Source: Calditrichota bacterium
GTDB lineage: Bacteria; CLD3
Assembly: GCA_008501735.1 (NCBI GenBank)
Contig: QQUF01000040.1
Coordinates: 124,001-188,000 of the forward strand
DNA length: 64,000 bases
Direction: 5' to 3'
Position 1 is the first letter of the stretch. Each line of letters opens with the position of its first letter. A model generated the notes under the pieces. That model did not search any database, was not told where the DNA came from, and saw nothing but the letters and a program-made list of their open reading frames with translations. A program made the translations under genes and the position numbers. Of the stretch, positions 1-64,000 are shown in pieces.

Positions 1-182
1 AACTCGTCTTCTGATTCACTGGCTTGAGAACCGTTGTAGCGAGTTACTGTTCCACTTGAGCTCATTCCTGTTGTTGTGTAAAGAAAAACCAAACCTGTTC
101 CAACTCCTGTTGTCATCACAAGAACAAAAATTAGGAGAAAATTTTTAAGTTGTCGGTCAAGCTTGTAAAGTTCAATTTTCAT
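1..182 (-). CDS. Membrane-anchored protein, N-terminal part (runs off left edge)
   Basis: The reading frame starts at an ATG (complement of 180-182) one base after the stop of the FMN-binding gene and stays open to the window edge, giving about 60 residues. It begins MKIELYKLDRQLKNFLL, followed by one hydrophobic helix (about residues 14-37) and then a polar Ser/Thr/Glu-rich stretch, as expected for a single-pass protein with an extracytoplasmic domain. The tight coupling to the upstream FMN-binding protein and porin suggests a shared role in envelope redox chemistry, but that is inference; the family is not recognised from this fragment. Confidence 0.7.
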   Translation of the reverse strand, partial: MKIELYKLDRQLKNFLLIFVLVMTTGVGTGLVFLYTTTGMSSSGTVTRYNGSQASESEDE

Positions 183-183
183 T

Positions 184-723
184 TTATGGTTTTTCCTTAA
201 TGGCTTTTGCCAAAATACACAATTTTTGGATCCCTTTTGAAACTGAATTTACAGAAATTGTTGCTCCACTAATTCCATCAACGTCTTTTCCAACTGTGAA
301 GGAAGATTCAGCATTTCTGCCAATGAATTGTTCATTCCAATTTCTATTCCCGACTTGACCGCCGTAAGCTTCACGGTATTTTATAATTTCAGAAGAAAGA
401 ATTTTAGCTTCTTTGTCAAAGATTATAAGAAAAGTTATTGGCATTGCCTTACCAAGAACGTTGTCAAGAATTGCAAAACCTAAACTTGAATCGTTTTTTG
501 TTATTTTCCAAAGATAAACCTCATCACGGAAAAATTTTTGCTTAGCCTCTTTTTCAATGGAGTTTTTCAATTCATTCTGAAGTTTGAATTTTTCAAAAGT
601 AAGAGTTGATTCTTCACCGAAAATATTTTTAATCGAAGTTTCTGCATCATTCTTAATTGAGGAAAAAACATTCCCTGTCAAAGTGAAAAGCAAAAGTAAA
701 ATGTAAAAATTAGAAAATTTCAT
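184..723 (-). CDS. Secreted FMN-binding domain protein (FMN_bind family)
   Basis: A 179-aa protein with an N-terminal signal peptide (about residues 1-21) and a C-terminal FMN_bind domain. The DGISGATISVNSV stretch near the end matches the S-G-A-T flavinylation motif in which ApbE attaches FMN to the threonine in RnfG, NqrC and related proteins; an upstream E-A-Y-G-G segment also fits the fold. It would therefore be an extracytoplasmic electron carrier. It is the middle gene of a minus-strand group with a porin upstream and a membrane protein 1 bp downstream. A hairpin lies between it and the porin, so it may be partly uncoupled from porin transcription. The electron partner is not visible. 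Confidence 0.85.
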   Translation of the reverse strand: MKFSNFYILLLLFTLTGNVFSSIKNDAETSIKNIFGEESTLTFEKFKLQNELKNSIEKEAKQKFFRDEVYLWKITKNDSSLGFAILDNVLGKAMPITFLIIFDKEAKILSSEIIKYREAYGGQVGNRNWNEQFIGRNAESSFTVGKDVDGISGATISVNSVSKGIQKLCILAKAIKEKP

Positions 724-749
724 TAACGTAAAATTTAAGTTTGTTGAAA

Positions 750-785
750 AGAAAAGCCTAACAACTAAAATTGTTAGGCTTATTC
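750..785 (-). terminator. Rho-independent terminator after the porin gene
   Basis: Perfect 11-bp arms (754-764 and 771-781) with a 6-nt loop. Read on the minus strand the stem is followed by a U-rich stretch (TTTTCTTTT). It lies 36 bp beyond the porin stop codon and upstream of the FMN-binding gene, so it probably attenuates or ends porin transcription. Confidence 0.75.
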
Positions 786-816
786 TTAATTTTTAAAGGA
801 GGCAAATTTATAAAAT

Positions 817-1902
817 TTAGAACATATAACCAGCACCAAAATTAAACATTTTGGTTTTAGCATCCGAAAGCTCGTTTTTTGAAACTCCGTAATCAACTTT
901 GAAAACTACTTGGTCAATTGGTTTGACTGAAAGCCCAACCATCCAAGTTGTAAGATGATTTGCTTTTTCAGAATCTCCACCAGCTTCTGTTTTTGCTGCT
1001 GTGTTGTAGTCTTCCCAACGGAAAAATGGAATTATTTTTGTGTCGCAATTCATAAAACTTCCGACATTGTAACCTAAATCTAAGTAGTAACCAAAAGACG
1101 ATTCAACACCACCGATTAAATCAGGTTCTCCATAAGTAATGTTTCCAAGTTCAAAAACACCAACGAAGTTATTAGCATCGTATTTTGCGTGAAACTCAAA
1201 AAGTGAAACAGAGTTGTTGCTACTCGAATCAACGTGAGTTGCATTATTATAAGAAAAAGAAGTTCCAACAAGCAAACCGTTTACGCCAGTGTAGTTTAAT
1301 CTAAAATTGTAAAGTAAATCTTCTGCGTTTGATTCAAATCCTTTTTGCCTTCCGCTACGGATTCCAGAAGAAGAAAATCCAGTTGCATCTAAACCTTCCA
1401 TAACTGTGAACTTGTAATCGAACCCTTTGACATTTCCATAAATTGCGGCTCCGTTTCCGAACCAAGTTGTTGGAATAATATTTTTGCTGTAAGAAGGTCT
1501 TTCAACACTTAAAAATAATGGTGGCTCGTGCCATTCGTTAATTAAACCGACTGAAGGCAAAACAACTCCAACTTGAAATCCAAATTCATCAGAATGATGG
1601 TAATCAATGTAAGCTTGTTCGAGTTCAAGTTCTCCTTGACCTTCTTTAACAAAGTTGTGTTCGAGTTCTACTTCAGATTTGAAAGACCATTTTGGCGTCC
1701 AAGCGTGAGAATAAAAAAGAACGAATCTGTGAAAGTCTAATATCTTTTCAGCATCAGAACCGTCAGCTTTTGAGTGATTGTAGTGAAGTTCACCATAACC
1801 ACCAATTGTTGATTTTGGTGTGAAAAATTCATCATCTTCTGCGAATAAAATCGCAGGAATTGTTAAGGTTGCAAGTGCAGTAATTTTTAAAAAGTTATTC
1901 AT
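817..1902 (-). CDS. Porin-like outer membrane beta-barrel protein
   Basis: A 361-aa protein with a signal peptide (about 1-21, ending in ILFA before EDDEFF), then alternating aromatic/polar strands through to a C-terminal phenylalanine (FGAGYMF), the usual outer-membrane barrel signature. The GGYGELHYN opening, the FHRFVLFYSHAWTPKWSFKSEVELEH segment and the QAYIDY stretch resemble the phosphate-selective porin O/P-like family (OprP/OprO superfamily) widespread in Bacteroidota; substrate cannot be inferred. It is followed by a terminator hairpin and then by FMN-binding and membrane genes. The 20-bp gap to the upstream small gene suggests co-transcription with it. Confidence 0.8.
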   Translation of the reverse strand: MNNFLKITALATLTIPAILFAEDDEFFTPKSTIGGYGELHYNHSKADGSDAEKILDFHRFVLFYSHAWTPKWSFKSEVELEHNFVKEGQGELELEQAYIDYHHSDEFGFQVGVVLPSVGLINEWHEPPLFLSVERPSYSKNIIPTTWFGNGAAIYGNVKGFDYKFTVMEGLDATGFSSSGIRSGRQKGFESNAEDLLYNFRLNYTGVNGLLVGTSFSYNNATHVDSSSNNSVSLFEFHAKYDANNFVGVFELGNITYGEPDLIGGVESSFGYYLDLGYNVGSFMNCDTKIIPFFRWEDYNTAAKTEAGGDSEKANHLTTWMVGLSVKPIDQVVFKVDYGVSKNELSDAKTKMFNFGAGYMF

Positions 1903-1922
1903 TTTAGAGAATACTCCGATTT

Positions 1923-2249
1923 TTAATTTTGTGAAAATTGTGAAAGTTTTACTATTTGTTTAATTTTTAAAGAAAGTTCAGCTCTGTTTAGTAGTGATTT
2001 TAGTTCATCAATTTCTTCTTTGTGGAATGCAAGAGTAACTCCAGAAAGAGAAACTAAAATCTTCCTGTTTTTATTTTTGTTAAGCTCCGACTTCTCGAAT
2101 TTCTCAACATTCATTTCTTGAATGAAGGATTTAAATTTTGTAAAAGCTTCGGGCTTAAATTTTAGAAAAAAGTTCCCAAATTCAAGGTTCACAGTTTGGC
2201 ATTTTGGGTTGATTGAAACACAACCATTCGTGGAATTTTTTATTGTCAT
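1923..2249 (-). CDS. Small conserved-type protein, function unknown (DUF6686-like?)
   Basis: A 108-aa cytoplasmic protein with no signal peptide or membrane helix. It has two N-terminal cysteines (CVSINPKC) followed by a short segment containing LEFGNFFLKF, then a charged helical C-terminus. This layout recalls small Bacteroidota proteins grouped as DUF6686, but the match is from memory and weak. It is first in the minus-strand run leading to the porin and FMN-binding genes and is divergent from the thioredoxin lipoprotein gene across a 156-bp intergenic region. It could be a regulator of the porin group; nothing in the sequence proves this. Confidence 0.5.
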   Translation of the reverse strand: MTIKNSTNGCVSINPKCQTVNLEFGNFFLKFKPEAFTKFKSFIQEMNVEKFEKSELNKNKNRKILVSLSGVTLAFHKEEIDELKSLLNRAELSLKIKQIVKLSQFSQN

Positions 2250-2405
2250 TTTTTATTTAATTCTTATTGAGACTAAATTTCAATAGAAAGTTAATTGAAT
2301 TCTTAAAAATGTCAAAACAATTTTTCAAAAGTTTTGAATTAAATTTTTTCTTAATCGTATTATCTTTTACAAAATTTAACGTGAAAACATTTTAGAGAGG
2401 ATTTA

Positions 2406-3251
2406 ATGAAAATCTTAATTAGTTTATTTTTAGCAATCAATTTTATGTTCTTTCAAAGTTGCGAAACTTCAAACGCTCAAAGCAAGACGGAAGAAGATGC
2501 AATGAAAGCTTATAATCAGAAGAATTTTTCTGAGGCTGTAAAAATTATGAAAGACATTCTCAAAGTTCGGGAAACTGATTTTCGTTCTTTGACATTGGTT
2601 GGGCAGCTTTCCATTAGTGAAAATGACAAAGAAGGTTACGAGTTGACAATTAAACAATTGAAGAAAAATCCTGATGCTCCTGATTATGAAAAGGCATTTT
2701 TAGCTTATTTACAAGGTCAAGCAGCACTTTCTTTTGATAAAGATTACGACAAAGCAAAAGAGTTTGTAAAAGAAGCGTGGTTCTTGAGTCCGCAACTTCA
2801 AATGGTCAGCAAACTTAGAGACGAAATAATTTCCTCTCAAAAACTTGGCAGACCAGCTCCAGACTTTGTTTTGGAAAAAGTCGGTACAAATGGCACTGAA
2901 AAAGTTTCACTAAAATCACTTCGAGGAAAAACTGTAATTATTGATTTTTGGGCAACTTGGTGTGGTCCTTGTAGGCAAACAATGCCGAAAACAGAATCTC
3001 TTTATAAGAAAAGTCTTGAAAGTGATAAAGTCGTTGTCTTGACTGTTAATTTGAGAGAAGATGAAGCCAAAATTGCAGATTTTATGGGTAAAAATAAATA
3101 CCAAATGACAGTTCTTTTGGATAAAGACGGAGCAATTGGTCAGGCTTACGAAGCAGTTTCAATTCCAAAATTAGTTGTAATTGACCCAGAAGGAAATTTG
3201 CAATTTGAAGGACACCCAAATCAGTTTAATGAAAACTCTTTAACATTTTAA
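2406..3251 (+). CDS. TlpA/ResA-like thioredoxin lipoprotein with N-terminal TPR region
   Basis: A 281-aa lipoprotein: the signal peptide ends in a lipobox (FFQSC, Cys19), followed by a helical TPR-like region (about 30-140) and a C-terminal thioredoxin fold. The redox motif W185-C-G-P-C189 sits in an IIDFWATWCGPCRQTMP context typical of the TlpA/ResA/AhpC-TSA group, and a cis-proline is present in SIPKLVV. Expected role: periplasm-facing thiol-disulfide reductase, for example in cytochrome c maturation or envelope protein repair. A GAGAGG ribosome site precedes the ATG. It is 15 bp upstream of an LPP20-like protein and probably co-transcribed with it. Confidence 0.88.
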   Translation: MKILISLFLAINFMFFQSCETSNAQSKTEEDAMKAYNQKNFSEAVKIMKDILKVRETDFRSLTLVGQLSISENDKEGYELTIKQLKKNPDAPDYEKAFLAYLQGQAALSFDKDYDKAKEFVKEAWFLSPQLQMVSKLRDEIISSQKLGRPAPDFVLEKVGTNGTEKVSLKSLRGKTVIIDFWATWCGPCRQTMPKTESLYKKSLESDKVVVLTVNLREDEAKIADFMGKNKYQMTVLLDKDGAIGQAYEAVSIPKLVVIDPEGNLQFEGHPNQFNENSLTF

Positions 3252-3266
3252 AAAAAAATAAGATTT

Positions 3267-5105
3267 ATGAGAGATTTTATAAGAAAGAAGCTGATAATTT
3301 TAAAATCTTCGTCTGTTTTAATTCTTTTATTTCTTGCGACTTTAAACTTATTTGCTAATTCTTATATTGGAACTGCAACTTGTCCAATAAAAGCAGATTT
3401 GGAAGAACAGAAAAAAGCTAATGATATTGCACTTTCCGAGATGCTTTCACAAATTGCTGTTAGTGTTCAAAGTGACTTTACAAATTCAATTGAAGAAAAT
3501 GTTTCTGCCAATGAAACGGAATTCAAAAGACGTTGTGAGTCAATTCTCAAAACTTATTCTTCCGCTTCTTTGACAAACGCCAAGCTTAACAAAAGGCGAA
3601 CCGACAAAGAAATTATTTTTCAGTGGTCAATTCCAAAAAGTGAAGTTCAAAAAATCTTTTCTTCGAGGCTTCACCAAGCAGAAGGTTTATTCTTTTCTGC
3701 GGAAGAAGCTGAAAGTAAAAATCAACTTGAACAAGCTCTAAGGTGGTTTTACCAAGCTGATTTACTTTTCAAAAGCGTTCCTGCAACTTTCCAACAGAAT
3801 CAAAATGGAGTCAACGAACTTTCTTGCATCAAAAAAATTACAAAAATTTTGAACGGATTGGATTTCAAATTAAAAGATGATTGGCTTGAGGCAGATTCAA
3901 GAAAAATTTCATTTGAAACATTGTTCCAAAATAAACCTGTTTCGAGTCTAAAAGTTCATTACGACAATGGATTTGATTGGATTCCAACAGAGGTTAATCA
4001 CTCTGAACTTTTGATTTGGCTTGACGGTTCTGCAAAGAGTAAAAATGAAGTTGTTTTGGAAATTGAGTACAAATTTTCGTCTCACAAAGACCAAAACAGT
4101 ACAGTCTCGGAAATTTGGGATTTGGTTGCAAAACCTAAATTTGATTCAAGAAAAGGTTTATCGTTTGCAAAAGAATCACAACCAAAATTAGAGCCAAAGA
4201 TTGAACCACAAAAACCCAGAGATTTTGGTGTAAGAATCGCATTTGAAGAAAATTCTCCAAAAGGTTTCAAAGAAAATTCGCCTAAAAATTGTGCGTCTTT
4301 GGTGAAGCAATTTAAAGACGAGAAAATTAACGATGAAAGCATTTTTGCCGATAAATTTGCAATCGCGAAAGCAAAAGATATTTTGCGTCTGACAAAGCCG
4401 AAACCACAGTCTGAAAATTTTAATCTCAAATCTTACAAAAATAACGAAGGTTGGGAAGTTCGTGAAATTCCAGTGAGCCTTTCAAAGAAAGGCTTAAAGG
4501 GAATTGTTGACAATTTGGTTGTGGATTTTGATGAAAACGGGAAAATTACCGACGTGAACTTTAGTATTGGAGAAGCAGATTTTCAGCGATTTTATGAAAT
4601 TGGGCAAGAAGTTGAAGATTGGGAAAAGAGGCAAAAGATTGTAAAGTTTTTGGAGACTTTCAAAACAGCTTACAACTCAAGGCAAATCGAAGCAGTTGAG
4701 CAAATGTATTCTGACAACGCAGAAATTATTGTTGGAAAAGTCATCAAAAGCCAGCCTTTAAGTGTGGAAATAAAATCGCACTTACCACAAGAACGAATTG
4801 AATATTTGCATTTTACAAAACAAGATTACATCCGAAGGCTTGGCAATATTTTTTCAGAAAACGTGAATTCATTTCTTTACTACCAATACGACCAACTCGA
4901 AGTGATTAAAGGAGCAAGAGGAAGTGAGATTTACGGAGTTCACGTTAGGCAAAACTACATTTCTCAAAATTATGCCGATGAAGGTTATCTTTGCCTTGTG
5001 ATAAATTTTGGTGAAGAACCTCCGTTGATTCACGTAAGAGCTTGGCTTCCACAAGAGTGGAGTGAAGAGCAATTAATTAAAGTAACGGATTTTGAAATTA
5101 AGTAA
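3267..5105 (+). CDS. Secreted LPP20-like protein with C-terminal NTF2-like domain
   Basis: A 612-aa exported protein (signal anchor about 10-30, ending NLFANS). Residues about 35-140 (KKANDIALSEMLSQIAVSV and following) resemble the LPP20 lipoprotein domain although no lipobox cysteine is evident. A Pro/Lys/Glu linker (about 285-330) separates it from a C-terminal part in which FLETFKTAYNSRQIEAVEQMY looks like the start of an NTF2/SnoaL-type fold, ending with an HVRAWLPQEW segment. Proteins like this in FCB bacteria often sit near PEGA-domain proteins, and one lies 3 kb downstream here. Function unknown; an envelope structural or sensing role is likely. Confidence 0.65.
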   Translation: MRDFIRKKLIILKSSSVLILLFLATLNLFANSYIGTATCPIKADLEEQKKANDIALSEMLSQIAVSVQSDFTNSIEENVSANETEFKRRCESILKTYSSASLTNAKLNKRRTDKEIIFQWSIPKSEVQKIFSSRLHQAEGLFFSAEEAESKNQLEQALRWFYQADLLFKSVPATFQQNQNGVNELSCIKKITKILNGLDFKLKDDWLEADSRKISFETLFQNKPVSSLKVHYDNGFDWIPTEVNHSELLIWLDGSAKSKNEVVLEIEYKFSSHKDQNSTVSEIWDLVAKPKFDSRKGLSFAKESQPKLEPKIEPQKPRDFGVRIAFEENSPKGFKENSPKNCASLVKQFKDEKINDESIFADKFAIAKAKDILRLTKPKPQSENFNLKSYKNNEGWEVREIPVSLSKKGLKGIVDNLVVDFDENGKITDVNFSIGEADFQRFYEIGQEVEDWEKRQKIVKFLETFKTAYNSRQIEAVEQMYSDNAEIIVGKVIKSQPLSVEIKSHLPQERIEYLHFTKQDYIRRLGNIFSENVNSFLYYQYDQLEVIKGARGSEIYGVHVRQNYISQNYADEGYLCLVINFGEEPPLIHVRAWLPQEWSEEQLIKVTDFEIK

Positions 5106-5143
5106 ATTTTTTTTAAAAAATACTTTTGTTAAAAACTTTGGAA

Positions 5144-5177
5144 TAGTTTACTTTTTAGAAAACCAAAAGGTAAACTA
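5144..5177 (+). promoter_or_regulatory. Inverted repeat covering the ribosome site of the mntA-hepT operon
   Basis: Two 13-nt arms (5144-5156 and 5165-5177) pair with a single G-T wobble around an 8-nt loop; the right arm contains the AAGG ribosome site and ends immediately before the mntA ATG at 5178. It could be a DNA operator for autoregulation by the toxin-antitoxin complex, or an mRNA hairpin limiting translation. Confidence 0.6.
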
Positions 5178-5477
5178 ATGAAAAACCTAAAAGAAATCCG
5201 AAGAGTTCTCCAAAATGAAAAACCGTTTTTAATCCAAAAGTATGGCATAAAAGATATAAAAATCTTTGGTTCATTTGTGAGAGGTGAACAAAATTCCAAA
5301 AGCGATTTAGACATTTTGATTGATTTGGAGAAACCAGTCAAAATGGATTTAATAGGTTTAATTGAATTAGAAAATTACCTTTCAGATTTAATAAATATTA
5401 AGGTTGAAATTTCCATTAAAGAAAATTTAAAGCAGCGAATCGGGAAACACATTCTTAGAGAAGCAATTGAAGTATGA
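5178..5477 (+). CDS. mntA: MntA-type minimal nucleotidyltransferase antitoxin
   Basis: A 99-aa minimal nucleotidyltransferase. The signature GSX10DXD is exact: G31-S32, ten residues including RG, then D43-L-D45. In characterised MntA/HepT pairs (Shewanella oneidensis) the MntA enzyme uses ATP to AMPylate the HepT toxin on a tyrosine and silences it. The stop codon overlaps the hepT start (ATGA, 5474-5477), the translational coupling expected of a toxin-antitoxin operon with antitoxin first. An inverted repeat covers its ribosome site. The catalytic motif is intact, so the antitoxin should be active. Confidence 0.9.
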   Translation: MKNLKEIRRVLQNEKPFLIQKYGIKDIKIFGSFVRGEQNSKSDLDILIDLEKPVKMDLIGLIELENYLSDLINIKVEISIKENLKQRIGKHILREAIEV

Positions 5478-5815
5478 AAAAGGAGTTTTTAGATTACTTA
5501 ATAGATATTTTGGACGTTTCAGAAAAAGCACAAGAGTTCGTAAAGGGAATGACTTTTGAAGAATTTAAAATTGATTTTAGAACCAATTTTGCAGTTGCGA
5601 GGTCTTTGGAAATTATTGGAGAAGCTGTAAAAAGAATTCCTGACGATGTTAAAATAAATTATCCACAAATTCCTTGGAGAGCAATTGCTGGAATGAGAGA
5701 CAAAATAATCCACGGTTACGATAACATTAATTTGCTCTTGGTTTGGGAAACAGTAACTGTAAAACTTCCTAAAATTCATAAAGAGTTTGAACAGATTTTA
5801 CAAGATTATTCGTAA
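5474..5815 (+). CDS. hepT: HepT-like HEPN ribonuclease toxin (DUF86)
   Basis: A 113-aa all-helical HEPN protein. The catalytic RX4HXY motif is complete: R75-D-K-I-I-H80-G-Y82, where Arg and His form the RNase site and Tyr is the residue modified by MntA in the studied systems. The segment RSLEIIGEAVKRIP is typical of the DUF86/HepT family. Known HepT toxins cut RNA, including tRNA, and stop growth; some pairs protect against phage. Both partners look intact. The pair stands alone between envelope genes, which fits acquisition as a small mobile module. Confidence 0.9.
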   Translation: MKKEFLDYLIDILDVSEKAQEFVKGMTFEEFKIDFRTNFAVARSLEIIGEAVKRIPDDVKINYPQIPWRAIAGMRDKIIHGYDNINLLLVWETVTVKLPKIHKEFEQILQDYS

Positions 5816-5833
5816 ATATTTTCGGAGAAATTA

Positions 5834-5953
5834 ATGGAAAATTTAAACTTAAAAATAGTTCATAACTTCCCAAAAAATTGTAAAAATATAATTTTTTTAA
5901 AAGGCAGTTTTCTAAAAGATAAAGCAGATTTCAAAATCATATTTTTTAGGTAA
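5834..5953 (+). CDS. Possible 39-aa small ORF
   Basis: An ATG at 5834 preceded by a GGAG ribosome-like site opens a 39-codon frame ending TAA at 5951-5953, in the gap between hepT and the FN3/WD40 lipoprotein. The product is Lys/Phe/Ile-rich and resembles nothing I know. It is the only open frame in this 165-bp gap and could equally be chance in AT-rich DNA. Confidence 0.2.
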   Translation: MENLNLKIVHNFPKNCKNIIFLKGSFLKDKADFKIIFFR

Positions 5954-5980
5954 TTATTGCAAAAAATAGGAAAATTCAAA

Positions 5981-8452
5981 ATGAGAACACTGTTACTAAT
6001 ATTTATAATTTTATCCTTTTCTTCTTGTTATGAAGAACCTGACGGACTAAATCCTTTTGAAGAAAATTACATTCCACCTGCTCCAACTAACTTAAAACTC
6101 ACACAAATTTCCGATTCAGAAGTTAGACTTTCTTGGAATTTTGTATACGAAGGAGAATACCAAGGAGAATTTCAAAAAGCACTTCAAGGTTTTAAAATTG
6201 AGAAAAAAACTAACAGTGGAAGTTTTGTTGAAATTGCAAGTGTGGATTCTGATTCAACAAGTTTTATTGATACTGGACTTTCAATTTTAGATACTTGTTT
6301 TTATCGAGTTAAGGCTTTTACAGAGACAAATGTTTCTGATTTTTCTACTGAAAAAAGCATTAAAACAAATTTTCTCGCTCCAACTGATTTAGTAATCACT
6401 CTAGTTTCGGATTCAAAGGTAAGTCTTAATTGGAAAGATAACACAACTTTTGAAGATGGATTTAAAGTTGAAAGAAAAGAAGGAAGTGGAGATTTTACAG
6501 AAATAGTAGTTTTACCCTCTGATTCAACGAGTTTTACTGATTCTGAACTTTCGACTTTACAAACTTATTTTTATCGAGTCAGAGCTTTTACTGAGGTGAA
6601 TATTTCTGAATTTTCAAATGAGGGAAATACTCAAACAAATTTTCCTGCTCCTTCAAACTTAGGAATTACTCAAATTACAGATTCAGAAGTTCTATTGACT
6701 TGGCAAGACAATACAATTTTTGGGGAAGGATTTATTGTCGAAAGAAAAGAGGATAGTGGAAGTTTTACTGAAATTGCAACTGTTGGAAAAGATTCAACAG
6801 ATTTTATTGATACAGGACTTTTGATTACTAAAGTTTACTCTTACAGAGTCAAAGCTGTAAGCCTTGTTAATTCTTCAAATTTTAGTCAAGAGCAAAGCAT
6901 TCAAACTGATTTTCCTGCACCTACAAATTTGCAAATTACAGATTTAAGCGATTCTGAGGTTCAGCTTACTTGGTCTGATAATTCAACATTTGAAGATGGA
7001 TTTAAAATTGAAAGAAAATATGTTAATAACGAATTTTTGGAAATTGCAATAATAGACAAAAATATAAATGAATATATTGATAACGAAGTATTAATCGAAA
7101 CCACATATTTTTATCGAGTCAGAGCCTTTACACAAACTAATAATTCTATTTTTACGAACGAGGAGCCTATACAAACCCATTTTCCAGCTCCAACAAATTT
7201 GCAAATAACCAGCGTTTCTCATTCAGAAGTTTTGCTTAACTGGGAAGACAATTCGACTTTTGAAGAAGGGTTTAAAATTGAGAGGCAAGCTAATGGAGGT
7301 GGTTTTATGGAAGTAGGAATTGTAAGTAGTAATTTAACACAATTTTCTGATTTTGATTTGGATGTAACTAAGTCCTATTCCTATAAAATTAGAGCATTTA
7401 CAAATCTAAACCTTTCTACTGGTGAAGCCAAAACAATACATTATAACTCATTTTATTCTAAAAAATGGGCAGGTAGTCACACTGGTGATGTTGTTGCTGT
7501 TGAATTCAGTCCTAATCAAAATAAAGTTTTGAGTGCAAGTTCTGATAATACGCTTAGATTATGGAATGTTGAAACAGGTTTATCTTTTTGGTCAAGAACT
7601 CATATAGATGATGTTAGTTCAATTGCTTTTAATTATGACGGTAGTGTCATTGCCAGTGGAGGAAATGATAAATTCTTAAAAGTTTGGAATGAAAGTGGTA
7701 CAGAAATGTGGAGTAAATTACACTCATCTCACGTAAAACAAGTAGCATTTAGTCCTGATGGAAGCAAAATTGCAAGCGGTACATCCAGTGGTGAATTGAA
7801 AGTATGGAATGTCGTTGATGGTGCATTAATTTGGAGTGAAAATCAAACGGAAGAAATAATTTCTCTTGAGTTCAGTCCTACTGAAGATAAATTAGCTAGT
7901 GCAAGCTTAGATGATACTTTGAAATTATGGAATGTGACAACTGGTTTACTACATTGGGAAGAACCTCATTCAAATGATGTTGGTTCTATTAGTTTTAGTC
8001 CTGACGGAGAAAAGATAGTTAGTGTCGGTAAAGATTTCGCATTGAAAATGTGGAATGTCAGTAATGATTCACTCCTATGGATACAAAATAACTCTAGTCT
8101 TAACACGCAAGTTTGTTTCAGTCCTGATGGAAGTAAAATTCTAATTGGAACAGTAGGAAATCGAATTGAAATGAGAGATTCAAATAATGGCTCTTTTCTT
8201 TGGTTTGGAAATCACATAGGCGATATAACTTCAATAACATTTAATGAATTAGGGACTTTGGCTTTTAGTACAAGTTTAGATAATACAATTAAAGTCTGGA
8301 ACTCTTCTTCTGGTGAATTACTTTGGACTGGGAATCACAATAATATTGTTTATTCTTGTTCATCAAATAATGAAGGTAATAGAATTGTTAGTGGAGGTAA
8401 GGATAACGTATTAAACTTATGGGAGTTAGGTGGAGAATGGGTGATAGAATAA
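5981..8452 (+). CDS. Lipoprotein with five FN3-like repeats and an eight-bladed WD40 propeller
   Basis: I choose the ATG at 5981 over the upstream TTG at 5957 because it has an AGGAAAA ribosome site and gives a clean lipoprotein signal ending in the lipobox FSSC. The mature protein carries five tandem fibronectin type III-like repeats of about 90 aa, each opening with APTNL or similar and containing W-D-N-T-T-F-E-D-G-F-K-V-E-R-like cores, followed by about eight WD40 repeats with FSPDGSKIAS and LKVWN signatures, most ending in a Trp-Ser/Thr. It should be a surface-anchored binding scaffold. Ligand unknown. The PEGA gene follows 29 bp downstream. FN3 plus WD40 on one lipoprotein is an uncommon combination. 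Confidence 0.82.
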   Translation: MRTLLLIFIILSFSSCYEEPDGLNPFEENYIPPAPTNLKLTQISDSEVRLSWNFVYEGEYQGEFQKALQGFKIEKKTNSGSFVEIASVDSDSTSFIDTGLSILDTCFYRVKAFTETNVSDFSTEKSIKTNFLAPTDLVITLVSDSKVSLNWKDNTTFEDGFKVERKEGSGDFTEIVVLPSDSTSFTDSELSTLQTYFYRVRAFTEVNISEFSNEGNTQTNFPAPSNLGITQITDSEVLLTWQDNTIFGEGFIVERKEDSGSFTEIATVGKDSTDFIDTGLLITKVYSYRVKAVSLVNSSNFSQEQSIQTDFPAPTNLQITDLSDSEVQLTWSDNSTFEDGFKIERKYVNNEFLEIAIIDKNINEYIDNEVLIETTYFYRVRAFTQTNNSIFTNEEPIQTHFPAPTNLQITSVSHSEVLLNWEDNSTFEEGFKIERQANGGGFMEVGIVSSNLTQFSDFDLDVTKSYSYKIRAFTNLNLSTGEAKTIHYNSFYSKKWAGSHTGDVVAVEFSPNQNKVLSASSDNTLRLWNVETGLSFWSRTHIDDVSSIAFNYDGSVIASGGNDKFLKVWNESGTEMWSKLHSSHVKQVAFSPDGSKIASGTSSGELKVWNVVDGALIWSENQTEEIISLEFSPTEDKLASASLDDTLKLWNVTTGLLHWEEPHSNDVGSISFSPDGEKIVSVGKDFALKMWNVSNDSLLWIQNNSSLNTQVCFSPDGSKILIGTVGNRIEMRDSNNGSFLWFGNHIGDITSITFNELGTLAFSTSLDNTIKVWNSSSGELLWTGNHNNIVYSCSSNNEGNRIVSGGKDNVLNLWELGGEWVIE

Positions 8453-8481
8453 AAAATATTTTAATTGAAAAGTTTAAGATT

Positions 8482-10098
8482 ATGGGATTATTAAAATTTA
8501 CATTTTGCTTTTTGGTAATTTTTTTTCAAAGTGCTTTCGCAGAAGAATCGTCAAAATTTAAAATTTTACAGACTCCTGAAAAAATTGCTCAAATTAGAAT
8601 TTGGGGCGATTTTGAAGATGGAAAGTCCAAAAAAGATGAAAATGGGAAATGGCTTTCGGGAATAAGAATTATTACTCCGATTGACAACATTGTTGTTGAT
8701 TCGAGAAGTGGAGTTTATGGCAGAGAAACAAAACCCGGTGAGGTTTTTGTTTACGTCTCACCTTATGAAACGGCTTTGACAATTTATGCAAGTGGGCACG
8801 AACCTTTAAAAATTATTCTTAGAGAACAAGGAATTAGGCTAAAAGAATCTGAGGCTTGGGAAATCAAATTGAAAACCAACTCCACCAAAAAAATATCCGA
8901 TGAAAAGGGGAATTTCATTCTTGATTCCAAACCGACAGGAGCAACAATCACGATTGACGGATTTCCAACTTTTAGCGAAAAAACTCCTTTTACTTTCAAA
9001 AATTGGATTGCACAACCTTACAAAATTAAAATGGAACTTGAAGGCAATGAAGATTACCAAATTCTGGAAAGTGTAATTCTGATTGAAGGAAATCAAACTT
9101 TAGAAAACACTTACTCACTTGAGCCTGCATTTGGCTTTGTGAAATTTAGTGCAGAAAATGGTGCAAAATTCATTCTTGACCAAGAGGAAGTCGGAACAAC
9201 AACTTACTCAGGAAAAGTCGGAATCGGCGAGCACAGTTTGACAATTAAAAAAGAGTGGTACAGAACTTTAGACACTCTTTTTACAATTGAAGGCGGAGAA
9301 AATCTAGAAAGAGATTTCAAACTTGAACCAACTTTTGGGAATATCGAAATTGTAACAAACGAAGGTGCAGAAATCTACCTTGACGGAGAATTAGTTGGAA
9401 AAGGAAGTTATTCAGGAAAAGTGAAAATTGGTGAGCATAATTTGAAAATCGGCTCAGGCAAAAAATTCAACTACCATTTGGAAACTTTTCAAATCTCAGC
9501 TTTAGAGAACAAAAGAATCAATCGTTTGGTTAATGCAAAAACAGGTAGGCTTTTGGCAAGTTCACTTCCGACAGAAGCAGAATTGTTTTTGAATGGAGAA
9601 CTAAGAGGAAATACGATTAACGAAGAATTGACAGTTGGAATTTACAACTTAAAATCCCAACTTTTTCCTCGTTACATCACTCAAGAACAAACTGTAACGA
9701 TTGAAGAAGGCAAGACTTCAAAAGTAATTTTCAAACTTACTTCTCAAAGCAAATCTTTAACACAAAATTTTGACAAATGGAAATCAAGACGAAATATTTT
9801 TCTCTATTCTTCACTTGCATTTTTGGCTTCGGGAGTTTCGAGCCAATTCCTAAATAATTCGGCAGTTAACGACTACAAAACAGCAACTTCAACTTCTGCT
9901 GTGAATTCTTCAAAAGACAGTGCTGACAGGTGGAAAATGATTTCTCTCGGAACTTACGCTGTTGGCGGAGTCTTGAGCCTTGCAACAATTTATTCTTTCT
10001 TCAAAGAACAAAGTTATAAAAATGAGCTGAATAGTTTTAGTCTGAATTTTGTTCCGTCGAATGATAAATTTGCTGTTGAGTTTAGAATTTGGAATTAA
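8482..10098 (+). CDS. Exported protein with four PEGA-type repeats and two C-terminal membrane helices
   Basis: The reading frame can be extended to 8419 inside the previous gene, but the ATG at 8482 begins a proper signal peptide (MGLLKFTFCFLVIFFQSAFA). The mature protein has an N-terminal beta-rich region, then about four PEGA-like repeats of roughly 65-70 aa with G-A-x-I-x-L-D-G-E-L-V-G-type cores, and two hydrophobic segments near the end (NIFLYSSLAFLASGV; LGTYAVGGVLSLATI). PEGA domains are extracytoplasmic beta modules associated with S-layer or peptidoglycan-proximal proteins. It probably works at the envelope with the neighbouring LPP20-like and FN3/WD40 proteins. Confidence 0.75.
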   Translation: MGLLKFTFCFLVIFFQSAFAEESSKFKILQTPEKIAQIRIWGDFEDGKSKKDENGKWLSGIRIITPIDNIVVDSRSGVYGRETKPGEVFVYVSPYETALTIYASGHEPLKIILREQGIRLKESEAWEIKLKTNSTKKISDEKGNFILDSKPTGATITIDGFPTFSEKTPFTFKNWIAQPYKIKMELEGNEDYQILESVILIEGNQTLENTYSLEPAFGFVKFSAENGAKFILDQEEVGTTTYSGKVGIGEHSLTIKKEWYRTLDTLFTIEGGENLERDFKLEPTFGNIEIVTNEGAEIYLDGELVGKGSYSGKVKIGEHNLKIGSGKKFNYHLETFQISALENKRINRLVNAKTGRLLASSLPTEAELFLNGELRGNTINEELTVGIYNLKSQLFPRYITQEQTVTIEEGKTSKVIFKLTSQSKSLTQNFDKWKSRRNIFLYSSLAFLASGVSSQFLNNSAVNDYKTATSTSAVNSSKDSADRWKMISLGTYAVGGVLSLATIYSFFKEQSYKNELNSFSLNFVPSNDKFAVEFRIWN

Positions 10099-10143
10099 AT
10101 CGTTCTAAGCAGAAACATTTGAATGAGAGAAATTACTTTTCTC

Positions 10144-10614
10144 CTAATTTTTTGATTCAACAAAATTCTTTAACTTTATAAAATCTTTTTCTTGCCGTTT
10201 TTGCATTTCATTTTTCATTAAAGGAAGCAAAAGTTTCCAAAGAAGATTATTTCCTTTTGCTTGAACTCTACTCAAAACTTCCGTTTGCGTGGCAAGTCTT
10301 CTAAATCGAATTTTGTTTTCACTTGAAAAAGAATCGTGGTGCATTCTAAAGGAAAATTCTTCGTTTTCTTTAATTCCTGTTACTTCTTCAATGAAAAAAA
10401 TCTCTTTTCCATCTTCTTCAAAAGTGATTCTGTACTTACTTCCAACTTTTCCTTCTGCTCCGTGTAAGGTTTCGATTCCGCGAAAACCTGTTAGCCATTT
10501 ATTCATATTTTCAAAATTCATAAATTCAGAGTAAACAGTTTCAAGGGGTTTGTTGATTTTTACTTTTACTTCAAATTCAGGCATAATTTTTTGTCTTTCA
10601 AAGTTAAATTGCAT
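10144..10614 (-). CDS. SRPBCC (START/Bet v 1-like) family protein
   Basis: A 156-aa protein of the SRPBCC superfamily: the opening MPEFEVKVKINKPLETVYSEF, the LTGFRGIE and GSKYRITFEEDGKE strands and the long C-terminal helix (LLPLMKNEMQKRQEKDFIKLKNFVE) match polyketide-cyclase/AHSA1-like members. These bind small hydrophobic ligands; the ligand here is unknown. The annotated start overlaps the DUF1761 gene by 11 bp; an internal ATG at 10584 would give the canonical domain start and may be the true one. It is co-transcribed with DUF1761, behind an operator-like palindrome. Confidence 0.8.
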   Translation of the reverse strand: MQFNFERQKIMPEFEVKVKINKPLETVYSEFMNFENMNKWLTGFRGIETLHGAEGKVGSKYRITFEEDGKEIFFIEEVTGIKENEEFSFRMHHDSFSSENKIRFRRLATQTEVLSRVQAKGNNLLWKLLLPLMKNEMQKRQEKDFIKLKNFVESKN

Positions 10615-11023
10615 ACCTTTTCCAAGTAGAAAGCAAGATTCCTGTTAGAATTAAATTCACTAAAATGTATCCCGAATTAATCAAAGACAAAGCAAAAGGT
10701 TTGAGTGAAAACATATCAACTACAGCAATTTGTCCGACAACAAAAGCTAACCAAAAGAAGAACGAAAGTTTGATTCCATCAAGAACGTTTTCAGTTTTCA
10801 ATTCCTTAAAGAGCCAAGCAATTAAGTAACAGACAAAAATTGAAACCAAAAATGAAGCGATGAAAGGAATAGAGCTTGGATTCGCAAAATCCTCTTCTTT
10901 AAGAACTGAAAGTTCCATCCATTTCTCGCCAAAAAGCAACTCTGAAAACCAAAGTGCAGGAATTACTTGCTGTAAAATGATACAAATCCAAACAGCAAAA
11001 TGATTTATTTTAAGTTTTTGCAT
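10604..11023 (-). CDS. DUF1761-type four-helix membrane protein
   Basis: A 139-aa integral membrane protein with four hydrophobic helices. The pattern FAVWICIILQQVIPALWFSELLFGEKWMEL followed by PFIASFLVSIFVCYLIAWLF is characteristic of the DUF1761 family, whose function is unknown. It overlaps the start of the downstream SRPBCC gene, so the two form an operon. A perfect palindrome 34 bp upstream of its start codon (11057-11073) is well placed to be a repressor site. Confidence 0.8.
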   Translation of the reverse strand: MQKLKINHFAVWICIILQQVIPALWFSELLFGEKWMELSVLKEEDFANPSSIPFIASFLVSIFVCYLIAWLFKELKTENVLDGIKLSFFFWLAFVVGQIAVVDMFSLKPFALSLINSGYILVNLILTGILLSTWKRYAI

Positions 11024-11056
11024 AGCATTCTCTAATGAATAATTTTTAATTATAAA

Positions 11057-11073
11057 TGACTAATAATTAGTCA
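11057..11073. promoter_or_regulatory. Operator-like palindrome upstream of DUF1761
   Basis: TGACTAAT-A-ATTAGTCA, 8-bp perfect arms around one base, ends 34 bp before the start codon of the minus-strand DUF1761-SRPBCC operon. A related palindrome lies at 11179-11194. Size and symmetry fit a TetR- or MarR-type dimer site; no such regulator is in the window. Confidence 0.5.
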
Positions 11074-11102
11074 AGCAGAATTGTTTGACACTTTTAAAAT
11101 TA

Positions 11103-11157
11103 GGATTGCGGACTTTAGTCCTTTAGTGCCTCAGAAACGGACTAAAGTCCGCAATCC
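11103..11157. repeat. REP-like palindromic element (19-bp perfect arms)
   Basis: The arms at 11103-11121 and 11139-11157 are exact reverse complements (core GCGGACTTTAGTCC) around a 17-nt loop. It is much more GC-rich than the surrounding intergenic DNA, has no U-tract, and lies in a 262-bp gap upstream of a minus-strand operon. It looks like a dispersed extragenic palindrome of the REP class rather than a terminator. Confidence 0.65.
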
Positions 11158-11178
11158 CGTTTTATCAAATAAATGTGC

Positions 11179-11194
11179 TTGACTACTTAGTCAA
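11179..11194. promoter_or_regulatory. Second operator-like palindrome, TTGACTA-CT-TAGTCAA
   Basis: Perfect 7-bp arms around CT. It shares the TGACTA/TAGTCA half-sites with the palindrome at 11057-11073; the two flank the REP-like hairpin. It lies between the DinB gene end (11286) and the DUF1761 operon start. Confidence 0.45.
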
Positions 11195-11285
11195 CTCTGT
11201 TTAACGGTAATCTTTACAATTTTAGTTTTGTATAAAGTCATTAGATTTTACCACAAAACCAAAAATTCTTAATTCTTAATTGAAT

Positions 11286-11756
11286 TTAAGCGTAAGGCAT
11301 TTTGGGTTCTTTGCCGAGAAGTCTTGAGTAAACTGCTAATGAACCTCTGTGGTGAGAAGTGTGTTCCTCGATTCCACCGATTGCAGAATTTCTTGGACAT
11401 CCGCCCATAACTGGATTATCAACAATTGGCAAATTTAATTCTTCTTCAGTTGAATTTTCAATTTTAGAAATTGCACTCTCATAAGATTCGTCTAACCATT
11501 TTCGTGCTTCTGAAACAGTTTGGATTTTGCCAATTTGAGTAAAGTGTTTTTCAAAGTTCATATCAAAACCGTTAGGGCTAAAAGCTCCTTCCATAAACCA
11601 GTCAAATGTTTGTGCGACGTGAGCGATTTGTTGTGCAGTTGTGAGCATTCCATCTTTAGGGCTAAAATTAGAGTCCTCATCAGTTAAACAGTCTGTGCTT
11701 CTATCAAAAAACATTTTTGTTACTTTGAGTTTTGTAATTAATCGTTCTTTGTCCAT
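11286..11756 (-). CDS. DinB-family putative metal-dependent protein
   Basis: The frame opens further upstream (11795) but the ATG at 11756, behind an AAGGT ribosome site, gives the usual family start (MDKERLITKLKVTKMFFDRS). The 156-aa product is a four-helix DinB/YfiT-like protein. The expected metal-binding histidines are in IAHVAQTFDWF and in the late EEHTSHHRGSLAVYSRLLG segment (H-x3-H), the DinB hallmark. Some relatives are thiol transferases using bacillithiol or similar thiols, and a BshB1-like deacetylase is encoded at 18.9 kb, so a bacillithiol-S-transferase role is possible but unproven. It is not DNA polymerase IV, which shares the old name. It follows a TPR-like gene by 20 bp. Confidence 0.82.
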   Translation of the reverse strand: MDKERLITKLKVTKMFFDRSTDCLTDEDSNFSPKDGMLTTAQQIAHVAQTFDWFMEGAFSPNGFDMNFEKHFTQIGKIQTVSEARKWLDESYESAISKIENSTEEELNLPIVDNPVMGGCPRNSAIGGIEEHTSHHRGSLAVYSRLLGKEPKMPYA

Positions 11757-11776
11757 TTTTCTACCTTTCTTTAAAA

Positions 11777-12253
11777 TTATTTCATTCCAAACCAAGGTTC
11801 TGATTTTAAATCTTGGTCAAACCATTTTTTATCTTCTTCACCTGCGATTTTTTCGCCAGCTTCTTCTGCAAGTTTGTGATTTCTTTCAAATTCTTCTCTG
11901 TTGCCAGCCAAAGCATTTGCTCTTGCTAAAGCTTCGTAGTTGTAAGCCAAATCAAAGTCTTTTAAGTCGAGCTCAGTTGTTCTTTTATTGCATCTTTGTG
12001 CGTGATAAAGTGCAGACTCTGTTCTTTCCAAAACCGTGTAAACTCTTGCAATTAACCAATCACCTCTTTGGAAATTTAAAGGTTTTCCAATTTGCAACCA
12101 GTGGAACATTGAAGCGTGAGCAGAGCTAATCATTGTCTCGTCGTCTGTTCTACTTCTGTCTTTTTTGCCAAGAAGGCTCCAAGTTAAGCCATTTAATTTT
12201 ACAGCAAAATGTTTGTGTGCTTCTTCGATTGACATCAATTTTTCTTCCGACAT
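11777..12253 (-). CDS. Conserved TPR-like helical protein, function unknown
   Basis: A 158-aa cytoplasmic, helix-rich protein. It contains HASMFHWLQIGKPLNFQRGDWL followed by paired helices (VYTVLERTESALYHAQRC; NYEALARANALAGN) resembling degenerate tetratricopeptide repeats, and a charged tail ending EPWFGMK. I recall similar stand-alone proteins in diverse bacteria without assigned function. It lies 7 bp after the tag gene and 20 bp before the DinB gene, so the three are probably one transcript. A GAGG ribosome site precedes the ATG. Confidence 0.65.
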   Translation of the reverse strand: MSEEKLMSIEEAHKHFAVKLNGLTWSLLGKKDRSRTDDETMISSAHASMFHWLQIGKPLNFQRGDWLIARVYTVLERTESALYHAQRCNKRTTELDLKDFDLAYNYEALARANALAGNREEFERNHKLAEEAGEKIAGEEDKKWFDQDLKSEPWFGMK

Positions 12254-12260
12254 TCTTACC

Positions 12261-12824
12261 TCAAAATTTTAATTCTTTGTATCTAAAACAATCAGTTGTG
12301 TGGTCATTTACCATTCCTGCACTTTGCATATAAGCGTAACAAATCGTCGAACCTACAAAACTAAATCCTCGTTTCTTTAAGTCTTTACTCATTGAATCGG
12401 ATTCCTTGGAAGTTGCAGGAACTTCTTGCCTACTTTTCCAATCATTTTGAATAGTTTGAAAATTAACAAATTGCCAAATGTATTTGTCAAAACTTTCAAA
12501 TTCTTTTTGGACTTTCAAAAAAGCCTTAGCATTTTTGATTGCAGAATTGATTTTTAATTTATTACGAATAATCCCTGAGTCTTGGAGTAATGAAGCAATT
12601 TTATTATCATCGTAAAGAGAGATTTTCTCAGGTTCGAAATTATCAAAAGCCTTTCGGTAATTTTCTCTTTTTCGCAAAATTGTAATCCAACTAAGTCCTG
12701 CTTGAGCTCCGTCGAGAACTAAAAACTCAAAATGAGTTCTGTCGTCGTGAAGTGGAACTCCCCATTCTTTGTCGTGATAATCAATTTCAATTTGGTCATT
12801 TATTACCCAACCACAACGATTCAT
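12261..12824 (-). CDS. tag: DNA-3-methyladenine glycosylase I
   Basis: A 187-aa protein aligning throughout with Escherichia coli Tag. The structural zinc ligands are all present at the same numbering: Cys4, His17, His175 and Cys179 (NDHTTDC). The signatures YHDKEWGVPLHDD, DGAQAGLSWITILRKRENYRKAFDNF and KRGFSFVGSTICYAYMQS are diagnostic. It removes 3-methyladenine from alkylated DNA, starting base-excision repair. Length is normal. It heads a short minus-strand operon with a TPR-like protein and a DinB-family protein. Confidence 0.96.
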   Translation of the reverse strand: MNRCGWVINDQIEIDYHDKEWGVPLHDDRTHFEFLVLDGAQAGLSWITILRKRENYRKAFDNFEPEKISLYDDNKIASLLQDSGIIRNKLKINSAIKNAKAFLKVQKEFESFDKYIWQFVNFQTIQNDWKSRQEVPATSKESDSMSKDLKKRGFSFVGSTICYAYMQSAGMVNDHTTDCFRYKELKF

Positions 12825-12845
12825 TTCTTTCCTATAAAATAAAAA

Positions 12846-12869
12846 GAAGGCAAGTAAAACCTCGCCTTC
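12846..12869 (-). terminator. Terminator after the VOC gene
   Basis: A 9-bp stem with one mismatch (GAAGGCaAG / CTcGCCTTC) and a 6-nt loop, 15 bp past the minus-strand VOC stop codon, followed on the minus strand by TTTTTATTTT. It separates the VOC gene from tag. Confidence 0.75.
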
Positions 12870-12883
12870 AGAATTTCAAATAT

Positions 12884-13231
12884 TTATTGTTGTGGAGATG
12901 TATAAAGCCCCATAACGTTTCCTTCGCTGTCATTAAAATGAGCAAAAGAACCGTGTTCATCAGAAATCTTTGTTTTAGGAACAATAGTTTTTCCACCTTT
13001 GCCACCAATGACTTTTAAGGTTGCGTCAATGTCTTCAACTTGAATGTAAACAATTGGACCACCAGCTTTTACTTCTTCTACTTTTGACAAACCTCCACCG
13101 ATTCCGTCTGTTTCGAAGGTAGCATAATTTTCGTCCATAGGGTGAAATTCCCAACCGAAAATTTCATTGTAGAAAGCTTTTGCTCTTTCCATATTTGTTG
13201 CCGAAAATTCAGCGTAACAGAGACCATTCAT
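12884..13231 (-). CDS. VOC (glyoxalase/bleomycin-resistance) family protein
   Basis: A 115-aa single-module VOC protein: MNGLCYAEFSATNMERAKAFYNEIFGW at the start, a GGGLSKVE loop, and a C-terminal FAHFNDSEGNVMGLY strand containing the metal-ligand-like glutamate region. It belongs to the COG3324-type lactoylglutathione-lyase-like group; such proteins bind small metabolites or act as isomerases/dioxygenases, and the substrate is not predictable. It is monocistronic: a terminator follows it and a 261-bp intergenic region precedes it. Confidence 0.88.
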   Translation of the reverse strand: MNGLCYAEFSATNMERAKAFYNEIFGWEFHPMDENYATFETDGIGGGLSKVEEVKAGGPIVYIQVEDIDATLKVIGGKGGKTIVPKTKISDEHGSFAHFNDSEGNVMGLYTSPQQ

Positions 13232-13492
13232 TTTTACCTCTTCATTTTTTTGTTAAAGTTAGGGTGAATTATTTTAATACTTTTTCAATTTAAGAAATGG
13301 AATTGACAACTGTATGTCAGTCAAAAAACTCTATTTTCACTTTTTTATATTTTTAGCATTTAAAATATTTAGAATTAAGTTTTTCAAACTAAAAATCACT
13401 TGCAAAGAGGAGTTTTACTTGTTTAATTTGCAAAAATTAACTTGAAAAGTTGTTAATAAAAAAATGTTTGTTACAGGGATTTTACAAAGAAT

Positions 13493-14758
13493 ATGAATGA
13501 AGAAAAATTAAAGCAGATTCGAAGTTTTCAAATAAGGCACGGAATAATTTCACGTTCTCCATTAGTTGCTAAAATCATTGGCACAATCTTAGAAATTGCA
13601 GAAACAGATATTTCAGTTTTGATTACAGGTGAAAGTGGGACAGGAAAAGAAGTTTTTGCTCAAGCCTTACACAACGCAAGTAAAAGAAAGAACAATAAAA
13701 TAATCGCTGTAAACTGTGCTGCAATTCCTGAAAGCATTTTGGAAAGTGAACTTTTTGGACACGAAAAAGGTTCTTTCACAGGAGCTCAAGCACAACGAAA
13801 AGGTTATTTTGAAATGGCTGACGGTGGGACGATTTTTCTTGATGAAATTGGAGAAATGCCTCTTTCGGTTCAAGTTAAATTTCTGCGTGTTCTTGAAACA
13901 AAAGAAATTATGCGTGTAGGTTCGGAACAGTCTGTAAAAATTGATGTTAGAATCGTGGCAGCCACTAACATTCCGTTGGAAAAAGCTGTTGCAAAAGGTA
14001 AATTTCGCGAAGATTTATTTTACCGCCTGAACACAATTCGGCTCAAACTTCCACCACTAAGACATCGTAAAGAAGACATTCCGTTACTTGCAGATTTTTT
14101 CATAAATTCTTTCGCAAAGCAAAACGACATTGATTTTACAGGAATGACAAAGGAGGCTTATTTAGCTTTGATGGAATACGGTTGGCAAGGAAATGTTCGC
14201 GAACTCAAGAATGTTTTGGAAAGCGTTACAGTCTTGGAAAGGAATAATCTTGTTACTCCCGAAATCGTCAGAAATTATTTACCAAAAGATAAAATCTTTA
14301 GTCAAAATGCAAACTTGCCTGTACACACAGGAAAATCTCCAGAACAAGCAGAACGTGAAATAATTTACAGAATGTTACTTTCTTTACGTTCGGAGATTGC
14401 AGAAATCAAAAGTTTAGTTCTAAAAAAAGAAAGTGTAATTTCGCAAGAAGGGGATTTCTCAACGGCAATTGTTCCTTTTAGTAACTTATCGAATTTGCCT
14501 GAAATTAATCTTCCTGTTGCAACACCTTCTGAAAATCGCACAAAAGAGGAAGAAATCTCAAGACTTCAAGATTTATCTAATTTTAGTGTAATCAGTGATG
14601 CAGAAGATGTTAGACCAATTGATGAATTAATTAAAGATGAAATTTATAAAGCACTAAGAATCACAAATCAAAACAGGCGAAAAGCGTCGAAAATGTTAGG
14701 GATTTCGGAGCGAACACTTTACAGAAAAATTGATGAATACGAGAAAAATGACAAATAA
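13493..14758 (+). CDS. Orphan sigma-54-dependent activator (AAA+ plus Fis-type HTH, no receiver)
   Basis: A 421-aa bacterial enhancer-binding protein. There are only about 15 residues before the AAA+ core. Walker A is GESGTGKE, the sigma-54 contact loop reads GSFTGA instead of the usual GAFTGA, Walker B is GGTIFLDEIGEM, and WQGNVRELKN (sensor II region) is intact. A Ser/Pro-rich linker of about 110 residues separates this from a C-terminal Fis-type helix-turn-helix (NRRKASKMLGISERTLYRKI). With no receiver, PAS or GAF domain it is probably controlled by expression or a partner protein. The lptE-like gene overlaps its 3' end, an order seen in other Bacteroidota. It needs RpoN, which is outside the window. 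Confidence 0.92.
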   Translation: MNEEKLKQIRSFQIRHGIISRSPLVAKIIGTILEIAETDISVLITGESGTGKEVFAQALHNASKRKNNKIIAVNCAAIPESILESELFGHEKGSFTGAQAQRKGYFEMADGGTIFLDEIGEMPLSVQVKFLRVLETKEIMRVGSEQSVKIDVRIVAATNIPLEKAVAKGKFREDLFYRLNTIRLKLPPLRHRKEDIPLLADFFINSFAKQNDIDFTGMTKEAYLALMEYGWQGNVRELKNVLESVTVLERNNLVTPEIVRNYLPKDKIFSQNANLPVHTGKSPEQAEREIIYRMLLSLRSEIAEIKSLVLKKESVISQEGDFSTAIVPFSNLSNLPEINLPVATPSENRTKEEEISRLQDLSNFSVISDAEDVRPIDELIKDEIYKALRITNQNRRKASKMLGISERTLYRKIDEYEKNDK

Positions 14759-15263
14759 AAACTTTAATTCAAATCTTAGAATTAAACTGCTAATTTCACT
14801 TTCTTTTCTAATTCTTAGCGGTTGCTTTTCTTACAGTTTCAAAGGTTCTGGTCTTCCCGGAGTCGAGACAATTCACATTGAATTTTTTCAAGACAGAACA
14901 AACGAACCCGAACTTGGAGTTGATTTAAGCAATTCCTTAATCAACAAATTTCAAGGCGATAACACACTAAAAGTTGTAAATGAAGAAGACGCACAAGTCA
15001 AACTTGCTGGAGTTGTTTCTTCAATTAGCGATGCACCTTTTACGTTCGACGAATCAGAAGTTGTAACTTCTTACAAAGTAACAGTCAACGTTGAAGCAAC
15101 TTTGACGGATATTTTTCAGGAAAAAGTAATGTGGCGACAGGGTTTCGCCGAATTTGGAACTTACACAGCAGCAAGTGGTAATTCGGGAAGAGAGTCAGCA
15201 ATTAATGAAGCAATTACGAAAACAACAGACTTAATTTTTTCACAAACTTTTTCAGGTTGGTAA
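14748..15263 (+). CDS. lptE: LptE-family LPS-assembly lipoprotein
   Basis: The start at 14748 (ATG overlapping the upstream TAA) is preferred to 14730 because it yields a normal lipoprotein signal ending in the lipobox LSGC. The mature part opens CFSYSFKGSGLPGVETIHIEFF, the characteristic Bacteroidota LptE beginning, and continues with the alpha/beta sandwich (NEPELGVDLSNSLINKF; DAQVKLAGVVSSI). LptE plugs the LptD barrel that inserts lipopolysaccharide into the outer membrane. It is translationally coupled to the sigma-54 activator and lies 4 bp before ridA. Confidence 0.88.
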   Translation: MTNKNFNSNLRIKLLISLSFLILSGCFSYSFKGSGLPGVETIHIEFFQDRTNEPELGVDLSNSLINKFQGDNTLKVVNEEDAQVKLAGVVSSISDAPFTFDESEVVTSYKVTVNVEATLTDIFQEKVMWRQGFAEFGTYTAASGNSGRESAINEAITKTTDLIFSQTFSGW

Positions 15264-15267
15264 AAAA

Positions 15268-15648
15268 ATGACAAAAAAAATATTTGAAACTTCAAAAGCA
15301 CCAAAACCGATTGGACCTTACAACCAAGCGACAGGTTTTGGAAATTTAATTTTTACTTGTGGAAACATTGCTCTTGATGCAGAAACAGGCGAAATGGAAA
15401 CAGGCGGAATTCAAGCCGAAGCAGAAAAATCAATCGAAAATATGAAAGCAATTCTTGAAGAATCGGGAAGCGATTTGAGCAAAGTTTTAAAGACAACGGT
15501 TTTTCTAAAAAATATGTCTGACTTTATTGCCTTTAACGAAATTTATGCAAAATATTTTTCTGAAAATTCACCTGCAAGAAGTGCTGTCGAAGTTGCAGCT
15601 TTACCAAAAAATGCATTAATTGAAATTGAGTGCATTGCTTACGTTTAG
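15268..15648 (+). CDS. ridA: RidA family enamine/imine deaminase
   Basis: A 126-aa YjgF/YER057c/UK114 protein of standard length. KPIGPYNQATGFGNLIFTCGNIALD, the KTTVFLKNMSDF strand, and the catalytic arginine and glutamate in PARSAVEVAALPKNALIEIECIAYV are all present. It hydrolyses reactive 2-aminoacrylate and related imines produced by PLP enzymes. It sits in a tight operon; a PLP-dependent ACC-deaminase-like enzyme two genes downstream could be a source of such intermediates. Confidence 0.96.
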   Translation: MTKKIFETSKAPKPIGPYNQATGFGNLIFTCGNIALDAETGEMETGGIQAEAEKSIENMKAILEESGSDLSKVLKTTVFLKNMSDFIAFNEIYAKYFSENSPARSAVEVAALPKNALIEIECIAYV

Positions 15649-16138
15649 GGTTCAAATTTTAGCTTTTTTGCTTTGTTGTTCAACAAGTCTTTTTGCACAA
15701 AAAAACAAAGTTGAGCCAATTCAGCCAAAACAAAAAAGTGGGAAAGCAGCACTTTGGAGAGGAATTGTTTTCCCTGGTTGGGGACAATTTTACAACGGCG
15801 GAAAGTGGAACAACTTAAAAGGATTGGTTGCAACAACCACAGAATTAACTTGTCTTTACTATGCTTTTCAAAGGAATGACAGACTCAAAGATTTGAAAAA
15901 ACGTTACGCAACGGCTTTTAAGGAAAGTTCAACTTCTTCTGAAACTCAAAGTCTTGCAAAAGATTACGAGGACTTACAACACGACAGAAACACAATGCTT
16001 TGGCTTTTTTCAGCGATTCACATAATTAGTTTTGGTGAAGCATTTGTTGAAGCCCATCTTTCAAATTTTGAATACAATTTTCAAATCAAAAATTTTGACA
16101 ACGACGTAAAAGGAATTTCGTTAAACTACGAATTTTAA
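15620..16138 (+). CDS. DUF5683-type envelope protein
   Basis: The reading frame overlaps the ridA 3' end and begins with TTG codons; the first is at 15620, but TTG at 15635 would give a tidier signal peptide (LTFRVQILAFLLCCSTSLFAQ). The mature protein contains WRGIVFPGWGQFYNGG, the signature of the DUF5683 family of Bacteroidota, then hydrophobic helices around LKGLVATTTELTCLYYAF and MLWLFSAIHIISF. Function unknown, probably an inner-membrane or envelope protein. It ends 1 bp before the next start codon, so it is part of the lptE-ridA transcript. Confidence 0.75.
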   Translation: MKLSALLTFRVQILAFLLCCSTSLFAQKNKVEPIQPKQKSGKAALWRGIVFPGWGQFYNGGKWNNLKGLVATTTELTCLYYAFQRNDRLKDLKKRYATAFKESSTSSETQSLAKDYEDLQHDRNTMLWLFSAIHIISFGEAFVEAHLSNFEYNFQIKNFDNDVKGISLNYEF

Positions 16139-16139
16139 A

Positions 16140-17033
16140 ATGAACCTTCTCAATTTCATTCCACAAGTTCAAACTGTCAGTTTTAGAGGAAGAAAGATTC
16201 ACGTTGTTAGAGATGACCTTTCCGATAAATTCATTTCAGGAAATAAATTTCGTAAACTCTATTTTCTTTTAAAGAAGGACTTCCTTCCACTAAAAATCAT
16301 TACAAGTGGTGGAATCCAAAGTAATTTTCTTTTGGCAATTTCAAGGTTTTGCTTCCTCAAAAAAATAGAACTTGTTTACGTCGTGCGTCAAATTCCAAAG
16401 TTTCTAAAAGAAAACCCAATCGGTAACTACAAATTTGCAAAAGAGTTCGGCACAAAATTTTATGAACTTGAGACTCAAATTTTCAGAAATTCCGAGTTAA
16501 GAGACAAACTAATTAAAGAAAAATTTAGTGGAGAGAAAGCTCTGTTTATTGAATTTGGTGGAGCTGAAAACAAAACTTTAGAAGGAATGCAGAACCTTGT
16601 AAAGTCTGTAAATTTTGTGAAAAATCTAAAAGTAATTCTTCCTTCGGGAACAGGCTCAAGTTCTTACTTTTTGCAAAAAGCACTTTTGGAAATTGGGAAA
16701 GAAAATGAAGTTCACACCGTTTCTTGTGTCGGAAATTCAGATTACCTTAAGAAACAATTTTCTCACTACAAAGGCTTAGTGCCACTAAAATTTCCAGTAA
16801 TAATTGAAAATGACCTTAAGAGACCTTTTGGGAAAGTGCCAAAAGAAATTGGTGATTTTTACTTTGAGTTTTTGGAGGAAACAGGAATTGAGCTTGATTT
16901 GCTTTACGGTTCCTACACACTTTTTCACGTTTTGAAAAATACAGACTTTAACGATTTTTGCTACATTCACACAGGTGGAATTATTGGCAACGAAAGTTTG
17001 AAAATCTCTGGTAAAAAAATTAGTGAAATTTAA
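16140..17033 (+). CDS. ACC deaminase / D-cysteine desulfhydrase-like PLP enzyme
   Basis: A 297-aa fold-type II PLP enzyme related to 1-aminocyclopropane-1-carboxylate deaminase. SGNKFRKLYFLL contains the PLP lysine, TSGGIQSNF is the GGxQSN motif contacting substrate and cofactor, PSGTGSS is the phosphate-binding loop and IHTGGIIG the late glycine loop. The usual histidine after QSN is phenylalanine here (QSNF), so activity or specificity may differ. It is slightly shorter than typical members. It ends the plus-strand operon and overlaps the convergent 630-aa gene by 14 bp. Confidence 0.85.
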   Translation: MNLLNFIPQVQTVSFRGRKIHVVRDDLSDKFISGNKFRKLYFLLKKDFLPLKIITSGGIQSNFLLAISRFCFLKKIELVYVVRQIPKFLKENPIGNYKFAKEFGTKFYELETQIFRNSELRDKLIKEKFSGEKALFIEFGGAENKTLEGMQNLVKSVNFVKNLKVILPSGTGSSSYFLQKALLEIGKENEVHTVSCVGNSDYLKKQFSHYKGLVPLKFPVIIENDLKRPFGKVPKEIGDFYFEFLEETGIELDLLYGSYTLFHVLKNTDFNDFCYIHTGGIIGNESLKISGKKISEI

Positions 17034-18912
17034 ATTCGGAAGAATAGCTTAGCCCGATTAAGATTTCAAAAGTCGAAGCCCATTTCCTTCCGTTATCACC
17101 TTTGAAGAGGAAAACATTGATTTCGGGTTTGAAGGAAAGGCTTTCCGAAATTGGAACTTTTAGCTTCGTATTTAAGTCAAGTTTAAAAACTCTTCCTTCA
17201 GAACCTTCGAGACTATCGTCAAAGTAAAAAATAGTCTCCAAGTTACTTCTAAGTCTAATTTTTTTGTTTGAAGGAGCAGATTGGTTGAAAGTCATTTGGT
17301 GAAAAGATTCAAATTGAATTCCATTTAAGACAACTCGGTTGTTTCGTGAAAGGTCGAAAATCCTAGCGTAAGAAATTCTTGAATTCCTAAAACCGATAAA
17401 TCTTGGTAATTCGAATCCAATGTCGAATTGAAAATCTTTTTGGCGTTGTTCTCTACCTTTTGTGATTTCAGAGTCGAATTTGAATGAAGTGAATGGCGAA
17501 AGATTGTAAATTTTTGAATTCCAGTCCAATCCACTTTTGACAAAAATATCATCTTTACTTTCGACGAATTCATCTTTTCTAAGTTTTATTCTACCAAATT
17601 CAGTAAAAAATTGATTTTTCCATCTAACGTAACGAGTAGTTCTTGTGAGGAAAATATTCGAGCTTAATTGAATGTCTAAGTAGTTTTCACCCTGCAATTC
17701 GCTCTCTGAAATTTCTGAATAGCTTTGTCTATTTTTTACACGATTGAGACCAAAATTTAAATTAATATCTTCAAAACTTAGATTCCAAATTGGCTGGGTT
17801 ACATAGCCATTTTCTTGAAAGAACCTTTGAGAGTCTAAAAATTCTAAACCTGTGAAATTTTCAAAATCAACTAAAAATGCTTCTCTTAAATTTAGGGTTT
17901 TTGTTGGAGAATTTTGGAAACTAGTTTCATAGTTTTGTAAAAATCTTTCATCAAAGCAGACCTTGTAATTCGCATTAGAATTAATCTCTTCTTGCCAAAT
18001 TAGTGATTCATCGTTTTTGAAATTTCTCTTTGACAAGTGGTCAACTGTTAGAAATTCACTTTCTGAATTTTTCATTAATTCTTTAAGAATCCTACCACTC
18101 ATTTTCACTTGATAAAAATTATTTTCAGAATAAATTTGCTCATTACACTCAGAAATCTTTAGGTGAAAGTCTTCTGTATTTTTACTCCAATTGGAAAAAT
18201 CAAAATCGTTGTTTTGGTAAAAAATTACTTCTGATTTGGAATTCTTTAAAGTAGAGTGAAGAACTAAATTTTTGAAACTGTTTTGCGTAAAATCTTTGTT
18301 TATCAAAAAATCGGATTGAGCATTTTTTTTAAGTTTCTTTACCCAAAAGTCATTTTTGATTTCTGCTGAATAAAGTGACTCAAATTTTGAGTTTGTTAAA
18401 TCCAAAATTTCAAAGTCGTAAAAATTACTTTTAGATTTAAGAAGAATTGCTTCAAAATTTTGTGTAAGAAACAAAACCTTCTGACCGTTTGGGTTCACTA
18501 AATAAAAGTTTTGTTCCAAGTCTGAATTTTGTGTAATAAAAACAACTTTAACTTTCGGAAAAGAAGAAATTATTTTGTAAAAGTTATTAAAGTTAGTCGA
18601 AGAGTTTTCTAAGTAAAAAACAAGACTATCCAAAGAAAATTTACCTTGTCGAAGAAATTCAAACTTATTTGTAAGTCCTTTTGATTCTAATATTTTGGCA
18701 GAATCAATGAAAGTTTCTTTGTAGCCGATGAGGCTTCGGGTGGCAATTAAATTCTTTGGACTTTGCAAATTCTCAAAGTTGCTTACAACTTCTTGAATTA
18801 ATTTTGAATCGCCTTTTAGATTCCTTGTAAGTAAAATATTTGGCATCTCTGCAAATAGATTTGTTACAAAAATTGCAGTGAGCAAAATGTAGATTTTAAA
18901 AGTTTGATTCAA
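17020..18912 (-). CDS. Large exported envelope protein, unrecognised (possible barrel C-terminus)
   Basis: A 630-aa protein starting with TTG and an N-terminal signal peptide (FKIYILLTAIFVTNLFA). Residues about 22-330 are alpha/beta and include a segment (YQVKMSGRILKELMKNSESEFLT) that loosely recalls the C-terminal domain of UshA-like 5'-nucleotidases. The C-terminal half (about 370-630) has alternating strands rich in aromatics and Arg/Lys, consistent with an outer-membrane barrel ending in EFKFH. No metal-binding or catalytic motif is clear. It follows the PIG-L deacetylase gene by 14 bp and overlaps the convergent ACC-deaminase-like gene. I cannot assign a function. Confidence 0.55.
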   Translation of the reverse strand: MNQTFKIYILLTAIFVTNLFAEMPNILLTRNLKGDSKLIQEVVSNFENLQSPKNLIATRSLIGYKETFIDSAKILESKGLTNKFEFLRQGKFSLDSLVFYLENSSTNFNNFYKIISSFPKVKVVFITQNSDLEQNFYLVNPNGQKVLFLTQNFEAILLKSKSNFYDFEILDLTNSKFESLYSAEIKNDFWVKKLKKNAQSDFLINKDFTQNSFKNLVLHSTLKNSKSEVIFYQNNDFDFSNWSKNTEDFHLKISECNEQIYSENNFYQVKMSGRILKELMKNSESEFLTVDHLSKRNFKNDESLIWQEEINSNANYKVCFDERFLQNYETSFQNSPTKTLNLREAFLVDFENFTGLEFLDSQRFFQENGYVTQPIWNLSFEDINLNFGLNRVKNRQSYSEISESELQGENYLDIQLSSNIFLTRTTRYVRWKNQFFTEFGRIKLRKDEFVESKDDIFVKSGLDWNSKIYNLSPFTSFKFDSEITKGREQRQKDFQFDIGFELPRFIGFRNSRISYARIFDLSRNNRVVLNGIQFESFHQMTFNQSAPSNKKIRLRSNLETIFYFDDSLEGSEGRVFKLDLNTKLKVPISESLSFKPEINVFLFKGDNGRKWASTFEILIGLSYSSEFKFH

Positions 18913-18926
18913 TTTTGATTTCTAAT

Positions 18927-19664
18927 TTAGAAGGTTTTTTGTTTTACTTTAGTCTGCTTCGTAAAATTATCTTTTTTGACTTCTTTGATTTCTTTGGCAA
19001 TTAATTCTTCAAACTTTTCAGGGACTTCAATGTCAGCAGGTTTGTTGTCTGGAATGTCTAAGAAGTATCTCACTGCTACAAAACCTTCTGCAAATTTGAC
19101 TCTTCCTTTTATCCCACGAAAACTTGCTGTTGATTCCATAAACCTTGTAATGGCAACATCTTTGATATTTGTTTTTTCAACTTGTGAGTAATGAGCACTC
19201 AAAAGGGCTTGTTTCTTTGTTATTACTTCTTCAACGTCAACATAAATGTTTGGATTAAAATTTTGTGTCGTTGGACCTTCAAAAAATAAAAAATCTTTTA
19301 CAAAACGGGTCGCCGATTTTGCACAAGTTGAAAGGTTTCTGTGGTCTTGGTGAGTGTCGTCTGGGTAATGAGTAAAAATTAAATCAGGTTTGATTCGGTT
19401 AATTTCATTTTCTAACCTTTGGATCAATTCTTGGTTCATTGGAACTTGAGTGTCTATGTAGTCGCCAAAGATAACTTCTTTCGCACCAATGATTTCTGCT
19501 GCATTAAGTTGTTCTTGTTTTCTTATTTCTGGAGAACCTCCAAAATTTCCACAAGTTGCAACGAAGAGGTAAACTTCGTGTCCTTGTTCGGCAAATCTGA
19601 TTAATGTTCCGCCACAACCGTATTCGATGTCGTCAGGATGAGAACCAATCGCTAAAATTTTCAT
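18927..19664 (-). CDS. bshB1: PIG-L/LmbE deacetylase, probably bacillithiol deacetylase BshB1
   Basis: A 245-aa Zn-dependent N-acetylglucosaminyl deacetylase fold: MKILAIGSHPDDIEYGCGGTL carries the HPDD motif, TCGNFGGSPEIRKQEQLNAAEIIGA is typical of the BshB1 branch, and HYPDDTHQDHRN supplies the third zinc histidine. BshB1 removes acetyl from GlcNAc-malate in bacillithiol synthesis; bacillithiol is widespread in Bacteroidota/Chlorobi. The bshA and bshC genes are not in the window, so another sugar-deacetylase role is possible. The C-terminus carries an extra Lys-rich tail (KEIKEVKKDNFTKQTKVKQ). Divergent from mscS. Confidence 0.82.
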   Translation of the reverse strand: MKILAIGSHPDDIEYGCGGTLIRFAEQGHEVYLFVATCGNFGGSPEIRKQEQLNAAEIIGAKEVIFGDYIDTQVPMNQELIQRLENEINRIKPDLIFTHYPDDTHQDHRNLSTCAKSATRFVKDFLFFEGPTTQNFNPNIYVDVEEVITKKQALLSAHYSQVEKTNIKDVAITRFMESTASFRGIKGRVKFAEGFVAVRYFLDIPDNKPADIEVPEKFEELIAKEIKEVKKDNFTKQTKVKQKTF

Positions 19665-19783
19665 AAAATTCCTCTGAGTTAACTTCTACTAAAAATTAAA
19701 AGTCTAATTTACGAATTTGTTCTTTTGAAAAACAAAGAATAAATGATTACTTTCTCGGCAAAGAAAAAAACGGAGCTATTTTT

Positions 19784-20893
19784 ATGTTCGAATCTATAAA
19801 TTTTCAGCAAGAATTTTTAGGTATTCCTTTAGGAAGAGTTACAATTTCATTTTTAATTTTATTAGCGACTTTTGTTTTTCGCAAAATTTTTGACTCTATA
19901 ATTTCAAAGCAAATCAGAAAATTATCTGATAAGACTAAAATCAAGTATGATGACATAATTGTTAGCTCAATAATTCCGCCAATAAATGCATTAATTATAG
20001 TGATTGGCTGTTTTTATGCAGTTTCAGTTTTGAAACTAAACTTCATTGAGGGTGTAGATTTTAAAGAGTTTCTTGCTAAAAGCTACAAAACAGCTTTTGC
20101 GGTTATTGGAATTTGGTGTGTTTTTAGATTGACCGAACTTTTTGTCGAGATAATTAAAAACCTAATTGAAAAGTCTTCAGCTGATTCAGAGTTAGCTCAC
20201 CAATTTACTCCTATGTTAAGACAATCTCTTAGAGTAACAATTGTAGTTCTGGGTGGAATTTTAGTAATTCAAAACCTTGGTTACTCTGTTGGGAGCTTGC
20301 TTGCTGGAGTTGGAATTGGAGGTTTAGCGATTGCTCTTGCTGCTCAAGATACTTTAGCAAATCTCTTTGGTACAATTGTAATGCTTACAGACAAGCCATT
20401 CAAAGTTGGTGATTGGATTGAGTTTAAAGGTGTTGACGGAGATGTTGAGTCAGTTGGATTTCGTTCAGTAAAAATCAGAACTTGGGCAAAGTCTTTAGTA
20501 ACGATTCCAAATAAATTAATTACTTCCGAAGTTATTGAAAATTGGTCTGCAATGCCAAAACGGAGAGTGAAAATGAAAATTGGAGTAACTTACGAAAGTA
20601 AACCTGAACAAGTTGAAAAACTCGTCATTAAAATTCGTGAGCTACTTAAGAACTCACCTGAAGTTAGCCAAGACTTTTTCTTAGTTAATTTTACAGAATT
20701 CAACGCTTATTCATTAGACATTTTAATTTATTACTTTACTGTCTCAACTGCTTGGGCAGAGCATTTAGCTACTCGGCAAAAACTGAATTTAGAAATTATG
20801 AAACTTGTGGAAGAGCTCGGACTAAGTTTTGCTTTCCCAACTCACTCTCTCTACTTTGAAAACCAACTTAGTTCAGTGAACAGCGAAAAGTGA
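19784..20893 (+). CDS. mscS: MscS-family small-conductance mechanosensitive channel
   Basis: A 369-aa membrane protein with four hydrophobic helices before the pore helix, so larger than the three-helix E. coli MscS. The Gly/Ala-packed pore helix is GSLLAGVGIGGLAIALAAQDTLANLFG, followed by the beta domain (DKPFKVGDWIEFKGVDGDVESVGFRSVKIRTW and VTIPNKLI). It opens on membrane stretch to release solutes in osmotic downshock. Monocistronic: GGAG ribosome site, divergent from bshB1, convergent with rny. Confidence 0.93.
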   Translation: MFESINFQQEFLGIPLGRVTISFLILLATFVFRKIFDSIISKQIRKLSDKTKIKYDDIIVSSIIPPINALIIVIGCFYAVSVLKLNFIEGVDFKEFLAKSYKTAFAVIGIWCVFRLTELFVEIIKNLIEKSSADSELAHQFTPMLRQSLRVTIVVLGGILVIQNLGYSVGSLLAGVGIGGLAIALAAQDTLANLFGTIVMLTDKPFKVGDWIEFKGVDGDVESVGFRSVKIRTWAKSLVTIPNKLITSEVIENWSAMPKRRVKMKIGVTYESKPEQVEKLVIKIRELLKNSPEVSQDFFLVNFTEFNAYSLDILIYYFTVSTAWAEHLATRQKLNLEIMKLVEELGLSFAFPTHSLYFENQLSSVNSEK

Positions 20894-20909
20894 ACAGTAA
20901 AAAGTTCAA

Positions 20910-20951
20910 AAAAAGACAAAAAAATGCGGATTTCATTTTATGAAATCCGCA
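20910..20951 (-). terminator. Terminator of rny between convergent genes
   Basis: Perfect 11-bp arms TGCGGATTTCA/TGAAATCCGCA (20925-20935 and 20941-20951), 5-nt loop. On the minus strand it is followed by a long T-tract, so it ends the rny transcript; the plus-strand side lacks a T-run, so it is weaker for mscS. Confidence 0.9.
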
Positions 20952-20970
20952 CAAATATTAATCATTAAAA

Positions 20971-22587
20971 TCAGGAAGCGATTGCTTTTTCAAATGATTT
21001 GTTACGATAATTGTTGTAGAAATTTTTCGGGTCGTCTGTAAGTTGAACTGCTTTTTTCTCGCGAATCACAGTTACTTTAATTTGACCTGCGAAACGTAAC
21101 TCTTCACGAATTTTATCCGCAATGTCTTCTGACAAAATGTTTGCTTCCAAATCATTAATTTGGTTTGCATCGGCAATAACTCGGATTTCACGCCCTGCAT
21201 TAATTGCGTAAACATTTCTAATTCCTTGAAATTGGTCAGTGATTTTTTCAAGGTTTTCAATTCTTTGAGCATAACTTTCGACACTGTCTCTTCTTGCTCC
21301 CGGACGAGAACTACTGATTTTGTCAGCAGCAGTTACGAGGACTGAAATTGGGTGAATCGGTTCTGCTTCGTCGTGATGTGCAAAAATACAATTGATAACA
21401 ATAGGATGTTCTTTTGCTCTTTCGGCAATGTCAGCACCAAGAGTAATATGACTTCCTTCGGCATCTCCTGTTGCAGCTTTCCCAATATCGTGTAAAAGTC
21501 CAGCTCTCTTTGCTAAAATTGGGTCATAGCCCATTTCTGCTGCCATTTTGCCTGCAAGTGTTGCAACTTCAATTGAGTGAATTAAAACATTTTGTCCATA
21601 ACTTGTTCGGTATTTTAACTTGCCAAGATTTTCTCTAATTTCTCTAGAAACATTTCTAATTCCAAGGTGTTTCAAAGTGTCATCAGCAGCTTTTCTTACA
21701 GAATCATCAACAACCTTTGTTGCTTTCTTAACAGCAATTTCAATGTTTCGAGGACTGAAATTATTTTTCTGAATGAGGCTTTTGATTGCAATTTTAGCGA
21801 TTTCACGTTTTACAGGATTAAAGCAAGAAAGAGCAATGTTTTCAGGAATGTCGTCAAAAACTATGTTTACTCCTGTGTATTCTTCGAACGCTTTGATGTT
21901 TCTTCCTTCGCGTCCAATGATTGCTCCTCTCATTCTTTCGTTTGGCAAAGTTACCACACTAACAGTTGAGTCAGAAGTGTGTTCTGCTGCAAGTCTTTGG
22001 ATTGCCATCGAAATAATCCGTTTAGCTTCTCTGTCAGCATTTTCCATTGCTTGTTCTTTGGTGCGTGTTAAGTATTCGTAAGAATCTTTTTTGATTTGAC
22101 GTTCAAAGTTATTGAAGATAATTTTCTTAGCTTCTTCTTTGTTCAATTCAGAAATTTGTTCTAATTTTTTTACTTCCTCTTGAATTATTTCATCAAGTTC
22201 TTTTTCACGTACAGTAATTTTTGTTTCATAGGATTTGAGTTGTTGCTCTTTTTTACTATTAAGTTTTTCCAAATCCTTTTGTTCGGAAATTAATTGCTTG
22301 ATTTTAAAACGTTCTTCCGAAAAGTGTCTTTCTTGTTGCTTGGACTTATTTTTTACGACATCATTTTGTTTCTTAGCTTCGTTTGACGCTTGTTGAATTC
22401 TTTGTTTCGCTTTTTGCTTAGCTTCGTCAATTACTTTGCTTGCTTCTTGGTGTGCATTTTTAATGATTTCGTCAGCTTTTTTACCAGATTGAGAAACCTC
22501 ATTTTGAATCAATTTATTTTTAATAAAAAATCCAATTAAAGCTCCAACAACAATAGAAAGCACTACAGGTACGAGTAATTCTAACAT
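20971..22587 (-). CDS. rny: Ribonuclease Y
   Basis: A 538-aa RNase Y: an N-terminal membrane helix (LLVPVVLSIVVGALIGFFI), a long Lys/Glu/Gln coiled coil (about 30-190), the KH domain (VSVVTLPNERMRGAIIGREGRNIKAFEEYTGV) and the HD phosphohydrolase domain with AGLLHDIGKA. It is a membrane-anchored endoribonuclease initiating mRNA decay. Full length, with every domain in order. An AAAGG ribosome site precedes the ATG. It lies downstream of pepA, separated by a hairpin. Confidence 0.97.
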   Translation of the reverse strand: MLELLVPVVLSIVVGALIGFFIKNKLIQNEVSQSGKKADEIIKNAHQEASKVIDEAKQKAKQRIQQASNEAKKQNDVVKNKSKQQERHFSEERFKIKQLISEQKDLEKLNSKKEQQLKSYETKITVREKELDEIIQEEVKKLEQISELNKEEAKKIIFNNFERQIKKDSYEYLTRTKEQAMENADREAKRIISMAIQRLAAEHTSDSTVSVVTLPNERMRGAIIGREGRNIKAFEEYTGVNIVFDDIPENIALSCFNPVKREIAKIAIKSLIQKNNFSPRNIEIAVKKATKVVDDSVRKAADDTLKHLGIRNVSREIRENLGKLKYRTSYGQNVLIHSIEVATLAGKMAAEMGYDPILAKRAGLLHDIGKAATGDAEGSHITLGADIAERAKEHPIVINCIFAHHDEAEPIHPISVLVTAADKISSSRPGARRDSVESYAQRIENLEKITDQFQGIRNVYAINAGREIRVIADANQINDLEANILSEDIADKIREELRFAGQIKVTVIREKKAVQLTDDPKNFYNNYRNKSFEKAIAS

Positions 22588-22621
22588 ATTTTACCTTTCA
22601 GTTTCAGGTTGTACCATAAGC

Positions 22622-22652
22622 AAACTGCCCTTGAAATATTCAAGAGCAGTTT
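22622..22652 (-). terminator. Hairpin between pepA and rny
   Basis: 14-nt arms with one mismatch and a 3-nt loop, 10 bp past the pepA stop. There is no strong U-tract on the minus strand, so it may be a weak terminator or an mRNA-stabilising hairpin. Confidence 0.5.
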
Positions 22653-22661
22653 CTAAAAATT

Positions 22662-24143
22662 TTATTGATTTTGCATTTTGTCAATGATTGCAGGAAGAGT
22701 TCTAACCATAACTCCTGTTGCACCAGAGTCTAAATGTGATTTTCCACTTGTATCCCAAGCAGTTCCTGCGATGTCAAGGTGAACCCATTTAGTTGGCTCT
22801 TTTACAAAGTGTTTTAGGAAAAGTCCTGCTGTAATTGTACCGCCTAATCGACCACCAATATTTTTGAGGTCGCAGTAAGTACTTTTCAATAAATCTGCAT
22901 ATTCAGGATCTGTTGGGAGTTCCCAAACAAGTTCACCTGTAGAATCAGCAGTTTCAGCAACCAAGTTCCCGAAATCTTCATCATTGGTTAAATAAGCACT
23001 TCTGATTTTTGCGAAAGTAGCAACACACATTCCTGTAAGAGTTGCGAGGTCAATTATGTAATCTACTTTGTGGTGAGATTGTGCATAGTTGATTGCATCA
23101 CAAAGAACCAAACGACCTTCTGCATCAGTGTTAATGATTTCGATTGTTGTTCCGTCCATTGCAGTAATAACATCGCCAGGTTTTGTGGCTCTTGCACTTG
23201 GCATATTTTCAGCACAAGCAATCATTCCGATAACATTGTAGTCTGGTTTTAATGTTCCAATAATTTTCATTGCTCCAACAACTGCTGCAGATCCACACAT
23301 ATCGAATTTCATTTCTTCCATTCCTGCTCCAGGTTTGAGAGAAATTCCACCTGCGTCGAAAGAAATACCTTTTCCTATTAAAGCGATTGTAGGCTTGTTA
23401 GCAGATTTTGCTTTGTGAAACATTGAAAGTAAAAATGAAGGTTCATCGGAACCGTGTCCAACACTATAAAGTGAACCCATTCCGAGTTCTAAAATTTTTG
23501 CTTCATCAAGAAGTTCTGTTTCCATTCCAACTTCTTTACACATTTCCATTGCAGTGTCAACGATGCCTTTTGGAGTCATAATGTTTCCAGGGTTGTTTCC
23601 GAGAGTTCTTCCCAAATTCACACTATCGCCGACTGTTTTCCCGTTTGCTAAAGCTGTTGGACTAACTTCAGTTGATGCACCAATTGTACATTCTTTGATA
23701 TTCGATTTTCTTTTTTTCTCGTCGTTTGATTTCAAAAAGTCTGATTGGTATTCAGCGATAATTGAACCTTCAACAACTGCCTGAGCATTTGCTAAAACTT
23801 CATCTCCTTCTAAGTAAAATGCCAAAGAAGAAATATCTTCTGTTTGGAATTTTCTAATTACAGTTCCAGCAGCATTTCTGATGGCTTGTGCATTAAATTT
23901 ATCTTTCTTACCGAGACCGACTAAAGCTAATCTTTTTAGTCCACCGTTAAGGCTTGCTACGAAATCATAAACATTGTTCTTTTTACCAGAAAGGTTTCCT
24001 TGTTTTTTGGCAAAAGAAATTACTCCGCCAACTTTGGAATCTAATTCATTTAAAAAAGTATTTTCGTCTTCTTCAAAGTAGAAAATTGCAGTAATATCTG
24101 CGTTGATGTTTTCGAGTGAGCCACTAAAGGATTTTATTTCCAT
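22662..24143 (-). CDS. pepA: Leucyl aminopeptidase (M17 family)
   Basis: A 493-aa M17 aminopeptidase. The catalytic signature NTDAEGRL is present, with metal ligands in IGKGISFDAGGISLKPGAGMEEMKFDMCGSAAV. The C-terminal half (GELVWELPTDPEYADLLKS; DIAGTAWDT) is also typical. It forms hexamers that release N-terminal residues from peptides using two metal ions. Normal length. GGAG ribosome site. It is divergent from the gamma-glutamyltranspeptidase gene; the shared 181-bp region contains TAATTTTG on the minus strand (24207-24214), which matches the TAnnTTTG -7 element of Bacteroidota promoters, though a -33 element is not obvious. Confidence 0.96.
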   Translation of the reverse strand: MEIKSFSGSLENINADITAIFYFEEDENTFLNELDSKVGGVISFAKKQGNLSGKKNNVYDFVASLNGGLKRLALVGLGKKDKFNAQAIRNAAGTVIRKFQTEDISSLAFYLEGDEVLANAQAVVEGSIIAEYQSDFLKSNDEKKRKSNIKECTIGASTEVSPTALANGKTVGDSVNLGRTLGNNPGNIMTPKGIVDTAMEMCKEVGMETELLDEAKILELGMGSLYSVGHGSDEPSFLLSMFHKAKSANKPTIALIGKGISFDAGGISLKPGAGMEEMKFDMCGSAAVVGAMKIIGTLKPDYNVIGMIACAENMPSARATKPGDVITAMDGTTIEIINTDAEGRLVLCDAINYAQSHHKVDYIIDLATLTGMCVATFAKIRSAYLTNDEDFGNLVAETADSTGELVWELPTDPEYADLLKSTYCDLKNIGGRLGGTITAGLFLKHFVKEPTKWVHLDIAGTAWDTSGKSHLDSGATGVMVRTLPAIIDKMQNQ

Positions 24144-24324
24144 TCAATTCTCCAGAATTCTTTATTAATAAGTTACATTTATCTAAGTTATTGAGATTTA
24201 ATCTAACAAAATTATGTTTTTAATGCAATAATCATTAATTTTACAAAATCTAAATTTTTATAAGTTTTTTTCAATTTAATTTGCAATTTTTTCTTACCAA
24301 ATACAACAATTCTAAGGACTCCAA

Positions 24325-26055
24325 ATGACACGTATTTTAGGAATTTTGACACTAATATTTTTTCTCTTTTCACAAAACTCTTTTGCAGCTTTTCCAAGAC
24401 CGATTAAAGCAGATAGCGGAATGGTTGTTGCCGCCGAACAAATCGCTTCTGACGTTGGACTTGAGATTCTGAAAAAAGGTGGAAATGCAATTGATGCTTC
24501 CGTCGCAACTGCTTTTGCTTTAGCAGTAACCTATCCGCAAGCAGGAAATCTTGGTGGTGGCGGATTTATGCTCATCAGACTTGCTGACGGAACTGAAAAC
24601 TTCATTGACTACAGAGAAACTGCACCGAAAAAAGCAAACAAAAATATGTACTTGGACAAAGAAGGAAATGTCATTGAAAACTTAAGCCTTTTTTCACACT
24701 TAGCGGTTGGAGTTCCCGGAACTGTTGCCGGAATGGCTTTAGCTTTGGAAAAATACGGAACAATGACTTGGCAAGAAGTTCTTGAGCCTGCAATAAATTT
24801 GGCTGAAAATGGTTTTGAAGTCGCAGGAGAACTTGCTTACAAACTCGAATCCAAAAGACCCGAAATGACTTTTCACGAAGCAACTCGCAAAATATTTTAC
24901 AAAGACAGTCTTCATTTTTCAGTCGAAGATTCAACTTTACAAGACAGTTTGTTTGCTTACAAGGAAGGCGAAATTTTGGTTCAAAAAGATTTGGCAGAGA
25001 CTTTAAAACGAATTCAGCAACTTGGTTGGCGAGAATTTTACGAAGGTGAAACAGCCGAAAAAATTGTCCGAGAAATGAAAAACAACAAAGGTCTCATTTC
25101 TGCGGAAGATTTGAAAACTTACACTCCGATTGAGCGAAAACCTGTTAGTGGAACTTACAGAGGTTACAAAATAATTTCTGCTCCTCCACCAAGTTCAGGT
25201 GGAATTTTGTTAATTCAAATGTTGAATATGCTTGAGACTTTTCCGCTTGACTACATCGGACACGGTTCTTCGGAGCAAATTCATCATTTTACAGAAGTGC
25301 AAAGAAGAGCTTACGCAGACAGAAGCGTTTACCTTGGCGACCCAGATTTTTGGCAAATTCCTGACAGTGTTTTGACTTCAAAAACTTATGCGATGGAAAG
25401 ACTCAGAGATTTGAGACGCTACAAACACACTCCAAGTAGCAGAGTCAAAGAAGGGAAAATCGAAAGCGAAGAAACGACACATTTTTCGATTGTTGACAAA
25501 TTCGGAAATGCGGTTTCAAACACTTACACTTTGAACGGTAATTTTGGTTCTTGCATTGTTGCAGAAGGAACAGGAATTTTGCTCAACAACGAAATGGACG
25601 ATTTTAGTGCAAAAAGCGGAAGTGCAAATATGTTCGGACTTCTCGGCAACGAAGCAAATTCGATTGCTCCTAACAAAAGAATGCTTAGCTCAATGACTCC
25701 GACAATTGTTACAAAAAATGATTCGCTTTTTATGGTAATCGGTTCTCCTGGAGGTTCGACAATCATCACAACTGTTTTGCAAATCATTACAAATGTGATT
25801 GATTTCAGAATGAACATTGCTTCGGCGATTTGTGCAAGACGTTTTCATCATCAATGGCAACCTGACGCAATTTTCCTTGAACCCGGACAAATTTCACAAG
25901 ACGTAATTCGCAACTTGGAAAATATGGCTTACAAATTTATCCCAAGAAGCAAAATTGGAAACGCACAAGGGATTTTGATAAATTACGAAAAAAACAGAAT
26001 TGAAGGCTTTTCCGACCCAAGAGGTTTTGGAAAGGTTTCTTTTTTGAATGAATGA
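24325..26055 (+). CDS. ggt: Gamma-glutamyltranspeptidase
   Basis: A 576-aa exported enzyme with a signal peptide (LGILTLIFFLFSQNSFA). The N-terminal part contains GGNAIDASVATAFALAVTYPQAGNLGGGGFML, a family signature. The autoprocessing and catalytic threonine is Thr384 in the ETTHFSIVD motif, followed by the small subunit. It cleaves gamma-glutamyl bonds of glutathione and related compounds in the periplasm. Length is normal for a precursor. RBS AAGGAC. A TTTAATTTGC element 41 bp upstream may be part of its promoter. The next gene follows 18 bp downstream. Confidence 0.96.
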   Translation: MTRILGILTLIFFLFSQNSFAAFPRPIKADSGMVVAAEQIASDVGLEILKKGGNAIDASVATAFALAVTYPQAGNLGGGGFMLIRLADGTENFIDYRETAPKKANKNMYLDKEGNVIENLSLFSHLAVGVPGTVAGMALALEKYGTMTWQEVLEPAINLAENGFEVAGELAYKLESKRPEMTFHEATRKIFYKDSLHFSVEDSTLQDSLFAYKEGEILVQKDLAETLKRIQQLGWREFYEGETAEKIVREMKNNKGLISAEDLKTYTPIERKPVSGTYRGYKIISAPPPSSGGILLIQMLNMLETFPLDYIGHGSSEQIHHFTEVQRRAYADRSVYLGDPDFWQIPDSVLTSKTYAMERLRDLRRYKHTPSSRVKEGKIESEETTHFSIVDKFGNAVSNTYTLNGNFGSCIVAEGTGILLNNEMDDFSAKSGSANMFGLLGNEANSIAPNKRMLSSMTPTIVTKNDSLFMVIGSPGGSTIITTVLQIITNVIDFRMNIASAICARRFHHQWQPDAIFLEPGQISQDVIRNLENMAYKFIPRSKIGNAQGILINYEKNRIEGFSDPRGFGKVSFLNE

Positions 26056-26073
26056 TTTAATAGGAGCAGTAAA

Positions 26074-28131
26074 ATGGAATTAAGTGAAACCTGTAAATAT
26101 AAATTTACAGGTGAGCAAACAAAATGCTCTCAACCTAATTATCAAAATGAAAAATTTTGTATTTTTCATTTTGATAATGTGGAACAAAAAAAACAGGATT
26201 TTACTATTGCCTTTGAAAATTACATAATGAGGTGTGAAGAAAACGTATTTATGGAACGTTATGATTTCAGAGGCTTCGTTTTTCCTGAAATATCCTTCAA
26301 AGGAAAAGAATTTTATAAAATTGTTGATTTTAGCTCAAGTAAATTTGTTGAAAATACTTTTTTTGAAAAAAGTCAATTTAATGAGGCTGCGGTCTTTAGA
26401 GATTGTGTCTTTTCAAGATTTGCATGGTTTCATTTATGTAAATTTTATGGAAATGCTGTTTTCAATGGTTGTAAGTTCTCGGGTAATGTAGATTTTGGTG
26501 AAAGTATATTTTCATACTATGCTCATTTCTTTGATATTGAATTTTTGGGAAATAGTACTTTTTATAAATGTGCATTTAAAGGGATTGCCAATTTTTCACA
26601 AAGCAAATTCATTAACGATGTTGACTTTTCTCAAGCCACATTTTGGGGATACTCAAGTTTTAATAATGCCTGTTTCCTTAATCGTGTGGACTTTTTTCAG
26701 GCAAATTTCAATGAAGAAATAAAAATGAATGAATCTCATTTTACTTTCATGAAAAACCTGAAAGCATCAGGAATAAATTTTGAAAATTCAGTTCTTGAAT
26801 CCGCTCATCTTTGGAAAATTGATAAACTTGAGGATTACTCTTTCAAAAATTCCTTTTTACTTTCAATCAGCTTTGCAAACAAGAGATTTATAAACTGTAA
26901 TTTCACAGGTGCTTTATTCGATGCTGTTCACACAAGAGGCTGGCAACCTGATGATAAAACACTTAAAAATACAAAATACATTTACACAAATTATTCAAAA
27001 GATGAAGACGGAAACTTAACTGTTGACCCAGAAAGTCGTGTTCCTGCTGACGGAAATTTTGGCGAAGGAGAACACAAAGATTTTACAATTGCACACTACT
27101 TGAGAGAGCCAATAAAATGGAGTTTTGCTTTAAAACTTCCTTTGGAAATCAGAACAGGAATTACAAACTACATTCAGTTTTTCAAAGACTTTGTCCGAAT
27201 TACTTTAGGAGTTGAAGTTGAAATTAGGTCTAAAAAAGAAGGCGGAAGAATTAGAGTTGAATTTGAAGCAGAGAACGAAGATGACAAGAAAGTGCTTAAA
27301 GGTAGTTTTGTAGAATTTATGAGGAAAGTTTTTGAAGACACCGAAAATCTAAATCTTGAAATTCGAGGTGGAACTGCAAAAGTTGAAGAAATTGAAAAGC
27401 TACAATTCAAGATGGAAAACAATATCAAAAACTTACAAATGGAACTCAAACTTGAGAAATATTTAAATCTTAGTTTGAAAGAAGATAAAAGTGATTTTAA
27501 AGAACAAAACAAATTACTTGCTAGAGTAATTGAAAGCATTGAACAAAAGTCTTTACCTGAAAAAACTACTTCCGAAAAATGCGATGTTAACACTTTTGCA
27601 CTTTTCGCAGACTTAGCAGGTTTTTCAAAAGCAACGGCAGAAGACGAATCAATTCATAAAATCATTCAGGATTTTTTCCTAAAAGAAAGAGATGAAATTG
27701 AGCCAAAAGATGGAGTTGAAGAAGTCAAATCAAACGGTGATGACATTATCGCTTTTGGGCTTGACGGAATGAGTTTAGTTTGGGTTGCCGAAGATTTGAT
27801 AAATGATTTTCAAAAACTAAAAAGAGACTTTCAAGACTTTCCAATTAAAGGTTTTCGAGTTGTTCTTGGTTACGGAACTTGTACGAGACAAAAGGTCGGA
27901 GATAAAATTAGCTTTTCAGGAAATCCAATAATTGACACTGCTCGTGTTGACCAGCCAATGAAAAGATACATTCAAGAAAACAACGAAGATTTGAATCAAA
28001 TTTGGTGTACGGAAGATTTTAAAGATGAAATGACCCGAAGAGGTGAAAAAAGAATTTCTTTTGAGGAACTTCCTGAAATGGATTTAGCCAAAGGTTATGA
28101 AAAGAAATTTAAACTTTTTAGGGTGAAGTAA
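26074..28131 (+). CDS. Pentapeptide-repeat protein fused to a class III cyclase-like domain
   Basis: A 685-aa cytoplasmic protein. Domains in order: a small Cys/His knuckle (C7, C18, C29, H32); about 220 residues of F-centred pentapeptide repeats forming a predicted right-handed quadrilateral helix (residues about 60-290); a middle domain (about 335-430, around GVEVEIRSKKEGGRIRVEF); a coiled coil (about 434-490); and a C-terminal class III nucleotide-cyclase fold. There, D513-L-A-G-F-S and K552-S-N-G-D556 match the two metal aspartates and substrate lysine, and Arg624 the catalytic arginine. By eye alignment, the transition-state Asn is Ile620 and the purine-selecting Asp is Ser613. Product, if any, is uncertain. 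It follows ggt by 18 bp and is next to a RAYT transposase. Confidence 0.7.
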   Translation: MELSETCKYKFTGEQTKCSQPNYQNEKFCIFHFDNVEQKKQDFTIAFENYIMRCEENVFMERYDFRGFVFPEISFKGKEFYKIVDFSSSKFVENTFFEKSQFNEAAVFRDCVFSRFAWFHLCKFYGNAVFNGCKFSGNVDFGESIFSYYAHFFDIEFLGNSTFYKCAFKGIANFSQSKFINDVDFSQATFWGYSSFNNACFLNRVDFFQANFNEEIKMNESHFTFMKNLKASGINFENSVLESAHLWKIDKLEDYSFKNSFLLSISFANKRFINCNFTGALFDAVHTRGWQPDDKTLKNTKYIYTNYSKDEDGNLTVDPESRVPADGNFGEGEHKDFTIAHYLREPIKWSFALKLPLEIRTGITNYIQFFKDFVRITLGVEVEIRSKKEGGRIRVEFEAENEDDKKVLKGSFVEFMRKVFEDTENLNLEIRGGTAKVEEIEKLQFKMENNIKNLQMELKLEKYLNLSLKEDKSDFKEQNKLLARVIESIEQKSLPEKTTSEKCDVNTFALFADLAGFSKATAEDESIHKIIQDFFLKERDEIEPKDGVEEVKSNGDDIIAFGLDGMSLVWVAEDLINDFQKLKRDFQDFPIKGFRVVLGYGTCTRQKVGDKISFSGNPIIDTARVDQPMKRYIQENNEDLNQIWCTEDFKDEMTRRGEKRISFEELPEMDLAKGYEKKFKLFRVK

Positions 28132-28155
28132 ATTAAGTTTTGTTGTGCGTTTTTT

Positions 28156-28240
28156 GTGCGTTTTGCCCGCTAAAGCGTTCAACCCGCTGAGAGGAATGTT
28201 CGGATTTAGCGGGTCGAATGCGAATGCAGGCGAAACGCAC
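28156..28240. repeat. 85-bp structured repeat, copy A (REP-like, RAYT-associated)
   Basis: An 85-bp element of nested arms: outer GTGCGTTTTGCC/GGCGAAACGCAC (one wobble), an internal loop, then GCGTTC-a-ACCCGCT pairing with AGCGGGT-c-GAATGC. It is much more GC-rich than its surroundings. A nearly identical copy in the same orientation lies at 28905-28990 on the other side of the transposase gene. Confidence 0.85.
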
Positions 28241-28301
28241 CGCACTACACTCTCACTCTCTACGCACAGACCAAAATTATAAGTCATACAAACACAACAT
28301 T

Positions 28302-28856
28302 CTAAAGCCAATACTTTTGCTTTACCTCTTTAATCATATCTTGTGAGAATTGATAGAACTCCTCTTTTGAGTTTTGTGGAAAGTCTTTTAAAATTAATTC
28401 CATTTTTGGTAGAGTGCCGTTTCGGTAGCCTGTAAAATCTCTGAAACTACTGTAATGCCAATCCTCTTGCTTTTCTACAAAACCAGCTCTAACAGGATTT
28501 TGATGAATGTAAATGACTAAGGTTAAAAAATATTTTGAGTCTTGAACAAGTTTTGCTTTACTGTGTCTTTGAAATAAACTTCCTGTTCTTTTGTACTTTC
28601 TGTTGAAGACTTGTGCATAAGAACTTAAAACGTAACTAAATTGTCTGACTAACTCTTTTAAATTTTCAGTTTCAACTTTAATCAAAAAATGAAAGTGGTT
28701 TGGCATCAAACAGTAAGCAATTACTTCTAAATGTTCGTCCAAATGGTAGCGGAATTTTTTTAGAAAAAGTAGGTAGTCTTTAGAATCCTTAAAAATATTC
28801 TCAGAGTTGATTCCACGATTGTAAAGGTGGTAAAATTCTCCATTTAGTAAATTCAT
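28302..28856 (-). CDS. REP-associated tyrosine transposase (RAYT, TnpA_REP / Y1_Tnp)
   Basis: A 184-aa Y1 HUH nuclease of the RAYT group. It opens GEFYHLYNRGINSENIF, carries the HUH motif in MPNHFHFLIKV, and has the catalytic tyrosine in the YIHQNPVRAGFV segment; RTGSLFQRHSKAKLV is also typical. RAYTs cut and copy single-stranded REP hairpins, and are usually immobile single-copy genes flanked by their REP targets. Here two copies of an 85-bp structured repeat lie 61 bp downstream and 48 bp upstream of the gene. All catalytic residues look intact. Confidence 0.93.
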   Translation of the reverse strand: MNLLNGEFYHLYNRGINSENIFKDSKDYLLFLKKFRYHLDEHLEVIAYCLMPNHFHFLIKVETENLKELVRQFSYVLSSYAQVFNRKYKRTGSLFQRHSKAKLVQDSKYFLTLVIYIHQNPVRAGFVEKQEDWHYSSFRDFTGYRNGTLPKMELILKDFPQNSKEEFYQFSQDMIKEVKQKYWL

Positions 28857-28904
28857 TTTTTGTCCTTAAATTTATTTGAGAAAGTTGTGCATTCTATTCT
28901 TTCT

Positions 28905-28990
28905 GTGCGTTTTGCCCGCTGAAGCGTTCAACCCGCTGTAAATAATGTTCGGATTTAGCGGGTCGAATGCGAATGCAGGCGAAACGCAAC
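28905..28990. repeat. Structured repeat, copy B (upstream of RAYT)
   Basis: The same nested hairpin as copy A and in the same direction, differing by a handful of bases, mostly in the loop (CTGTAAATAATG against CTGAGAGGAATG) and at the right end. The stem-forming segments are conserved. It sits between the RAYT start codon and the plus-strand yfhO-like gene. Confidence 0.85.
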
Positions 28991-29078
28991 AGACTCAATC
29001 TAATCTTTTGTTTTTGAAAAACAAATTTCCTAACTTAATCGCCACTTAAAACTTACATCAAAAAATAGGTCTTTAAAA

Positions 29079-31415
29079 ATGTTGGAAAAACGTCCTGTTC
29101 TGCTTGCTTCAATAATTTTAGCCGTTCTTGTAGCGGTAATTTTTTACGCTCCGATTTTTCAAGGGAAAGTCTTTGTCTCAGGAGATTCTCTTGCTCCTGC
29201 TGCAGCCGTAAAACCACTCGCAAAACATTTTTGGGAAACTTTTGAGTATCCGACTTGGAGTCCTTACATTTTTGGAGGAATGCCTTCTGTCGGTTCCGTG
29301 ATGTACACTCCTTTTGGTTATTTCCCTTACATTCCTTTCGAACTTTTGAACCAAGTTATTGACGTAAATTTCCTACTGATTCACATTTTACATTTTCTTG
29401 CAACAGGGATTTTTATGTTCATCTTCTGCCGAAGTAAAGACCTTGACTTTTTTCCTTCACTTTTTGGAGCGATTGCGTGGACTTTTGCACCGTTTTTAAT
29501 TGTGATGGAAACAGTTGGTCACGGCTCGCAACTTATGACAACTGCCTACATTCCGATAGTTTTTTGGGCGATTGACAAACTTTTTGAAAAACAGAATTTT
29601 TACTACCTTGCTCTCAGTAGCCTTTTGGTTGGAATGCAGTTTCAACGTTCGCACCCACAGATTTCTTATTACACTTTGCTTCTTGTCGGGCTTTATTTTT
29701 TATTCAAAGTCGTTTACAACTTTAAGGACAAAGCAGAGCCTGTTGAGTCAGCAAAAATTCTCGGATTTCTTGCTGGTGCAGTTGCGATTGGACTTGGACT
29801 TGCAGCGATGATTTACTTACCAATTCACGAATACACACCTTACTCAATTCGCGGAATTTCAGATGGAAGTGGAGGTTCTGGAGGAGCAGGTTTTGAATAC
29901 GCAACTCAATGGTCTTTGCACCCAAAAGAAATGATTACGTTTCTGGTTCCTTCATTTTTCGGATTTGGAGGGCAAACCTATTGGGGTTTTATGCCTTTCA
30001 CCGATTATCCGAATTACGTCGGAATTGGAACAGTTCTTCTTGCAATTTTTACACTTGTTTACAAACGTGAAAGAATTACAGTTTTCTTTTGGACAGTTGT
30101 GATTTTGGCTTTTGTAATTTCTTGGGGAAAAGAGGCACCGATTCTTTACAAACCGCTCTACGACATTCTTCCTTACTTCAATAAGTTCAGAGTTCCTTCA
30201 ATGATTATGGTTTTGGTTCAGTTCGGGCTAACATTTTTGGCTGCGAAAGGAATTCAGAACATTTTTGAAATTGCAAAACTTAAAGAAAATGACAAAGCCT
30301 TGGCAGATTTGACTAAAAAATTTATGTACGTTGGTGGCGGACTTTTGGCAGTTTTTGTAATAATTTTGGTTTCTCAAAGTGAGATTACAGATTCTTACAA
30401 CATTTACAATTCGACAAAAGGAATCCCACAGCAATATTACAAACAGGTAAACTCTCAAAGATGGGATTTGCTTTCAAATGATTTGACACTTGGTTTTGTG
30501 TTCCTAATTGCTTCATTCGGTTTAGGATTTGCAGCAATTAAAAAATCAATTTCACCAATGATTCTTGGAGTTGGGCTTTGTGTTGTTTTGGTGTTTGATG
30601 TTTTCAGACTTGGTTTTGATTTGCAAGACCCGAAACCTTCAAAAAGTATTGAAAATTACTTGAAACCTACTGCTGACGTGAATTTCCTCAAAAAAGACAA
30701 ATCTGCTTACAGAATTTTACCGCTTGGTCGTTCAATTCAGAATTCAAATGTTTGGGCTGCTCACGAAATCAGTACAATTCTCGGTTATCACCCTGCAAAA
30801 ATTGGTCGTTACCAAAAAGCACTCGACAAAATCACACTTCAAAACCGAAGTTTTTTGAATATGCTTAACGTGAAATATTTCGTTGTTGAAGGACAAAAAG
30901 GGCAGTTTCCTGGGACAAAGGAAGTTTTTTCGGCAGGCCAAAGAACTGTTTACGAAAACACTCTTGTAATGCCAAGAGCCTTTTTTGTGAAAAGTTTTGA
31001 GACAGTAAAAGAAGAAGGTGAGACTTTCAGAAAAATGTCGGTTTTCGACCCGAATCAATTGGCTTTTGTTGAAGGCGAGTTGAATTTGCAAATTTCACCA
31101 AATTTCAACGGGCAAGTAAAAAGTATCAAAACTTCACTTCACACTCTTGAAGTCGAAACAGAAAGTAATTCCGACGGGCTTTTGGTTTTGAGCGAAATTG
31201 GTTTTGAACCCGGTTGGAAAGCCTACATTGATGGAAATGAAACTGAAATTTTTCCTACAAATTATGTTTTACAAAGTGTCAAAGTTCCTGCTGGAAATCA
31301 CAAAGTTGAGTTGAGAATGGAATTGGATTCTTTTCAATACGGAAAAATGGCAACAATTTTTTGTGCATTGTTTTGCTTTGGAGCTTTAATTTTCTTTAGG
31401 AAACAACGTGAATAA
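29079..31415 (+). CDS. YfhO-family polytopic membrane protein
   Basis: A 778-aa integral membrane protein with about a dozen hydrophobic helices and a C-terminal soluble beta domain (about 640-745) before a last helix (KMATIFCALFCFGALIFF). The opening VFVSGDSLAPAAAVKPLAKHFWETFEYPTWSPYIFGGMPSV is typical of YfhO-like proteins of FCB bacteria, which resemble GT-C glycosyltransferases and are implicated in lipoteichoic-acid or surface glycan glycosylation in Firmicutes. Substrate here unknown. Its stop overlaps the GTG start of the histidine kinase by 8 bp, indicating translational coupling. Confidence 0.85.
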   Translation: MLEKRPVLLASIILAVLVAVIFYAPIFQGKVFVSGDSLAPAAAVKPLAKHFWETFEYPTWSPYIFGGMPSVGSVMYTPFGYFPYIPFELLNQVIDVNFLLIHILHFLATGIFMFIFCRSKDLDFFPSLFGAIAWTFAPFLIVMETVGHGSQLMTTAYIPIVFWAIDKLFEKQNFYYLALSSLLVGMQFQRSHPQISYYTLLLVGLYFLFKVVYNFKDKAEPVESAKILGFLAGAVAIGLGLAAMIYLPIHEYTPYSIRGISDGSGGSGGAGFEYATQWSLHPKEMITFLVPSFFGFGGQTYWGFMPFTDYPNYVGIGTVLLAIFTLVYKRERITVFFWTVVILAFVISWGKEAPILYKPLYDILPYFNKFRVPSMIMVLVQFGLTFLAAKGIQNIFEIAKLKENDKALADLTKKFMYVGGGLLAVFVIILVSQSEITDSYNIYNSTKGIPQQYYKQVNSQRWDLLSNDLTLGFVFLIASFGLGFAAIKKSISPMILGVGLCVVLVFDVFRLGFDLQDPKPSKSIENYLKPTADVNFLKKDKSAYRILPLGRSIQNSNVWAAHEISTILGYHPAKIGRYQKALDKITLQNRSFLNMLNVKYFVVEGQKGQFPGTKEVFSAGQRTVYENTLVMPRAFFVKSFETVKEEGETFRKMSVFDPNQLAFVEGELNLQISPNFNGQVKSIKTSLHTLEVETESNSDGLLVLSEIGFEPGWKAYIDGNETEIFPTNYVLQSVKVPAGNHKVELRMELDSFQYGKMATIFCALFCFGALIFFRKQRE

Positions 31416-32646
31416 AATTAGACAGCTTATTAATTTTTTTCATAATAAACTAAATGTTTACAAGTTTAAAACAAAGTTCAAGCTAATCTTAATAATAATT
31501 GGCGGAATCTTTTCGATTGGGCTTGTTTGGTACATTCAAACTTTAGTTGATAAACTTCGCCAAGAATCTCGTGAACTTGTAAATTTTTATGCTGAAACTT
31601 ACATCCTTGCTGCTACTCACGAATCAAGCGACAATTTGGATTTTATTTTTAATTCAATCATTCAGCGAATAAACTTCCCAATAATCTATTCAAACACTGA
31701 TAATGTGCCAAGTTACTGGAAAAATATTGAAATTCCACCAGAAGACATTACTCCCGAAAATGTTGCTTTGGTAAGTAAAATCATCGAAGAATTTGATGAG
31801 CTAAATGCACCGATTGCACTTTCTTACGGAGACGCAACTTTGGGCTATTTTCATTATGGGGATTCAGTTCTTATTGAAGATTTGGAGCGACTTCCGTTCA
31901 TTGCTTTGACAGGAGTTGTGGTTTACATTCTCGTTGGGTTTATTGGGTTTACGAATATTCGTCAATCGGAAAGACAATACCTTTGGGTTGGACTTGCAAA
32001 GGAAACTGCTCATCAAATTGGAACTCCACTTTCTTCACTTTTGGGTTGGCTCGAACTTCTTTCTACGAATGAAACGGACAAGGAAATTATCCAAATGTCC
32101 GTGAAAGAAATGGAAAATGATGTTAAAAGATTGAATTTGATTTCGCAAAGATTCTCGCAAATCGGCTCAGAGCCTGACTTAAAACCAACTCCAATTTGTC
32201 AAATTATTGAGGAAACAGTTGGTTACTTTCAGCGAAGAGTTCCGCAAACAGGAAAGTCAATTGTCGTTAGTTTTACCACAAAAATTTCGCCAACAGTGAA
32301 TTTGAACGCAGGACTTTTTCAATGGGTTTTGGAGAATTTAATCAAGAATGCTTTGGACGCAATCGAAGCTCAAAAAGGCTTTGTAAAAGTTGAACTTACC
32401 GAATCAGCAGAAGAAGAAAATTTCATAATTGACGTAATTGACAACGGAAAAGGAATTGAAGGAACTTTCAAAAATGAGGTTTTTAATCCAGGGTTTAGCA
32501 CAAAAAAAAGAGGTTGGGGTTTAGGACTTAGTCTTGCAAAACGAATTATAAACGAATACCACAACGGCAAACTCTTCGTTAAAGAGTCAAAACCCGGCAA
32601 AGGCACAACAATGAGAATTCTTTTAAACGTTAATAAAGAGGTTTAG
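31408..32646 (+). CDS. Membrane sensor histidine kinase
   Basis: A 412-aa kinase using a GTG start inside the end of the yfhO-like gene. Two membrane helices (about 24-44 and 166-188) bracket an extracytoplasmic sensor of about 120 residues. The dimerisation H-box is KETAHQIGTPLSSLLGW with phospho-acceptor His202, and the ATPase domain has N (NLIKNALDAI), G1 (DVIDNGKGI) and G2 (GWGLGLSLAKRI) boxes. No response regulator is adjacent, so it is an orphan. Coupling to the YfhO protein suggests envelope or glycan sensing. A 19-bp inverted repeat overlaps its stop codon. Confidence 0.92.
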   Translation: MNKIRQLINFFHNKLNVYKFKTKFKLILIIIGGIFSIGLVWYIQTLVDKLRQESRELVNFYAETYILAATHESSDNLDFIFNSIIQRINFPIIYSNTDNVPSYWKNIEIPPEDITPENVALVSKIIEEFDELNAPIALSYGDATLGYFHYGDSVLIEDLERLPFIALTGVVVYILVGFIGFTNIRQSERQYLWVGLAKETAHQIGTPLSSLLGWLELLSTNETDKEIIQMSVKEMENDVKRLNLISQRFSQIGSEPDLKPTPICQIIEETVGYFQRRVPQTGKSIVVSFTTKISPTVNLNAGLFQWVLENLIKNALDAIEAQKGFVKVELTESAEEENFIIDVIDNGKGIEGTFKNEVFNPGFSTKKRGWGLGLSLAKRIINEYHNGKLFVKESKPGKGTTMRILLNVNKEV

Positions 32647-32685
32647 TCATAAAATAAAATTTTACCATTTTATTTTATGACTAAA
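32642..32685. repeat. Perfect 19-bp inverted repeat overlapping a stop codon
   Basis: Arms 32642-32660 and 32667-32685 are exact reverse complements around the 6-nt loop TTTACC; the left arm includes the TAG of the histidine kinase gene and the right arm ends 10 bp before the next ATG. It is very AT-rich and no U-run follows, so a weak terminator, mRNA-processing hairpin or operator are all possible. Confidence 0.6.
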
Positions 32686-32695
32686 AGGAAAAACA

Positions 32696-33808
32696 ATGTT
32701 CAATAAAATTTTTTTATTTCTTTTTGTTACTCTCATTTCCTGTAATGAGCTTACAACTGGTTCAACTGTAAAAATTTACAAAGAAGGGGATAATCTTGAT
32801 GTAACAATTTATTCATCTGAACAACCCAAGAAACTCTCAGATTATAATCAATTTGCATCTATGGTTGTTGGTGACGGAATTGCTATTATTAAACCTGACA
32901 CTGTTCCTAAATTGATTAAAATAATTCACCCTTATCCAGATTTAATTTACAACTTAGCAAGAATAGACAAAAACGGATATATTTGGCTTGTAGCATCTGA
33001 CTACGATTTATCCATAAATGATTACATTTATGTAATTGATCCTCATTCGGAAACCATTTACAAATCAATTAAAGTTCCAAGCGATTTAAGAGGTCCTGAT
33101 GCAATCGCCTTCGGAGAAGATAAGGCATACTTTGTTGGAATTGGTTCTGGAAGGAGTATTGGGTTAGGTTCTATTGACAGAACGAATTTTTCCGTTGAAA
33201 ATCTTGCAAAAATTGATAGTATTGGGTCTGCTATTCCTCCAGGATTAGAACTATTTAACGGTAGATTATACTACTTTGGTATTTGGACAAGCCAAACTGA
33301 TGACAGAAAGATTTTGCAATTTGATACTGAAAAAAATCAATTAGTTAAAACTGCACCATATTCAGGACATTACACATTTGATGATAATTACTTATATACG
33401 AATGGGTATTTTATTATTGGTGATACTACGTTACCAAAATTGTACAAAATAAATATTAACGAATTATCAGTTGAACAAGAAATCTCTTTTGGTGATAAAT
33501 CGTATATAACTTGTAATGAAGAATTCATCTATTCTGCCAATAGGAGAAATCCAATAGTTGATGTATACAACAAATTAGATCTAAAGAAAATTAAAACCAT
33601 TGATTTTTCAAATCAAATTAAAATTCAAGGAAATTACTTTAATTCCAATTTTGGATTTATTTCAAAGGATCTACTTATGGTAAACCAATCCTCTTTTTAT
33701 AATGTAAGAACAAATGAATTTATGGATAGCGTATTCCCATTAAGTTATCCTATTGCAGAAAGCTTAGTGCTTGCAGAAGGTTTGGAATTAAAAAGTTTTT
33801 CAGAATAA
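32696..33808 (+). CDS. Lipoprotein with predicted beta-propeller
   Basis: A 370-aa lipoprotein: a short signal ends in the lipobox LISC (Cys16). The rest is a series of strands with repeating hydrophobic/aspartate patterns (NGYIWLVASDYDL; DYIYVIDPHSETIYKSI; RKILQFDTEKNQLV; LPKLYKININELSVEQEI) that look like NHL- or YVTN-type propeller blades. No catalytic motif is visible. Probably a surface-facing binding protein. It is close to the preceding histidine kinase and separated from it by an inverted repeat; codon use appears somewhat more AT-rich than in its neighbours, as in the FN3/WD40 lipoprotein. Confidence 0.65.
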   Translation: MFNKIFLFLFVTLISCNELTTGSTVKIYKEGDNLDVTIYSSEQPKKLSDYNQFASMVVGDGIAIIKPDTVPKLIKIIHPYPDLIYNLARIDKNGYIWLVASDYDLSINDYIYVIDPHSETIYKSIKVPSDLRGPDAIAFGEDKAYFVGIGSGRSIGLGSIDRTNFSVENLAKIDSIGSAIPPGLELFNGRLYYFGIWTSQTDDRKILQFDTEKNQLVKTAPYSGHYTFDDNYLYTNGYFIIGDTTLPKLYKININELSVEQEISFGDKSYITCNEEFIYSANRRNPIVDVYNKLDLKKIKTIDFSNQIKIQGNYFNSNFGFISKDLLMVNQSSFYNVRTNEFMDSVFPLSYPIAESLVLAEGLELKSFSE

Positions 33809-33814
33809 CAATTA

Positions 33815-33847
33815 AAAAGCGTTGCTCCCAAAAGAAGTAATGCTTTT
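33815..33847. terminator. Convergent terminator hairpin
   Basis: 12-nt arms (33815-33826, 33836-33847) pairing with two G-U wobbles and flanked by A- and T-runs, between the plus-strand lipoprotein and the minus-strand L,D-transpeptidase. The right arm reaches the transpeptidase stop codon. Likely bidirectional. Confidence 0.7.
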
Positions 33848-34365
33848 CACTCATCGCAAATCGAAACTTCCGTTCCAACTTCCACCAAACAGTAAAGAAT
33901 CTTGGCATCTTCACAAGTCAATTTAATACAGCCGAGTGAAGGTTTGTGAAAGTTTTTTGTGGCGTGAATTTCGATACAACTTCCTGTTTTGCCTTCTGCG
34001 ATGTCTTTTACATTTGGGTAATCTAAACACAAAACTACTGCTTCCTCGCCTCCGTAAGAATCTCTCCAAAGTTCTTCGTCAGTTGTGCCAAACTCACGTG
34101 AAAATTCTGTGGTTTTTAGCTTAGGATTCCAAAGTGCAAATGAATTGCCTTCGGTGATTTTGTAAAGTTTCTTTGAAGGGTTGTCTTCTTGAAAAACTGA
34201 CGCTTTCCAAAGGATTTTATAATTTCCGACGGGAGTTTTTTTATCGCCTTCTTTGGTTTTACGAAGACCGTTTGCTCCGATTTTGATATGAAAAGAGTGG
34301 AGAATTTTATCTCCACTCAAAACTTCAAGAACTAATGATTTTCCTTTAACAAGAATCTTAATCAT
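33847..34365 (-). CDS. L,D-transpeptidase catalytic-domain protein (YkuD family)
   Basis: A 172-aa YkuD-domain protein. The catalytic motif is complete: IEIHATKNFHKPSLGCIKL supplies the conserved histidine and the S-x-G-C nucleophile. KKTPVGNYKIL and FALWNPK are typical earlier motifs. Such enzymes form 3-3 peptidoglycan crosslinks or attach lipoproteins. No signal peptide or lipobox is evident at the ATG used (MIKILVKGKSLVLEV), which is unusual for an enzyme acting in the periplasm. It follows the transporter gene by 9 bp and probably shares its transcript. Confidence 0.88.
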   Translation of the reverse strand: MIKILVKGKSLVLEVLSGDKILHSFHIKIGANGLRKTKEGDKKTPVGNYKILWKASVFQEDNPSKKLYKITEGNSFALWNPKLKTTEFSREFGTTDEELWRDSYGGEEAVVLCLDYPNVKDIAEGKTGSCIEIHATKNFHKPSLGCIKLTCEDAKILYCLVEVGTEVSICDE

Positions 34366-34374
34366 TAGAGAAAA

Positions 34375-35781
34375 TTATAAAATAAACCAAACGATTACGA
34401 AGATTGGAACTAAAATTGGAATCGAGTATTTTACAGCATACTGAGCGAAAGCAGGCATTTCAACGCCATTTTGTTCAGCAATTGATTTTACCATAAAGTT
34501 CGGTGCATTTCCGATGTAAGTCATTGCACCAAAGAATACTGCTGCTACTGAAATTGCTTCCAAATACCTAAAACCTTCTGCTCCACTTGCAATCAAATCG
34601 TGAGGAACTGGGAAACTAACTCCAAATTTTCCTAAAGCTGCACTGAGGAAGTTTAAGTAAGTTGGTGCGTTATCCAAAACTCCTGAAAGAGCTCCTGTTG
34701 CCCAATAAAAAGTATTAACGTCAAGTTTGTCGCCGTTTGTTGCTGCAAAGTTTCCGATTAGGCTAAGAGCAGGTTGCATTGTTAAAAAGATTCCGATAAA
34801 CAAGTAAGCTACTTCGAGAATTGGCTCAAAGTTGAAATCGTTTTCTTTCATTGCTTCTTTATTAGAAGTTTTATAAGCTACAAATGCGATTGCAAAAAAT
34901 AGAATTTCTCTTAATCCGAAAAGGTGGAAAGTGTAACCTTTAATAGTTTTTAGAATGTCGTGTAAAGGACCGGAAGTAATTACTGCTGGGTCAAGGAAGA
35001 TACAACCAACAGTTGCTAAAATATAAATTAGGCTTTTGAGTCCAACAAATTCTAATTTTCCACTCATTTCAGTTGAATCATCTTCGCCGTCTTTATTTCT
35101 TGAGTCAATTATAAAAAATACTACTACAACAAGACCAACACCAATTATCCAGAAATGCCAAAGATGAGTTAATGTCCAAAAAAATGGAACACCTTTCAAA
35201 AATCCTAAGAAAAGTGGTGGGTCGCCGATTGGAGTCAAAACTCCACCAATGTTCGAAACAACAAAAATGAAAAATATTATGTGGTAAGGTTTCAAACGAC
35301 CTTTATTAATTTTCATAAAAGGGCGAATGAGAAGCATTGAAGCTCCTGTTGTTGCCATTAAGTTTGCTAAAAAAGCACCAATTATTAAAATTGCTGAATT
35401 CAGCATTGGTGTAGCCTTTTTGTGAATTCGGATTAGGATTCCACCTGAAGCAATGAAAAGTGGTGTTAGTAAACCTATAAAAGAAAAATACTCTTCACCA
35501 GCGTGAATCAAAGTTGTTGTGTCGTGAAGAACAAAGATGTAATAGGAACCAGTTATCAAACCAAGAAGTGCAGCAATTTTGCCGTAATTATGATGCCAAA
35601 AGTGTGCATAAAATAGAGGTCCAGTTGCAATCATTAAAAGTAGAATCACAAATGGTAAAGTCATCCAAGGAGTTGGAAGTTCTCCTCCAGAGCCTGCAAA
35701 AACAGGTAAAGAGTTTAGTAAAATTATTGTCAGAATTAAAAACGGTGTAAGAATAACTTTATGGAGTTTTGGTCTTTTCAA
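34375..35781 (-). CDS. Sodium:proton antiporter / citrate-transporter-like membrane protein
   Basis: A 468-aa polytopic protein of the ion transporter (IT) superfamily, related to NhaD and CitMHS-type carriers. Two inverted repeats with signature loops are visible: GASMLLIRPFMKIN and NIGGVLTPIGDPPLFLGFLKGVPFFW in the first half, and GVLDNAPTYLNFLSAALGKFG with AMTYIGNAPNFMVKSIAEQNGVEMP in the second. The start is a TTG with an AAGGAT ribosome site 7 nt upstream. Expected role: sodium/proton antiport or organic-acid exchange in the inner membrane; substrate uncertain. It is followed by the L,D-transpeptidase. Confidence 0.87.
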   Translation of the reverse strand: MKRPKLHKVILTPFLILTIILLNSLPVFAGSGGELPTPWMTLPFVILLLMIATGPLFYAHFWHHNYGKIAALLGLITGSYYIFVLHDTTTLIHAGEEYFSFIGLLTPLFIASGGILIRIHKKATPMLNSAILIIGAFLANLMATTGASMLLIRPFMKINKGRLKPYHIIFFIFVVSNIGGVLTPIGDPPLFLGFLKGVPFFWTLTHLWHFWIIGVGLVVVVFFIIDSRNKDGEDDSTEMSGKLEFVGLKSLIYILATVGCIFLDPAVITSGPLHDILKTIKGYTFHLFGLREILFFAIAFVAYKTSNKEAMKENDFNFEPILEVAYLFIGIFLTMQPALSLIGNFAATNGDKLDVNTFYWATGALSGVLDNAPTYLNFLSAALGKFGVSFPVPHDLIASGAEGFRYLEAISVAAVFFGAMTYIGNAPNFMVKSIAEQNGVEMPAFAQYAVKYSIPILVPIFVIVWFIL

Positions 35782-35831
35782 CTTGAAATCCTTGTTTTTA
35801 TTTAGTTTTTAATGAGAACTGAAGTTTTTAT

Positions 35832-36728
35832 TTAGTAATTCTCTAATGAGCTATTCAAATAAAAGTAGTCTAAAGGGTTCACAAAAGTTCCGTTGTGCTT
35901 GATTTCATAGTGAAGATGATAACCTGTAGAACGACCACTATTTCCGACTAAACCAATTAAATCACCTTTTTTGACTTTCTGACCTCTTCTGACTTTGCTT
36001 ACATAAAGATGCCCATAAGCTGTTTGGTAACCAAATTCGTGTTTGATTCGGACAAATTTCCCATACCCACCATTCCTGCCTGAAAATCTTACAACTCCAT
36101 CTGCAGTCGCATAGACAGGAGTTCTTTTCGGAGCAGCTAAGTCAATTCCGTTGTGTTTACGAATTTTTGAGGTAAAAGGGTCAAATCTTCTTCCGAATTT
36201 ATCAGTTAATCTACCTCTTGGAACAGGGTTTGCTGTAGGAATTCCTCTTACGATTTGGATATTTTGCTCCAAAGTCGAAATAATTTGTTCGTATTCTTGT
36301 TGAGTGTTTTTTAACTCGGTTTCAAAATTTGAAAGTTTATTTACTACATCTTCCGAAAAAGTTCTGTAGTCGGCGACATTCATTTCTTCGTAATCATAAA
36401 ATTCAAGGAAGTCAGTTTCGGAAGATTCGTCGTTCCAAACAGTTGGAAGCGAAGCCGCTAATCTGAGATCATTTTCTCTTACTTGGATTTCTTTTAGTTC
36501 TTTTTCAAATCGGTCTAACTTGTTGTTTGCTAGTTCAAACTGACGAGTTAGTTTCTGATTTTCAGAACGGAGTCTTAGAATCTCTTCGTGTCGGTAATAT
36601 TTTGTGTAAAAATCAAAACCAACAAGAAAAATCAAAACCAAAGAAATTAGGGTAGAAACAGTAAGTAAAAATTTTCTGATGCCAAATTTGCTTCTCTTAG
36701 GTTGAGCAGCTTCATTTAACTTTTGCAT
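35832..36728 (-). CDS. M23 family peptidoglycan endopeptidase
   Basis: A 298-aa protein with a single N-terminal helix (LLTVSTLISLVLIFLVGF), a coiled coil (about 48-95), and a C-terminal LytM/M23 domain. The zinc ligands lie in KHNGIDLAAP (H-x3-D) and TGYHLHYEIK (H-x-H), and the domain includes GYGKFVRIKHEFGYQTAYGHL. With all ligands present it should cleave peptidoglycan crosslinks from a membrane anchor, unlike EnvC-type inactive activators. It is located after rpsA but is separated by that gene's strong terminator and so has its own promoter. Confidence 0.9.
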   Translation of the reverse strand: MQKLNEAAQPKRSKFGIRKFLLTVSTLISLVLIFLVGFDFYTKYYRHEEILRLRSENQKLTRQFELANNKLDRFEKELKEIQVRENDLRLAASLPTVWNDESSETDFLEFYDYEEMNVADYRTFSEDVVNKLSNFETELKNTQQEYEQIISTLEQNIQIVRGIPTANPVPRGRLTDKFGRRFDPFTSKIRKHNGIDLAAPKRTPVYATADGVVRFSGRNGGYGKFVRIKHEFGYQTAYGHLYVSKVRRGQKVKKGDLIGLVGNSGRSTGYHLHYEIKHNGTFVNPLDYFYLNSSLENY

Positions 36729-36832
36729 TCAAAAAATTCTCTTTCGTTTAGTTAAAAGATTGCCGAATTTAATTCTTTAAGTTTTAATCTCCAAGAAAAA
36801 TTGAATTCGGGATTTCGGTAAGCAAAATAATT

Positions 36833-36873
36833 TTTGCAAAAAAAAAGCCGAGACTTTTAAATCTCGGCTTTAA
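36833..36873 (-). terminator. Terminator of rpsA
   Basis: 10-bp stem AAAGCCGAGA/TCTCGGCTTT (36844-36853, 36862-36871) with an 8-nt loop, followed on the minus strand by nine consecutive Ts. It ends 18 bp past the rpsA stop. Confidence 0.92.
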
Positions 36874-36888
36874 AAAGAAAGTAAGATT

Positions 36889-39054
36889 CTATTTTTTTTC
36901 TTTTTTAGGTTTTTCTTCAGATGAAGTTTCTTCTTTAGTTTCAGCAGGAGCTTCTTCTGTTTTTTCTTCTGCAACAGGTTCAGCAACTTCTTCAACTTCT
37001 GCTTTAATGTCTTCGACAGCTTCTTTAACTTCCTCGACTACATCTTTAACAGTTTCGACTACATCTTCGACTTTTTCCTTAACGGTTTCGACTACTTCCT
37101 CAACTGCTTCTACAACAGTTTCAGTTTCTTCTTTAGCTTTTTCTACAACTTCTTCGACTACTGTTTCAGTAACTTCTTCAACAGTTTCTTCCGCTTTTGC
37201 AGATTCTTTTTCATTGTATTCGTCAACAAGCTTAGACTCTTCTTTTTTCAAGTGCTCAGTTTGTGAGAAAACAATTTTCTTTTCATCTTTGCTAAATTCG
37301 ATAACAGCAAGGTCTAAAATATCACCTTCTTGAACATTTCTGTCATTTTCAAGGTGAGAATTAGGAACGAAACCTTCAACTCCATCAAGCACTTCGACAA
37401 TGACACCTTTATCAATCATTCTGATAATTGCACCTTTGACAGAAGTTCCTTCTGCAAGTTGTGATTCGAAACTATCCCAAGGGTTTTCGTCGATTTGTTT
37501 GTGTCCAAGAGCGATTCTTCTTTCTTCTCTGTTGATTGAAAGAACAACAACTTCGATTTCTTGTCCTTTAGAAACTATTTCGCCAGGGTGGCGAACTTTT
37601 TTCGTCCAAGAAAGGTCAGAAATGTGGACTAAACCGTCGATTCCTTCTTCGAGTTCAACGAATGCACCAAAGTTTGTTAAGTTTCTAACAATTCCTTTGT
37701 GAGTTGAACCGATTGGAAATCTGTCTTCAAGACTTTCCCAAGGATCTGGTTCGATTTGTTTTAATCCGAGAGAAATTTTTCTGACTTCTGGTTCGATGCT
37801 GAGAATTACAGCTTCAACTTGTTCACCAACAGTCAAAAGTTTAGAAGGGTGTTTGATATGTTGACTCCAAGACATTTCTGAAATGTGAATCAAACCTTCG
37901 ATACCTTTTTCAAGTTCGACAAAAGCACCGTAATCAGTGATACTCACAACTTTACCTTTAACGATATCGTTGACGTTGTACCTAGTTTCCATATTTTCCC
38001 AAGGCTGTGGTTTCAAGAGTTTCAAGCTAAGTGAAATTCTTGTTTTCTCTTCATCGTAATCGGTAATCATAACGTCTAATTCTTCATCTAAGCTGACAAC
38101 TTCGCTTGGGTGAGAAATTCTTCCCCAAGAAAGGTCTGTGATGTGAAGAAGTCCGTCAACTCCGCCAAGGTCAATAAATGCACCAAAGTCAGTGATGTTT
38201 TTGACTGTTCCTTTAAGAGTAACACCTTTTTCGATTTTTTCGAGAGTCTCAACACGTTTGCCTTTGAGTGATTCTTCAATCAATGCTCTGTGTGAAACGA
38301 CGATATTTTTTCTTGCTTCATTAACTTTAGCAATTTTGAATTCCATCTCTTTTCCGATGAGAGCATCAAAATCACGAACTGGTTTGACATCGATTTGCGA
38401 ACCAGGTAAGAAAGCGTCAACACCACGAAGGTCAACAACGATTCCACCTTTAATTCTACGAGTACAAACACCTGTGATAATTTCTTCACTTTCGGCTTTT
38501 GCGACAAGTTCGCTCCAACGTTCCATAAACTCGGCTTTTCTTCTCGAAAGAATCATATTGCCGTGTCTGTCTTCCATTGTTTGAATATAAACTTTGACTG
38601 AATCTCCGACTTTAAGTTCTTCGAGATTGTCAAATTCTTCAACGGAAATGCTGCCTTCTGTTTTGAAACCGATGTCAATGATAACGTCTTTGTTACCAAT
38701 TGTTACGATTTCTCCTGCGACAACTTCTTCCTCATTAATTTGAGAGAAAGTTCTGTCGTAGAGACCTTCCATTTCAGTCATTTGTTCGAGACTATATTCA
38801 GACTCTTCTTCTAAATCTTCGAGCTTGACCCAGACTTCTTCGTCTGACTCTTCTGCGATTTCGTGAGCCTTTTTCTTAGGCTCTACTTTCTTTTCTTCAA
38901 CTGCTTCTACTTTAACTTCTTCAGTCTTAGTTTCTTCAGTTTTTTCTTCAACAACTTCTGCCTTTGTTTCAGAATCATTAGTTTTAGCTACTGTTTCGTT
39001 TGTCTCAGCTGCTTCAACGTTAGATGATTCTTCGTTTTTGTTTGTTTCTGTCAT
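36889..39054 (-). CDS. rpsA: 30S ribosomal protein S1, six S1 domains, with long acidic tails
   Basis: A 721-aa S1 protein. Six OB-fold S1 domains run from about residue 110 to 595; domains 3-5 carry the classical FGAF(V/I)(E/D)L and G-L-(L/V)-H-I-(S/T) signatures. S1 delivers mRNA to the 30S subunit. A Glu/Lys/Thr-rich N-terminal tail of about 110 residues and a C-terminal tail of about 125 residues, built of Val/Glu/Lys heptad-like repeats, make it longer than the E. coli protein (557 aa). It lies 52 bp after cmk, the classical cmk-rpsA order. The 5' leader has a small hairpin and the strong ribosome site GCAGGAG. A terminator follows. Confidence 0.96.
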   Translation of the reverse strand: MTETNKNEESSNVEAAETNETVAKTNDSETKAEVVEEKTEETKTEEVKVEAVEEKKVEPKKKAHEIAEESDEEVWVKLEDLEEESEYSLEQMTEMEGLYDRTFSQINEEEVVAGEIVTIGNKDVIIDIGFKTEGSISVEEFDNLEELKVGDSVKVYIQTMEDRHGNMILSRRKAEFMERWSELVAKAESEEIITGVCTRRIKGGIVVDLRGVDAFLPGSQIDVKPVRDFDALIGKEMEFKIAKVNEARKNIVVSHRALIEESLKGKRVETLEKIEKGVTLKGTVKNITDFGAFIDLGGVDGLLHITDLSWGRISHPSEVVSLDEELDVMITDYDEEKTRISLSLKLLKPQPWENMETRYNVNDIVKGKVVSITDYGAFVELEKGIEGLIHISEMSWSQHIKHPSKLLTVGEQVEAVILSIEPEVRKISLGLKQIEPDPWESLEDRFPIGSTHKGIVRNLTNFGAFVELEEGIDGLVHISDLSWTKKVRHPGEIVSKGQEIEVVVLSINREERRIALGHKQIDENPWDSFESQLAEGTSVKGAIIRMIDKGVIVEVLDGVEGFVPNSHLENDRNVQEGDILDLAVIEFSKDEKKIVFSQTEHLKKEESKLVDEYNEKESAKAEETVEEVTETVVEEVVEKAKEETETVVEAVEEVVETVKEKVEDVVETVKDVVEEVKEAVEDIKAEVEEVAEPVAEEKTEEAPAETKEETSSEEKPKKEKK

Positions 39055-39081
39055 TAAAAACTCCTGCGGTGTTTTTTTATG

Positions 39082-39094
39082 CTCCCCAAGGGAG
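39082..39094 (-). promoter_or_regulatory. Small leader hairpin ahead of rpsA
   Basis: CTCCC/GGGAG stem with a 3-nt loop in the 52-bp cmk-rpsA spacer, followed by A/T-rich DNA and the GGAG ribosome site of rpsA. S1 is autoregulated through its leader in other bacteria; this hairpin may contribute, but it is short. Confidence 0.35.
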
Positions 39095-39106
39095 ACTTTT
39101 TATTTT

Positions 39107-39775
39107 CTAAATTTTCTTCGTTTTTTGGTAAATGAAATCAACTTGCTCTTCCAAACTCAAATCTGAAGTATCCAATAAAATTGAATCTTCAGCAGGTTTT
39201 AGAGGTGAATGTTTACGATTTGAATCGTATTCATCACGCTTTTTAATTTCATCTACAATTTCGTCAAAAGAAGCCGAGATTCCTTTTGCTTCGTAATCAA
39301 TAAGTCTTCTTTTGGCTCTAACTTCTGGAGTTGCGACCATAAAGATTTTCAAATCAGCATTTGTAAAAACGACTGTTCCGATGTCTCTACCGTCAACAAC
39401 CCAACTTCCTGTTTGTCCGATTTGCCTTTGAAGAGCAACCATCTTTTTTCGGACTTCGGGAATGTTAGAAATTTTGCTAATCGCTTTGTTAATTTCAGGA
39501 GTTCGAATTGCTTCACTCACATCTTTTTCGTCAAGTAAGACAGTTAAGCCTTTTTCGGAATAGTTGAGAGAAATTTTTGTTGAATCCAAAACTCTCTGAA
39601 TTTCGGCAATATTTTTAAGGTCAACATTTTCTTCTAAAAATTTTAGGGTAATTGCTCGATACATTGCTCCAGTGTCTAAGTAGCCGATTTTGAGTTTCGT
39701 AGCTAAAAGCTTAGCTGTTGTACTTTTTCCTGAAGCGGCAGGTCCGTCAATTGCAATCAAAATTTTGTTTGGCAA
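39107..39775 (-). CDS. cmk: Cytidylate kinase
   Basis: A 222-aa CMP kinase: P-loop IAIDGPAASGKSTTAKLLA, YLDTGAMYRAITL, the NMP-binding region SYSEKGLTV...VSEAIRTPEI, and VVDGRDIGTVVFTNADLKIFMVA are all diagnostic. It phosphorylates CMP and dCMP. The start is TTG (39773-39775) with a weak AGAG ribosome site. Normal length. It is immediately upstream of rpsA on the minus strand, the conserved bacterial arrangement. Confidence 0.96.
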   Translation of the reverse strand: MPNKILIAIDGPAASGKSTTAKLLATKLKIGYLDTGAMYRAITLKFLEENVDLKNIAEIQRVLDSTKISLNYSEKGLTVLLDEKDVSEAIRTPEINKAISKISNIPEVRKKMVALQRQIGQTGSWVVDGRDIGTVVFTNADLKIFMVATPEVRAKRRLIDYEAKGISASFDEIVDEIKKRDEYDSNRKHSPLKPAEDSILLDTSDLSLEEQVDFIYQKTKKI

Positions 39776-39862
39776 AAAATATTTTCTCTTTTAATTTGCA
39801 CGTCATAATTAACCGTTTTTAACGATTTTTTAAAGCTAAACAATTTAAGAGATTAACTAATT

Positions 39863-41005
39863 TTGTCAAAACAAAAAATATTTTTACAAAGCATCATTTT
39901 ATGCCTATCTGCTTTAGTTTCATTTGGTTGTGGTCAGAAGAAAATTATACAACCTGTTGTCCCTTTTGAAAGTGTAAAAACTCACAAAGAATTGCATTCA
40001 TTTGTTGCTTTTGGTTGCCACGGAACAACTTTAATGTACCGAATTGGGAAAGATAAACTCCGACCGACGATAAAAGAATACAAACAAGAAATGGTCGCTA
40101 AAACTCTTTGGGGGAATTTTCAGAAAGACAGATTTGAGAATTTGATTTTTCTTGGAGATAATTTTTATCAAAATGGACTTTCACCAAATGTTGAAATGAG
40201 AGAAAAACAAATCGAATCTGTATTTGGTAAAAATTACCAAAACATTGTCGAGGAAATCGGTAAAGGAAATGTTCACGCAGTTCCCGGAAATCACGATTAC
40301 CAAGCAAAAGATTCTGATGGAAATTTCACCATTACTTTTCAAGAACAAGTGAATTGGACTTTTCATTACTCAACACCAACTTCAACATTTTTGGCTGATA
40401 GCACTTTACAAATAATTTGGATTGATTCCGAGACAATGTTGTCTTTGCACGAAGGTTCTGAAAAATACTACGAAGCCTTAAAGACTGAACTTCAAAAATA
40501 CAATCAAAATCCAAAGGTTATTTGGCGAAGTTTGGCTTTACATCACCCAATTCAAACTTATGGTAAACACGGCGGAGCAAGAAATTATGGAAGTTTTATA
40601 AAATTTATTGAGCCTGTTTTACACTTTTTTACGAATCCGTTTAAGCAAGACATTTACTCTGTGAGTTCACAAAATTTTCTTGAAAAATTACGAAATTCAA
40701 TAATTGAGAGTGGAGTGAAAGTTGATTTTAGTTTTTCAGCACACGAACACAGTTTACACTTTATCGAAGAAGAGCAGGAAAATCCGTTGTTGCCAAAATT
40801 CGTAGTAATTTCTGGAGCAGCAGGAAAAACCACCGAAGTTTTTGAAAGCCAACCTGAAAAAGGAATTTGGAATGCGTCAAATTTTGGTTTTGCAAGATTC
40901 TACATAAATTCAAAAGAAATCGAAGTCGTCTTTTTCGACGGAGAAACAGGCGATATAATTTCGTGGGAAAATGGCAAGAAGACTAAGTTCTTGATTAGGA
41001 AATAG
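39863..41005 (+). CDS. Calcineurin-like metallophosphoesterase lipoprotein (acid phosphatase type)
   Basis: A 380-aa lipoprotein with a TTG start, a signal peptide and the lipobox VSFGC. The binuclear-metal phosphoesterase motifs are in order: AFGCHG, LGDNFYQNGL, VPGNHDYQ, LHHPIQTYGKHG and SAHEHSLHF. GDNFY and GNHDY are characteristic of purple acid phosphatase-like enzymes (tartrate-resistant type). It should hydrolyse phosphate esters in the periplasm or at the surface. The encoded C-terminus ENGKKTKFLIRK is duplicated about 0.9 kb downstream. A TTTAATTTGC element lies 64 bp upstream. Confidence 0.88.
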   Translation: MSKQKIFLQSIILCLSALVSFGCGQKKIIQPVVPFESVKTHKELHSFVAFGCHGTTLMYRIGKDKLRPTIKEYKQEMVAKTLWGNFQKDRFENLIFLGDNFYQNGLSPNVEMREKQIESVFGKNYQNIVEEIGKGNVHAVPGNHDYQAKDSDGNFTITFQEQVNWTFHYSTPTSTFLADSTLQIIWIDSETMLSLHEGSEKYYEALKTELQKYNQNPKVIWRSLALHHPIQTYGKHGGARNYGSFIKFIEPVLHFFTNPFKQDIYSVSSQNFLEKLRNSIIESGVKVDFSFSAHEHSLHFIEEEQENPLLPKFVVISGAAGKTTEVFESQPEKGIWNASNFGFARFYINSKEIEVVFFDGETGDIISWENGKKTKFLIRK

Positions 41006-41027
41006 ATTTTGGAAGAAATTACTCACC

Positions 41028-41783
41028 TTAGTTTCCAAAAACATTGTTTAAGTTAATATTTACTCCATAAGACATTATGAGCGGTTGGTATGAAAAGTCA
41101 TCAAATTCCTTATTGTTCAAAAGAAATGAAAAACCGATTTGTATAACACCTTTAATATTTTCATTACCAATTTTAGATGTTAGAACAGGTTCTATAAAAA
41201 ATTTTGAATAATTTTCCGTTAAATTTATCTCTTCAGAAAAAGTTGAGTACCAAAAGTATTTGGTAAGGTCTTGCTTTGCCTTTAAAAATGAAAATCGTGA
41301 AGAAAGACTTATTGAAAATAGTTTGTCCTTTCTAACAGAAAGAAAAGATGGCTGAATAAAAAAACGTTTCAATTTCACACTGTTAGAGGTATAAGGAGGT
41401 AAGAAAAACCCATCTCCGGAAGAGGCACTTTTGAGATTTCCAAATCCATAACCTCCGTAAACCTCAAAATTTAGAGAACTATTTACTTCTGTAAAATACC
41501 CAGTACCAAATTCAATAAACTTATGTTCCTGATAATTATCATCTGAGTTATTATTTTTACCGATGTAGCTACCATTCACCATTAAACCAATGTTGTCAGT
41601 TGCAGCAAATGCTAATTGTCCGTCAAGACCAGACAAACCTAAATAACCGCCAATATGAATATCATTTTTTTCTGATAATGATGGAGTGCTTATAACATTT
41701 GGAAGATAAGTTGGAGAACAGTTAAATAAGATGAATGGAAGGAACAATATTCCCAAAATAGCTTTAATTTTCTCGTTTAACAT
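41028..41783 (-). CDS. Lipoprotein with predicted outer-membrane beta-barrel
   Basis: A 251-aa protein with a signal sequence containing a lipobox-like FNC (Cys22), then alternating amphipathic strands (DIHIGGYLGLSGLDGQLAFAATDNIGLMVNGSYI; FGTGYFTEVNSSLNFEVYGGYGFGN) and a C-terminal GVNINLNNVFGN. It resembles small barrel proteins common in Bacteroidota; function unknown. It lies in reverse orientation between the 3' end of the metallophosphoesterase gene and a second copy of that gene's last codons, so it may occupy a former duplication. Confidence 0.6.
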   Translation of the reverse strand: MLNEKIKAILGILFLPFILFNCSPTYLPNVISTPSLSEKNDIHIGGYLGLSGLDGQLAFAATDNIGLMVNGSYIGKNNNSDDNYQEHKFIEFGTGYFTEVNSSLNFEVYGGYGFGNLKSASSGDGFFLPPYTSNSVKLKRFFIQPSFLSVRKDKLFSISLSSRFSFLKAKQDLTKYFWYSTFSEEINLTENYSKFFIEPVLTSKIGNENIKGVIQIGFSFLLNNKEFDDFSYQPLIMSYGVNINLNNVFGN

Positions 41784-41888
41784 TTATTGTAATCCAATTT
41801 TGATATTTTTGAGTCAGATTAAAATAACAAATTAATCGAATAAAAAAGAAATACTAAATTATACCCCACTTTTACTTTTTTTTTCGTA

Positions 41889-41922
41889 GAAAATGGCAAA
41901 AAGACTAAGTTTTTGATTAGGA
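41889..41922 (+). pseudogene. Remnant copy of the metallophosphoesterase C-terminal codons
   Basis: This segment repeats 40967-41002 and still encodes ENGKKTKFLIRK exactly; the differences seen (AAG to AAA, TTC to TTT) are synonymous third-position changes. It overlaps the 3' end of cusA by a few bases. It looks like the last piece of a duplicated metallophosphoesterase gene, the rest of which has been lost. Confidence 0.6.
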
Positions 41923-44900
41923 AGTTAGTCTAATTTCTTTAATCCACGAATACAAAACAGGTACAACAAAAAGTGTAACCAATGCAATTACCATTCCGCC
42001 GAAAGATGGAATTGCCATTGGAACCATAATGTCTGAACCTCTTCCAGTACTTGTCAAAATAGGAATTAAAGCCAAAAGTGTTGTTGCAGTTGTCATCAAA
42101 CAAGGTCTGATTCTGCGTTTTCCTGCTTCCAAAACTAAGTCTCGAATTTGTTGTTTTGTGAGATTCGCTTTGTCTTTGAAAGATTGCTCTAAATAAGTTG
42201 CCATCACAACTCCGTCGTCGGTTGCGATTCCAAAAAGTGCGATGAAACCAACCCAAACGGCAACTGAAAGATTTACAGGGAAAATGTTAAAGACTTCTCG
42301 CAAGTTGAAGCCCAAGAGTGAGAAGTTCAAAAACCAACTTTGGTCGTAAAGCCAAATCATCAAAAAACCACCTGACCAAGCAACTAAAATTCCACTAAAA
42401 ACCAACGCAGTAGTGGAAACTGACTTAAACTGAAAGTAAAGAATTAGAAAAATTATGAAAAGTGCAAGTGGCAAAACAACGGCAAGTTTTTTCTCCGAAC
42501 GAATTTGGTTTTCATAATTTCCTGCAAACTTGTAAGAAACGCCGTCAGGAACAATCAACTCACCACTTCTAATTTTACCTTTAAGAAATTCATCAGCTTC
42601 TTCAACAACTTCGACTTCTGCAAATCCGTCTTTTTTGTCCAAAAGAACGTAGCCGACAAGGAAAGTATCTTCGGATTTTATGACTTGCGGACCTCTTACG
42701 TATTCCACTGATGCGAGTTGGATTAGTGGAATTTGAACACCTTCGGGAGTTGGAACTAAAATCTTTCCAAGTGATTCGATGTCGTCTCGAAGTTCTCTTT
42801 GGTAACGAACTCGAATCGGATAACGTTCACGCCCTTCAACTGAAGTTGTGATTGTTTTTCCACCAATGGCAACTTCAATCACATTTTGAACTTGCCTGAT
42901 TGAAATTCCGTAACGAGCAATTTCGTCTCTGTCAATTCGGATTTCCAAGTAAGGTTTTCCAACAATTCTGTCAGCGAAAACAGAAGCAGGTTCAACGGAA
43001 GGAACTTCTTTTAGTAATTTTTCAAGCTCAAGTCCAAACCTTTCGATTGTCTCTAAATTTGGACCTTTGACTTTAATTCCGATTGGAGCTCTCATTCCAC
43101 TTTGTAACATCACAATTCTTGCTGCAATTGGTTGTAACTTCGGTGCAGAAGTTGTACCGGGAATTTTGGCAACTTTTACAATTTCTTTCCAAATATCATC
43201 AGGAGATTTTATTTCGGGTCGCCAATTTCTGAAAGGAAGTCCGTCTTCATTTTCAATCAAATTTTCTTCTGAATCGCGTTCGTATTCTCCATTTTCAAAT
43301 TTATAATTAATCTTATTGCCGTTTTTGTCAACATTGTATTCGGGTTTATAATTTACAATTGTTTCAACCATCGAAATTGGAGCTGGGTCAAGAGGTGAAT
43401 CAGCTCTTCCAAGTTTTCCTACCACTAATTCTACTTCTGGAACAGACTTGATTTGTTTGTCTAATTTCTGAATGACATCTAAAGCTTCTCCGATTGAAGC
43501 GTGAGGCATTGTTGTTGGCATAAAAAGATAAGAACCTTCGTCAAGTGAAGGCATAAATTCCTTGCCAAGACCAGGAAATTCGTGAATTATTGTTGAGTAA
43601 ATTTTATTCTCTTTTGCAAAATTTGGAATAATTTTCCCAACTGTTTTCTCTACTCCAAGCCAAACCATAAATCCGCTTAGAACAATTCCTGACACTAAAA
43701 TCAAAAATTTTGATTTGTTCTCAAGTGTCCAAAAAAGAAGGTTCGGGTAAATTCTAATGAAATATTTAAAAAGAAATAAAACACCAAAAATCAAAATTCC
43801 GACAAAAAGTAAATTCAATAAAATTCCTGCTTCGACTCCAAGAGGAAGCCAATGTTTAGTCAAAAAATAAACAACAAGTGAAATTGCAAAAATATTTACT
43901 GCCAATGAGGAATGTTCTGCCACTACTTTTGGTAATTTAGACTCAAAAATTTTGTAAAGCCCGAAAGTTATTAAAATTAACCCAAGTAAAATACTTAGTG
44001 TTACTAAAGAATAAATTCCAAGCAGAACAAGAATTCCATTTAAAGACTTTTTCAAAGAATCAGACTTAATTTTTCCTGTAAAAAGTAGTTGTGCAAAAGG
44101 TGGAATCATTGTCAAAGCAACAATCACAGAAGCGATGAGTGCAAAAGTTTTAGTGTAAGCAAGTGGTCTGAATAGCTTTCCTTCTGCGGCTTCCATTGTG
44201 AAAATTGGTAAAAATGAAATTACTGTTGTTGCTATTGCAGTCAGAATTGCTGAGCCAACTTCACTTGTAGCTTTAAAAATCACCTCAAGTTTATTGTCGT
44301 TTTCTTCTGATTTTTCGAGATGTCGAAGAATGTTTTCAGTTACGACAATTCCCATATCGACCATTGTTCCTATTGCAATTGCGATTCCAGAAAGTGCGAC
44401 AATGTTCGCCTCAATGTCAAATAGTTTCATTCCGATAAAACACATTAAAACTGCAATCGGCAAAAGTAAAGAAATTAAAATTGAAGAATAAAAATGTCCA
44501 ACCATTACTAATATTACAATGATTGTTACCAAGATTTCTTCGGTAAGAGCAGAATTTAGAGTTCCAAGAGTTTCGTTAATTAGACCAGTTCTGTCATAAA
44601 AAGGAACAATTTTTACTTTTGAAACTGTTCCGTCAGAAAGTGTTTTTTGTGGTAATCCAGTTTCGATTTCACTGATTTTCTGTTTAACATTTTTTATAAC
44701 TTCGAGCGGATTTCCGCCGTAACGAGTAACGACAACTCCTCCAACTGCTTCTGCTCCTTCTTTGTCCAAAATTCCACGTCGAAGAGCTGGACCTAAGTTT
44801 ACAGTTGCAATGTCTTTGATTAGAATCGGAACATTTTCGTTAGATTTTATTACGGTTTTTTCCAAATCTTCAAGAGATTTTATGTAGCCAACTCCACGAA

Positions 44901-45645
44901 TGACGTATTCAACTTGGTTAATTTCAATTGTTTTTGCACCAACGTCAACGTTTGAATTTCGGATTGCGGTGTAAACTTCATTCAAGTTTACATTAAAATT
45001 TCTCATTGCATCTGGGTCAACGTCAATTTGGTATTCTTTGACAAATCCTCCAACCGAAGCAACTTCTGCAACTCCTTCCGCTGAACTTAGTGCGTAACGA
45101 ACGTAGTAATCCTGAATAGAACGCAATTCGTGTAAATCCCAACCTCCAGTTACATTTCCATTTTCGTCTTGACCTTCCAAAGTGTACCAAAAAACTTGTC
45201 CAAGTGGAGTTGCGTCAGGTCCCAGAGTTGGTGAAACATTTTCGGGTAAAGTTCCTTTGGGTAAAGAATTTAATTTTTCCAAAACTCTTGAACGAGACCA
45301 GTAAAATTCCACGTCCTCTTTGAAAATCAAATAAATCGAAGAAAAGCCAAACATCGAAAATGAGCGTATTGATTTAACTCCGGGAATTCCAAGTAAAGCA
45401 GTTGTGAGTGGATAAGAAATTTGGTCTTCTACGTCTTGAGGAGATTTCCCTTTCCATTCTGTAAAAATGATTTGTTGATTTTCTCCAATGTCAGGAATCG
45501 CATCAACTCTTACAGGATTTCTTGGAAGGATTCCTAAATCGTAGTCGAAAGGAGCAACAATTAATCCCCAAGCAATTGTGAAAAGCAGTAAAAGAATTAC
45601 TACTAATTTATTTTCAAGGCAAAATCTGATTAATTTATCTAACAT
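41917..45645 (-). CDS. cusA: CusA/CzcA-family heavy-metal efflux RND transporter
   Basis: A 1242-aa RND pump: FDYDLGILPRNPVRVDAIPDIGENQQIIFTEW at the start, TMVDMGIVVTENILRHLE in helix 4 region, SLDEGSYLFMPTTMPHASIGEALDVI in the second porter domain and ATDDGVVMATYLEQSF near the end. It moves metal from the periplasm or cytosol out through a TolC channel. It is about 200 residues longer than E. coli CusA; the extra part is a hydrophobic block (about 530-640) with several added helices, seen also in other Bacteroidota CusA-like pumps. CusB ends 4 bp upstream; Cu(I)/Ag(I) specificity is inferred from the neighbouring P1B-1 ATPase. Confidence 0.93.
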   Translation of the reverse strand: MLDKLIRFCLENKLVVILLLLFTIAWGLIVAPFDYDLGILPRNPVRVDAIPDIGENQQIIFTEWKGKSPQDVEDQISYPLTTALLGIPGVKSIRSFSMFGFSSIYLIFKEDVEFYWSRSRVLEKLNSLPKGTLPENVSPTLGPDATPLGQVFWYTLEGQDENGNVTGGWDLHELRSIQDYYVRYALSSAEGVAEVASVGGFVKEYQIDVDPDAMRNFNVNLNEVYTAIRNSNVDVGAKTIEINQVEYVIRGVGYIKSLEDLEKTVIKSNENVPILIKDIATVNLGPALRRGILDKEGAEAVGGVVVTRYGGNPLEVIKNVKQKISEIETGLPQKTLSDGTVSKVKIVPFYDRTGLINETLGTLNSALTEEILVTIIVILVMVGHFYSSILISLLLPIAVLMCFIGMKLFDIEANIVALSGIAIAIGTMVDMGIVVTENILRHLEKSEENDNKLEVIFKATSEVGSAILTAIATTVISFLPIFTMEAAEGKLFRPLAYTKTFALIASVIVALTMIPPFAQLLFTGKIKSDSLKKSLNGILVLLGIYSLVTLSILLGLILITFGLYKIFESKLPKVVAEHSSLAVNIFAISLVVYFLTKHWLPLGVEAGILLNLLFVGILIFGVLFLFKYFIRIYPNLLFWTLENKSKFLILVSGIVLSGFMVWLGVEKTVGKIIPNFAKENKIYSTIIHEFPGLGKEFMPSLDEGSYLFMPTTMPHASIGEALDVIQKLDKQIKSVPEVELVVGKLGRADSPLDPAPISMVETIVNYKPEYNVDKNGNKINYKFENGEYERDSEENLIENEDGLPFRNWRPEIKSPDDIWKEIVKVAKIPGTTSAPKLQPIAARIVMLQSGMRAPIGIKVKGPNLETIERFGLELEKLLKEVPSVEPASVFADRIVGKPYLEIRIDRDEIARYGISIRQVQNVIEVAIGGKTITTSVEGRERYPIRVRYQRELRDDIESLGKILVPTPEGVQIPLIQLASVEYVRGPQVIKSEDTFLVGYVLLDKKDGFAEVEVVEEADEFLKGKIRSGELIVPDGVSYKFAGNYENQIRSEKKLAVVLPLALFIIFLILYFQFKSVSTTALVFSGILVAWSGGFLMIWLYDQSWFLNFSLLGFNLREVFNIFPVNLSVAVWVGFIALFGIATDDGVVMATYLEQSFKDKANLTKQQIRDLVLEAGKRRIRPCLMTTATTLLALIPILTSTGRGSDIMVPMAIPSFGGMVIALVTLFVVPVLYSWIKEIRLTS

Positions 45646-45649
45646 TTTA

Positions 45650-47500
45650 TTACTCGATTTTTTCTAAAATTTCACCGCAACTGAACATTCTTGAGCCAAA
45701 ATAAGGATTTTCAATTTCACTTCTTTCAGCTAACCAAGTTGCACCTTTGTTTCCAAAAGCCATTGGACATTTTGCAATAAAAACAACATTCTCAGCACCA
45801 AACATTTTTACAATTTTCGTTATTGTTTGGGAGAAAGGGGAAAAATATTTTCTTTGAGTTTCTAAGTCTTCTGAGTGAGAAAAGTGTTCTGAATCTTTGC
45901 GAAGTTGAGCAATTAAATTAAACCACTTTGTTCGATTAAGTTTATCCAAAAGTTCAATGTTGCAATCTTCAAAATCTGCCAAAATATTCTTTGCTAAATG
46001 TTTAGAGTGTTTGCTTTGGTCTTTGGAAAGTGCTTTTTGTAACGAAAAGTAAGATTCCAAAGAAATTGAGATTTGTTTGCGAAATTCTAAAGGAGAGTTC
46101 GCATTTAAAGTTTCAGACCTGACAGGTTTTAAAAACCTGTCAGGTCTATTTTCACTCATCATACTTGGTTTGGCAACGATTTGGAGAGCAGAGTCAATTT
46201 TGAAAGCACCGTTTGTAACAACTTCTTCGCCTTCTTGTAATCCATTTTTAATTACATAAAAATCTCCTGCACGAACTCCGAGATTTACTTCTCTTCCTTC
46301 AAAAGTTGGTTCATTTTTATTTGTAACTTTAACGTAAACTATTGCTCTTTTACCTGTAATCAAAACTGCTGATTTAGGGACAACCAAAGGTGCGTGAGTT
46401 TTTTGTTCTTTGTCAGCGAATCCCAATTTTTCTGCTTTTACTAAACTCATTCCACAGATGTCGCAATTCCCGGGATTGTTTTTAACGATTTCAGGATGCA
46501 TCGGAGAAATCCATTTTCCTTCAAGGGAATTCTCGATGACTGAACCGTCTTCTGTAACTGTTGCTTTCAAAGTTGCTTTCACAAACATTTCAGGTTTTAA
46601 TTTTTCGTCTTTGTTCACAACATTGAGGCGAACTTTTACAGTTCGTGTTTTTGGATTTAAAGTCGGTTCGATGAATGCAACTCTTCCTGTAAAAACTTCA
46701 CTTGGGAACGCCGTTACACTAAATTCGACTTTTTGTCCGTAGTGTAAAAATTGTAAATCGGATTCGTAAGCATCAAGAAAAACCCAGACTTTTGAAAAAT
46801 CTGCAATTTGGTAAAGTGGAGAACCTTCTTTGACGTAAATTCCTTCCGTTGCACTTTTGTGAATCACAATTCCGTCAATTTCAGAATTAACAATTAAGTT
46901 TTGTTTTACTTTTTTAGTCTTTTCAAGTTCTTGAATTTGTTCAGAACTTACACCGAGAATCTCAAGTTTCTTTCGTGCCGATTTCTTTTGACTTTCAGAA
47001 TTAGCGAATTGAAATGTTTGTAAAAATTCCTCTTGAGCAGAGACGAGTTCAGGACTGTAAATTTCTACCAAATGGTCACCTTTTCGCACTCGGACTCCAG
47101 TGTAGTCAACAAAAAGTCTTTCAAGTCTGCCGTTAGTCCAAGCGGAAATAGTTTTGACTTTGGTTTCATCGAGGACGATTTTTCCAACCATTCGGACTTC
47201 AACATCAACAAATTTTCTTTCAATTTTTGTTGTTTGTATTTCTGCAAGTTTCATCGCCGATTCGGACATTTTGATTTCTCTTTCATTGCCTTCTTCGGAA
47301 GTGTCTTCAACAAGCGGAATCAAATCCATTCTACAAATCGGGCAAAGTCCCGGTTTAGGTAAACGAACTTGTGGATGCATTGAACAAGTCCAAATTGTTG
47401 TGTTTGTTATTGAATCAGTTTCTGTTTGTGAGTGGTTGTGTTCTTCTTTTTTCTCACCACAAGCAACGAGAAACATCAAAAAAATTATTAAAATCTTCAT
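45650..47500 (-). CDS. cusB: CusB-like RND adaptor with two heavy-metal-binding domains and DUF3347
   Basis: A 616-aa periplasmic adaptor lipoprotein (signal ends FLVAC). Order: an HMBD zinc-ribbon-like motif (WTCSMHPQV...CPICRMDLIPL, about 34-60), the adaptor hairpin/lipoyl/barrel region (about 75-315), a second HMBD (WISPMHPEI...CDICGMSLVKAE, about 330-360) inserted before the membrane-proximal domain, and a C-terminal DUF3347 domain (about 470-616, ending in FIAKCPMAF and MFSCGEI). The Cys and Met-rich sites fit Cu/Ag capture and delivery to CusA. A palindromic element is embedded in frame at about residues 452-462, in the linker before DUF3347. Confidence 0.92.
   Translation of the reverse strand: MKILIIFLMFLVACGEKKEEHNHSQTETDSITNTTIWTCSMHPQVRLPKPGLCPICRMDLIPLVEDTSEEGNEREIKMSESAMKLAEIQTTKIERKFVDVEVRMVGKIVLDETKVKTISAWTNGRLERLFVDYTGVRVRKGDHLVEIYSPELVSAQEEFLQTFQFANSESQKKSARKKLEILGVSSEQIQELEKTKKVKQNLIVNSEIDGIVIHKSATEGIYVKEGSPLYQIADFSKVWVFLDAYESDLQFLHYGQKVEFSVTAFPSEVFTGRVAFIEPTLNPKTRTVKVRLNVVNKDEKLKPEMFVKATLKATVTEDGSVIENSLEGKWISPMHPEIVKNNPGNCDICGMSLVKAEKLGFADKEQKTHAPLVVPKSAVLITGKRAIVYVKVTNKNEPTFEGREVNLGVRAGDFYVIKNGLQEGEEVVTNGAFKIDSALQIVAKPSMMSENRPDRFLKPVRSETLNANSPLEFRKQISISLESYFSLQKALSKDQSKHSKHLAKNILADFEDCNIELLDKLNRTKWFNLIAQLRKDSEHFSHSEDLETQRKYFSPFSQTITKIVKMFGAENVVFIAKCPMAFGNKGATWLAERSEIENPYFGSRMFSCGEILEKIE
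46115..46147. repeat. In-frame palindromic element inside cusB
   Basis: 15-bp perfect arms AGACCTGACAGGTTT/AAACCTGTCAGGTCT around TAA: 33 bp, a multiple of three, encoding residues in the linker before DUF3347. A close relative (CCTGAAAGGTTT arms) lies in intergenic DNA at 60486-60516. Confidence 0.75.
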
Positions 47501-47512
47501 TGTTTTAACTTT

Positions 47513-48742
47513 TTAGTTTGTAATCATTTTTAGTTTTGCTAATGAAATTGCTTTTTTAGTTTTCGCCATTTCAAGGTTTAGTTCAAATTCGAGAAGAGTT
47601 TTTTGTGCGTCAATTAAATTCAAAAAATCAAGTTTCCCGTTTTGGTAAGCCGTTTTGGTAACCTCAAGGTTTTGCTTTTCTTTTGGAATTAAAGTATTTT
47701 CGTAAAGTGTAATTTTTCTTTCTGAATCTTCAATTTCAAAGAAAAGTGATTCTGTTTCAAATTCAAATTTGTTCAATTGATTTTGTTTTTTTTGCTCAAC
47801 TGAATTTTGTCTAAACTTTGATTCACGGACTTTTGCAGAATATTTCTCACGCCAAATCGGAACGCTAATTCCAAACATTAACATCAAAGGGTCTTTTCCG
47901 TCGTCTTTTAACTGAGTCGTTCCTGATTCTGTAAAAGCGTAATCGATTCCAAAAGTGAAGTTTGGGTAAAAATCTTTTTCTGAAAGTTTGGTTTTGGCTT
48001 TTTCTTTTTCAACCAAAAATTCTAAAGACTTGATGTTTGGATTTTGCAAAATCTCTGTTTTAAGTAGTTCCTTGTTCAAAGTTAGATTCTCAAAAACAAG
48101 TTTTACTTCTGGTAAAATGGCATTTGAAGAACGGTTTAAAAGGAAATTCAAGTTTGCTTGTCTAACTTTAAGCAGTTGGTTTAAAGTTTTGATTCTGTCT
48201 TTCAATTTCTCAATTTGAATTTCAGTTTGGATTAGATTCGCAAAACTTGTTTTGTTGTTTTCATACTTTGATTTTGTAACCGTAAGAATGTCTTCAAGCA
48301 AAAGCAAATTTTCTTGTGAGATTTTGATTTGAATCTGTGAGAAATAAAGTTCAAAGTAAGCCTTTTTCACTTCAAAAAATAGCTTAACCTTTTCCCAGTC
48401 AAGTTCTTGTTTTAAAGATTCAGCTTCTTTTAAAACAACTTTTTCAGCAAGGTCAAGTTTACCGAAAAACGGGAATTTTTGACTCAAACTAAGTTTTGCT
48501 TTTTGAGGTCCGACTTTGGTTTCTACTTCTTTGACAAAGTATGAAAAACTCAAAGTTGGGTCAGGTAAGGAACCGACTTGTGGAACTCTTTCAAGACTTG
48601 CTTTCCACGAATGGAATTTTGCTTTTAGAGAAGGGTTGTTTTCAGCTGAAAATTCCAAAAGTTCTTGTAAAGTTGAGTTTTGTGAGATTTCCTGCCCAAA
48701 TAAATTTAATGGGATTAGAAGGATTAAAATTATGAGAAACAT
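47513..48742 (-). CDS. cusC: TolC-family outer-membrane efflux protein
   Basis: A 409-aa TolC-like channel with a signal peptide (FLIILILLIPLNLFG). Two homologous halves of long helices are visible, with LGLEFSAENNPSLKA-type first repeat starts and PDPTLSFSY; the second repeat has QNPNIKSLEFLVEKEKAKTKLSEKDFYPNFTFGIDY. It should form the outer-membrane exit duct for the CusA/CusB pump and heads that operon (12 bp before cusB). A sigma-54-like promoter lies 35-52 bp upstream, with palindromic operators 100-150 bp upstream. Confidence 0.9.
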   Translation of the reverse strand: MFLIILILLIPLNLFGQEISQNSTLQELLEFSAENNPSLKAKFHSWKASLERVPQVGSLPDPTLSFSYFVKEVETKVGPQKAKLSLSQKFPFFGKLDLAEKVVLKEAESLKQELDWEKVKLFFEVKKAYFELYFSQIQIKISQENLLLLEDILTVTKSKYENNKTSFANLIQTEIQIEKLKDRIKTLNQLLKVRQANLNFLLNRSSNAILPEVKLVFENLTLNKELLKTEILQNPNIKSLEFLVEKEKAKTKLSEKDFYPNFTFGIDYAFTESGTTQLKDDGKDPLMLMFGISVPIWREKYSAKVRESKFRQNSVEQKKQNQLNKFEFETESLFFEIEDSERKITLYENTLIPKEKQNLEVTKTAYQNGKLDFLNLIDAQKTLLEFELNLEMAKTKKAISLAKLKMITN

Positions 48743-48776
48743 TTATTCAAGTATCCAAATTAATTTTCAATTCAAT

Positions 48777-48794
48777 TTCCAAGTTTCGTGCCAA
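48777..48794 (-). promoter_or_regulatory. Sigma-54-like promoter of the cusCBA operon
   Basis: Minus strand reads TTGGCACGAAACTTGGAA: TGGCAC, 5-nt spacer, TTGG. The -24 GG and the spacing match; the -12 dinucleotide is GG rather than the consensus GC. The transcript would start about 12 nt downstream, leaving a short leader before cusC. The same architecture recurs at 52052-52069. Confidence 0.6.
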
Positions 48795-48842
48795 AAAGAT
48801 AAACCGTTTTAATGAAGATTAGCAATGATTTTTGAAAACAAG

Positions 48843-48892
48843 TGTAGAATATTCTCCACTTGGTGTAGAGATTAATGTGGAATATTCTAAAC
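48843..48892. promoter_or_regulatory. Tandem operators (GAATATTC palindromes) upstream of cusC
   Basis: Two clear sites, TGTAGAATATTCTCCA (48843-48858) and TGTGGAATATTCTAAA (48877-48892), with a degenerate TGTAGA half-site between them at 48864. They lie 50-100 bp upstream of the sigma-54-like promoter, the usual position of enhancer sites for an NtrC-type activator, and directly after the copA stop codon. Confidence 0.65.
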
Positions 48893-51019
48893 TCAAATTA
48901 TCATTTTCTTAAGTCTAAGCGAATTTAGAATAACTGAGACAGAACTAAAGCTCATTGCAGCTGCCGCAATCATTGGACTTAGAAGAATTCCAAAAAAAGG
49001 ATAAAAAATTCCTGCCGCAATTGGAATTCCAAGAGCATTGTAAAAAAAAGCAAAAAATAAATTTTGTTTAATGTTTGACACTGTTTGGTGACTCAAATGT
49101 CTTGCTTGTAAAATCCCTCTTAAATCACCTTTTACCAAAGTTATTCCTGCACTTTCCATCGCAACATCTGTTCCTGTTCCCATTGCGATTCCAACCTGAG
49201 CTTGTGCTAAAGCTGGAGCATCATTAATTCCATCTCCTGACATTGCAACAATTGCATTTTCATTTTGTAATTTTTTGACAATTTCAGCCTTTTGATGAGG
49301 TAAAACACCACCAATAACATTGCTAATTCCAAGTTTTTGTGCAACCGTTTCAGTTGTTGTCTGACTATCTCCTGAAAGTAAAACAATTTTTATCCCTTCA
49401 TCTTGTAAACCTTTTATTGCCTCAACAGTTGTATCTTTGATTGGGTCAATTATCCCAATAATTCCACTAATTAATGAATCAATTCCAATTAGAATTACAG
49501 TTTGCCCGTCTTTTCTTAAAGTTTCGATTTCCTCATTGAAATCGCTGAAATCAATTTTGAAATCAATCATTAGTTGCTCATTTCCAAGCAAAACAACAGA
49601 GTTATTGACTTTGCCTTTGATTCCTTTACCTGTAAATGATTCAAAATCAGTGGCATTTGTAATCTGGATTCCTCTTTCTTTTGCTCCTTGAATAATTGCT
49701 TCGGCTAAAGGGTGTTCACTTCCTTTTTCCAAACTTGCAGTCATTTTTAGAAGGTATTCTTCATCTATATTTTTGACAGTTCTCACAGTAATTAACTTGG
49801 GCTTTCCTTCTGTAAGAGTTCCTGTTTTATCGACAACAATTGTATCGACTTTACGCATAATTTCAATAGCTTCGGCATTTTTGAACAAAATTCCTTTTGT
49901 TGCACCTTTTCCTGTACCAACCATAATTGACATTGGAGTTGCAAGACCTAATGCACAAGGGCAAGCAATAATTAAAACCGAAATTGCATTAATCAAAGCA
50001 AAAGCTAAACTTGGCTCAGGTCCCCAAATCGCCCAAATTATAAAAGTAAAAAGAGAAATTAAAATTACCGTTGGGACAAAATAACCTGAAACTGTGTCAA
50101 CAATTTTTTGAATTGGAGCACGACTTCTTTGAGCTTCTGAAACCATCGAAATTATTTTTGAAAGCAAAGTATCAGAGCCAATTTTTTCCGCTTTAATTAT
50201 TAATGAACCTGTTCCATTAATTGTCGCACCAATTACTTTGTTACCAATTTCTTTTTGGACAGGAATTGATTCGCCTGTAACCATTGATTCATCAATTGTA
50301 CTAAGACCTTCAATGACAATTCCATCAACGGGAATTTTTTCTCCCGGTCTTACACGCAAATCATCGTTAATCTTAATTAATTCTAAACTTACTTCCTCTT
50401 CTGAGCCATCAGAATTAATTCTTTTTGCAGTTTTTGGAGCTAAGTCCAACAATTTTTTGATTGCTTGGCTGGTTTGGCTTCGAGCTTTTAATTCAAGAAC
50501 TTGTCCAAGCAAAATTAAAGTAACAATGACTGCACCCGCTTCAAAGTAAACTTCAACTTGACCAAGTTCATTTCGGAAAGAATTAGGGAAAATTTCAGGA
50601 AAAATTGAGGCAACTAAACTGTAAATAAAAGCAATACTTACACCAAGTCCAATTAATGTAAACATATTTAGGCTTTTATTTTTTACGGATTGAATTGCCT
50701 TTTCATAAAATGGAAAAGCTGACCAAGTGGCAATTGGTATTGCAAGAATTAATTCAGTCCAAACCCGAAAGTTCTGAGAGAATAACTGAGAAATTGGCTT
50801 ATTCGGTAACAAATCTCCCATAGCAATTATAAAAATTGGAATTGTTAGTACTGTCGAAAACCAAAACCTTTTCGACATACTTTTAAGTTCCAAATTGTCT
50901 TCATCATCAATACTAATCTCCTTCAATTCCAAATTCATTCCACATTTTGGACAATTTCCAAAAGTTTCCTGTTGAATTTCCGGATGCATAGGACAAGTAT
51001 AAATTTTTTTGTTTGGCAT
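48893..51019 (-). CDS. copA: Copper/silver-translocating P1B-1 ATPase
   Basis: A 708-aa heavy-metal P-type ATPase. An N-terminal HMBD motif ([11 protein letters not shown]...CPKCGMNLE, residues about 7-30) replaces the usual HMA domain, as in SilP-like pumps. Eight helices are expected. [11 protein letters not shown] is the transport-site motif, [12 protein letters not shown] the phosphorylation site, SEHPLAEAI the nucleotide-binding HP site, and [18 protein letters not shown] the hinge. The YN (FFYNALG) and M-x2-S (MSFSSVS) helices define the Cu(I)/Ag(I) class. It exports cytosolic copper to the periplasm, from where CusCBA can expel it. Last gene of the minus-strand group begun by the Met-rich protein. 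Confidence 0.95.
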
Positions 51020-51043
51020 ATCTGCACCTATAGATTAATTGCA

Positions 51044-51556
51044 TTAATGTTTATGGTCGCGTTCTTCCTCGTGTTTATGGTCATCGTGATGAACTGAATC
51101 TTGCTCATTTTGAGTAGTATTAACTCCGTGTCCATAATTAAAAACTAAATTCGCTCCAATGTCTGCACCGTAAATTAATAGAGAAGAAATTATGAGAAGC
51201 GATAAGATGAGAGTTTTCCTAAGGAACTTAATATCATATTTTTGTGATAAAAAAGTTGTGATTGCTGTTAGGACTAAAATTCCACTCATACAAATCATAA
51301 TATCTCTATGAGAATGCACAATATTATGTCCGGGAGCACTGTGTCCGAAAAAATCTGTGTCTTTAAAACCACTCAAAACTGCGATAATTGCCATAAAAGC
51401 TCCTGAATAAATTAACCATTCAGCAAACTTTTTAAACCTTTCATCTTTTTTGAAAATGAAAATAATTTCCATAACTAATGCACCAATTACAAATGCAATT
51501 GGAAAATGCACGAAAATCGGATGGATTGCGTTTATATTTTGAAAACCTTCAAGCAT
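51044..51556 (-). CDS. DUF2231 membrane protein with His-rich tail
   Basis: A 170-aa protein with four hydrophobic helices starting INAIHPIFVHFPIAFVIGALVMEIIFIF, the DUF2231 signature (conserved HP and HFP). The last 35 residues are rich in His, Asp and Glu (VHHDDHKHEEERDHKH), a probable metal-binding tail. DUF2231 proteins often accompany metal or heme membrane proteins; function unsettled. Its position between the Met-rich protein and copA suggests a role in copper handling at the inner membrane. Confidence 0.82.
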   Translation of the reverse strand: MLEGFQNINAIHPIFVHFPIAFVIGALVMEIIFIFKKDERFKKFAEWLIYSGAFMAIIAVLSGFKDTDFFGHSAPGHNIVHSHRDIMICMSGILVLTAITTFLSQKYDIKFLRKTLILSLLIISSLLIYGADIGANLVFNYGHGVNTTQNEQDSVHHDDHKHEEERDHKH

Positions 51557-51579
51557 TGAATTTCTTTATTTTTAAAATA

Positions 51580-51915
51580 TTAGTGTTTGTGGTTGCTGTG
51601 AGTGTCTTTTTCTTTTGAATCAGAATCGTCTTTATGCATCATTCCTTCCATCATTTTCATCATAGTAGAATGCATTTCGCCATCTTTCATCATCATTTTA
51701 CACATTTTCATCATTTCATCTTTTTTGCCGTGCATTGTTTCCATCATTTTGGACATCATTTCCATTCTCATTTCCGGATTTGTGGCAATGTGATTCATTA
51801 CTTGTTCAGTTTTTTTTGAGTCTTTCATTAACTCTTTAACATCGTCTGAACCAGCTTGTAAATTTTGGATTAATGCAAATCCAATTAAGAATGAAACAAA
51901 GATTAATGTTTTCAT
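51580..51915 (-). CDS. Small exported Met/His-rich metal-binding protein
   Basis: The frame extends to 51969, but the ATG at 51915 has a good AGGAG ribosome site and starts a signal peptide (MKTLIFVSFLIGFALIQNLQA). The mature part of about 90 residues is packed with Met, Lys and His (MEMMSKMMETMHGKKDEMMKMCKMMMKDGE, then a C-terminal HSNHKH). Met-rich segments bind Cu(I) and Ag(I) in the periplasm, as in CusF-, CopK- or SilE-like proteins, although this is not homologous to them as far as I can tell. First gene of the DUF2231-copA transcript; its leader holds a hairpin and a sigma-54-like promoter. Confidence 0.78.
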   Translation of the reverse strand: MKTLIFVSFLIGFALIQNLQAGSDDVKELMKDSKKTEQVMNHIATNPEMRMEMMSKMMETMHGKKDEMMKMCKMMMKDGEMHSTMMKMMEGMMHKDDSDSKEKDTHSNHKH

Positions 51916-51982
51916 TTTGAACTCCTGTAAAAGTTTAGTTTTTAGTTTATCAAAATACCACTGAAACATTTTTATTTAAACA

Positions 51983-52019
51983 AAGGCACCTTGGATTTTG
52001 GAAAGAAACAAGGTGCCTT
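51983..52019 (-). promoter_or_regulatory. Leader hairpin in the Met-rich/DUF2231/copA transcript
   Basis: 11-bp perfect arms AAGGCACCTTG/CAAGGTGCCTT with a 15-nt loop. It lies between the predicted sigma-54 start (about 52040) and the ATG at 51915, and on the minus strand is followed by TTTGTTTAAATAAAAA. It may be an attenuator or an mRNA-stabilising 5' structure. Confidence 0.5.
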
Positions 52020-52051
52020 CAAAAAAATGGTTTTGGGAGCGATTAATTTTC

Positions 52052-52069
52052 TTCCAATATTTGTGCCAA
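52052..52069 (-). promoter_or_regulatory. Sigma-54-like promoter of the Met-rich/DUF2231/copA operon
   Basis: Minus strand reads TTGGCACAAATATTGGAA, the same TTGGCAC-N5-TTGGAA pattern as at 48777-48794. The operator palindromes at 52130-52166 lie 60-100 bp upstream. Confidence 0.6.
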
Positions 52070-52129
52070 AATCATTTATAGAAAATTAGTCAAGTAAAAA
52101 GCAAATCATTGTAACTTTAGAGGTCTCAT

Positions 52130-52166
52130 TGGAGAAATAGCTACAACTACTGTTGAATATTCTACA
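52130..52166. promoter_or_regulatory. Operator (GAATATTC palindrome) between copper operon and kinase gene
   Basis: TGTTGAATATTCTACA (52151-52166) is a near-perfect 16-bp palindrome identical in core to those at 48843 and 48877. A degenerate copy, TGGAGAAATAGCTACA, begins 21 bp away at 52130. The site serves the minus-strand promoter as an enhancer and ends 15 bp before the kinase ATG, so it may also control the kinase gene. Confidence 0.65.
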
Positions 52167-52180
52167 ATTTTGGAGTAATA

Positions 52181-53281
52181 ATGCTTGCAATTTTGAAATC
52201 CAAAAACGGTTTTTTAATTTTTCTGCTAATCCTTTTTATCAGTCTTGTGCATTACTCGATTCACTTGGATATTAGTTACTTGCACGTAATTCTAAGACGA
52301 CTTTATTACCTTCCTGTGATTTTAGCTTCGCTGACTTTTGGGCTTCGTGGTGGAATATTTTTTTCAGGAATTGTAACACTTTTTTATCTTCCTCATATTC
52401 TGCAACACGCTCATCATTCACAAAGTTTCCTTGCACAAATTGATAGATTTATTGAAGTTGGGTTCATCTTTGGATTTTCTTTTTTAATTGGGAGATTTAC
52501 GGATTACCAACGTAAATCTCAAAAAATTGCTGAGCAAAAAACTATGGAAATTGAAGAACAATCCAAACAAATTTTGTTGCTTGAGCAAAAATTAAATTTT
52601 GCTGACAAGCTCTCAATTCTCGGTGAACTTTTTGCAACAATGGCTCACGAAGTCAGAAATCCACTTGGTTCAATAAAAGGTGTTGCTGAGATTCTTGAAA
52701 GAAGATTTAAGGGTTCTAAAGAAGTAGAATTGATGCAAGTTTTGAATGAAGAAGTTGGTCGTCTTGAGGAAGTAGTTAGTAATTATTTGACTTTTGTAAA
52801 AAAGAAACCCGAAGAAAAATCCGAAGTTAGAACTCGAGATTTACTTGAATCTGTTGTAAAATTATTGAAACCTAAATTTGAAAAAAATGGCTTTGAAATT
52901 AAACTAATTTACGAAACTCAAGAAATTAAAAATTTTATGATTTTTGTTGATAAAATTCAACTTCAACAACTTTTTTTGAATTTAATTTTAAACGCATTCT
53001 ATTCTTTAAAATCAGGTGGTGAAGTTAAAATTGAAGTTTCACAAAATGAAAATTCAATAGTTTTCAAAGTAGTTGACAATGGGATTGGAGTCGAAGAAGA
53101 AAATAAAAAAAAGATTTTTGACTCATTTTTTACGACTCGTTCAAACGGAACAGGTTTGGGACTCTCAATTTGTAAAAAAATAACAGAAGAGCACAAAGGA
53201 ACAATTTCATTTTTTAGCGAAATTGAAAAAGGTACGACTTTTGTTATTACGTTGCCAATTGATGAAAAAACTTTAAACTAA
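52181..53281 (+). CDS. Metal-responsive-type sensor histidine kinase (NtrB-like)
   Basis: A 366-aa kinase. Three or four hydrophobic N-terminal segments (about 11-110) include His-rich stretches (LPHILQHAHHSQS) that could bind metal at the membrane face. A coiled coil leads to the H-box FATMAHEVRNPLGSIKG (phospho-acceptor His156) and the ATPase domain with NLILNAFYSL, DNGIGVEEE and GTGLGLSICKKI. It resembles ZraS/NtrB-like kinases that partner NtrC-type regulators, and the matching regulator is encoded 0.4 kb downstream. Divergent from the copper operon across shared operators. Confidence 0.93.
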   Translation: MLAILKSKNGFLIFLLILFISLVHYSIHLDISYLHVILRRLYYLPVILASLTFGLRGGIFFSGIVTLFYLPHILQHAHHSQSFLAQIDRFIEVGFIFGFSFLIGRFTDYQRKSQKIAEQKTMEIEEQSKQILLLEQKLNFADKLSILGELFATMAHEVRNPLGSIKGVAEILERRFKGSKEVELMQVLNEEVGRLEEVVSNYLTFVKKKPEEKSEVRTRDLLESVVKLLKPKFEKNGFEIKLIYETQEIKNFMIFVDKIQLQQLFLNLILNAFYSLKSGGEVKIEVSQNENSIVFKVVDNGIGVEEENKKKIFDSFFTTRSNGTGLGLSICKKITEEHKGTISFFSEIEKGTTFVITLPIDEKTLN

Positions 53282-53300
53282 AATCTAAAAAAGGAAAAAA

Positions 53301-53639
53301 ATGTTTAAATCAATTTTACTAATCGCTTTAGTTGCGATAGTTTCCGTTTTTTACTCTTGTGCCGATAAGAAGGCAGTTGCTGAAACGACACAAATCAACC
53401 TTCCTTCAATGCAGTGTGAATCTTGCGTGGCAACAATCACGAAAGTTCTAAAATCTGTTGAAGGAGTCGAATCTGTAGAGATTAACCAAGAAACCAAAAT
53501 TGCAAACGTAAGTTTTGACAAGACAAAAACCGAATTGTCAAAATTGGAAACTGCGATTACAAAAGCAGGTTACGATGCAAATGATTCTCAAAAAGACGGA
53601 ACAGCTTACAATAATTTGCCTGAATGTTGTAAAATGTAA
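53301..53639 (+). CDS. HMA-domain lipoprotein (periplasmic metal chaperone-like)
   Basis: A 112-aa lipoprotein: the signal ends in a YSC lipobox (Cys20), followed by a heavy-metal-associated domain with the MQCESCVATITKVL metal site (M-x-C-x2-C) and a beta-alpha-beta fold as in CopZ/MerP. The C-terminus ends in a second cysteine pair (PECCKM). A membrane-anchored Cu(I)-binding chaperone or sensor partner is likely. It follows the kinase gene by 19 bp and is separated from the regulator gene by a terminator hairpin. Confidence 0.9.
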   Translation: MFKSILLIALVAIVSVFYSCADKKAVAETTQINLPSMQCESCVATITKVLKSVEGVESVEINQETKIANVSFDKTKTELSKLETAITKAGYDANDSQKDGTAYNNLPECCKM

Positions 53640-53648
53640 TTTAAATTT

Positions 53649-53685
53649 AAAGTCTGCAATTTTTATGATTTTGCAGACTTTTTTA
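53649..53685 (+). terminator. Terminator between the HMA lipoprotein and the response regulator
   Basis: 11-bp perfect stem AAAGTCTGCAA/TTGCAGACTTT with an 11-nt loop and a following T-run. It ends 17 bp before the regulator ATG, so the regulator depends on read-through or on a promoter inside the upstream region. Confidence 0.85.
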
Positions 53686-53701
53686 TTTCTGGATTAACCA
53701 A

Positions 53702-55030
53702 ATGAAAATTTTATTAATTGACGACGACAAAAACCTTCTCAAAGTAAACAAAATTCAACTTGAAGATTCAGGTTACAAAGTTATCACAGCAAACGACGGA
53801 CAAGAAGGTCTGAGTGCTTTCAAAAAGTATGAATTCGATTTGATTCTTTGTGATATTCAAATGCCCAAAATGTCGGGTAAAGAAGTTCTTCAAGAAATTA
53901 GAAAGATAAATTCAGAAATTCCATTTATTGTAATTACGGCTTACGGCAGTGTTGACGATTCGATGGAAATGGTTCGTTTTGGTGCAAATGATTACATTCA
54001 AAAGCCTTTTGGAGTCGAAAGGCTGGTTTTTACAATTGAGAAAAATTATCGACTTTCAAGGCTTAACAAAGAGAATAAATTCCTCAAACAAGAACTTAAA
54101 AACAAAGATTTTATTGAATTTAAAAGTGAATCTCCAAAATGTGAATTCATAAAAAATATTATCACAAAAATTAAAGATTCCTCTGCGACAGTTTTAATTA
54201 CAGGTGAAACAGGTGTAGGAAAAGAAATTATCGCAAAAAATATTCACTTCTCGGGCAACAGACAAAACTCTCCTTTTGTGGAAATAAATTGTGCTTCCGT
54301 TCCTGACACTTTAATCGAGTCAGAACTCTTTGGACACGAAAAAGGAGCTTTTACAGGAGCAAATGAAAAGCGAATCGGTAAATTTGAATTTGCCGACAAA
54401 GGCACTATTTTTTTAGATGAGATTGGCGATTTGAAACCTGATTTACAAGCAAAACTCCTGAGAGTTTTACAAGAGAAAAAAATTGAAAGAATTGGCGGTA
54501 ATAAACAGTTAGAAATTGATGTTCGGGTAATTGCCGCAACGCATAGAAATTTATTAGAGCAAATTCCAAAAGGGCTTTTCCGTGAAGACTTATTTTTTCG
54601 ACTGAATGTGATTCCAATTCAAGTTCCGTCACTTCGGGAACGTAAGGAAGATATTTTGCCATTGGCAGAATTTTTCCTAAAAAAATATAATATTTTTAAT
54701 AAAAATTTATTCTTATCCGAAAAATCTAAAAATGAACTGTTGGAGAATATTTGGAAAGGTAATGTGAGAGAATTGGAAAACACAATTGAAAGAGCTGTTT
54801 TACTTTCCGATTCAGAAAATATCGATTTAGGCTCTTATTCGAATGCTTCGATTCCAATTACTGGATTGACAGAATTCCTCCAAACTTCTGAGATGGGACT
54901 TGAAGAAATTGAAATTCAAATCATTAAATCGGCTTTAGAAAAATTTGGTGGAAATAAATCACAAACGGCAAAAGCACTAAAAATTGAAAGACACATCTTA
55001 CTTTACAAACTCAAAAAGTATAAAATTTAA
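53702..55030 (+). CDS. NtrC-family sigma-54-dependent response regulator
   Basis: A 442-aa regulator with the classical three domains. The receiver has the DDD acidic pocket at 8-10, phospho-acceptor Asp51 (LCDIQMPKMSG), TAYG switch and KPF. The AAA+ domain has Walker A GETGVGKE, an intact EKGAFTGANEKR sigma-54 contact loop, Walker B GTIFLDEIGDL and WKGNVRELEN. The C-terminal Fis-type HTH is GGNKSQTAKALKIERHILLYKLKK. Partnered with the upstream kinase, it resembles ZraR/HydG-like systems. The two sigma-54-like promoters on the copper operons and the GAATATTC sites are its likely targets. Confidence 0.95.
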   Translation: MKILLIDDDKNLLKVNKIQLEDSGYKVITANDGQEGLSAFKKYEFDLILCDIQMPKMSGKEVLQEIRKINSEIPFIVITAYGSVDDSMEMVRFGANDYIQKPFGVERLVFTIEKNYRLSRLNKENKFLKQELKNKDFIEFKSESPKCEFIKNIITKIKDSSATVLITGETGVGKEIIAKNIHFSGNRQNSPFVEINCASVPDTLIESELFGHEKGAFTGANEKRIGKFEFADKGTIFLDEIGDLKPDLQAKLLRVLQEKKIERIGGNKQLEIDVRVIAATHRNLLEQIPKGLFREDLFFRLNVIPIQVPSLRERKEDILPLAEFFLKKYNIFNKNLFLSEKSKNELLENIWKGNVRELENTIERAVLLSDSENIDLGSYSNASIPITGLTEFLQTSEMGLEEIEIQIIKSALEKFGGNKSQTAKALKIERHILLYKLKKYKI

Positions 55031-55052
55031 TAAAGATTTATGGGAGTAAAAA

Positions 55053-55118
55053 ATGAAGTTCAAGTTAGGCGAGATTAATATTGTTTGTAAAGACTTAGAG
55101 ATAAAATTTTATTTGTAA
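55053..55118 (+). pseudogene. Truncated VOC gene remnant (first 16 codons of the 56314 gene)
   Basis: An ATG preceded by GGGAG opens MKFKLGEINIVCKDLE and stops after 21 codons. This nearly repeats the start of the intact VOC protein at 56314 (MNFKLGEFNIVCKDLE), and the DNA is also similar. It lies just upstream of the methyltransferase gene, whose other side is the intact VOC gene. It is best read as the leftover head of a duplicated VOC gene. Confidence 0.6.
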
Positions 55119-55224
55119 AATCATTAGAAATCAAAGGTAAATTTCTAAACAATTAATTTCTTTTTTGAATTTGATTACATTTTGGGAATTCAAATTCAAA
55201 AAAGAAAAATGTTAGAATTTAAAA

Positions 55225-56292
55225 ATGCAGCAAAATCTAAAACCGAATAGACCGAAAATAATTACAACTGAAATTGAAGGATTAGTTTTCAATCGCAGAA
55301 TGAATATCGCTCATGCAATCGAAGCACTTTTGAGTAAAGAGTTCGTCCTTGTTGACGATTTTTACAGCACAGGTTTACAGATTTTGGAAGAGCTAAACTT
55401 TTACTTAAAACAGAAATTTTCAAAGAAAGATTACAATTCGCAACGTGAAGCTCGTTCTGTTTTCAGAGAACTTTCGCACAAATTATTGTTGATGGTTAGT
55501 GACAATAGATTGGAAGTTCGGAAGTCACCGAAAATTGGTTGGCTGAAAATTTTGTATCCCGAAATTTCAGAATTTTTCATCTCGTTTCCTGACGTTCAAG
55601 GTTTGAACAGTTCGTGGCAATGGTTTCAAAATGGAATCAAGTTAGATATTTTGCCATTTCGTCTAAAACCATATTTTGGCACTTACTTTCCGACAAGGTT
55701 TGACCATTTGGAACTTTTTGAAAATTGGTTGAAAACTTACAATGGAACTAAAAAGAATGCAATTGACATTGGAGTTGGAAGCGGAGTTTTGTCTTTTCAA
55801 ATGTTGCAAAACGGATTCCAAAATATTTATGGAACTGACTCTAATCCAAATTCAATTATTGGCTTAACACAAGAAGTTGAAAGATTGAAGTTTGGAAATA
55901 AATTCAATCTAAGTTGTGGAGATTTGTTTGCAAGTTTGGATTTTGCAACTGAATTGATTGTATTTAATCCACCTTGGCTAATTGCAAATCACGAATTAGA
56001 AGAAGGAATTGATAAAGCGATTTACTACGAACCTGATTTGTTTCCGAGATTCTTTGAACAAGCTAAAAATCATTTGGCAAAAGATGGTAAAATTGTAATG
56101 ATTTTTTCAAATTTTGCAAAAGTTGTTGGTCAGGAAGTTAAAAACCCAATAAATGTTGAGTTAGGAAATTTTAACCGATTTAGAAGAGTGGAATTTTTTC
56201 AAAAGAAACCAAAACCTTCCTCAAAAAAGACAAGGCGTAAAGATTGGCGACAAAACGAAAAAGTCGAGCTATGGGTTTTGTCGCACAAATAA
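55225..56292 (+). CDS. SAM-dependent methyltransferase with NPPW motif
   Basis: A 355-aa protein. The N-terminal part (about 1-150) is helical and unrecognised. The C-terminal Rossmann-type methyltransferase has motif I AIDIGVGSGVLSFQML, an acidic residue in YGTDSNPNSI and catalytic motif IV VFNPPWLIAN. N-P-P-W/Y is typical of methyltransferases acting on planar amides or exocyclic amines (HemK/PrmC, RsmC and DNA adenine enzymes), so a protein glutamine, rRNA or DNA amine target is expected. It lies between a VOC remnant and an intact VOC gene. Confidence 0.85.
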   Translation: MQQNLKPNRPKIITTEIEGLVFNRRMNIAHAIEALLSKEFVLVDDFYSTGLQILEELNFYLKQKFSKKDYNSQREARSVFRELSHKLLLMVSDNRLEVRKSPKIGWLKILYPEISEFFISFPDVQGLNSSWQWFQNGIKLDILPFRLKPYFGTYFPTRFDHLELFENWLKTYNGTKKNAIDIGVGSGVLSFQMLQNGFQNIYGTDSNPNSIIGLTQEVERLKFGNKFNLSCGDLFASLDFATELIVFNPPWLIANHELEEGIDKAIYYEPDLFPRFFEQAKNHLAKDGKIVMIFSNFAKVVGQEVKNPINVELGNFNRFRRVEFFQKKPKPSSKKTRRKDWRQNEKVELWVLSHK

Positions 56293-56313
56293 AAAATTAA
56301 TAAAGGTCTAAAA

Positions 56314-56676
56314 ATGAATTTCAAATTGGGTGAGTTCAACATTGTTTGTAAAGACTTGGAAAAGAGTTTACACTTTTATCAGGAAATTCTTGGTTTTGAA
56401 TTTGTTGAAAAGGATTCGGGTGCAATGCGACTAAAATTCGGAGGTAATTATTTTCTACTTTTACCTTTCGCGAAAAATGAAAATATTAAAACTCCTTACT
56501 GTGAAAACCCTACTTTTTCTTTTGATATTTTAGTCGATGAAATTTCAGAAGCTAAAAAATATTTTCTCTCAAAAGGAGTAACAATCGAAGACGAAGAAAC
56601 AGAAATTAGTGAAAGTTTTTGGATTCGAGACCCAGACAATCTTGTAATTGAAGTTGTTTCAAGTAGTTTGCAGTAA
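56314..56676 (+). CDS. VOC family protein (glyoxalase/bleomycin-resistance type)
   Basis: A 120-aa VOC protein: MNFKLGEFNIVCKDLEKSLHFYQEILGFEFVEKDSGAMRLKFG is the typical first module, and SFWIRDPDNLVIEVV the last strand with the metal-ligand glutamate. Substrate unknown. It follows the methyltransferase by 21 bp. A truncated copy of its beginning is found at 55053. Confidence 0.9.
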   Translation: MNFKLGEFNIVCKDLEKSLHFYQEILGFEFVEKDSGAMRLKFGGNYFLLLPFAKNENIKTPYCENPTFSFDILVDEISEAKKYFLSKGVTIEDEETEISESFWIRDPDNLVIEVVSSSLQ

Positions 56677-56679
56677 ACT

Positions 56680-56695
56680 TGTGATACAAATCACT
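56680..56695. promoter_or_regulatory. Crp/Fnr-type operator candidate
   Basis: TGTGATACAAATCACT matches the TGTGA-N6-TCACA consensus at nine of ten positions. It lies just after the VOC stop codon and upstream of the structured region 56701-56838. No Crp/Fnr gene is in the window. Confidence 0.45.
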
Positions 56696-56700
56696 TATCG

Positions 56701-56838
56701 AAAACTATAAGGCTTTCGCCGATAGTTCTGATAATTCAATTCATTTGTAGCTACTTTTACTTTCGGAAGTAGCATTTGAAGTAGCATTTCATAAAATCCC
56801 CTCAAAGTCGTTTGAATTTTTTCAAGCGGCTTTTTTTG
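56701..56838 (+). ncRNA. Candidate small RNA ending in a strong intrinsic terminator
   Basis: Part of the 354-bp gene-free stretch 56677-57030, which has no credible ORF. It holds a hairpin (AACTAT..GGC/GCC..ATAGTT, 56703-56727), a second stem GCTACTT/AAGTAGC, a tandem 12-bp repeat (GAAGTAGCATTT at 56766-56777 and 56778-56789) and a 13-bp terminator stem (56804-56816 / 56821-56833) with a seven-T tail. It could be an independent sRNA driven from near the Crp-like site, or a structured 3' UTR of the VOC gene. Confidence 0.45.
56804..56837 (+). terminator. Intrinsic terminator after VOC gene / candidate sRNA
   Basis: A 13-bp stem with two G-U wobbles, a TTTT loop and seven Ts, about 130 bp past the VOC stop codon. 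Confidence 0.9.
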
Positions 56839-56901
56839 TTCTCAAACCCAAATCACAATTCTCTAAAAAAGCTCAAGTTGCGAAATATCGCTAACAAATT
56901 G

Positions 56902-56921
56902 CTTGTGATATTTAACACAAG
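56902..56921. promoter_or_regulatory. Palindrome CTTGTG-N8-CACAAG upstream of the T9SS protein
   Basis: Six-bp perfect outer arms; the inner sequence TGTGATATTTAACACA again resembles a Crp-type site. It lies about 36 bp upstream of a sigma-54-like promoter, where an activator could bind. Confidence 0.4.
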
Positions 56922-56956
56922 TTCAGTTTAAAGTCTTTGAAATCGCAATTTTGTTT

Positions 56957-56973
56957 TTGGCACTGCTTTTGAA
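56957..56973 (+). promoter_or_regulatory. Sigma-54-like promoter of the T9SS protein gene
   Basis: TTGGCACTGCTTTTGAA: TGGCAC, five-base spacer, TTGAA (consensus TTGCA). It is 58 bp before the ATG at 57031. The -24 part is a full match; the -12 GC is replaced by GA. Confidence 0.45.
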
Positions 56974-57030
56974 ATAACTAAAGCGAAACAACAAACGAAA
57001 ACTTAAACTTAATTTTTTAGAGGTAATAAA

Positions 57031-58710
57031 ATGAAAACTTTAACAAACTTCACAACAACGATTTCACTTTTAGTGGGAATTTTTTCAGCAGCAAACTCAC
57101 AGTCATTAACTTTTAGTGTTGATAATTACACAGGCACAACAACTGCTGGTCCTTTTATGTTTGTAAACACAGAAGGACAAAATGTTTTTGCTTACAAAGA
57201 TTTTGATTGGAAATTTGGTAACGGACCTCAAGGACAAGCTCCAACAAGTTCTTCTTGCACAGCAGAAAACTTGAATGTAGTAGCAGGAACAGGTGGAATA
57301 ACACTTTTTGTAACTGGCTACGATTTAACAAGTTTCCACCACTTAGGAACCGGAGACAAAAGAATTTACTCACACGGAAATGCTACTATCAATCTAAATG
57401 GAAATCCGGTTCTTGTTTTGACAGACTTGGTTTCTGAAGTTACAGTTTCTTATCCACCACCTCACGGAGCAGGAAATTTTGAATCAGGTTTTGGACAAGG
57501 TGTAATTGATGTTGGAGCAAGTGATGCAAATTGGGTTGCTGAGTTAGATCCATTTGGAACAGGAAATGTAGCTTTTGAATTCTCTTCTGTTTCACCGGTT
57601 GAGCAAAACCAAATTGGCTATTACGATTTTAATATCGAAATTAAGCCGATAACTGTAAACCGTCAAATTATTATTAACCAACTTGCAGACGGTAACAACG
57701 AAAATGTGAATATGAATGGAATCGGTTTGGATTTCCAATTTGCAAACGCAACTTTTGGTGGTGGTGGACAAGGAACTAATAATTTATTCGGAATGTTTGT
57801 TCCTGAAGACCCAACAGGCGATTTGCCTGCAGGAATTGAAATGATGAACAATGCTTCTTTCTGGCATCTCGGAACAACAATGTCTTCATTCTCAACTGAA
57901 ATAACTTTTGATTTAACTCAACTTGGAATGGCTTTTGACCAAAATAAAGTTAGAATTTTAAGACGTGCTAATGCAGACTCAGAATGGGAAATTTATAATG
58001 ACATTACAGTTGTCAATGGAACAACTGTTAAAGCTAACAATGTTACAGGTTTTAGTGACTGGAATATCGGGGAAGCAGAAGACGAACCACTTCCTGTAGA
58101 ACTTTCAGCTTTCACAGCACAACAAAATGGCAGAGAAATTCAACTTAATTGGACAACCGCAACTGAGTTAGAAAACAAAGGTTTTGTAATCGAAAGAGCA
58201 ACAAACGGCTTAGAATTTATTGAAATTTCAAGCTATGAAAATAACACAAGTTTAATCGGGCAAGGAAGTGTTAGCCACGAAACTAACTACACTTTTACCG
58301 ACAAAAATGTAAATTTTGGAAACACTTACTCTTACAGATTAATTGACGTTGACTACAATCAAACAAAGAATACAAGTGAAGAAGTCTTTATAAAATTAGT
58401 TTTTGAAAATGAAGAAACAAACAACGCTAAACTTAGCTACGAATTGAAACAAAATTTCCCAAACCCTTTCAACCCAACTACAACAATAAGTTTCTTGATG
58501 AAAAAAGACGGTTTAGCAAAAGTAAGCGTTTACAACATTACAGGACAATTAGTAAAAACTTTAGTTTCAAAAGGATTGGCAAAAGGCGAACACAGTTTGA
58601 CTTGGGACGGAACAGACAATTTCGGACAAAGTGTCGCAAGTGGAATCTACTACTACAAACTTGAAAGCGGAAACTTCACTGACATCAAAAAAATGACACT
58701 ACTCAAATAA
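57031..58710 (+). CDS. Secreted protein with T9SS type A sorting domain
   Basis: A 559-aa exported protein with a signal peptide (TISLLVGIFSAANS). Residues about 25-210 are beta-rich with no obvious family. A middle segment about 350-460 begins LPVELSAFTAQQNGREIQLNWTTATELENKGFVIERA, the fibronectin-like module frequent in T9SS cargo. The last 85 residues open with NFPNPFNPTT and include KVSVYNITGQLVKTL and ASGIYYYKLESG, the type A sorting domain recognised by the type IX secretion system. It will be displayed or released at the cell surface. Function unknown. Its upstream region carries a sigma-54-like promoter and it ends in a terminator. Confidence 0.88.
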   Translation: MKTLTNFTTTISLLVGIFSAANSQSLTFSVDNYTGTTTAGPFMFVNTEGQNVFAYKDFDWKFGNGPQGQAPTSSSCTAENLNVVAGTGGITLFVTGYDLTSFHHLGTGDKRIYSHGNATINLNGNPVLVLTDLVSEVTVSYPPPHGAGNFESGFGQGVIDVGASDANWVAELDPFGTGNVAFEFSSVSPVEQNQIGYYDFNIEIKPITVNRQIIINQLADGNNENVNMNGIGLDFQFANATFGGGGQGTNNLFGMFVPEDPTGDLPAGIEMMNNASFWHLGTTMSSFSTEITFDLTQLGMAFDQNKVRILRRANADSEWEIYNDITVVNGTTVKANNVTGFSDWNIGEAEDEPLPVELSAFTAQQNGREIQLNWTTATELENKGFVIERATNGLEFIEISSYENNTSLIGQGSVSHETNYTFTDKNVNFGNTYSYRLIDVDYNQTKNTSEEVFIKLVFENEETNNAKLSYELKQNFPNPFNPTTTISFLMKKDGLAKVSVYNITGQLVKTLVSKGLAKGEHSLTWDGTDNFGQSVASGIYYYKLESGNFTDIKKMTLLK

Positions 58711-58744
58711 TGATTAATGTTTAATGACTAATGAATAATATTTT

Positions 58745-58769
58745 AGAGAGGCTCTGCCTCTCTTTTTTT
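58745..58769 (+). terminator. Terminator after the T9SS protein gene
   Basis: 8-bp stem AGAGAGGC/GCCTCTCT, 3-nt loop, then a T-run of six or more, 35 bp past the stop codon. Confidence 0.9.
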
Positions 58770-58798
58770 GTTGGGAACAAAAATTTTTGTTCCCAACA
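58769..58798. repeat. Perfect 30-bp palindrome
   Basis: TGTTGGGAACAAAAA joined directly to its reverse complement with no loop. It follows the terminator and is flanked by a larger imperfect inverted repeat of ATTAATGATTAATG-like sequence (about 58709-58740 and 58816-58849). No ORF is present here. Confidence 0.8.
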
Positions 58799-58850
58799 TT
58801 TTGTGTTACATTCCCAATTAATCATTAACCATTAATCAATAATCATTAGA

Positions 58851-60476
58851 ATGTTTTCAAATTATTTTACATTAAAAAAGTTCGTTTCTGAATCACTTAC
58901 GGAGCTTGTTGACTACAAGTTTTTACAGGCTTATTCTCAAAGAAAAAACAAACTTACTCTTGAGTTTAGCAAGGGCGAAGAAATTAGAAAATACGATTTT
59001 TGTGTTCACAGTAAAATTGCGGGTTTCGTACCGCAAAAGTTTTTGAAGCGTGCAAGGCAATCAATTGAGTTTTTCCAAGAACTCAAAGGTAAAAAAATCA
59101 CAAAAATTCTTTTGGATTCGGAAGAAAGAATTATCCGAATTGAAATTGAAGAACGAGAATTGATTTTCAGAATTTTTGGTAAAGACTCAAACGTTTTTTT
59201 AGTGAAAGATGAAATTTGTATTGACGCTTTTAAGAGGTTGGGTTTCATTGGTGGACAAAAATTTGAAACTAAAAAGCGTGTCGGAAATATTTTTCCAAAT
59301 TCAGAATTTCAAATTTGGGAAAATGCCTTTACGGAGTCAGAACTAGAACCTGAGAAGTTTTTACAAAAAAAAGTAAATCACTTAGGCAAAACCTTAGCTC
59401 AAGAAATTCTTTTTAGAACAAACGAAAAAACTTTAGAAGAAATTTATAACGTAACTCAAGAAGTCCTAAAAGAATTTGTTACCTCAAAAGCTAAGATTTA
59501 CTTAGACGAAAATGCTCCTGTAAAATTCTCACTTTGTGAACTCAAATCTCTTGGTAAAATGGAGTTCCAAGAGTTTGAAAACTTGGAAGAAGCGGTTCAA
59601 TTTTTCGGCTCAAAATTTGAGAAGGCAGAAGCGTTTCAAAATCGAAAAGGTGCTTGTAAGAAAGTCCTATCAAGCAAAAAAAAATCAGCTACAAAAGCCT
59701 TAAAAGAAAATTATCGAGTTTTTGAAAAACCTGACAACTCTGCTGAACTTCGGAAGTTCGGCGAAATGATTTTGGCTTACTTTCACGAAGTCAAGCAAGG
59801 ACAAAAGTCTGTAACTTTAAATGATTTTGAAACAGGTGAGCCGATTGAAATTCAGTTAAATCCTGAATTTGCACCTGATGTGAATGCTAAAAATTATTTT
59901 AAAAGGTCTAAAAAACAAGTTCGTGCAATCGAAGGAGCTGAGAAAAGGATTAACGAGCTTGAACCCGAACTTGAAGTAATTAATTCACTTTTAGAAGAGT
60001 TAGAGGAGAGTAAAACATTCAAAGAAATTGCGAGTGTTGAGCAAAAGTTAGCTGAACTCGGATTTTTCACAAGCCAAAATGCACCGAATAAAAAAATCGG
60101 CAAAAGTATCACAAAAAAATATCGTGAAGTTGATTTGGGTGAGAATTGGAATGTTTGGGTCGGGCGAAACAAAAATGAAAATGATGAGCTTACTTTAAAA
60201 GTTGCGAAAAAAGACGATTGGTTTTTCCACTTTTACGGAGGAGCAGGTTCTCATGTAATTCTTCGTCAAGAAGGTCGAAAAGGAAATCCGCCTTCTTACA
60301 TTTTTGAAAAAGCAGCTTCTGTGGCAGCGTTTTACAGCGACGGAAAACACTCGTCAGTTGCACCTGTAACTTACACACAAGTCAAGCACGTTTCAAAACC
60401 TCGTAAAGCACCAAAAGGCTTGGTAAAATTAAAATTTGAAAAGATTTTATACGTAGAACCGAAGAAAGAATTTTAG
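58851..60476 (+). CDS. rqcH: RqcH / NFACT-family ribosome quality control protein
   Basis: A 541-aa NFACT protein. The NFACT-N region includes KIAGFVPQKFLKRARQSIEFFQELKGKKIT, the middle holds a helix-rich coiled coil (ELEPELEVINSLLEELEESKTFKEIASVEQKLAELGF), and the NFACT-R domain has WNVWVGRNKNENDELTLKVAKKDDWFFHFYGGAGSHVIL followed by KAASVAAFYSDGK. RqcH binds stalled 50S subunits and recruits alanyl-tRNA to add Ala tails. Normal length. No peptidyl-tRNA hydrolase or RqcP neighbour is visible. It converges with pruA. Confidence 0.92.
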   Translation: MFSNYFTLKKFVSESLTELVDYKFLQAYSQRKNKLTLEFSKGEEIRKYDFCVHSKIAGFVPQKFLKRARQSIEFFQELKGKKITKILLDSEERIIRIEIEERELIFRIFGKDSNVFLVKDEICIDAFKRLGFIGGQKFETKKRVGNIFPNSEFQIWENAFTESELEPEKFLQKKVNHLGKTLAQEILFRTNEKTLEEIYNVTQEVLKEFVTSKAKIYLDENAPVKFSLCELKSLGKMEFQEFENLEEAVQFFGSKFEKAEAFQNRKGACKKVLSSKKKSATKALKENYRVFEKPDNSAELRKFGEMILAYFHEVKQGQKSVTLNDFETGEPIEIQLNPEFAPDVNAKNYFKRSKKQVRAIEGAEKRINELEPELEVINSLLEELEESKTFKEIASVEQKLAELGFFTSQNAPNKKIGKSITKKYREVDLGENWNVWVGRNKNENDELTLKVAKKDDWFFHFYGGAGSHVILRQEGRKGNPPSYIFEKAASVAAFYSDGKHSSVAPVTYTQVKHVSKPRKAPKGLVKLKFEKILYVEPKKEF

Positions 60477-60485
60477 AAAAAAGAA

Positions 60486-60516
60486 AACCTGAAAGGTTTT
60501 AAAAACCTTTCAGGTT
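60486..60516. repeat. Palindromic element related to the one inside cusB
   Basis: 14-bp perfect arms AACCTGAAAGGTTT/AAACCTTTCAGGTT around TAA, between the convergent rqcH and pruA genes. It has the same centre and length as the cusB element, with A for C and T for G in the stem. It could double as a bidirectional terminator, though no long T-run follows. Confidence 0.75.
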
Positions 60517-60524
60517 AAAATAAA

Positions 60525-62144
60525 TTATCCTAAAAATGGATAGCGGTAATTTGTAGGTGGAACGAAAGTTTCTTTGATTGAGCGAGGTGAACACCAACGC
60601 ATTAAGTTGATTGCTGAACCTGCTTTGTCGTTTGTACCAGAAGCTCTTGCTCCTCCAAAAGGTTGTTGTCCGACAACTGCACCTGTTGGTTTGTCGTTAA
60701 TATAAAAGTTTCCTGCTGCGTGAACTAAGGCTTTGCTCATTTTTTCAATTACATAACGGTCTTGAGAGAAAATCGCTCCCGTCAACGCATACTCGGAAGT
60801 TGAGTCAACAAGTGCTAAAGTCTCTTCAAATTTGTTCGGGTCGTAAACATAAATTGTGAGAATCGGTCCGAAGATTTCTTCACACATCGATTTGAATTTT
60901 GGATTAGAAGTAAGAATTACTGTTGGTTCAACAAAGTAACCTTTAGATTTGTCGCAGTTTCCACCGAAAACAACCTCTGAGTCGTCAGAATTAATTGCGT
61001 GGTCAATGTAAGATTTACATTTGTCAAAAGACGCTTCGTCAATTACAGCGTTTACAAAATTGCTGAAATCTTCGACATCACCCATTGTAATTTCTGCCAA
61101 ATCTTGTCCGACGTAAGTTTTGACTTCTTCCCAAAGATTTGAAGGAATGTAAGCTCTTGAAGCCGCAGAACATTTTTGCCCTTGATACTCAAAAGCACCT
61201 CTTGTAATTGCTGTTGCTAAAGCTTTTGGGTCTGCTGCTTCGTGTGCAAAAATGAAGTCTTTTCCACCTGTTTCACCGACAATTCTTGGGTAAGTTTTGT
61301 AGTTTGAAACATTTGCACCGATTGTTTTCCAAAAGCTATTGAAAACTCTTGTTGAACCTGTGAAGTGAATTCCTGCAAAATTTCTGTCATTCAAAACAAC
61401 GTCGGTAATGTCAGCACCACTTCCATAAACCAAGTTAATCACACCTTCAGGGACTCCTGCTTCTTTGAAGAGTTCCATCAAGTAGTGAGCAGAAAAAATT
61501 TGAGTTCTTGAAGGTTTCCAAAGAACAACATTTCCCATCAAAGCCGGAGCAGTTGGTAAGTTTCCTGCAATCGAAGTGAAGTTAAAAGGCGTGATTGCGT
61601 AAACAAAACCTTCGAGTGGTCTTTGCTCGGTTCTGTTCCAAATTCCTTGAGAAGAAATTGGTTGTTGTTCGCAAATTTCTTGCATAAACTGAACGTTGAA
61701 TCTGAAAAAATCAATCAATTCACAAGCAGCGTCAATTTCAGCTTGAAAAGCATTTTTGGATTGTCCAAGCATCGTTGAAGCGTTGAGTAAATCTCTGTGA
61801 GTTGTTGTGAGGAGTTCAGCAGCTTTCAAGAAAATCGAAGCTCTATGTTCCCAAGACATTGCAGCCCAAGCCGGAGCAGCTTTCATTGCAGAATCAATTG
61901 CCATTTGAACGTGTTCTTTGTTTCCTTTGTGGTAACGAGCCAAAACGTGCTGATGGTCGTGTGGACAAACAACTGTGTCCAAATTTCCTGTTTCGATTTT
62001 TTTACCACCGATTTCCAAAGGTAAGTTCAATTCTTCGGATTTCATTTTTTTGAGTGCCGCTTGCAAAGACACTTTTTCAGGAGAGTTAGGAGCGTAACCT
62101 TTTACAGGTTCATTAACCGCTCTTGGAACTTTAAACATTGACAT
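60525..62144 (-). CDS. pruA: L-glutamate gamma-semialdehyde dehydrogenase (1-pyrroline-5-carboxylate dehydrogenase)
   Basis: A 539-aa aldehyde dehydrogenase of the PruA type (group with animal ALDH4A1). VVLWKPSRTQIFSAHYLMEL is the NAD-binding region, HFTGSTRVFNSFWKTIG the cofactor loop, VGETGGKDFIFAHEAAD the general-base glutamate and YQGQKCSAASRAYIP the catalytic cysteine. It oxidises glutamate semialdehyde to glutamate in proline breakdown. No proline dehydrogenase is in the window. It follows a Uma2-family gene on the minus strand. Confidence 0.96.
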   Translation of the reverse strand: MSMFKVPRAVNEPVKGYAPNSPEKVSLQAALKKMKSEELNLPLEIGGKKIETGNLDTVVCPHDHQHVLARYHKGNKEHVQMAIDSAMKAAPAWAAMSWEHRASIFLKAAELLTTTHRDLLNASTMLGQSKNAFQAEIDAACELIDFFRFNVQFMQEICEQQPISSQGIWNRTEQRPLEGFVYAITPFNFTSIAGNLPTAPALMGNVVLWKPSRTQIFSAHYLMELFKEAGVPEGVINLVYGSGADITDVVLNDRNFAGIHFTGSTRVFNSFWKTIGANVSNYKTYPRIVGETGGKDFIFAHEAADPKALATAITRGAFEYQGQKCSAASRAYIPSNLWEEVKTYVGQDLAEITMGDVEDFSNFVNAVIDEASFDKCKSYIDHAINSDDSEVVFGGNCDKSKGYFVEPTVILTSNPKFKSMCEEIFGPILTIYVYDPNKFEETLALVDSTSEYALTGAIFSQDRYVIEKMSKALVHAAGNFYINDKPTGAVVGQQPFGGARASGTNDKAGSAINLMRWCSPRSIKETFVPPTNYRYPFLG

Positions 62145-62163
62145 TTATTTTTTCCTTAATTTA

Positions 62164-62742
62164 TTAATTTTCTAAGAGTGAAAAATCAACTCTTTCGTAA
62201 ATTTTTTTAACTGCTACTTCACAATTTGGAGAATTTAATGAAAAAAAATCTTCTAAAGAAACAATCTCTTTCAAACTCCAAACTCCTTTTTCATCTTTAT
62301 GAAAATGTTCAATTCTTACTTCCGATTGAGAAACCAAAACGTAATCGGTTAAGCTTTCCAAACTTCTGTAAAGCATAAATTTTGTTCCTCTGTCGTAATC
62401 CTTTGTTGACTCCGATAGAACGTCAAAAATGACTTTGGGATTTGAAATCGTGTCTTGTCGATTTTCATAAAATTTAATTTCACCACAAACTACAAAAATA
62501 TCAGGGTAAGTGAAAAACTCATTTTGCGCTTGAACTCTTAAGCCAATGAAAAAGACTTCACAGATTTCCTTTTCTAAACAATCCATTAATAAAGCCGTCA
62601 AACTTCCAGAAATTCGATTATGGTTTGCTGTTCCACTTTCCATTTCTTGAATTTTTCCTTTGTGAAATTGATGTCTTGATTCAGAAAATTCTTCCAAATC
62701 AAAGTACTCTTGCAAAGTCGAATTTTTTTCTAAGTTTTTCAT
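62164..62742 (-). CDS. Uma2 family (DUF820) restriction-endonuclease-like protein
   Basis: The frame is open to 62772 with a TTG, but the ATG at 62742 has a GGAAAA ribosome site and is preferred. The 192-aa product has the Uma2 core of the PD-(D/E)XK fold: ESRHQFHKGKIQEMESGTANHNRISGSL, then TYPDIFVVCGEI, KVIFDVLSESTKDYDRGTKFMLYRSL and YVLVSQSEVRIEHF. The Asp in YPD and Glu in VLSES are the expected nuclease residues. The biological role of this large family is unknown. It is close behind ispG (33 bp) and ahead of pruA. Confidence 0.85.
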   Translation of the reverse strand: MKNLEKNSTLQEYFDLEEFSESRHQFHKGKIQEMESGTANHNRISGSLTALLMDCLEKEICEVFFIGLRVQAQNEFFTYPDIFVVCGEIKFYENRQDTISNPKVIFDVLSESTKDYDRGTKFMLYRSLESLTDYVLVSQSEVRIEHFHKDEKGVWSLKEIVSLEDFFSLNSPNCEVAVKKIYERVDFSLLEN

Positions 62743-62774
62743 TTTTTCCAATTTTGCGGTGCTAACGCTCAAAA

Positions 62775-64000
62775 CTACACTTTTTCAATCCATTTATCAT
62801 TTTCTTTAATCAAGTCAACAAGTCGGTCAACCGCTTCAATTTCTGGAATTCCCGTTTTGACACACTCTTTTCCGACAAACAAATTTATCTTTCCCGGAAC
62901 TGAACCAACGTAACCAAAATCTGCGTCAGCCATTTCTCCCGGACCATTTACGATGCAACCCATTATTGCGATTTTTACACCTACTAAGTGGTCAGTTCGT
63001 TTTTTGATTTTTTCGGTTACTTCTTGTAAGTCAAAAAGAGTTCTTCCACAACTCGGGCAAGAAATGAAATCAGTTTTGGAAATTCTTGTTCTTGTCGCTT
63101 GTAAAATTCCGTAAGAGACACGAGCCAAAATTTCAGGATTTCCACTTCCGACAACCAAAACCGAGTCGCCAATTCCGTCGCAAAGCAAAGAACCGATTTC
63201 TGTCGCACTTCGCAAAAGTTGTTCCTCTTCTTCACCGAATGTGTTGGCAATTAAAGTGATGGGCAGTTTTGATTCTTTGTTTTCTAAAAACGCAGTTAGA
63301 AATCTGTAAAAAGGGACTGAACTAATTCCGGGTGAAGTTTTGAACGAAAAAGTAAGGTTTTCAAAATCCGTTTTTAAAATGGAATTAAGTTTTTCTTCTA
63401 AAATTTCAAAAGTAGAATCGGAGTCAATTTTAAAACAAATCTCTAACAACCTTTCTGAATTTTTTGCGAAAGAAATTGATTGAGTCAAAGTAGAGTTTTT
63501 TGTCCCATTTTCAACTAAAAGTGCAAACTTTGAAGCAACACTTTTGAACTTTTCAAAAACTTTTGCACTTGAAGATTCAACTGTTAAAGCATTAAAAAAA
63601 TCAGAGTTAAGTTTTTGTGCTTTTTTTACGAAGGTCTCAAATTTTTCAGCTTCACTTTCCTCAATCCAAAATCTAATAATTTCGGTTTTTGATTCTGCTT
63701 TTAAGCAATCATTTATAATTTTTACTGTTTCGGGGAAGTGTTCAAAGTCCTCAAAAAATTGCGTTTCAACAGGAAGTGTGTAGTTTCCACCAAAGTTGAA
63801 AGTGCCGTTTTGGAGTTCAATTGTCTCACGTTTCTCGTAAACAAAAGGATTCCGTTTTTCTGAAATCTCTGAGTGTCTCACTCCGAGTGAGGCTCTCAGT
63901 TTTGATTCCGACTGAGAGCCTGAACTTGAAGTCAGACCCTCAGAAGAAATAAATTGATTGTATTTTTTAGCTAAAGCATAGGCGACAGGAATTTCGTGAA
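62775..64000 (-). CDS. ispG: 4-hydroxy-3-methylbut-2-enyl-diphosphate synthase, long form (partial, runs off right edge)
   Basis: The frame stays open to the window edge (HEIPVAYALAKKYNQF near the boundary), so the GTG at 63881 is not the start. The part seen holds the end of the N-terminal TIM-barrel region, the A* insertion domain found in Bacteroidota, Chlamydia and plants (ETIELQNGTFNFGGNYTLPVET onward), and the C-terminal iron-sulfur domain with ISCPSCGRTLFDL and AIMGCIVNGPGEMADADFGYVG, whose three Cys and one Glu bind the [4Fe-4S] cluster. It makes HMBPP in the MEP isoprenoid pathway. A palindromic element is embedded in frame in the linker before A*. Confidence 0.94.
   Translation of the reverse strand, partial: HEIPVAYALAKKYNQFISSEGLTSSSGSQSESKLRASLGVRHSEISEKRNPFVYEKRETIELQNGTFNFGGNYTLPVETQFFEDFEHFPETVKIINDCLKAESKTEIIRFWIEESEAEKFETFVKKAQKLNSDFFNALTVESSSAKVFEKFKSVASKFALLVENGTKNSTLTQSISFAKNSERLLEICFKIDSDSTFEILEEKLNSILKTDFENLTFSFKTSPGISSVPFYRFLTAFLENKESKLPITLIANTFGEEEEQLLRSATEIGSLLCDGIGDSVLVVGSGNPEILARVSYGILQATRTRISKTDFISCPSCGRTLFDLQEVTEKIKKRTDHLVGVKIAIMGCIVNGPGEMADADFGYVGSVPGKINLFVGKECVKTGIPEIEAVDRLVDLIKENDKWIEKV
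63868..63944. repeat. Palindromic element inside the ispG coding sequence
   Basis: Outer arms TCTGAGTGTCT/AGACCCTCAGA (one mismatch) enclose an 11-bp hairpin AGGCTCTCAGT/ACTGAGAGCCT (63890-63900 / 63911-63921) and a 7-bp hairpin CTCACTC/GAGTGAG (63877-63883 / 63885-63891) that overlaps its left arm. The translated segment is low-complexity and Ser-rich (SSSGSQSESKLRASLG) and lies in a linker, so the reading frame tolerates it. Confidence 0.7.

Follow-up and report, generated by a model that had tools for sequence, protein, structure and literature searches.

The effectors CusCBA and CopA are switched in response to copper by CusRS and CopRS (OmpR-type) and by CueR (MerR-type), systems that differ from the one described here in regulator class, promoter type and operator. 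A parallel in layout is offered by the zinc-responsive ZraSR/ZraP system of Escherichia coli. There, an NtrC-type regulator works with its kinase, the promoters are of the sigma-54 type, the regulon is small and clusters about the regulator gene, and a small metal-binding protein, which is secreted, is encoded divergently. The preliminary description of this DNA had regarded enhancer control of CusCBA as unusual, which is only partly right: Nla28 of Myxococcus xanthus binds the promoter of the cusA/cusB operon MXAN989, placing an enhancer-binding protein and a sigma-54-type promoter at copper/silver RND genes (PMC9765219). Nla28, however, controls >100 genes as a starvation regulator, through direct repeats of 8-bp half-sites (PMC9765219), whereas here regulator and pump are encoded together and an inverted-repeat site is found at the pump genes only. 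Because of the Nla28 precedent for control of cusBA, we regard the parts of the present system as known kinds in a new combination. The most novel of them is the atypical -12 element, since the canonical sigma-54 promoter TGGCACG-N4-TTGC(A/T) has the same -24 box and exact spacing but its -12 C is not conserved here.

The window, that is, the whole 64-kb stretch of DNA that was analysed, carries on its minus strand, in transcription order, the genes for a Met-rich protein, a DUF2231 protein, CopA, CusC, CusB and CusA. A divergent plus-strand set encodes a sensor kinase, an HMA lipoprotein and an NtrC-type regulator (Table 1). CusA passes the CusA/CzcA family model TIGR00914 (795.8 bits, cut-off 701), and, aligned to E. 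coli CusA (3t51), it has Met at all three positions of the Met triad (M573/M623/M672, numbered from this alignment with a 7-residue offset). Given this score, the triad and the match of CopA to the copper-ATPase model, the sequence makes Cu(I)/Ag(I) the most likely cargo of the pump. The reading frame of the Met-rich protein extends to 51969, and the MKTLIF start is preceded by a Shine-Dalgarno-like site.

Table 1. Genes, predicted promoters and operator sites of the metal locus (window coordinates)
Feature	Position	Strand	Basis or remark
cusA, RND copper/silver efflux pump	41917..45645	-	TIGR00914 + 3t51 alignment
cusB, periplasmic adaptor: HMBD heavy-metal-binding domains + DUF3347	45650..47500	-	Pfam
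cusC, outer-membrane efflux protein	47513..48742	-	PF02321
sigma-54-type promoter of cusCBA, TTGGCACGAAACTTGGA	48778..48794	-	predicted start G 48768
operator palindrome TGTAGAATATTCTCCA, promoter-proximal upstream site of cusCBA	48843..48858	.	sequence match
operator palindrome TGTGGAATATTCTAAA	48876..48891	.	83 nt from T of TGGCAC (cusCBA)
copA, copper P1B ATPase: CPC motif, N-terminal HMBD	48893..51019	-	TIGR01511 above cut-off + Pfam
DUF2231 membrane protein, His-rich tail	51044..51556	-	PF09990
Met/His-rich secreted protein	51580..51915	-	start set at MKTLIF
sigma-54-type promoter of Met-rich/DUF2231/copA operon, TTGGCACAAATATTGGA	52053..52069	-	predicted start A 52043
degenerate second operator copy TGGAGAAATAGCTACA	52130..52145	.	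9/14; 21 bp off main site 52151
operator palindrome TGTTGAATATTCTACA	52151..52166	.	83 nt from T of TGGCAC (Met-rich operon)
sensor histidine kinase, membrane domain + conserved PHxxQHxHH loop	52181..53281	+	HisKA, HATPase_c
HMA-domain lipoprotein, CxxC, CopZ/MerP-like	53301..53639	+	PF00403
NtrC-type response regulator, presumed activator	53702..55030	+	GAFTGA + Fis-type HTH

Translation and domain matches (PF00072 Response_reg, PF00158 Sigma54_activat of the AAA+ type, and PF02954 HTH_8) bear out the earlier claim that an NtrC-type regulator with an intact GAFTGA loop and its kinase are encoded next to the metal operons, and no other DNA-binding gene was found among the metal genes. By the curated ZraR model this regulator is not ZraR (378 bits against a cut-off of 760). 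The locus also differs from ZraSR/ZraP in that its targets are CusCBA and CopA, in the HMA lipoprotein gene between kinase and regulator, and in the secreted protein, which is Met-rich and has no Pfam match. A ZraPSR-like layout with a copper efflux set as its output is the best reading of this arrangement. The HMA lipoprotein, with a CxxC motif and a C-terminal CC, occupies the same place in a sister genus (L063:13782-14120) and is a possible accessory metal sensor or donor.

Both metal operons share the string TTGGCAC-N5-TTGGA upstream, and the sigma-54-like pattern proposed for them is confirmed. TGGCAC-N5-TTGG occurs at 48793-48779 (-) and 52068-52054 (-), with no third exact copy in the window, and the probability of finding two in the two metal gaps is low (P ~2e-7). 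The predicted start of cusCBA lies 26 nt ahead of the ATG.

The preliminary description had also placed 16-bp palindromes at 48843, 48877 and 52151, with degenerate copies 21 bp away. All three palindromes are present, the middle one at 48876. A fair degenerate copy does lie at 52130, but the cus promoter has only the half-site TGTAGA at that distance, and its true second palindrome is 33 bp off. The window has four copies of GAATATTC (1.1 expected), three of which fall within the 361 bp of intergenic DNA of the two metal gaps (Poisson P ~4e-8). The three metal palindromes are the best 16-mers of the window (13, 13 and 14 of 14 positions; next best 11), a ranking that is descriptive only because the consensus was built from the same three. 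In the whole 4.14-Mb genome, exact TGTNGAATATTCNNCA is found at 48843 and 52151 alone; the one-mismatch tier includes the third metal site, 48876, and the 14 of 14 other matches lie in coding sequence. The expectation that the sites are restricted to metal genes was thus borne out, with the three metal sites the only close non-coding palindromes genome-wide, and we rejected the idea of a scattered repeat because non-coding copies are confined to the metal cluster.

The distance from the proximal end of the palindrome to the T of TGGCAC is 83 nt at both promoters, an identity that had gone unnoticed in the preliminary description. When the two operons were compared, no alignable sequence was found between palindrome and promoter; identical spacing across unrelated intervening sequence therefore means that operator and promoter each place the other. 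Measured from its centre, the palindrome lies ~117 bp upstream of the predicted start, as is usual for enhancers. The 52151 palindrome additionally lies 14 nt ahead of the kinase ATG.

At both promoters the TGGCAC -24 box is exact and the GG-N10-G spacing is kept, but the canonical -12 C (TTGC) is replaced by G, and we therefore file them as a sigma-54 variant rather than as canonical members. This GG had been considered the weakest link of the promoter assignment. Genome-wide counts of TTGGCAC-Nx-TTG for x = 2 to 8 were 4, 14, 9, 29, 10, 4 and 7, with a peak at N5. Among 28 unique N5 sites, some of which come from paralogous genes on contig C38 and are not all independent, 26 are intergenic and ahead of genes; the other two, called coding, lie within ORFs that probably start further downstream than called. 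The base after TTG at these sites is A in 15, G in 5, C in 4 and T in 4, so the G at -12 is no weakness. At 26/28 sites the nucleotide 11 nt downstream of the -12 base was a purine (P ~1.5e-6 before correction), a signal that is independent of site selection and expected for a start site. The sites were chosen by their -24 and TTG letters, and weaker promoter forms fall outside the count. Taken together, spacing, location and base counts led us to reject the view that the -12 GG speaks against sigma-54: a G is normal here because the sigma-54 of this genome needs no C at -12. Beating a reversed-pattern control was rejected as sole proof of a promoter, since non-C matches in Cupriavidus, Pseudomonas, Desulfosarcina and Paenibacillus do the same and all those examined were coding; intergenic location is a useful promoter test.

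The genome has a single rpoN gene (189.5 bits to PF04552), so the concern that it might lack RpoN proved unfounded, and at least 42 enhancer-binding-protein matches. Canonical TGGCAC-N5-TTGCW was found three times against none for the control. Counts in class members G002-G006 were 0-1 (control 1-7), and in ten genomes of other groups 4-17 (control 0-5), the two lowest of which (4 and 5) are Bacteroidota. Some intergenic TTGGCAC-N5-TTG matches were found in class members; in most of them the -12 base is A or T. The RpoN helix that reads the -12 region is MDISTISR in this genome, the sister genome and five class members, and HESTxxR in Klebsiella pneumoniae, Pseudomonas, Cupriavidus, Desulfosarcina and most other genomes. 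Of the helix residues E378 and R383, which cross-link to promoter DNA (PMC5505868), E378 (K. pneumoniae numbering) is now Ile and R383 is kept, in a change of His-Glu to Asp-Ile that we infer to loosen or shift the choice of -12 base. Asp-Ile is also found in a Ferruginibacter genome that still carries a few TTGC sites (4 vs 0), and the effect may therefore be loosening rather than recoding. The chances seem to us evenly divided on whether the sigma-54 of the class changed its -12 specificity, with the near-universal C gone (and A preferred here), together with the helix substitution. Such a lineage-wide change is more novel than the copper regulon. If it occurred, standard consensus searches would miss most sigma-54 promoters despite dozens of enhancer-binding proteins, a concrete reason why the sigma-54 regulons of the lineage would be missed; the -12 rule derived from Pseudomonadota fails in this lineage, and a single RpoN helix position is a testable cause. 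In a class relative (G007), TTGGCACGTTGTTTGAC, with its non-canonical -12, stands 59 nt upstream of a gene that on reading of the sequence resembles that of a NiFe hydrogenase small subunit, a typical target of sigma-54. The motif (one letter shorter at dnaK) also lies upstream of groES, dnaK and hsp20 as TGGCAC-N5-TTG(C/G), suggesting possible sigma-54 heat-shock control in the lineage; these genes are predicted or shown sigma-54 targets in Bacteroidota (PMC12316311).

One other genome of the same family, the metagenome assembly G001 (JADZEA01), has the same kinase-HMA-regulator operon (65% identity for the kinase and 70% for the regulator), and a search among relatives found the kinase sensor domain in this sister genome only. 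Exact TGTNGAATNNTCNACA occurs in it once, as TGTAGAATAATCTACA, in the kinase-HMA gap of the orthologous operon, where base composition predicts 0.28 matches per strand genome-wide and ~3e-5 in the 146-bp gap. Between the two genomes the operator has been conserved, in G001 within the operon of the orthologous regulator. No TGGCAC promoter was found beside the sister palindrome, which therefore looks autoregulatory. The cusA orthologue there (70% identity) is on contig C242, which begins 14 nt before the cusC ATG, so that the upstream promoter region is absent; a search by the 127-bp assembly overlap found no neighbour among ~100 other contigs or stretches of G001. The -24/-12 motif of the present genome was not enriched in G001, and a de novo motif search of ~1 Mb of it gave nothing clear.

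Confined palindromes, exact promoters and the sister-genus operator support the copper/silver regulon with shared promoters and a common operator that had been proposed, and a sigma-54-dependent efflux regulon under the adjacent sensor-regulator pair is, in our judgement, very probable. The DNA itself shows where the sites lie, how they are spaced and confined, that the sister genus has the operator, that rpoN is present and which pump is encoded. From this we infer how metal is sensed, phosphate passed on, the operator bound and transcription started, as follows. Periplasmic Cu/Ag would be sensed by the membrane kinase (52181), which may act with the HMA lipoprotein (53301) and would phosphorylate the 53702 regulator, whose dimers would bind the TGTNGAATATTCNACA palindromes. 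Through DNA looping, its AAA+ ring would open sigma-54 polymerase at TTGGCAC-N5-TTGG ~117 bp downstream, and cusCBA and the Met-rich/DUF2231/copA operon would be switched on together. Tuning of the operon that encodes the regulator is also probable, through the site ahead of the kinase ATG. A lineage without genetics would thereby have a compact copper/silver regulon whose operator, enhancer spacing, promoter and cognate regulator can all be named from the sequence.

The genome encodes >40 enhancer-binding proteins, and a different one could bind the site. The palindromes might thus serve a different factor, a metal-responsive repressor or other regulator, while the 53702 regulator acts elsewhere and the real sigma-54 promoters answer another enhancer-binding protein; the site just before the kinase gene is in a possible repressor position. 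We think this improbable, given that the sister genus has its sole exact palindrome within the orthologous regulator operon and not by copper pumps, that a constant spacing upstream of a sigma-54 promoter is the geometry of an enhancer, and that the metal genes include no other DNA-binding gene.

The two remaining explanations start from the lost -12 C. The TTGGCAC-N5-TTG(A) motif might mark another sigma factor or activator, an idea also favoured by its lack of enrichment in G001 despite rpoN and many enhancer-binding proteins there. It is quite unlikely, however, as the GG-N10-G spacing and perfect TGGCAC box are sigma-54 hallmarks, as a genome with rpoN, this many enhancer-binding proteins and only three canonical sites must use other sites for its sigma-54, and as the groES, dnaK and hsp20 targets agree with Bacteroidota sigma-54 predictions (PMC12316311). 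That the operons have an ordinary primary-sigma promoter and carry the TTGGCAC-N5-TTGG strings by chance or for another use has a very slim probability: sigma-70-like strings do lie nearby, at chance frequency, but the genome-wide N5 peak, the intergenic location, the start-site purine, the paired exact copies in the metal gaps and the equal operator-promoter distance all argue against it.

Several further features were observed. A perfect 12-bp leader hairpin, GAAGGCACCTTG / CAAGGTGCCTTT, lies between the Met-rich operon promoter and the start codon (window 51982-52022, -); it may act in attenuation or stabilise the mRNA, and no second copy was found in the sequence of this genome that was examined. 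A third sigma-54-type promoter of the window, TTGGCACTGCTTTTGAA at 56957-56973 (+), has no GAATATTC operator and stands 58 nt before the gene for a type IX-sorted secreted protein at 57031, as one of a genome-wide set ahead of secreted-protein genes. Contig C38 carries tandem paralogous secreted-protein genes whose products start MKxFTKTLxPxLALSFG, several with their own TTGGCAC-N5-TTG promoter. On contig C31, TTGGCACACGATTTGGA at position 691 is located shortly upstream of an apparent ECF sigma factor gene (MNTVTISNSKEAKFQDLIRPH).
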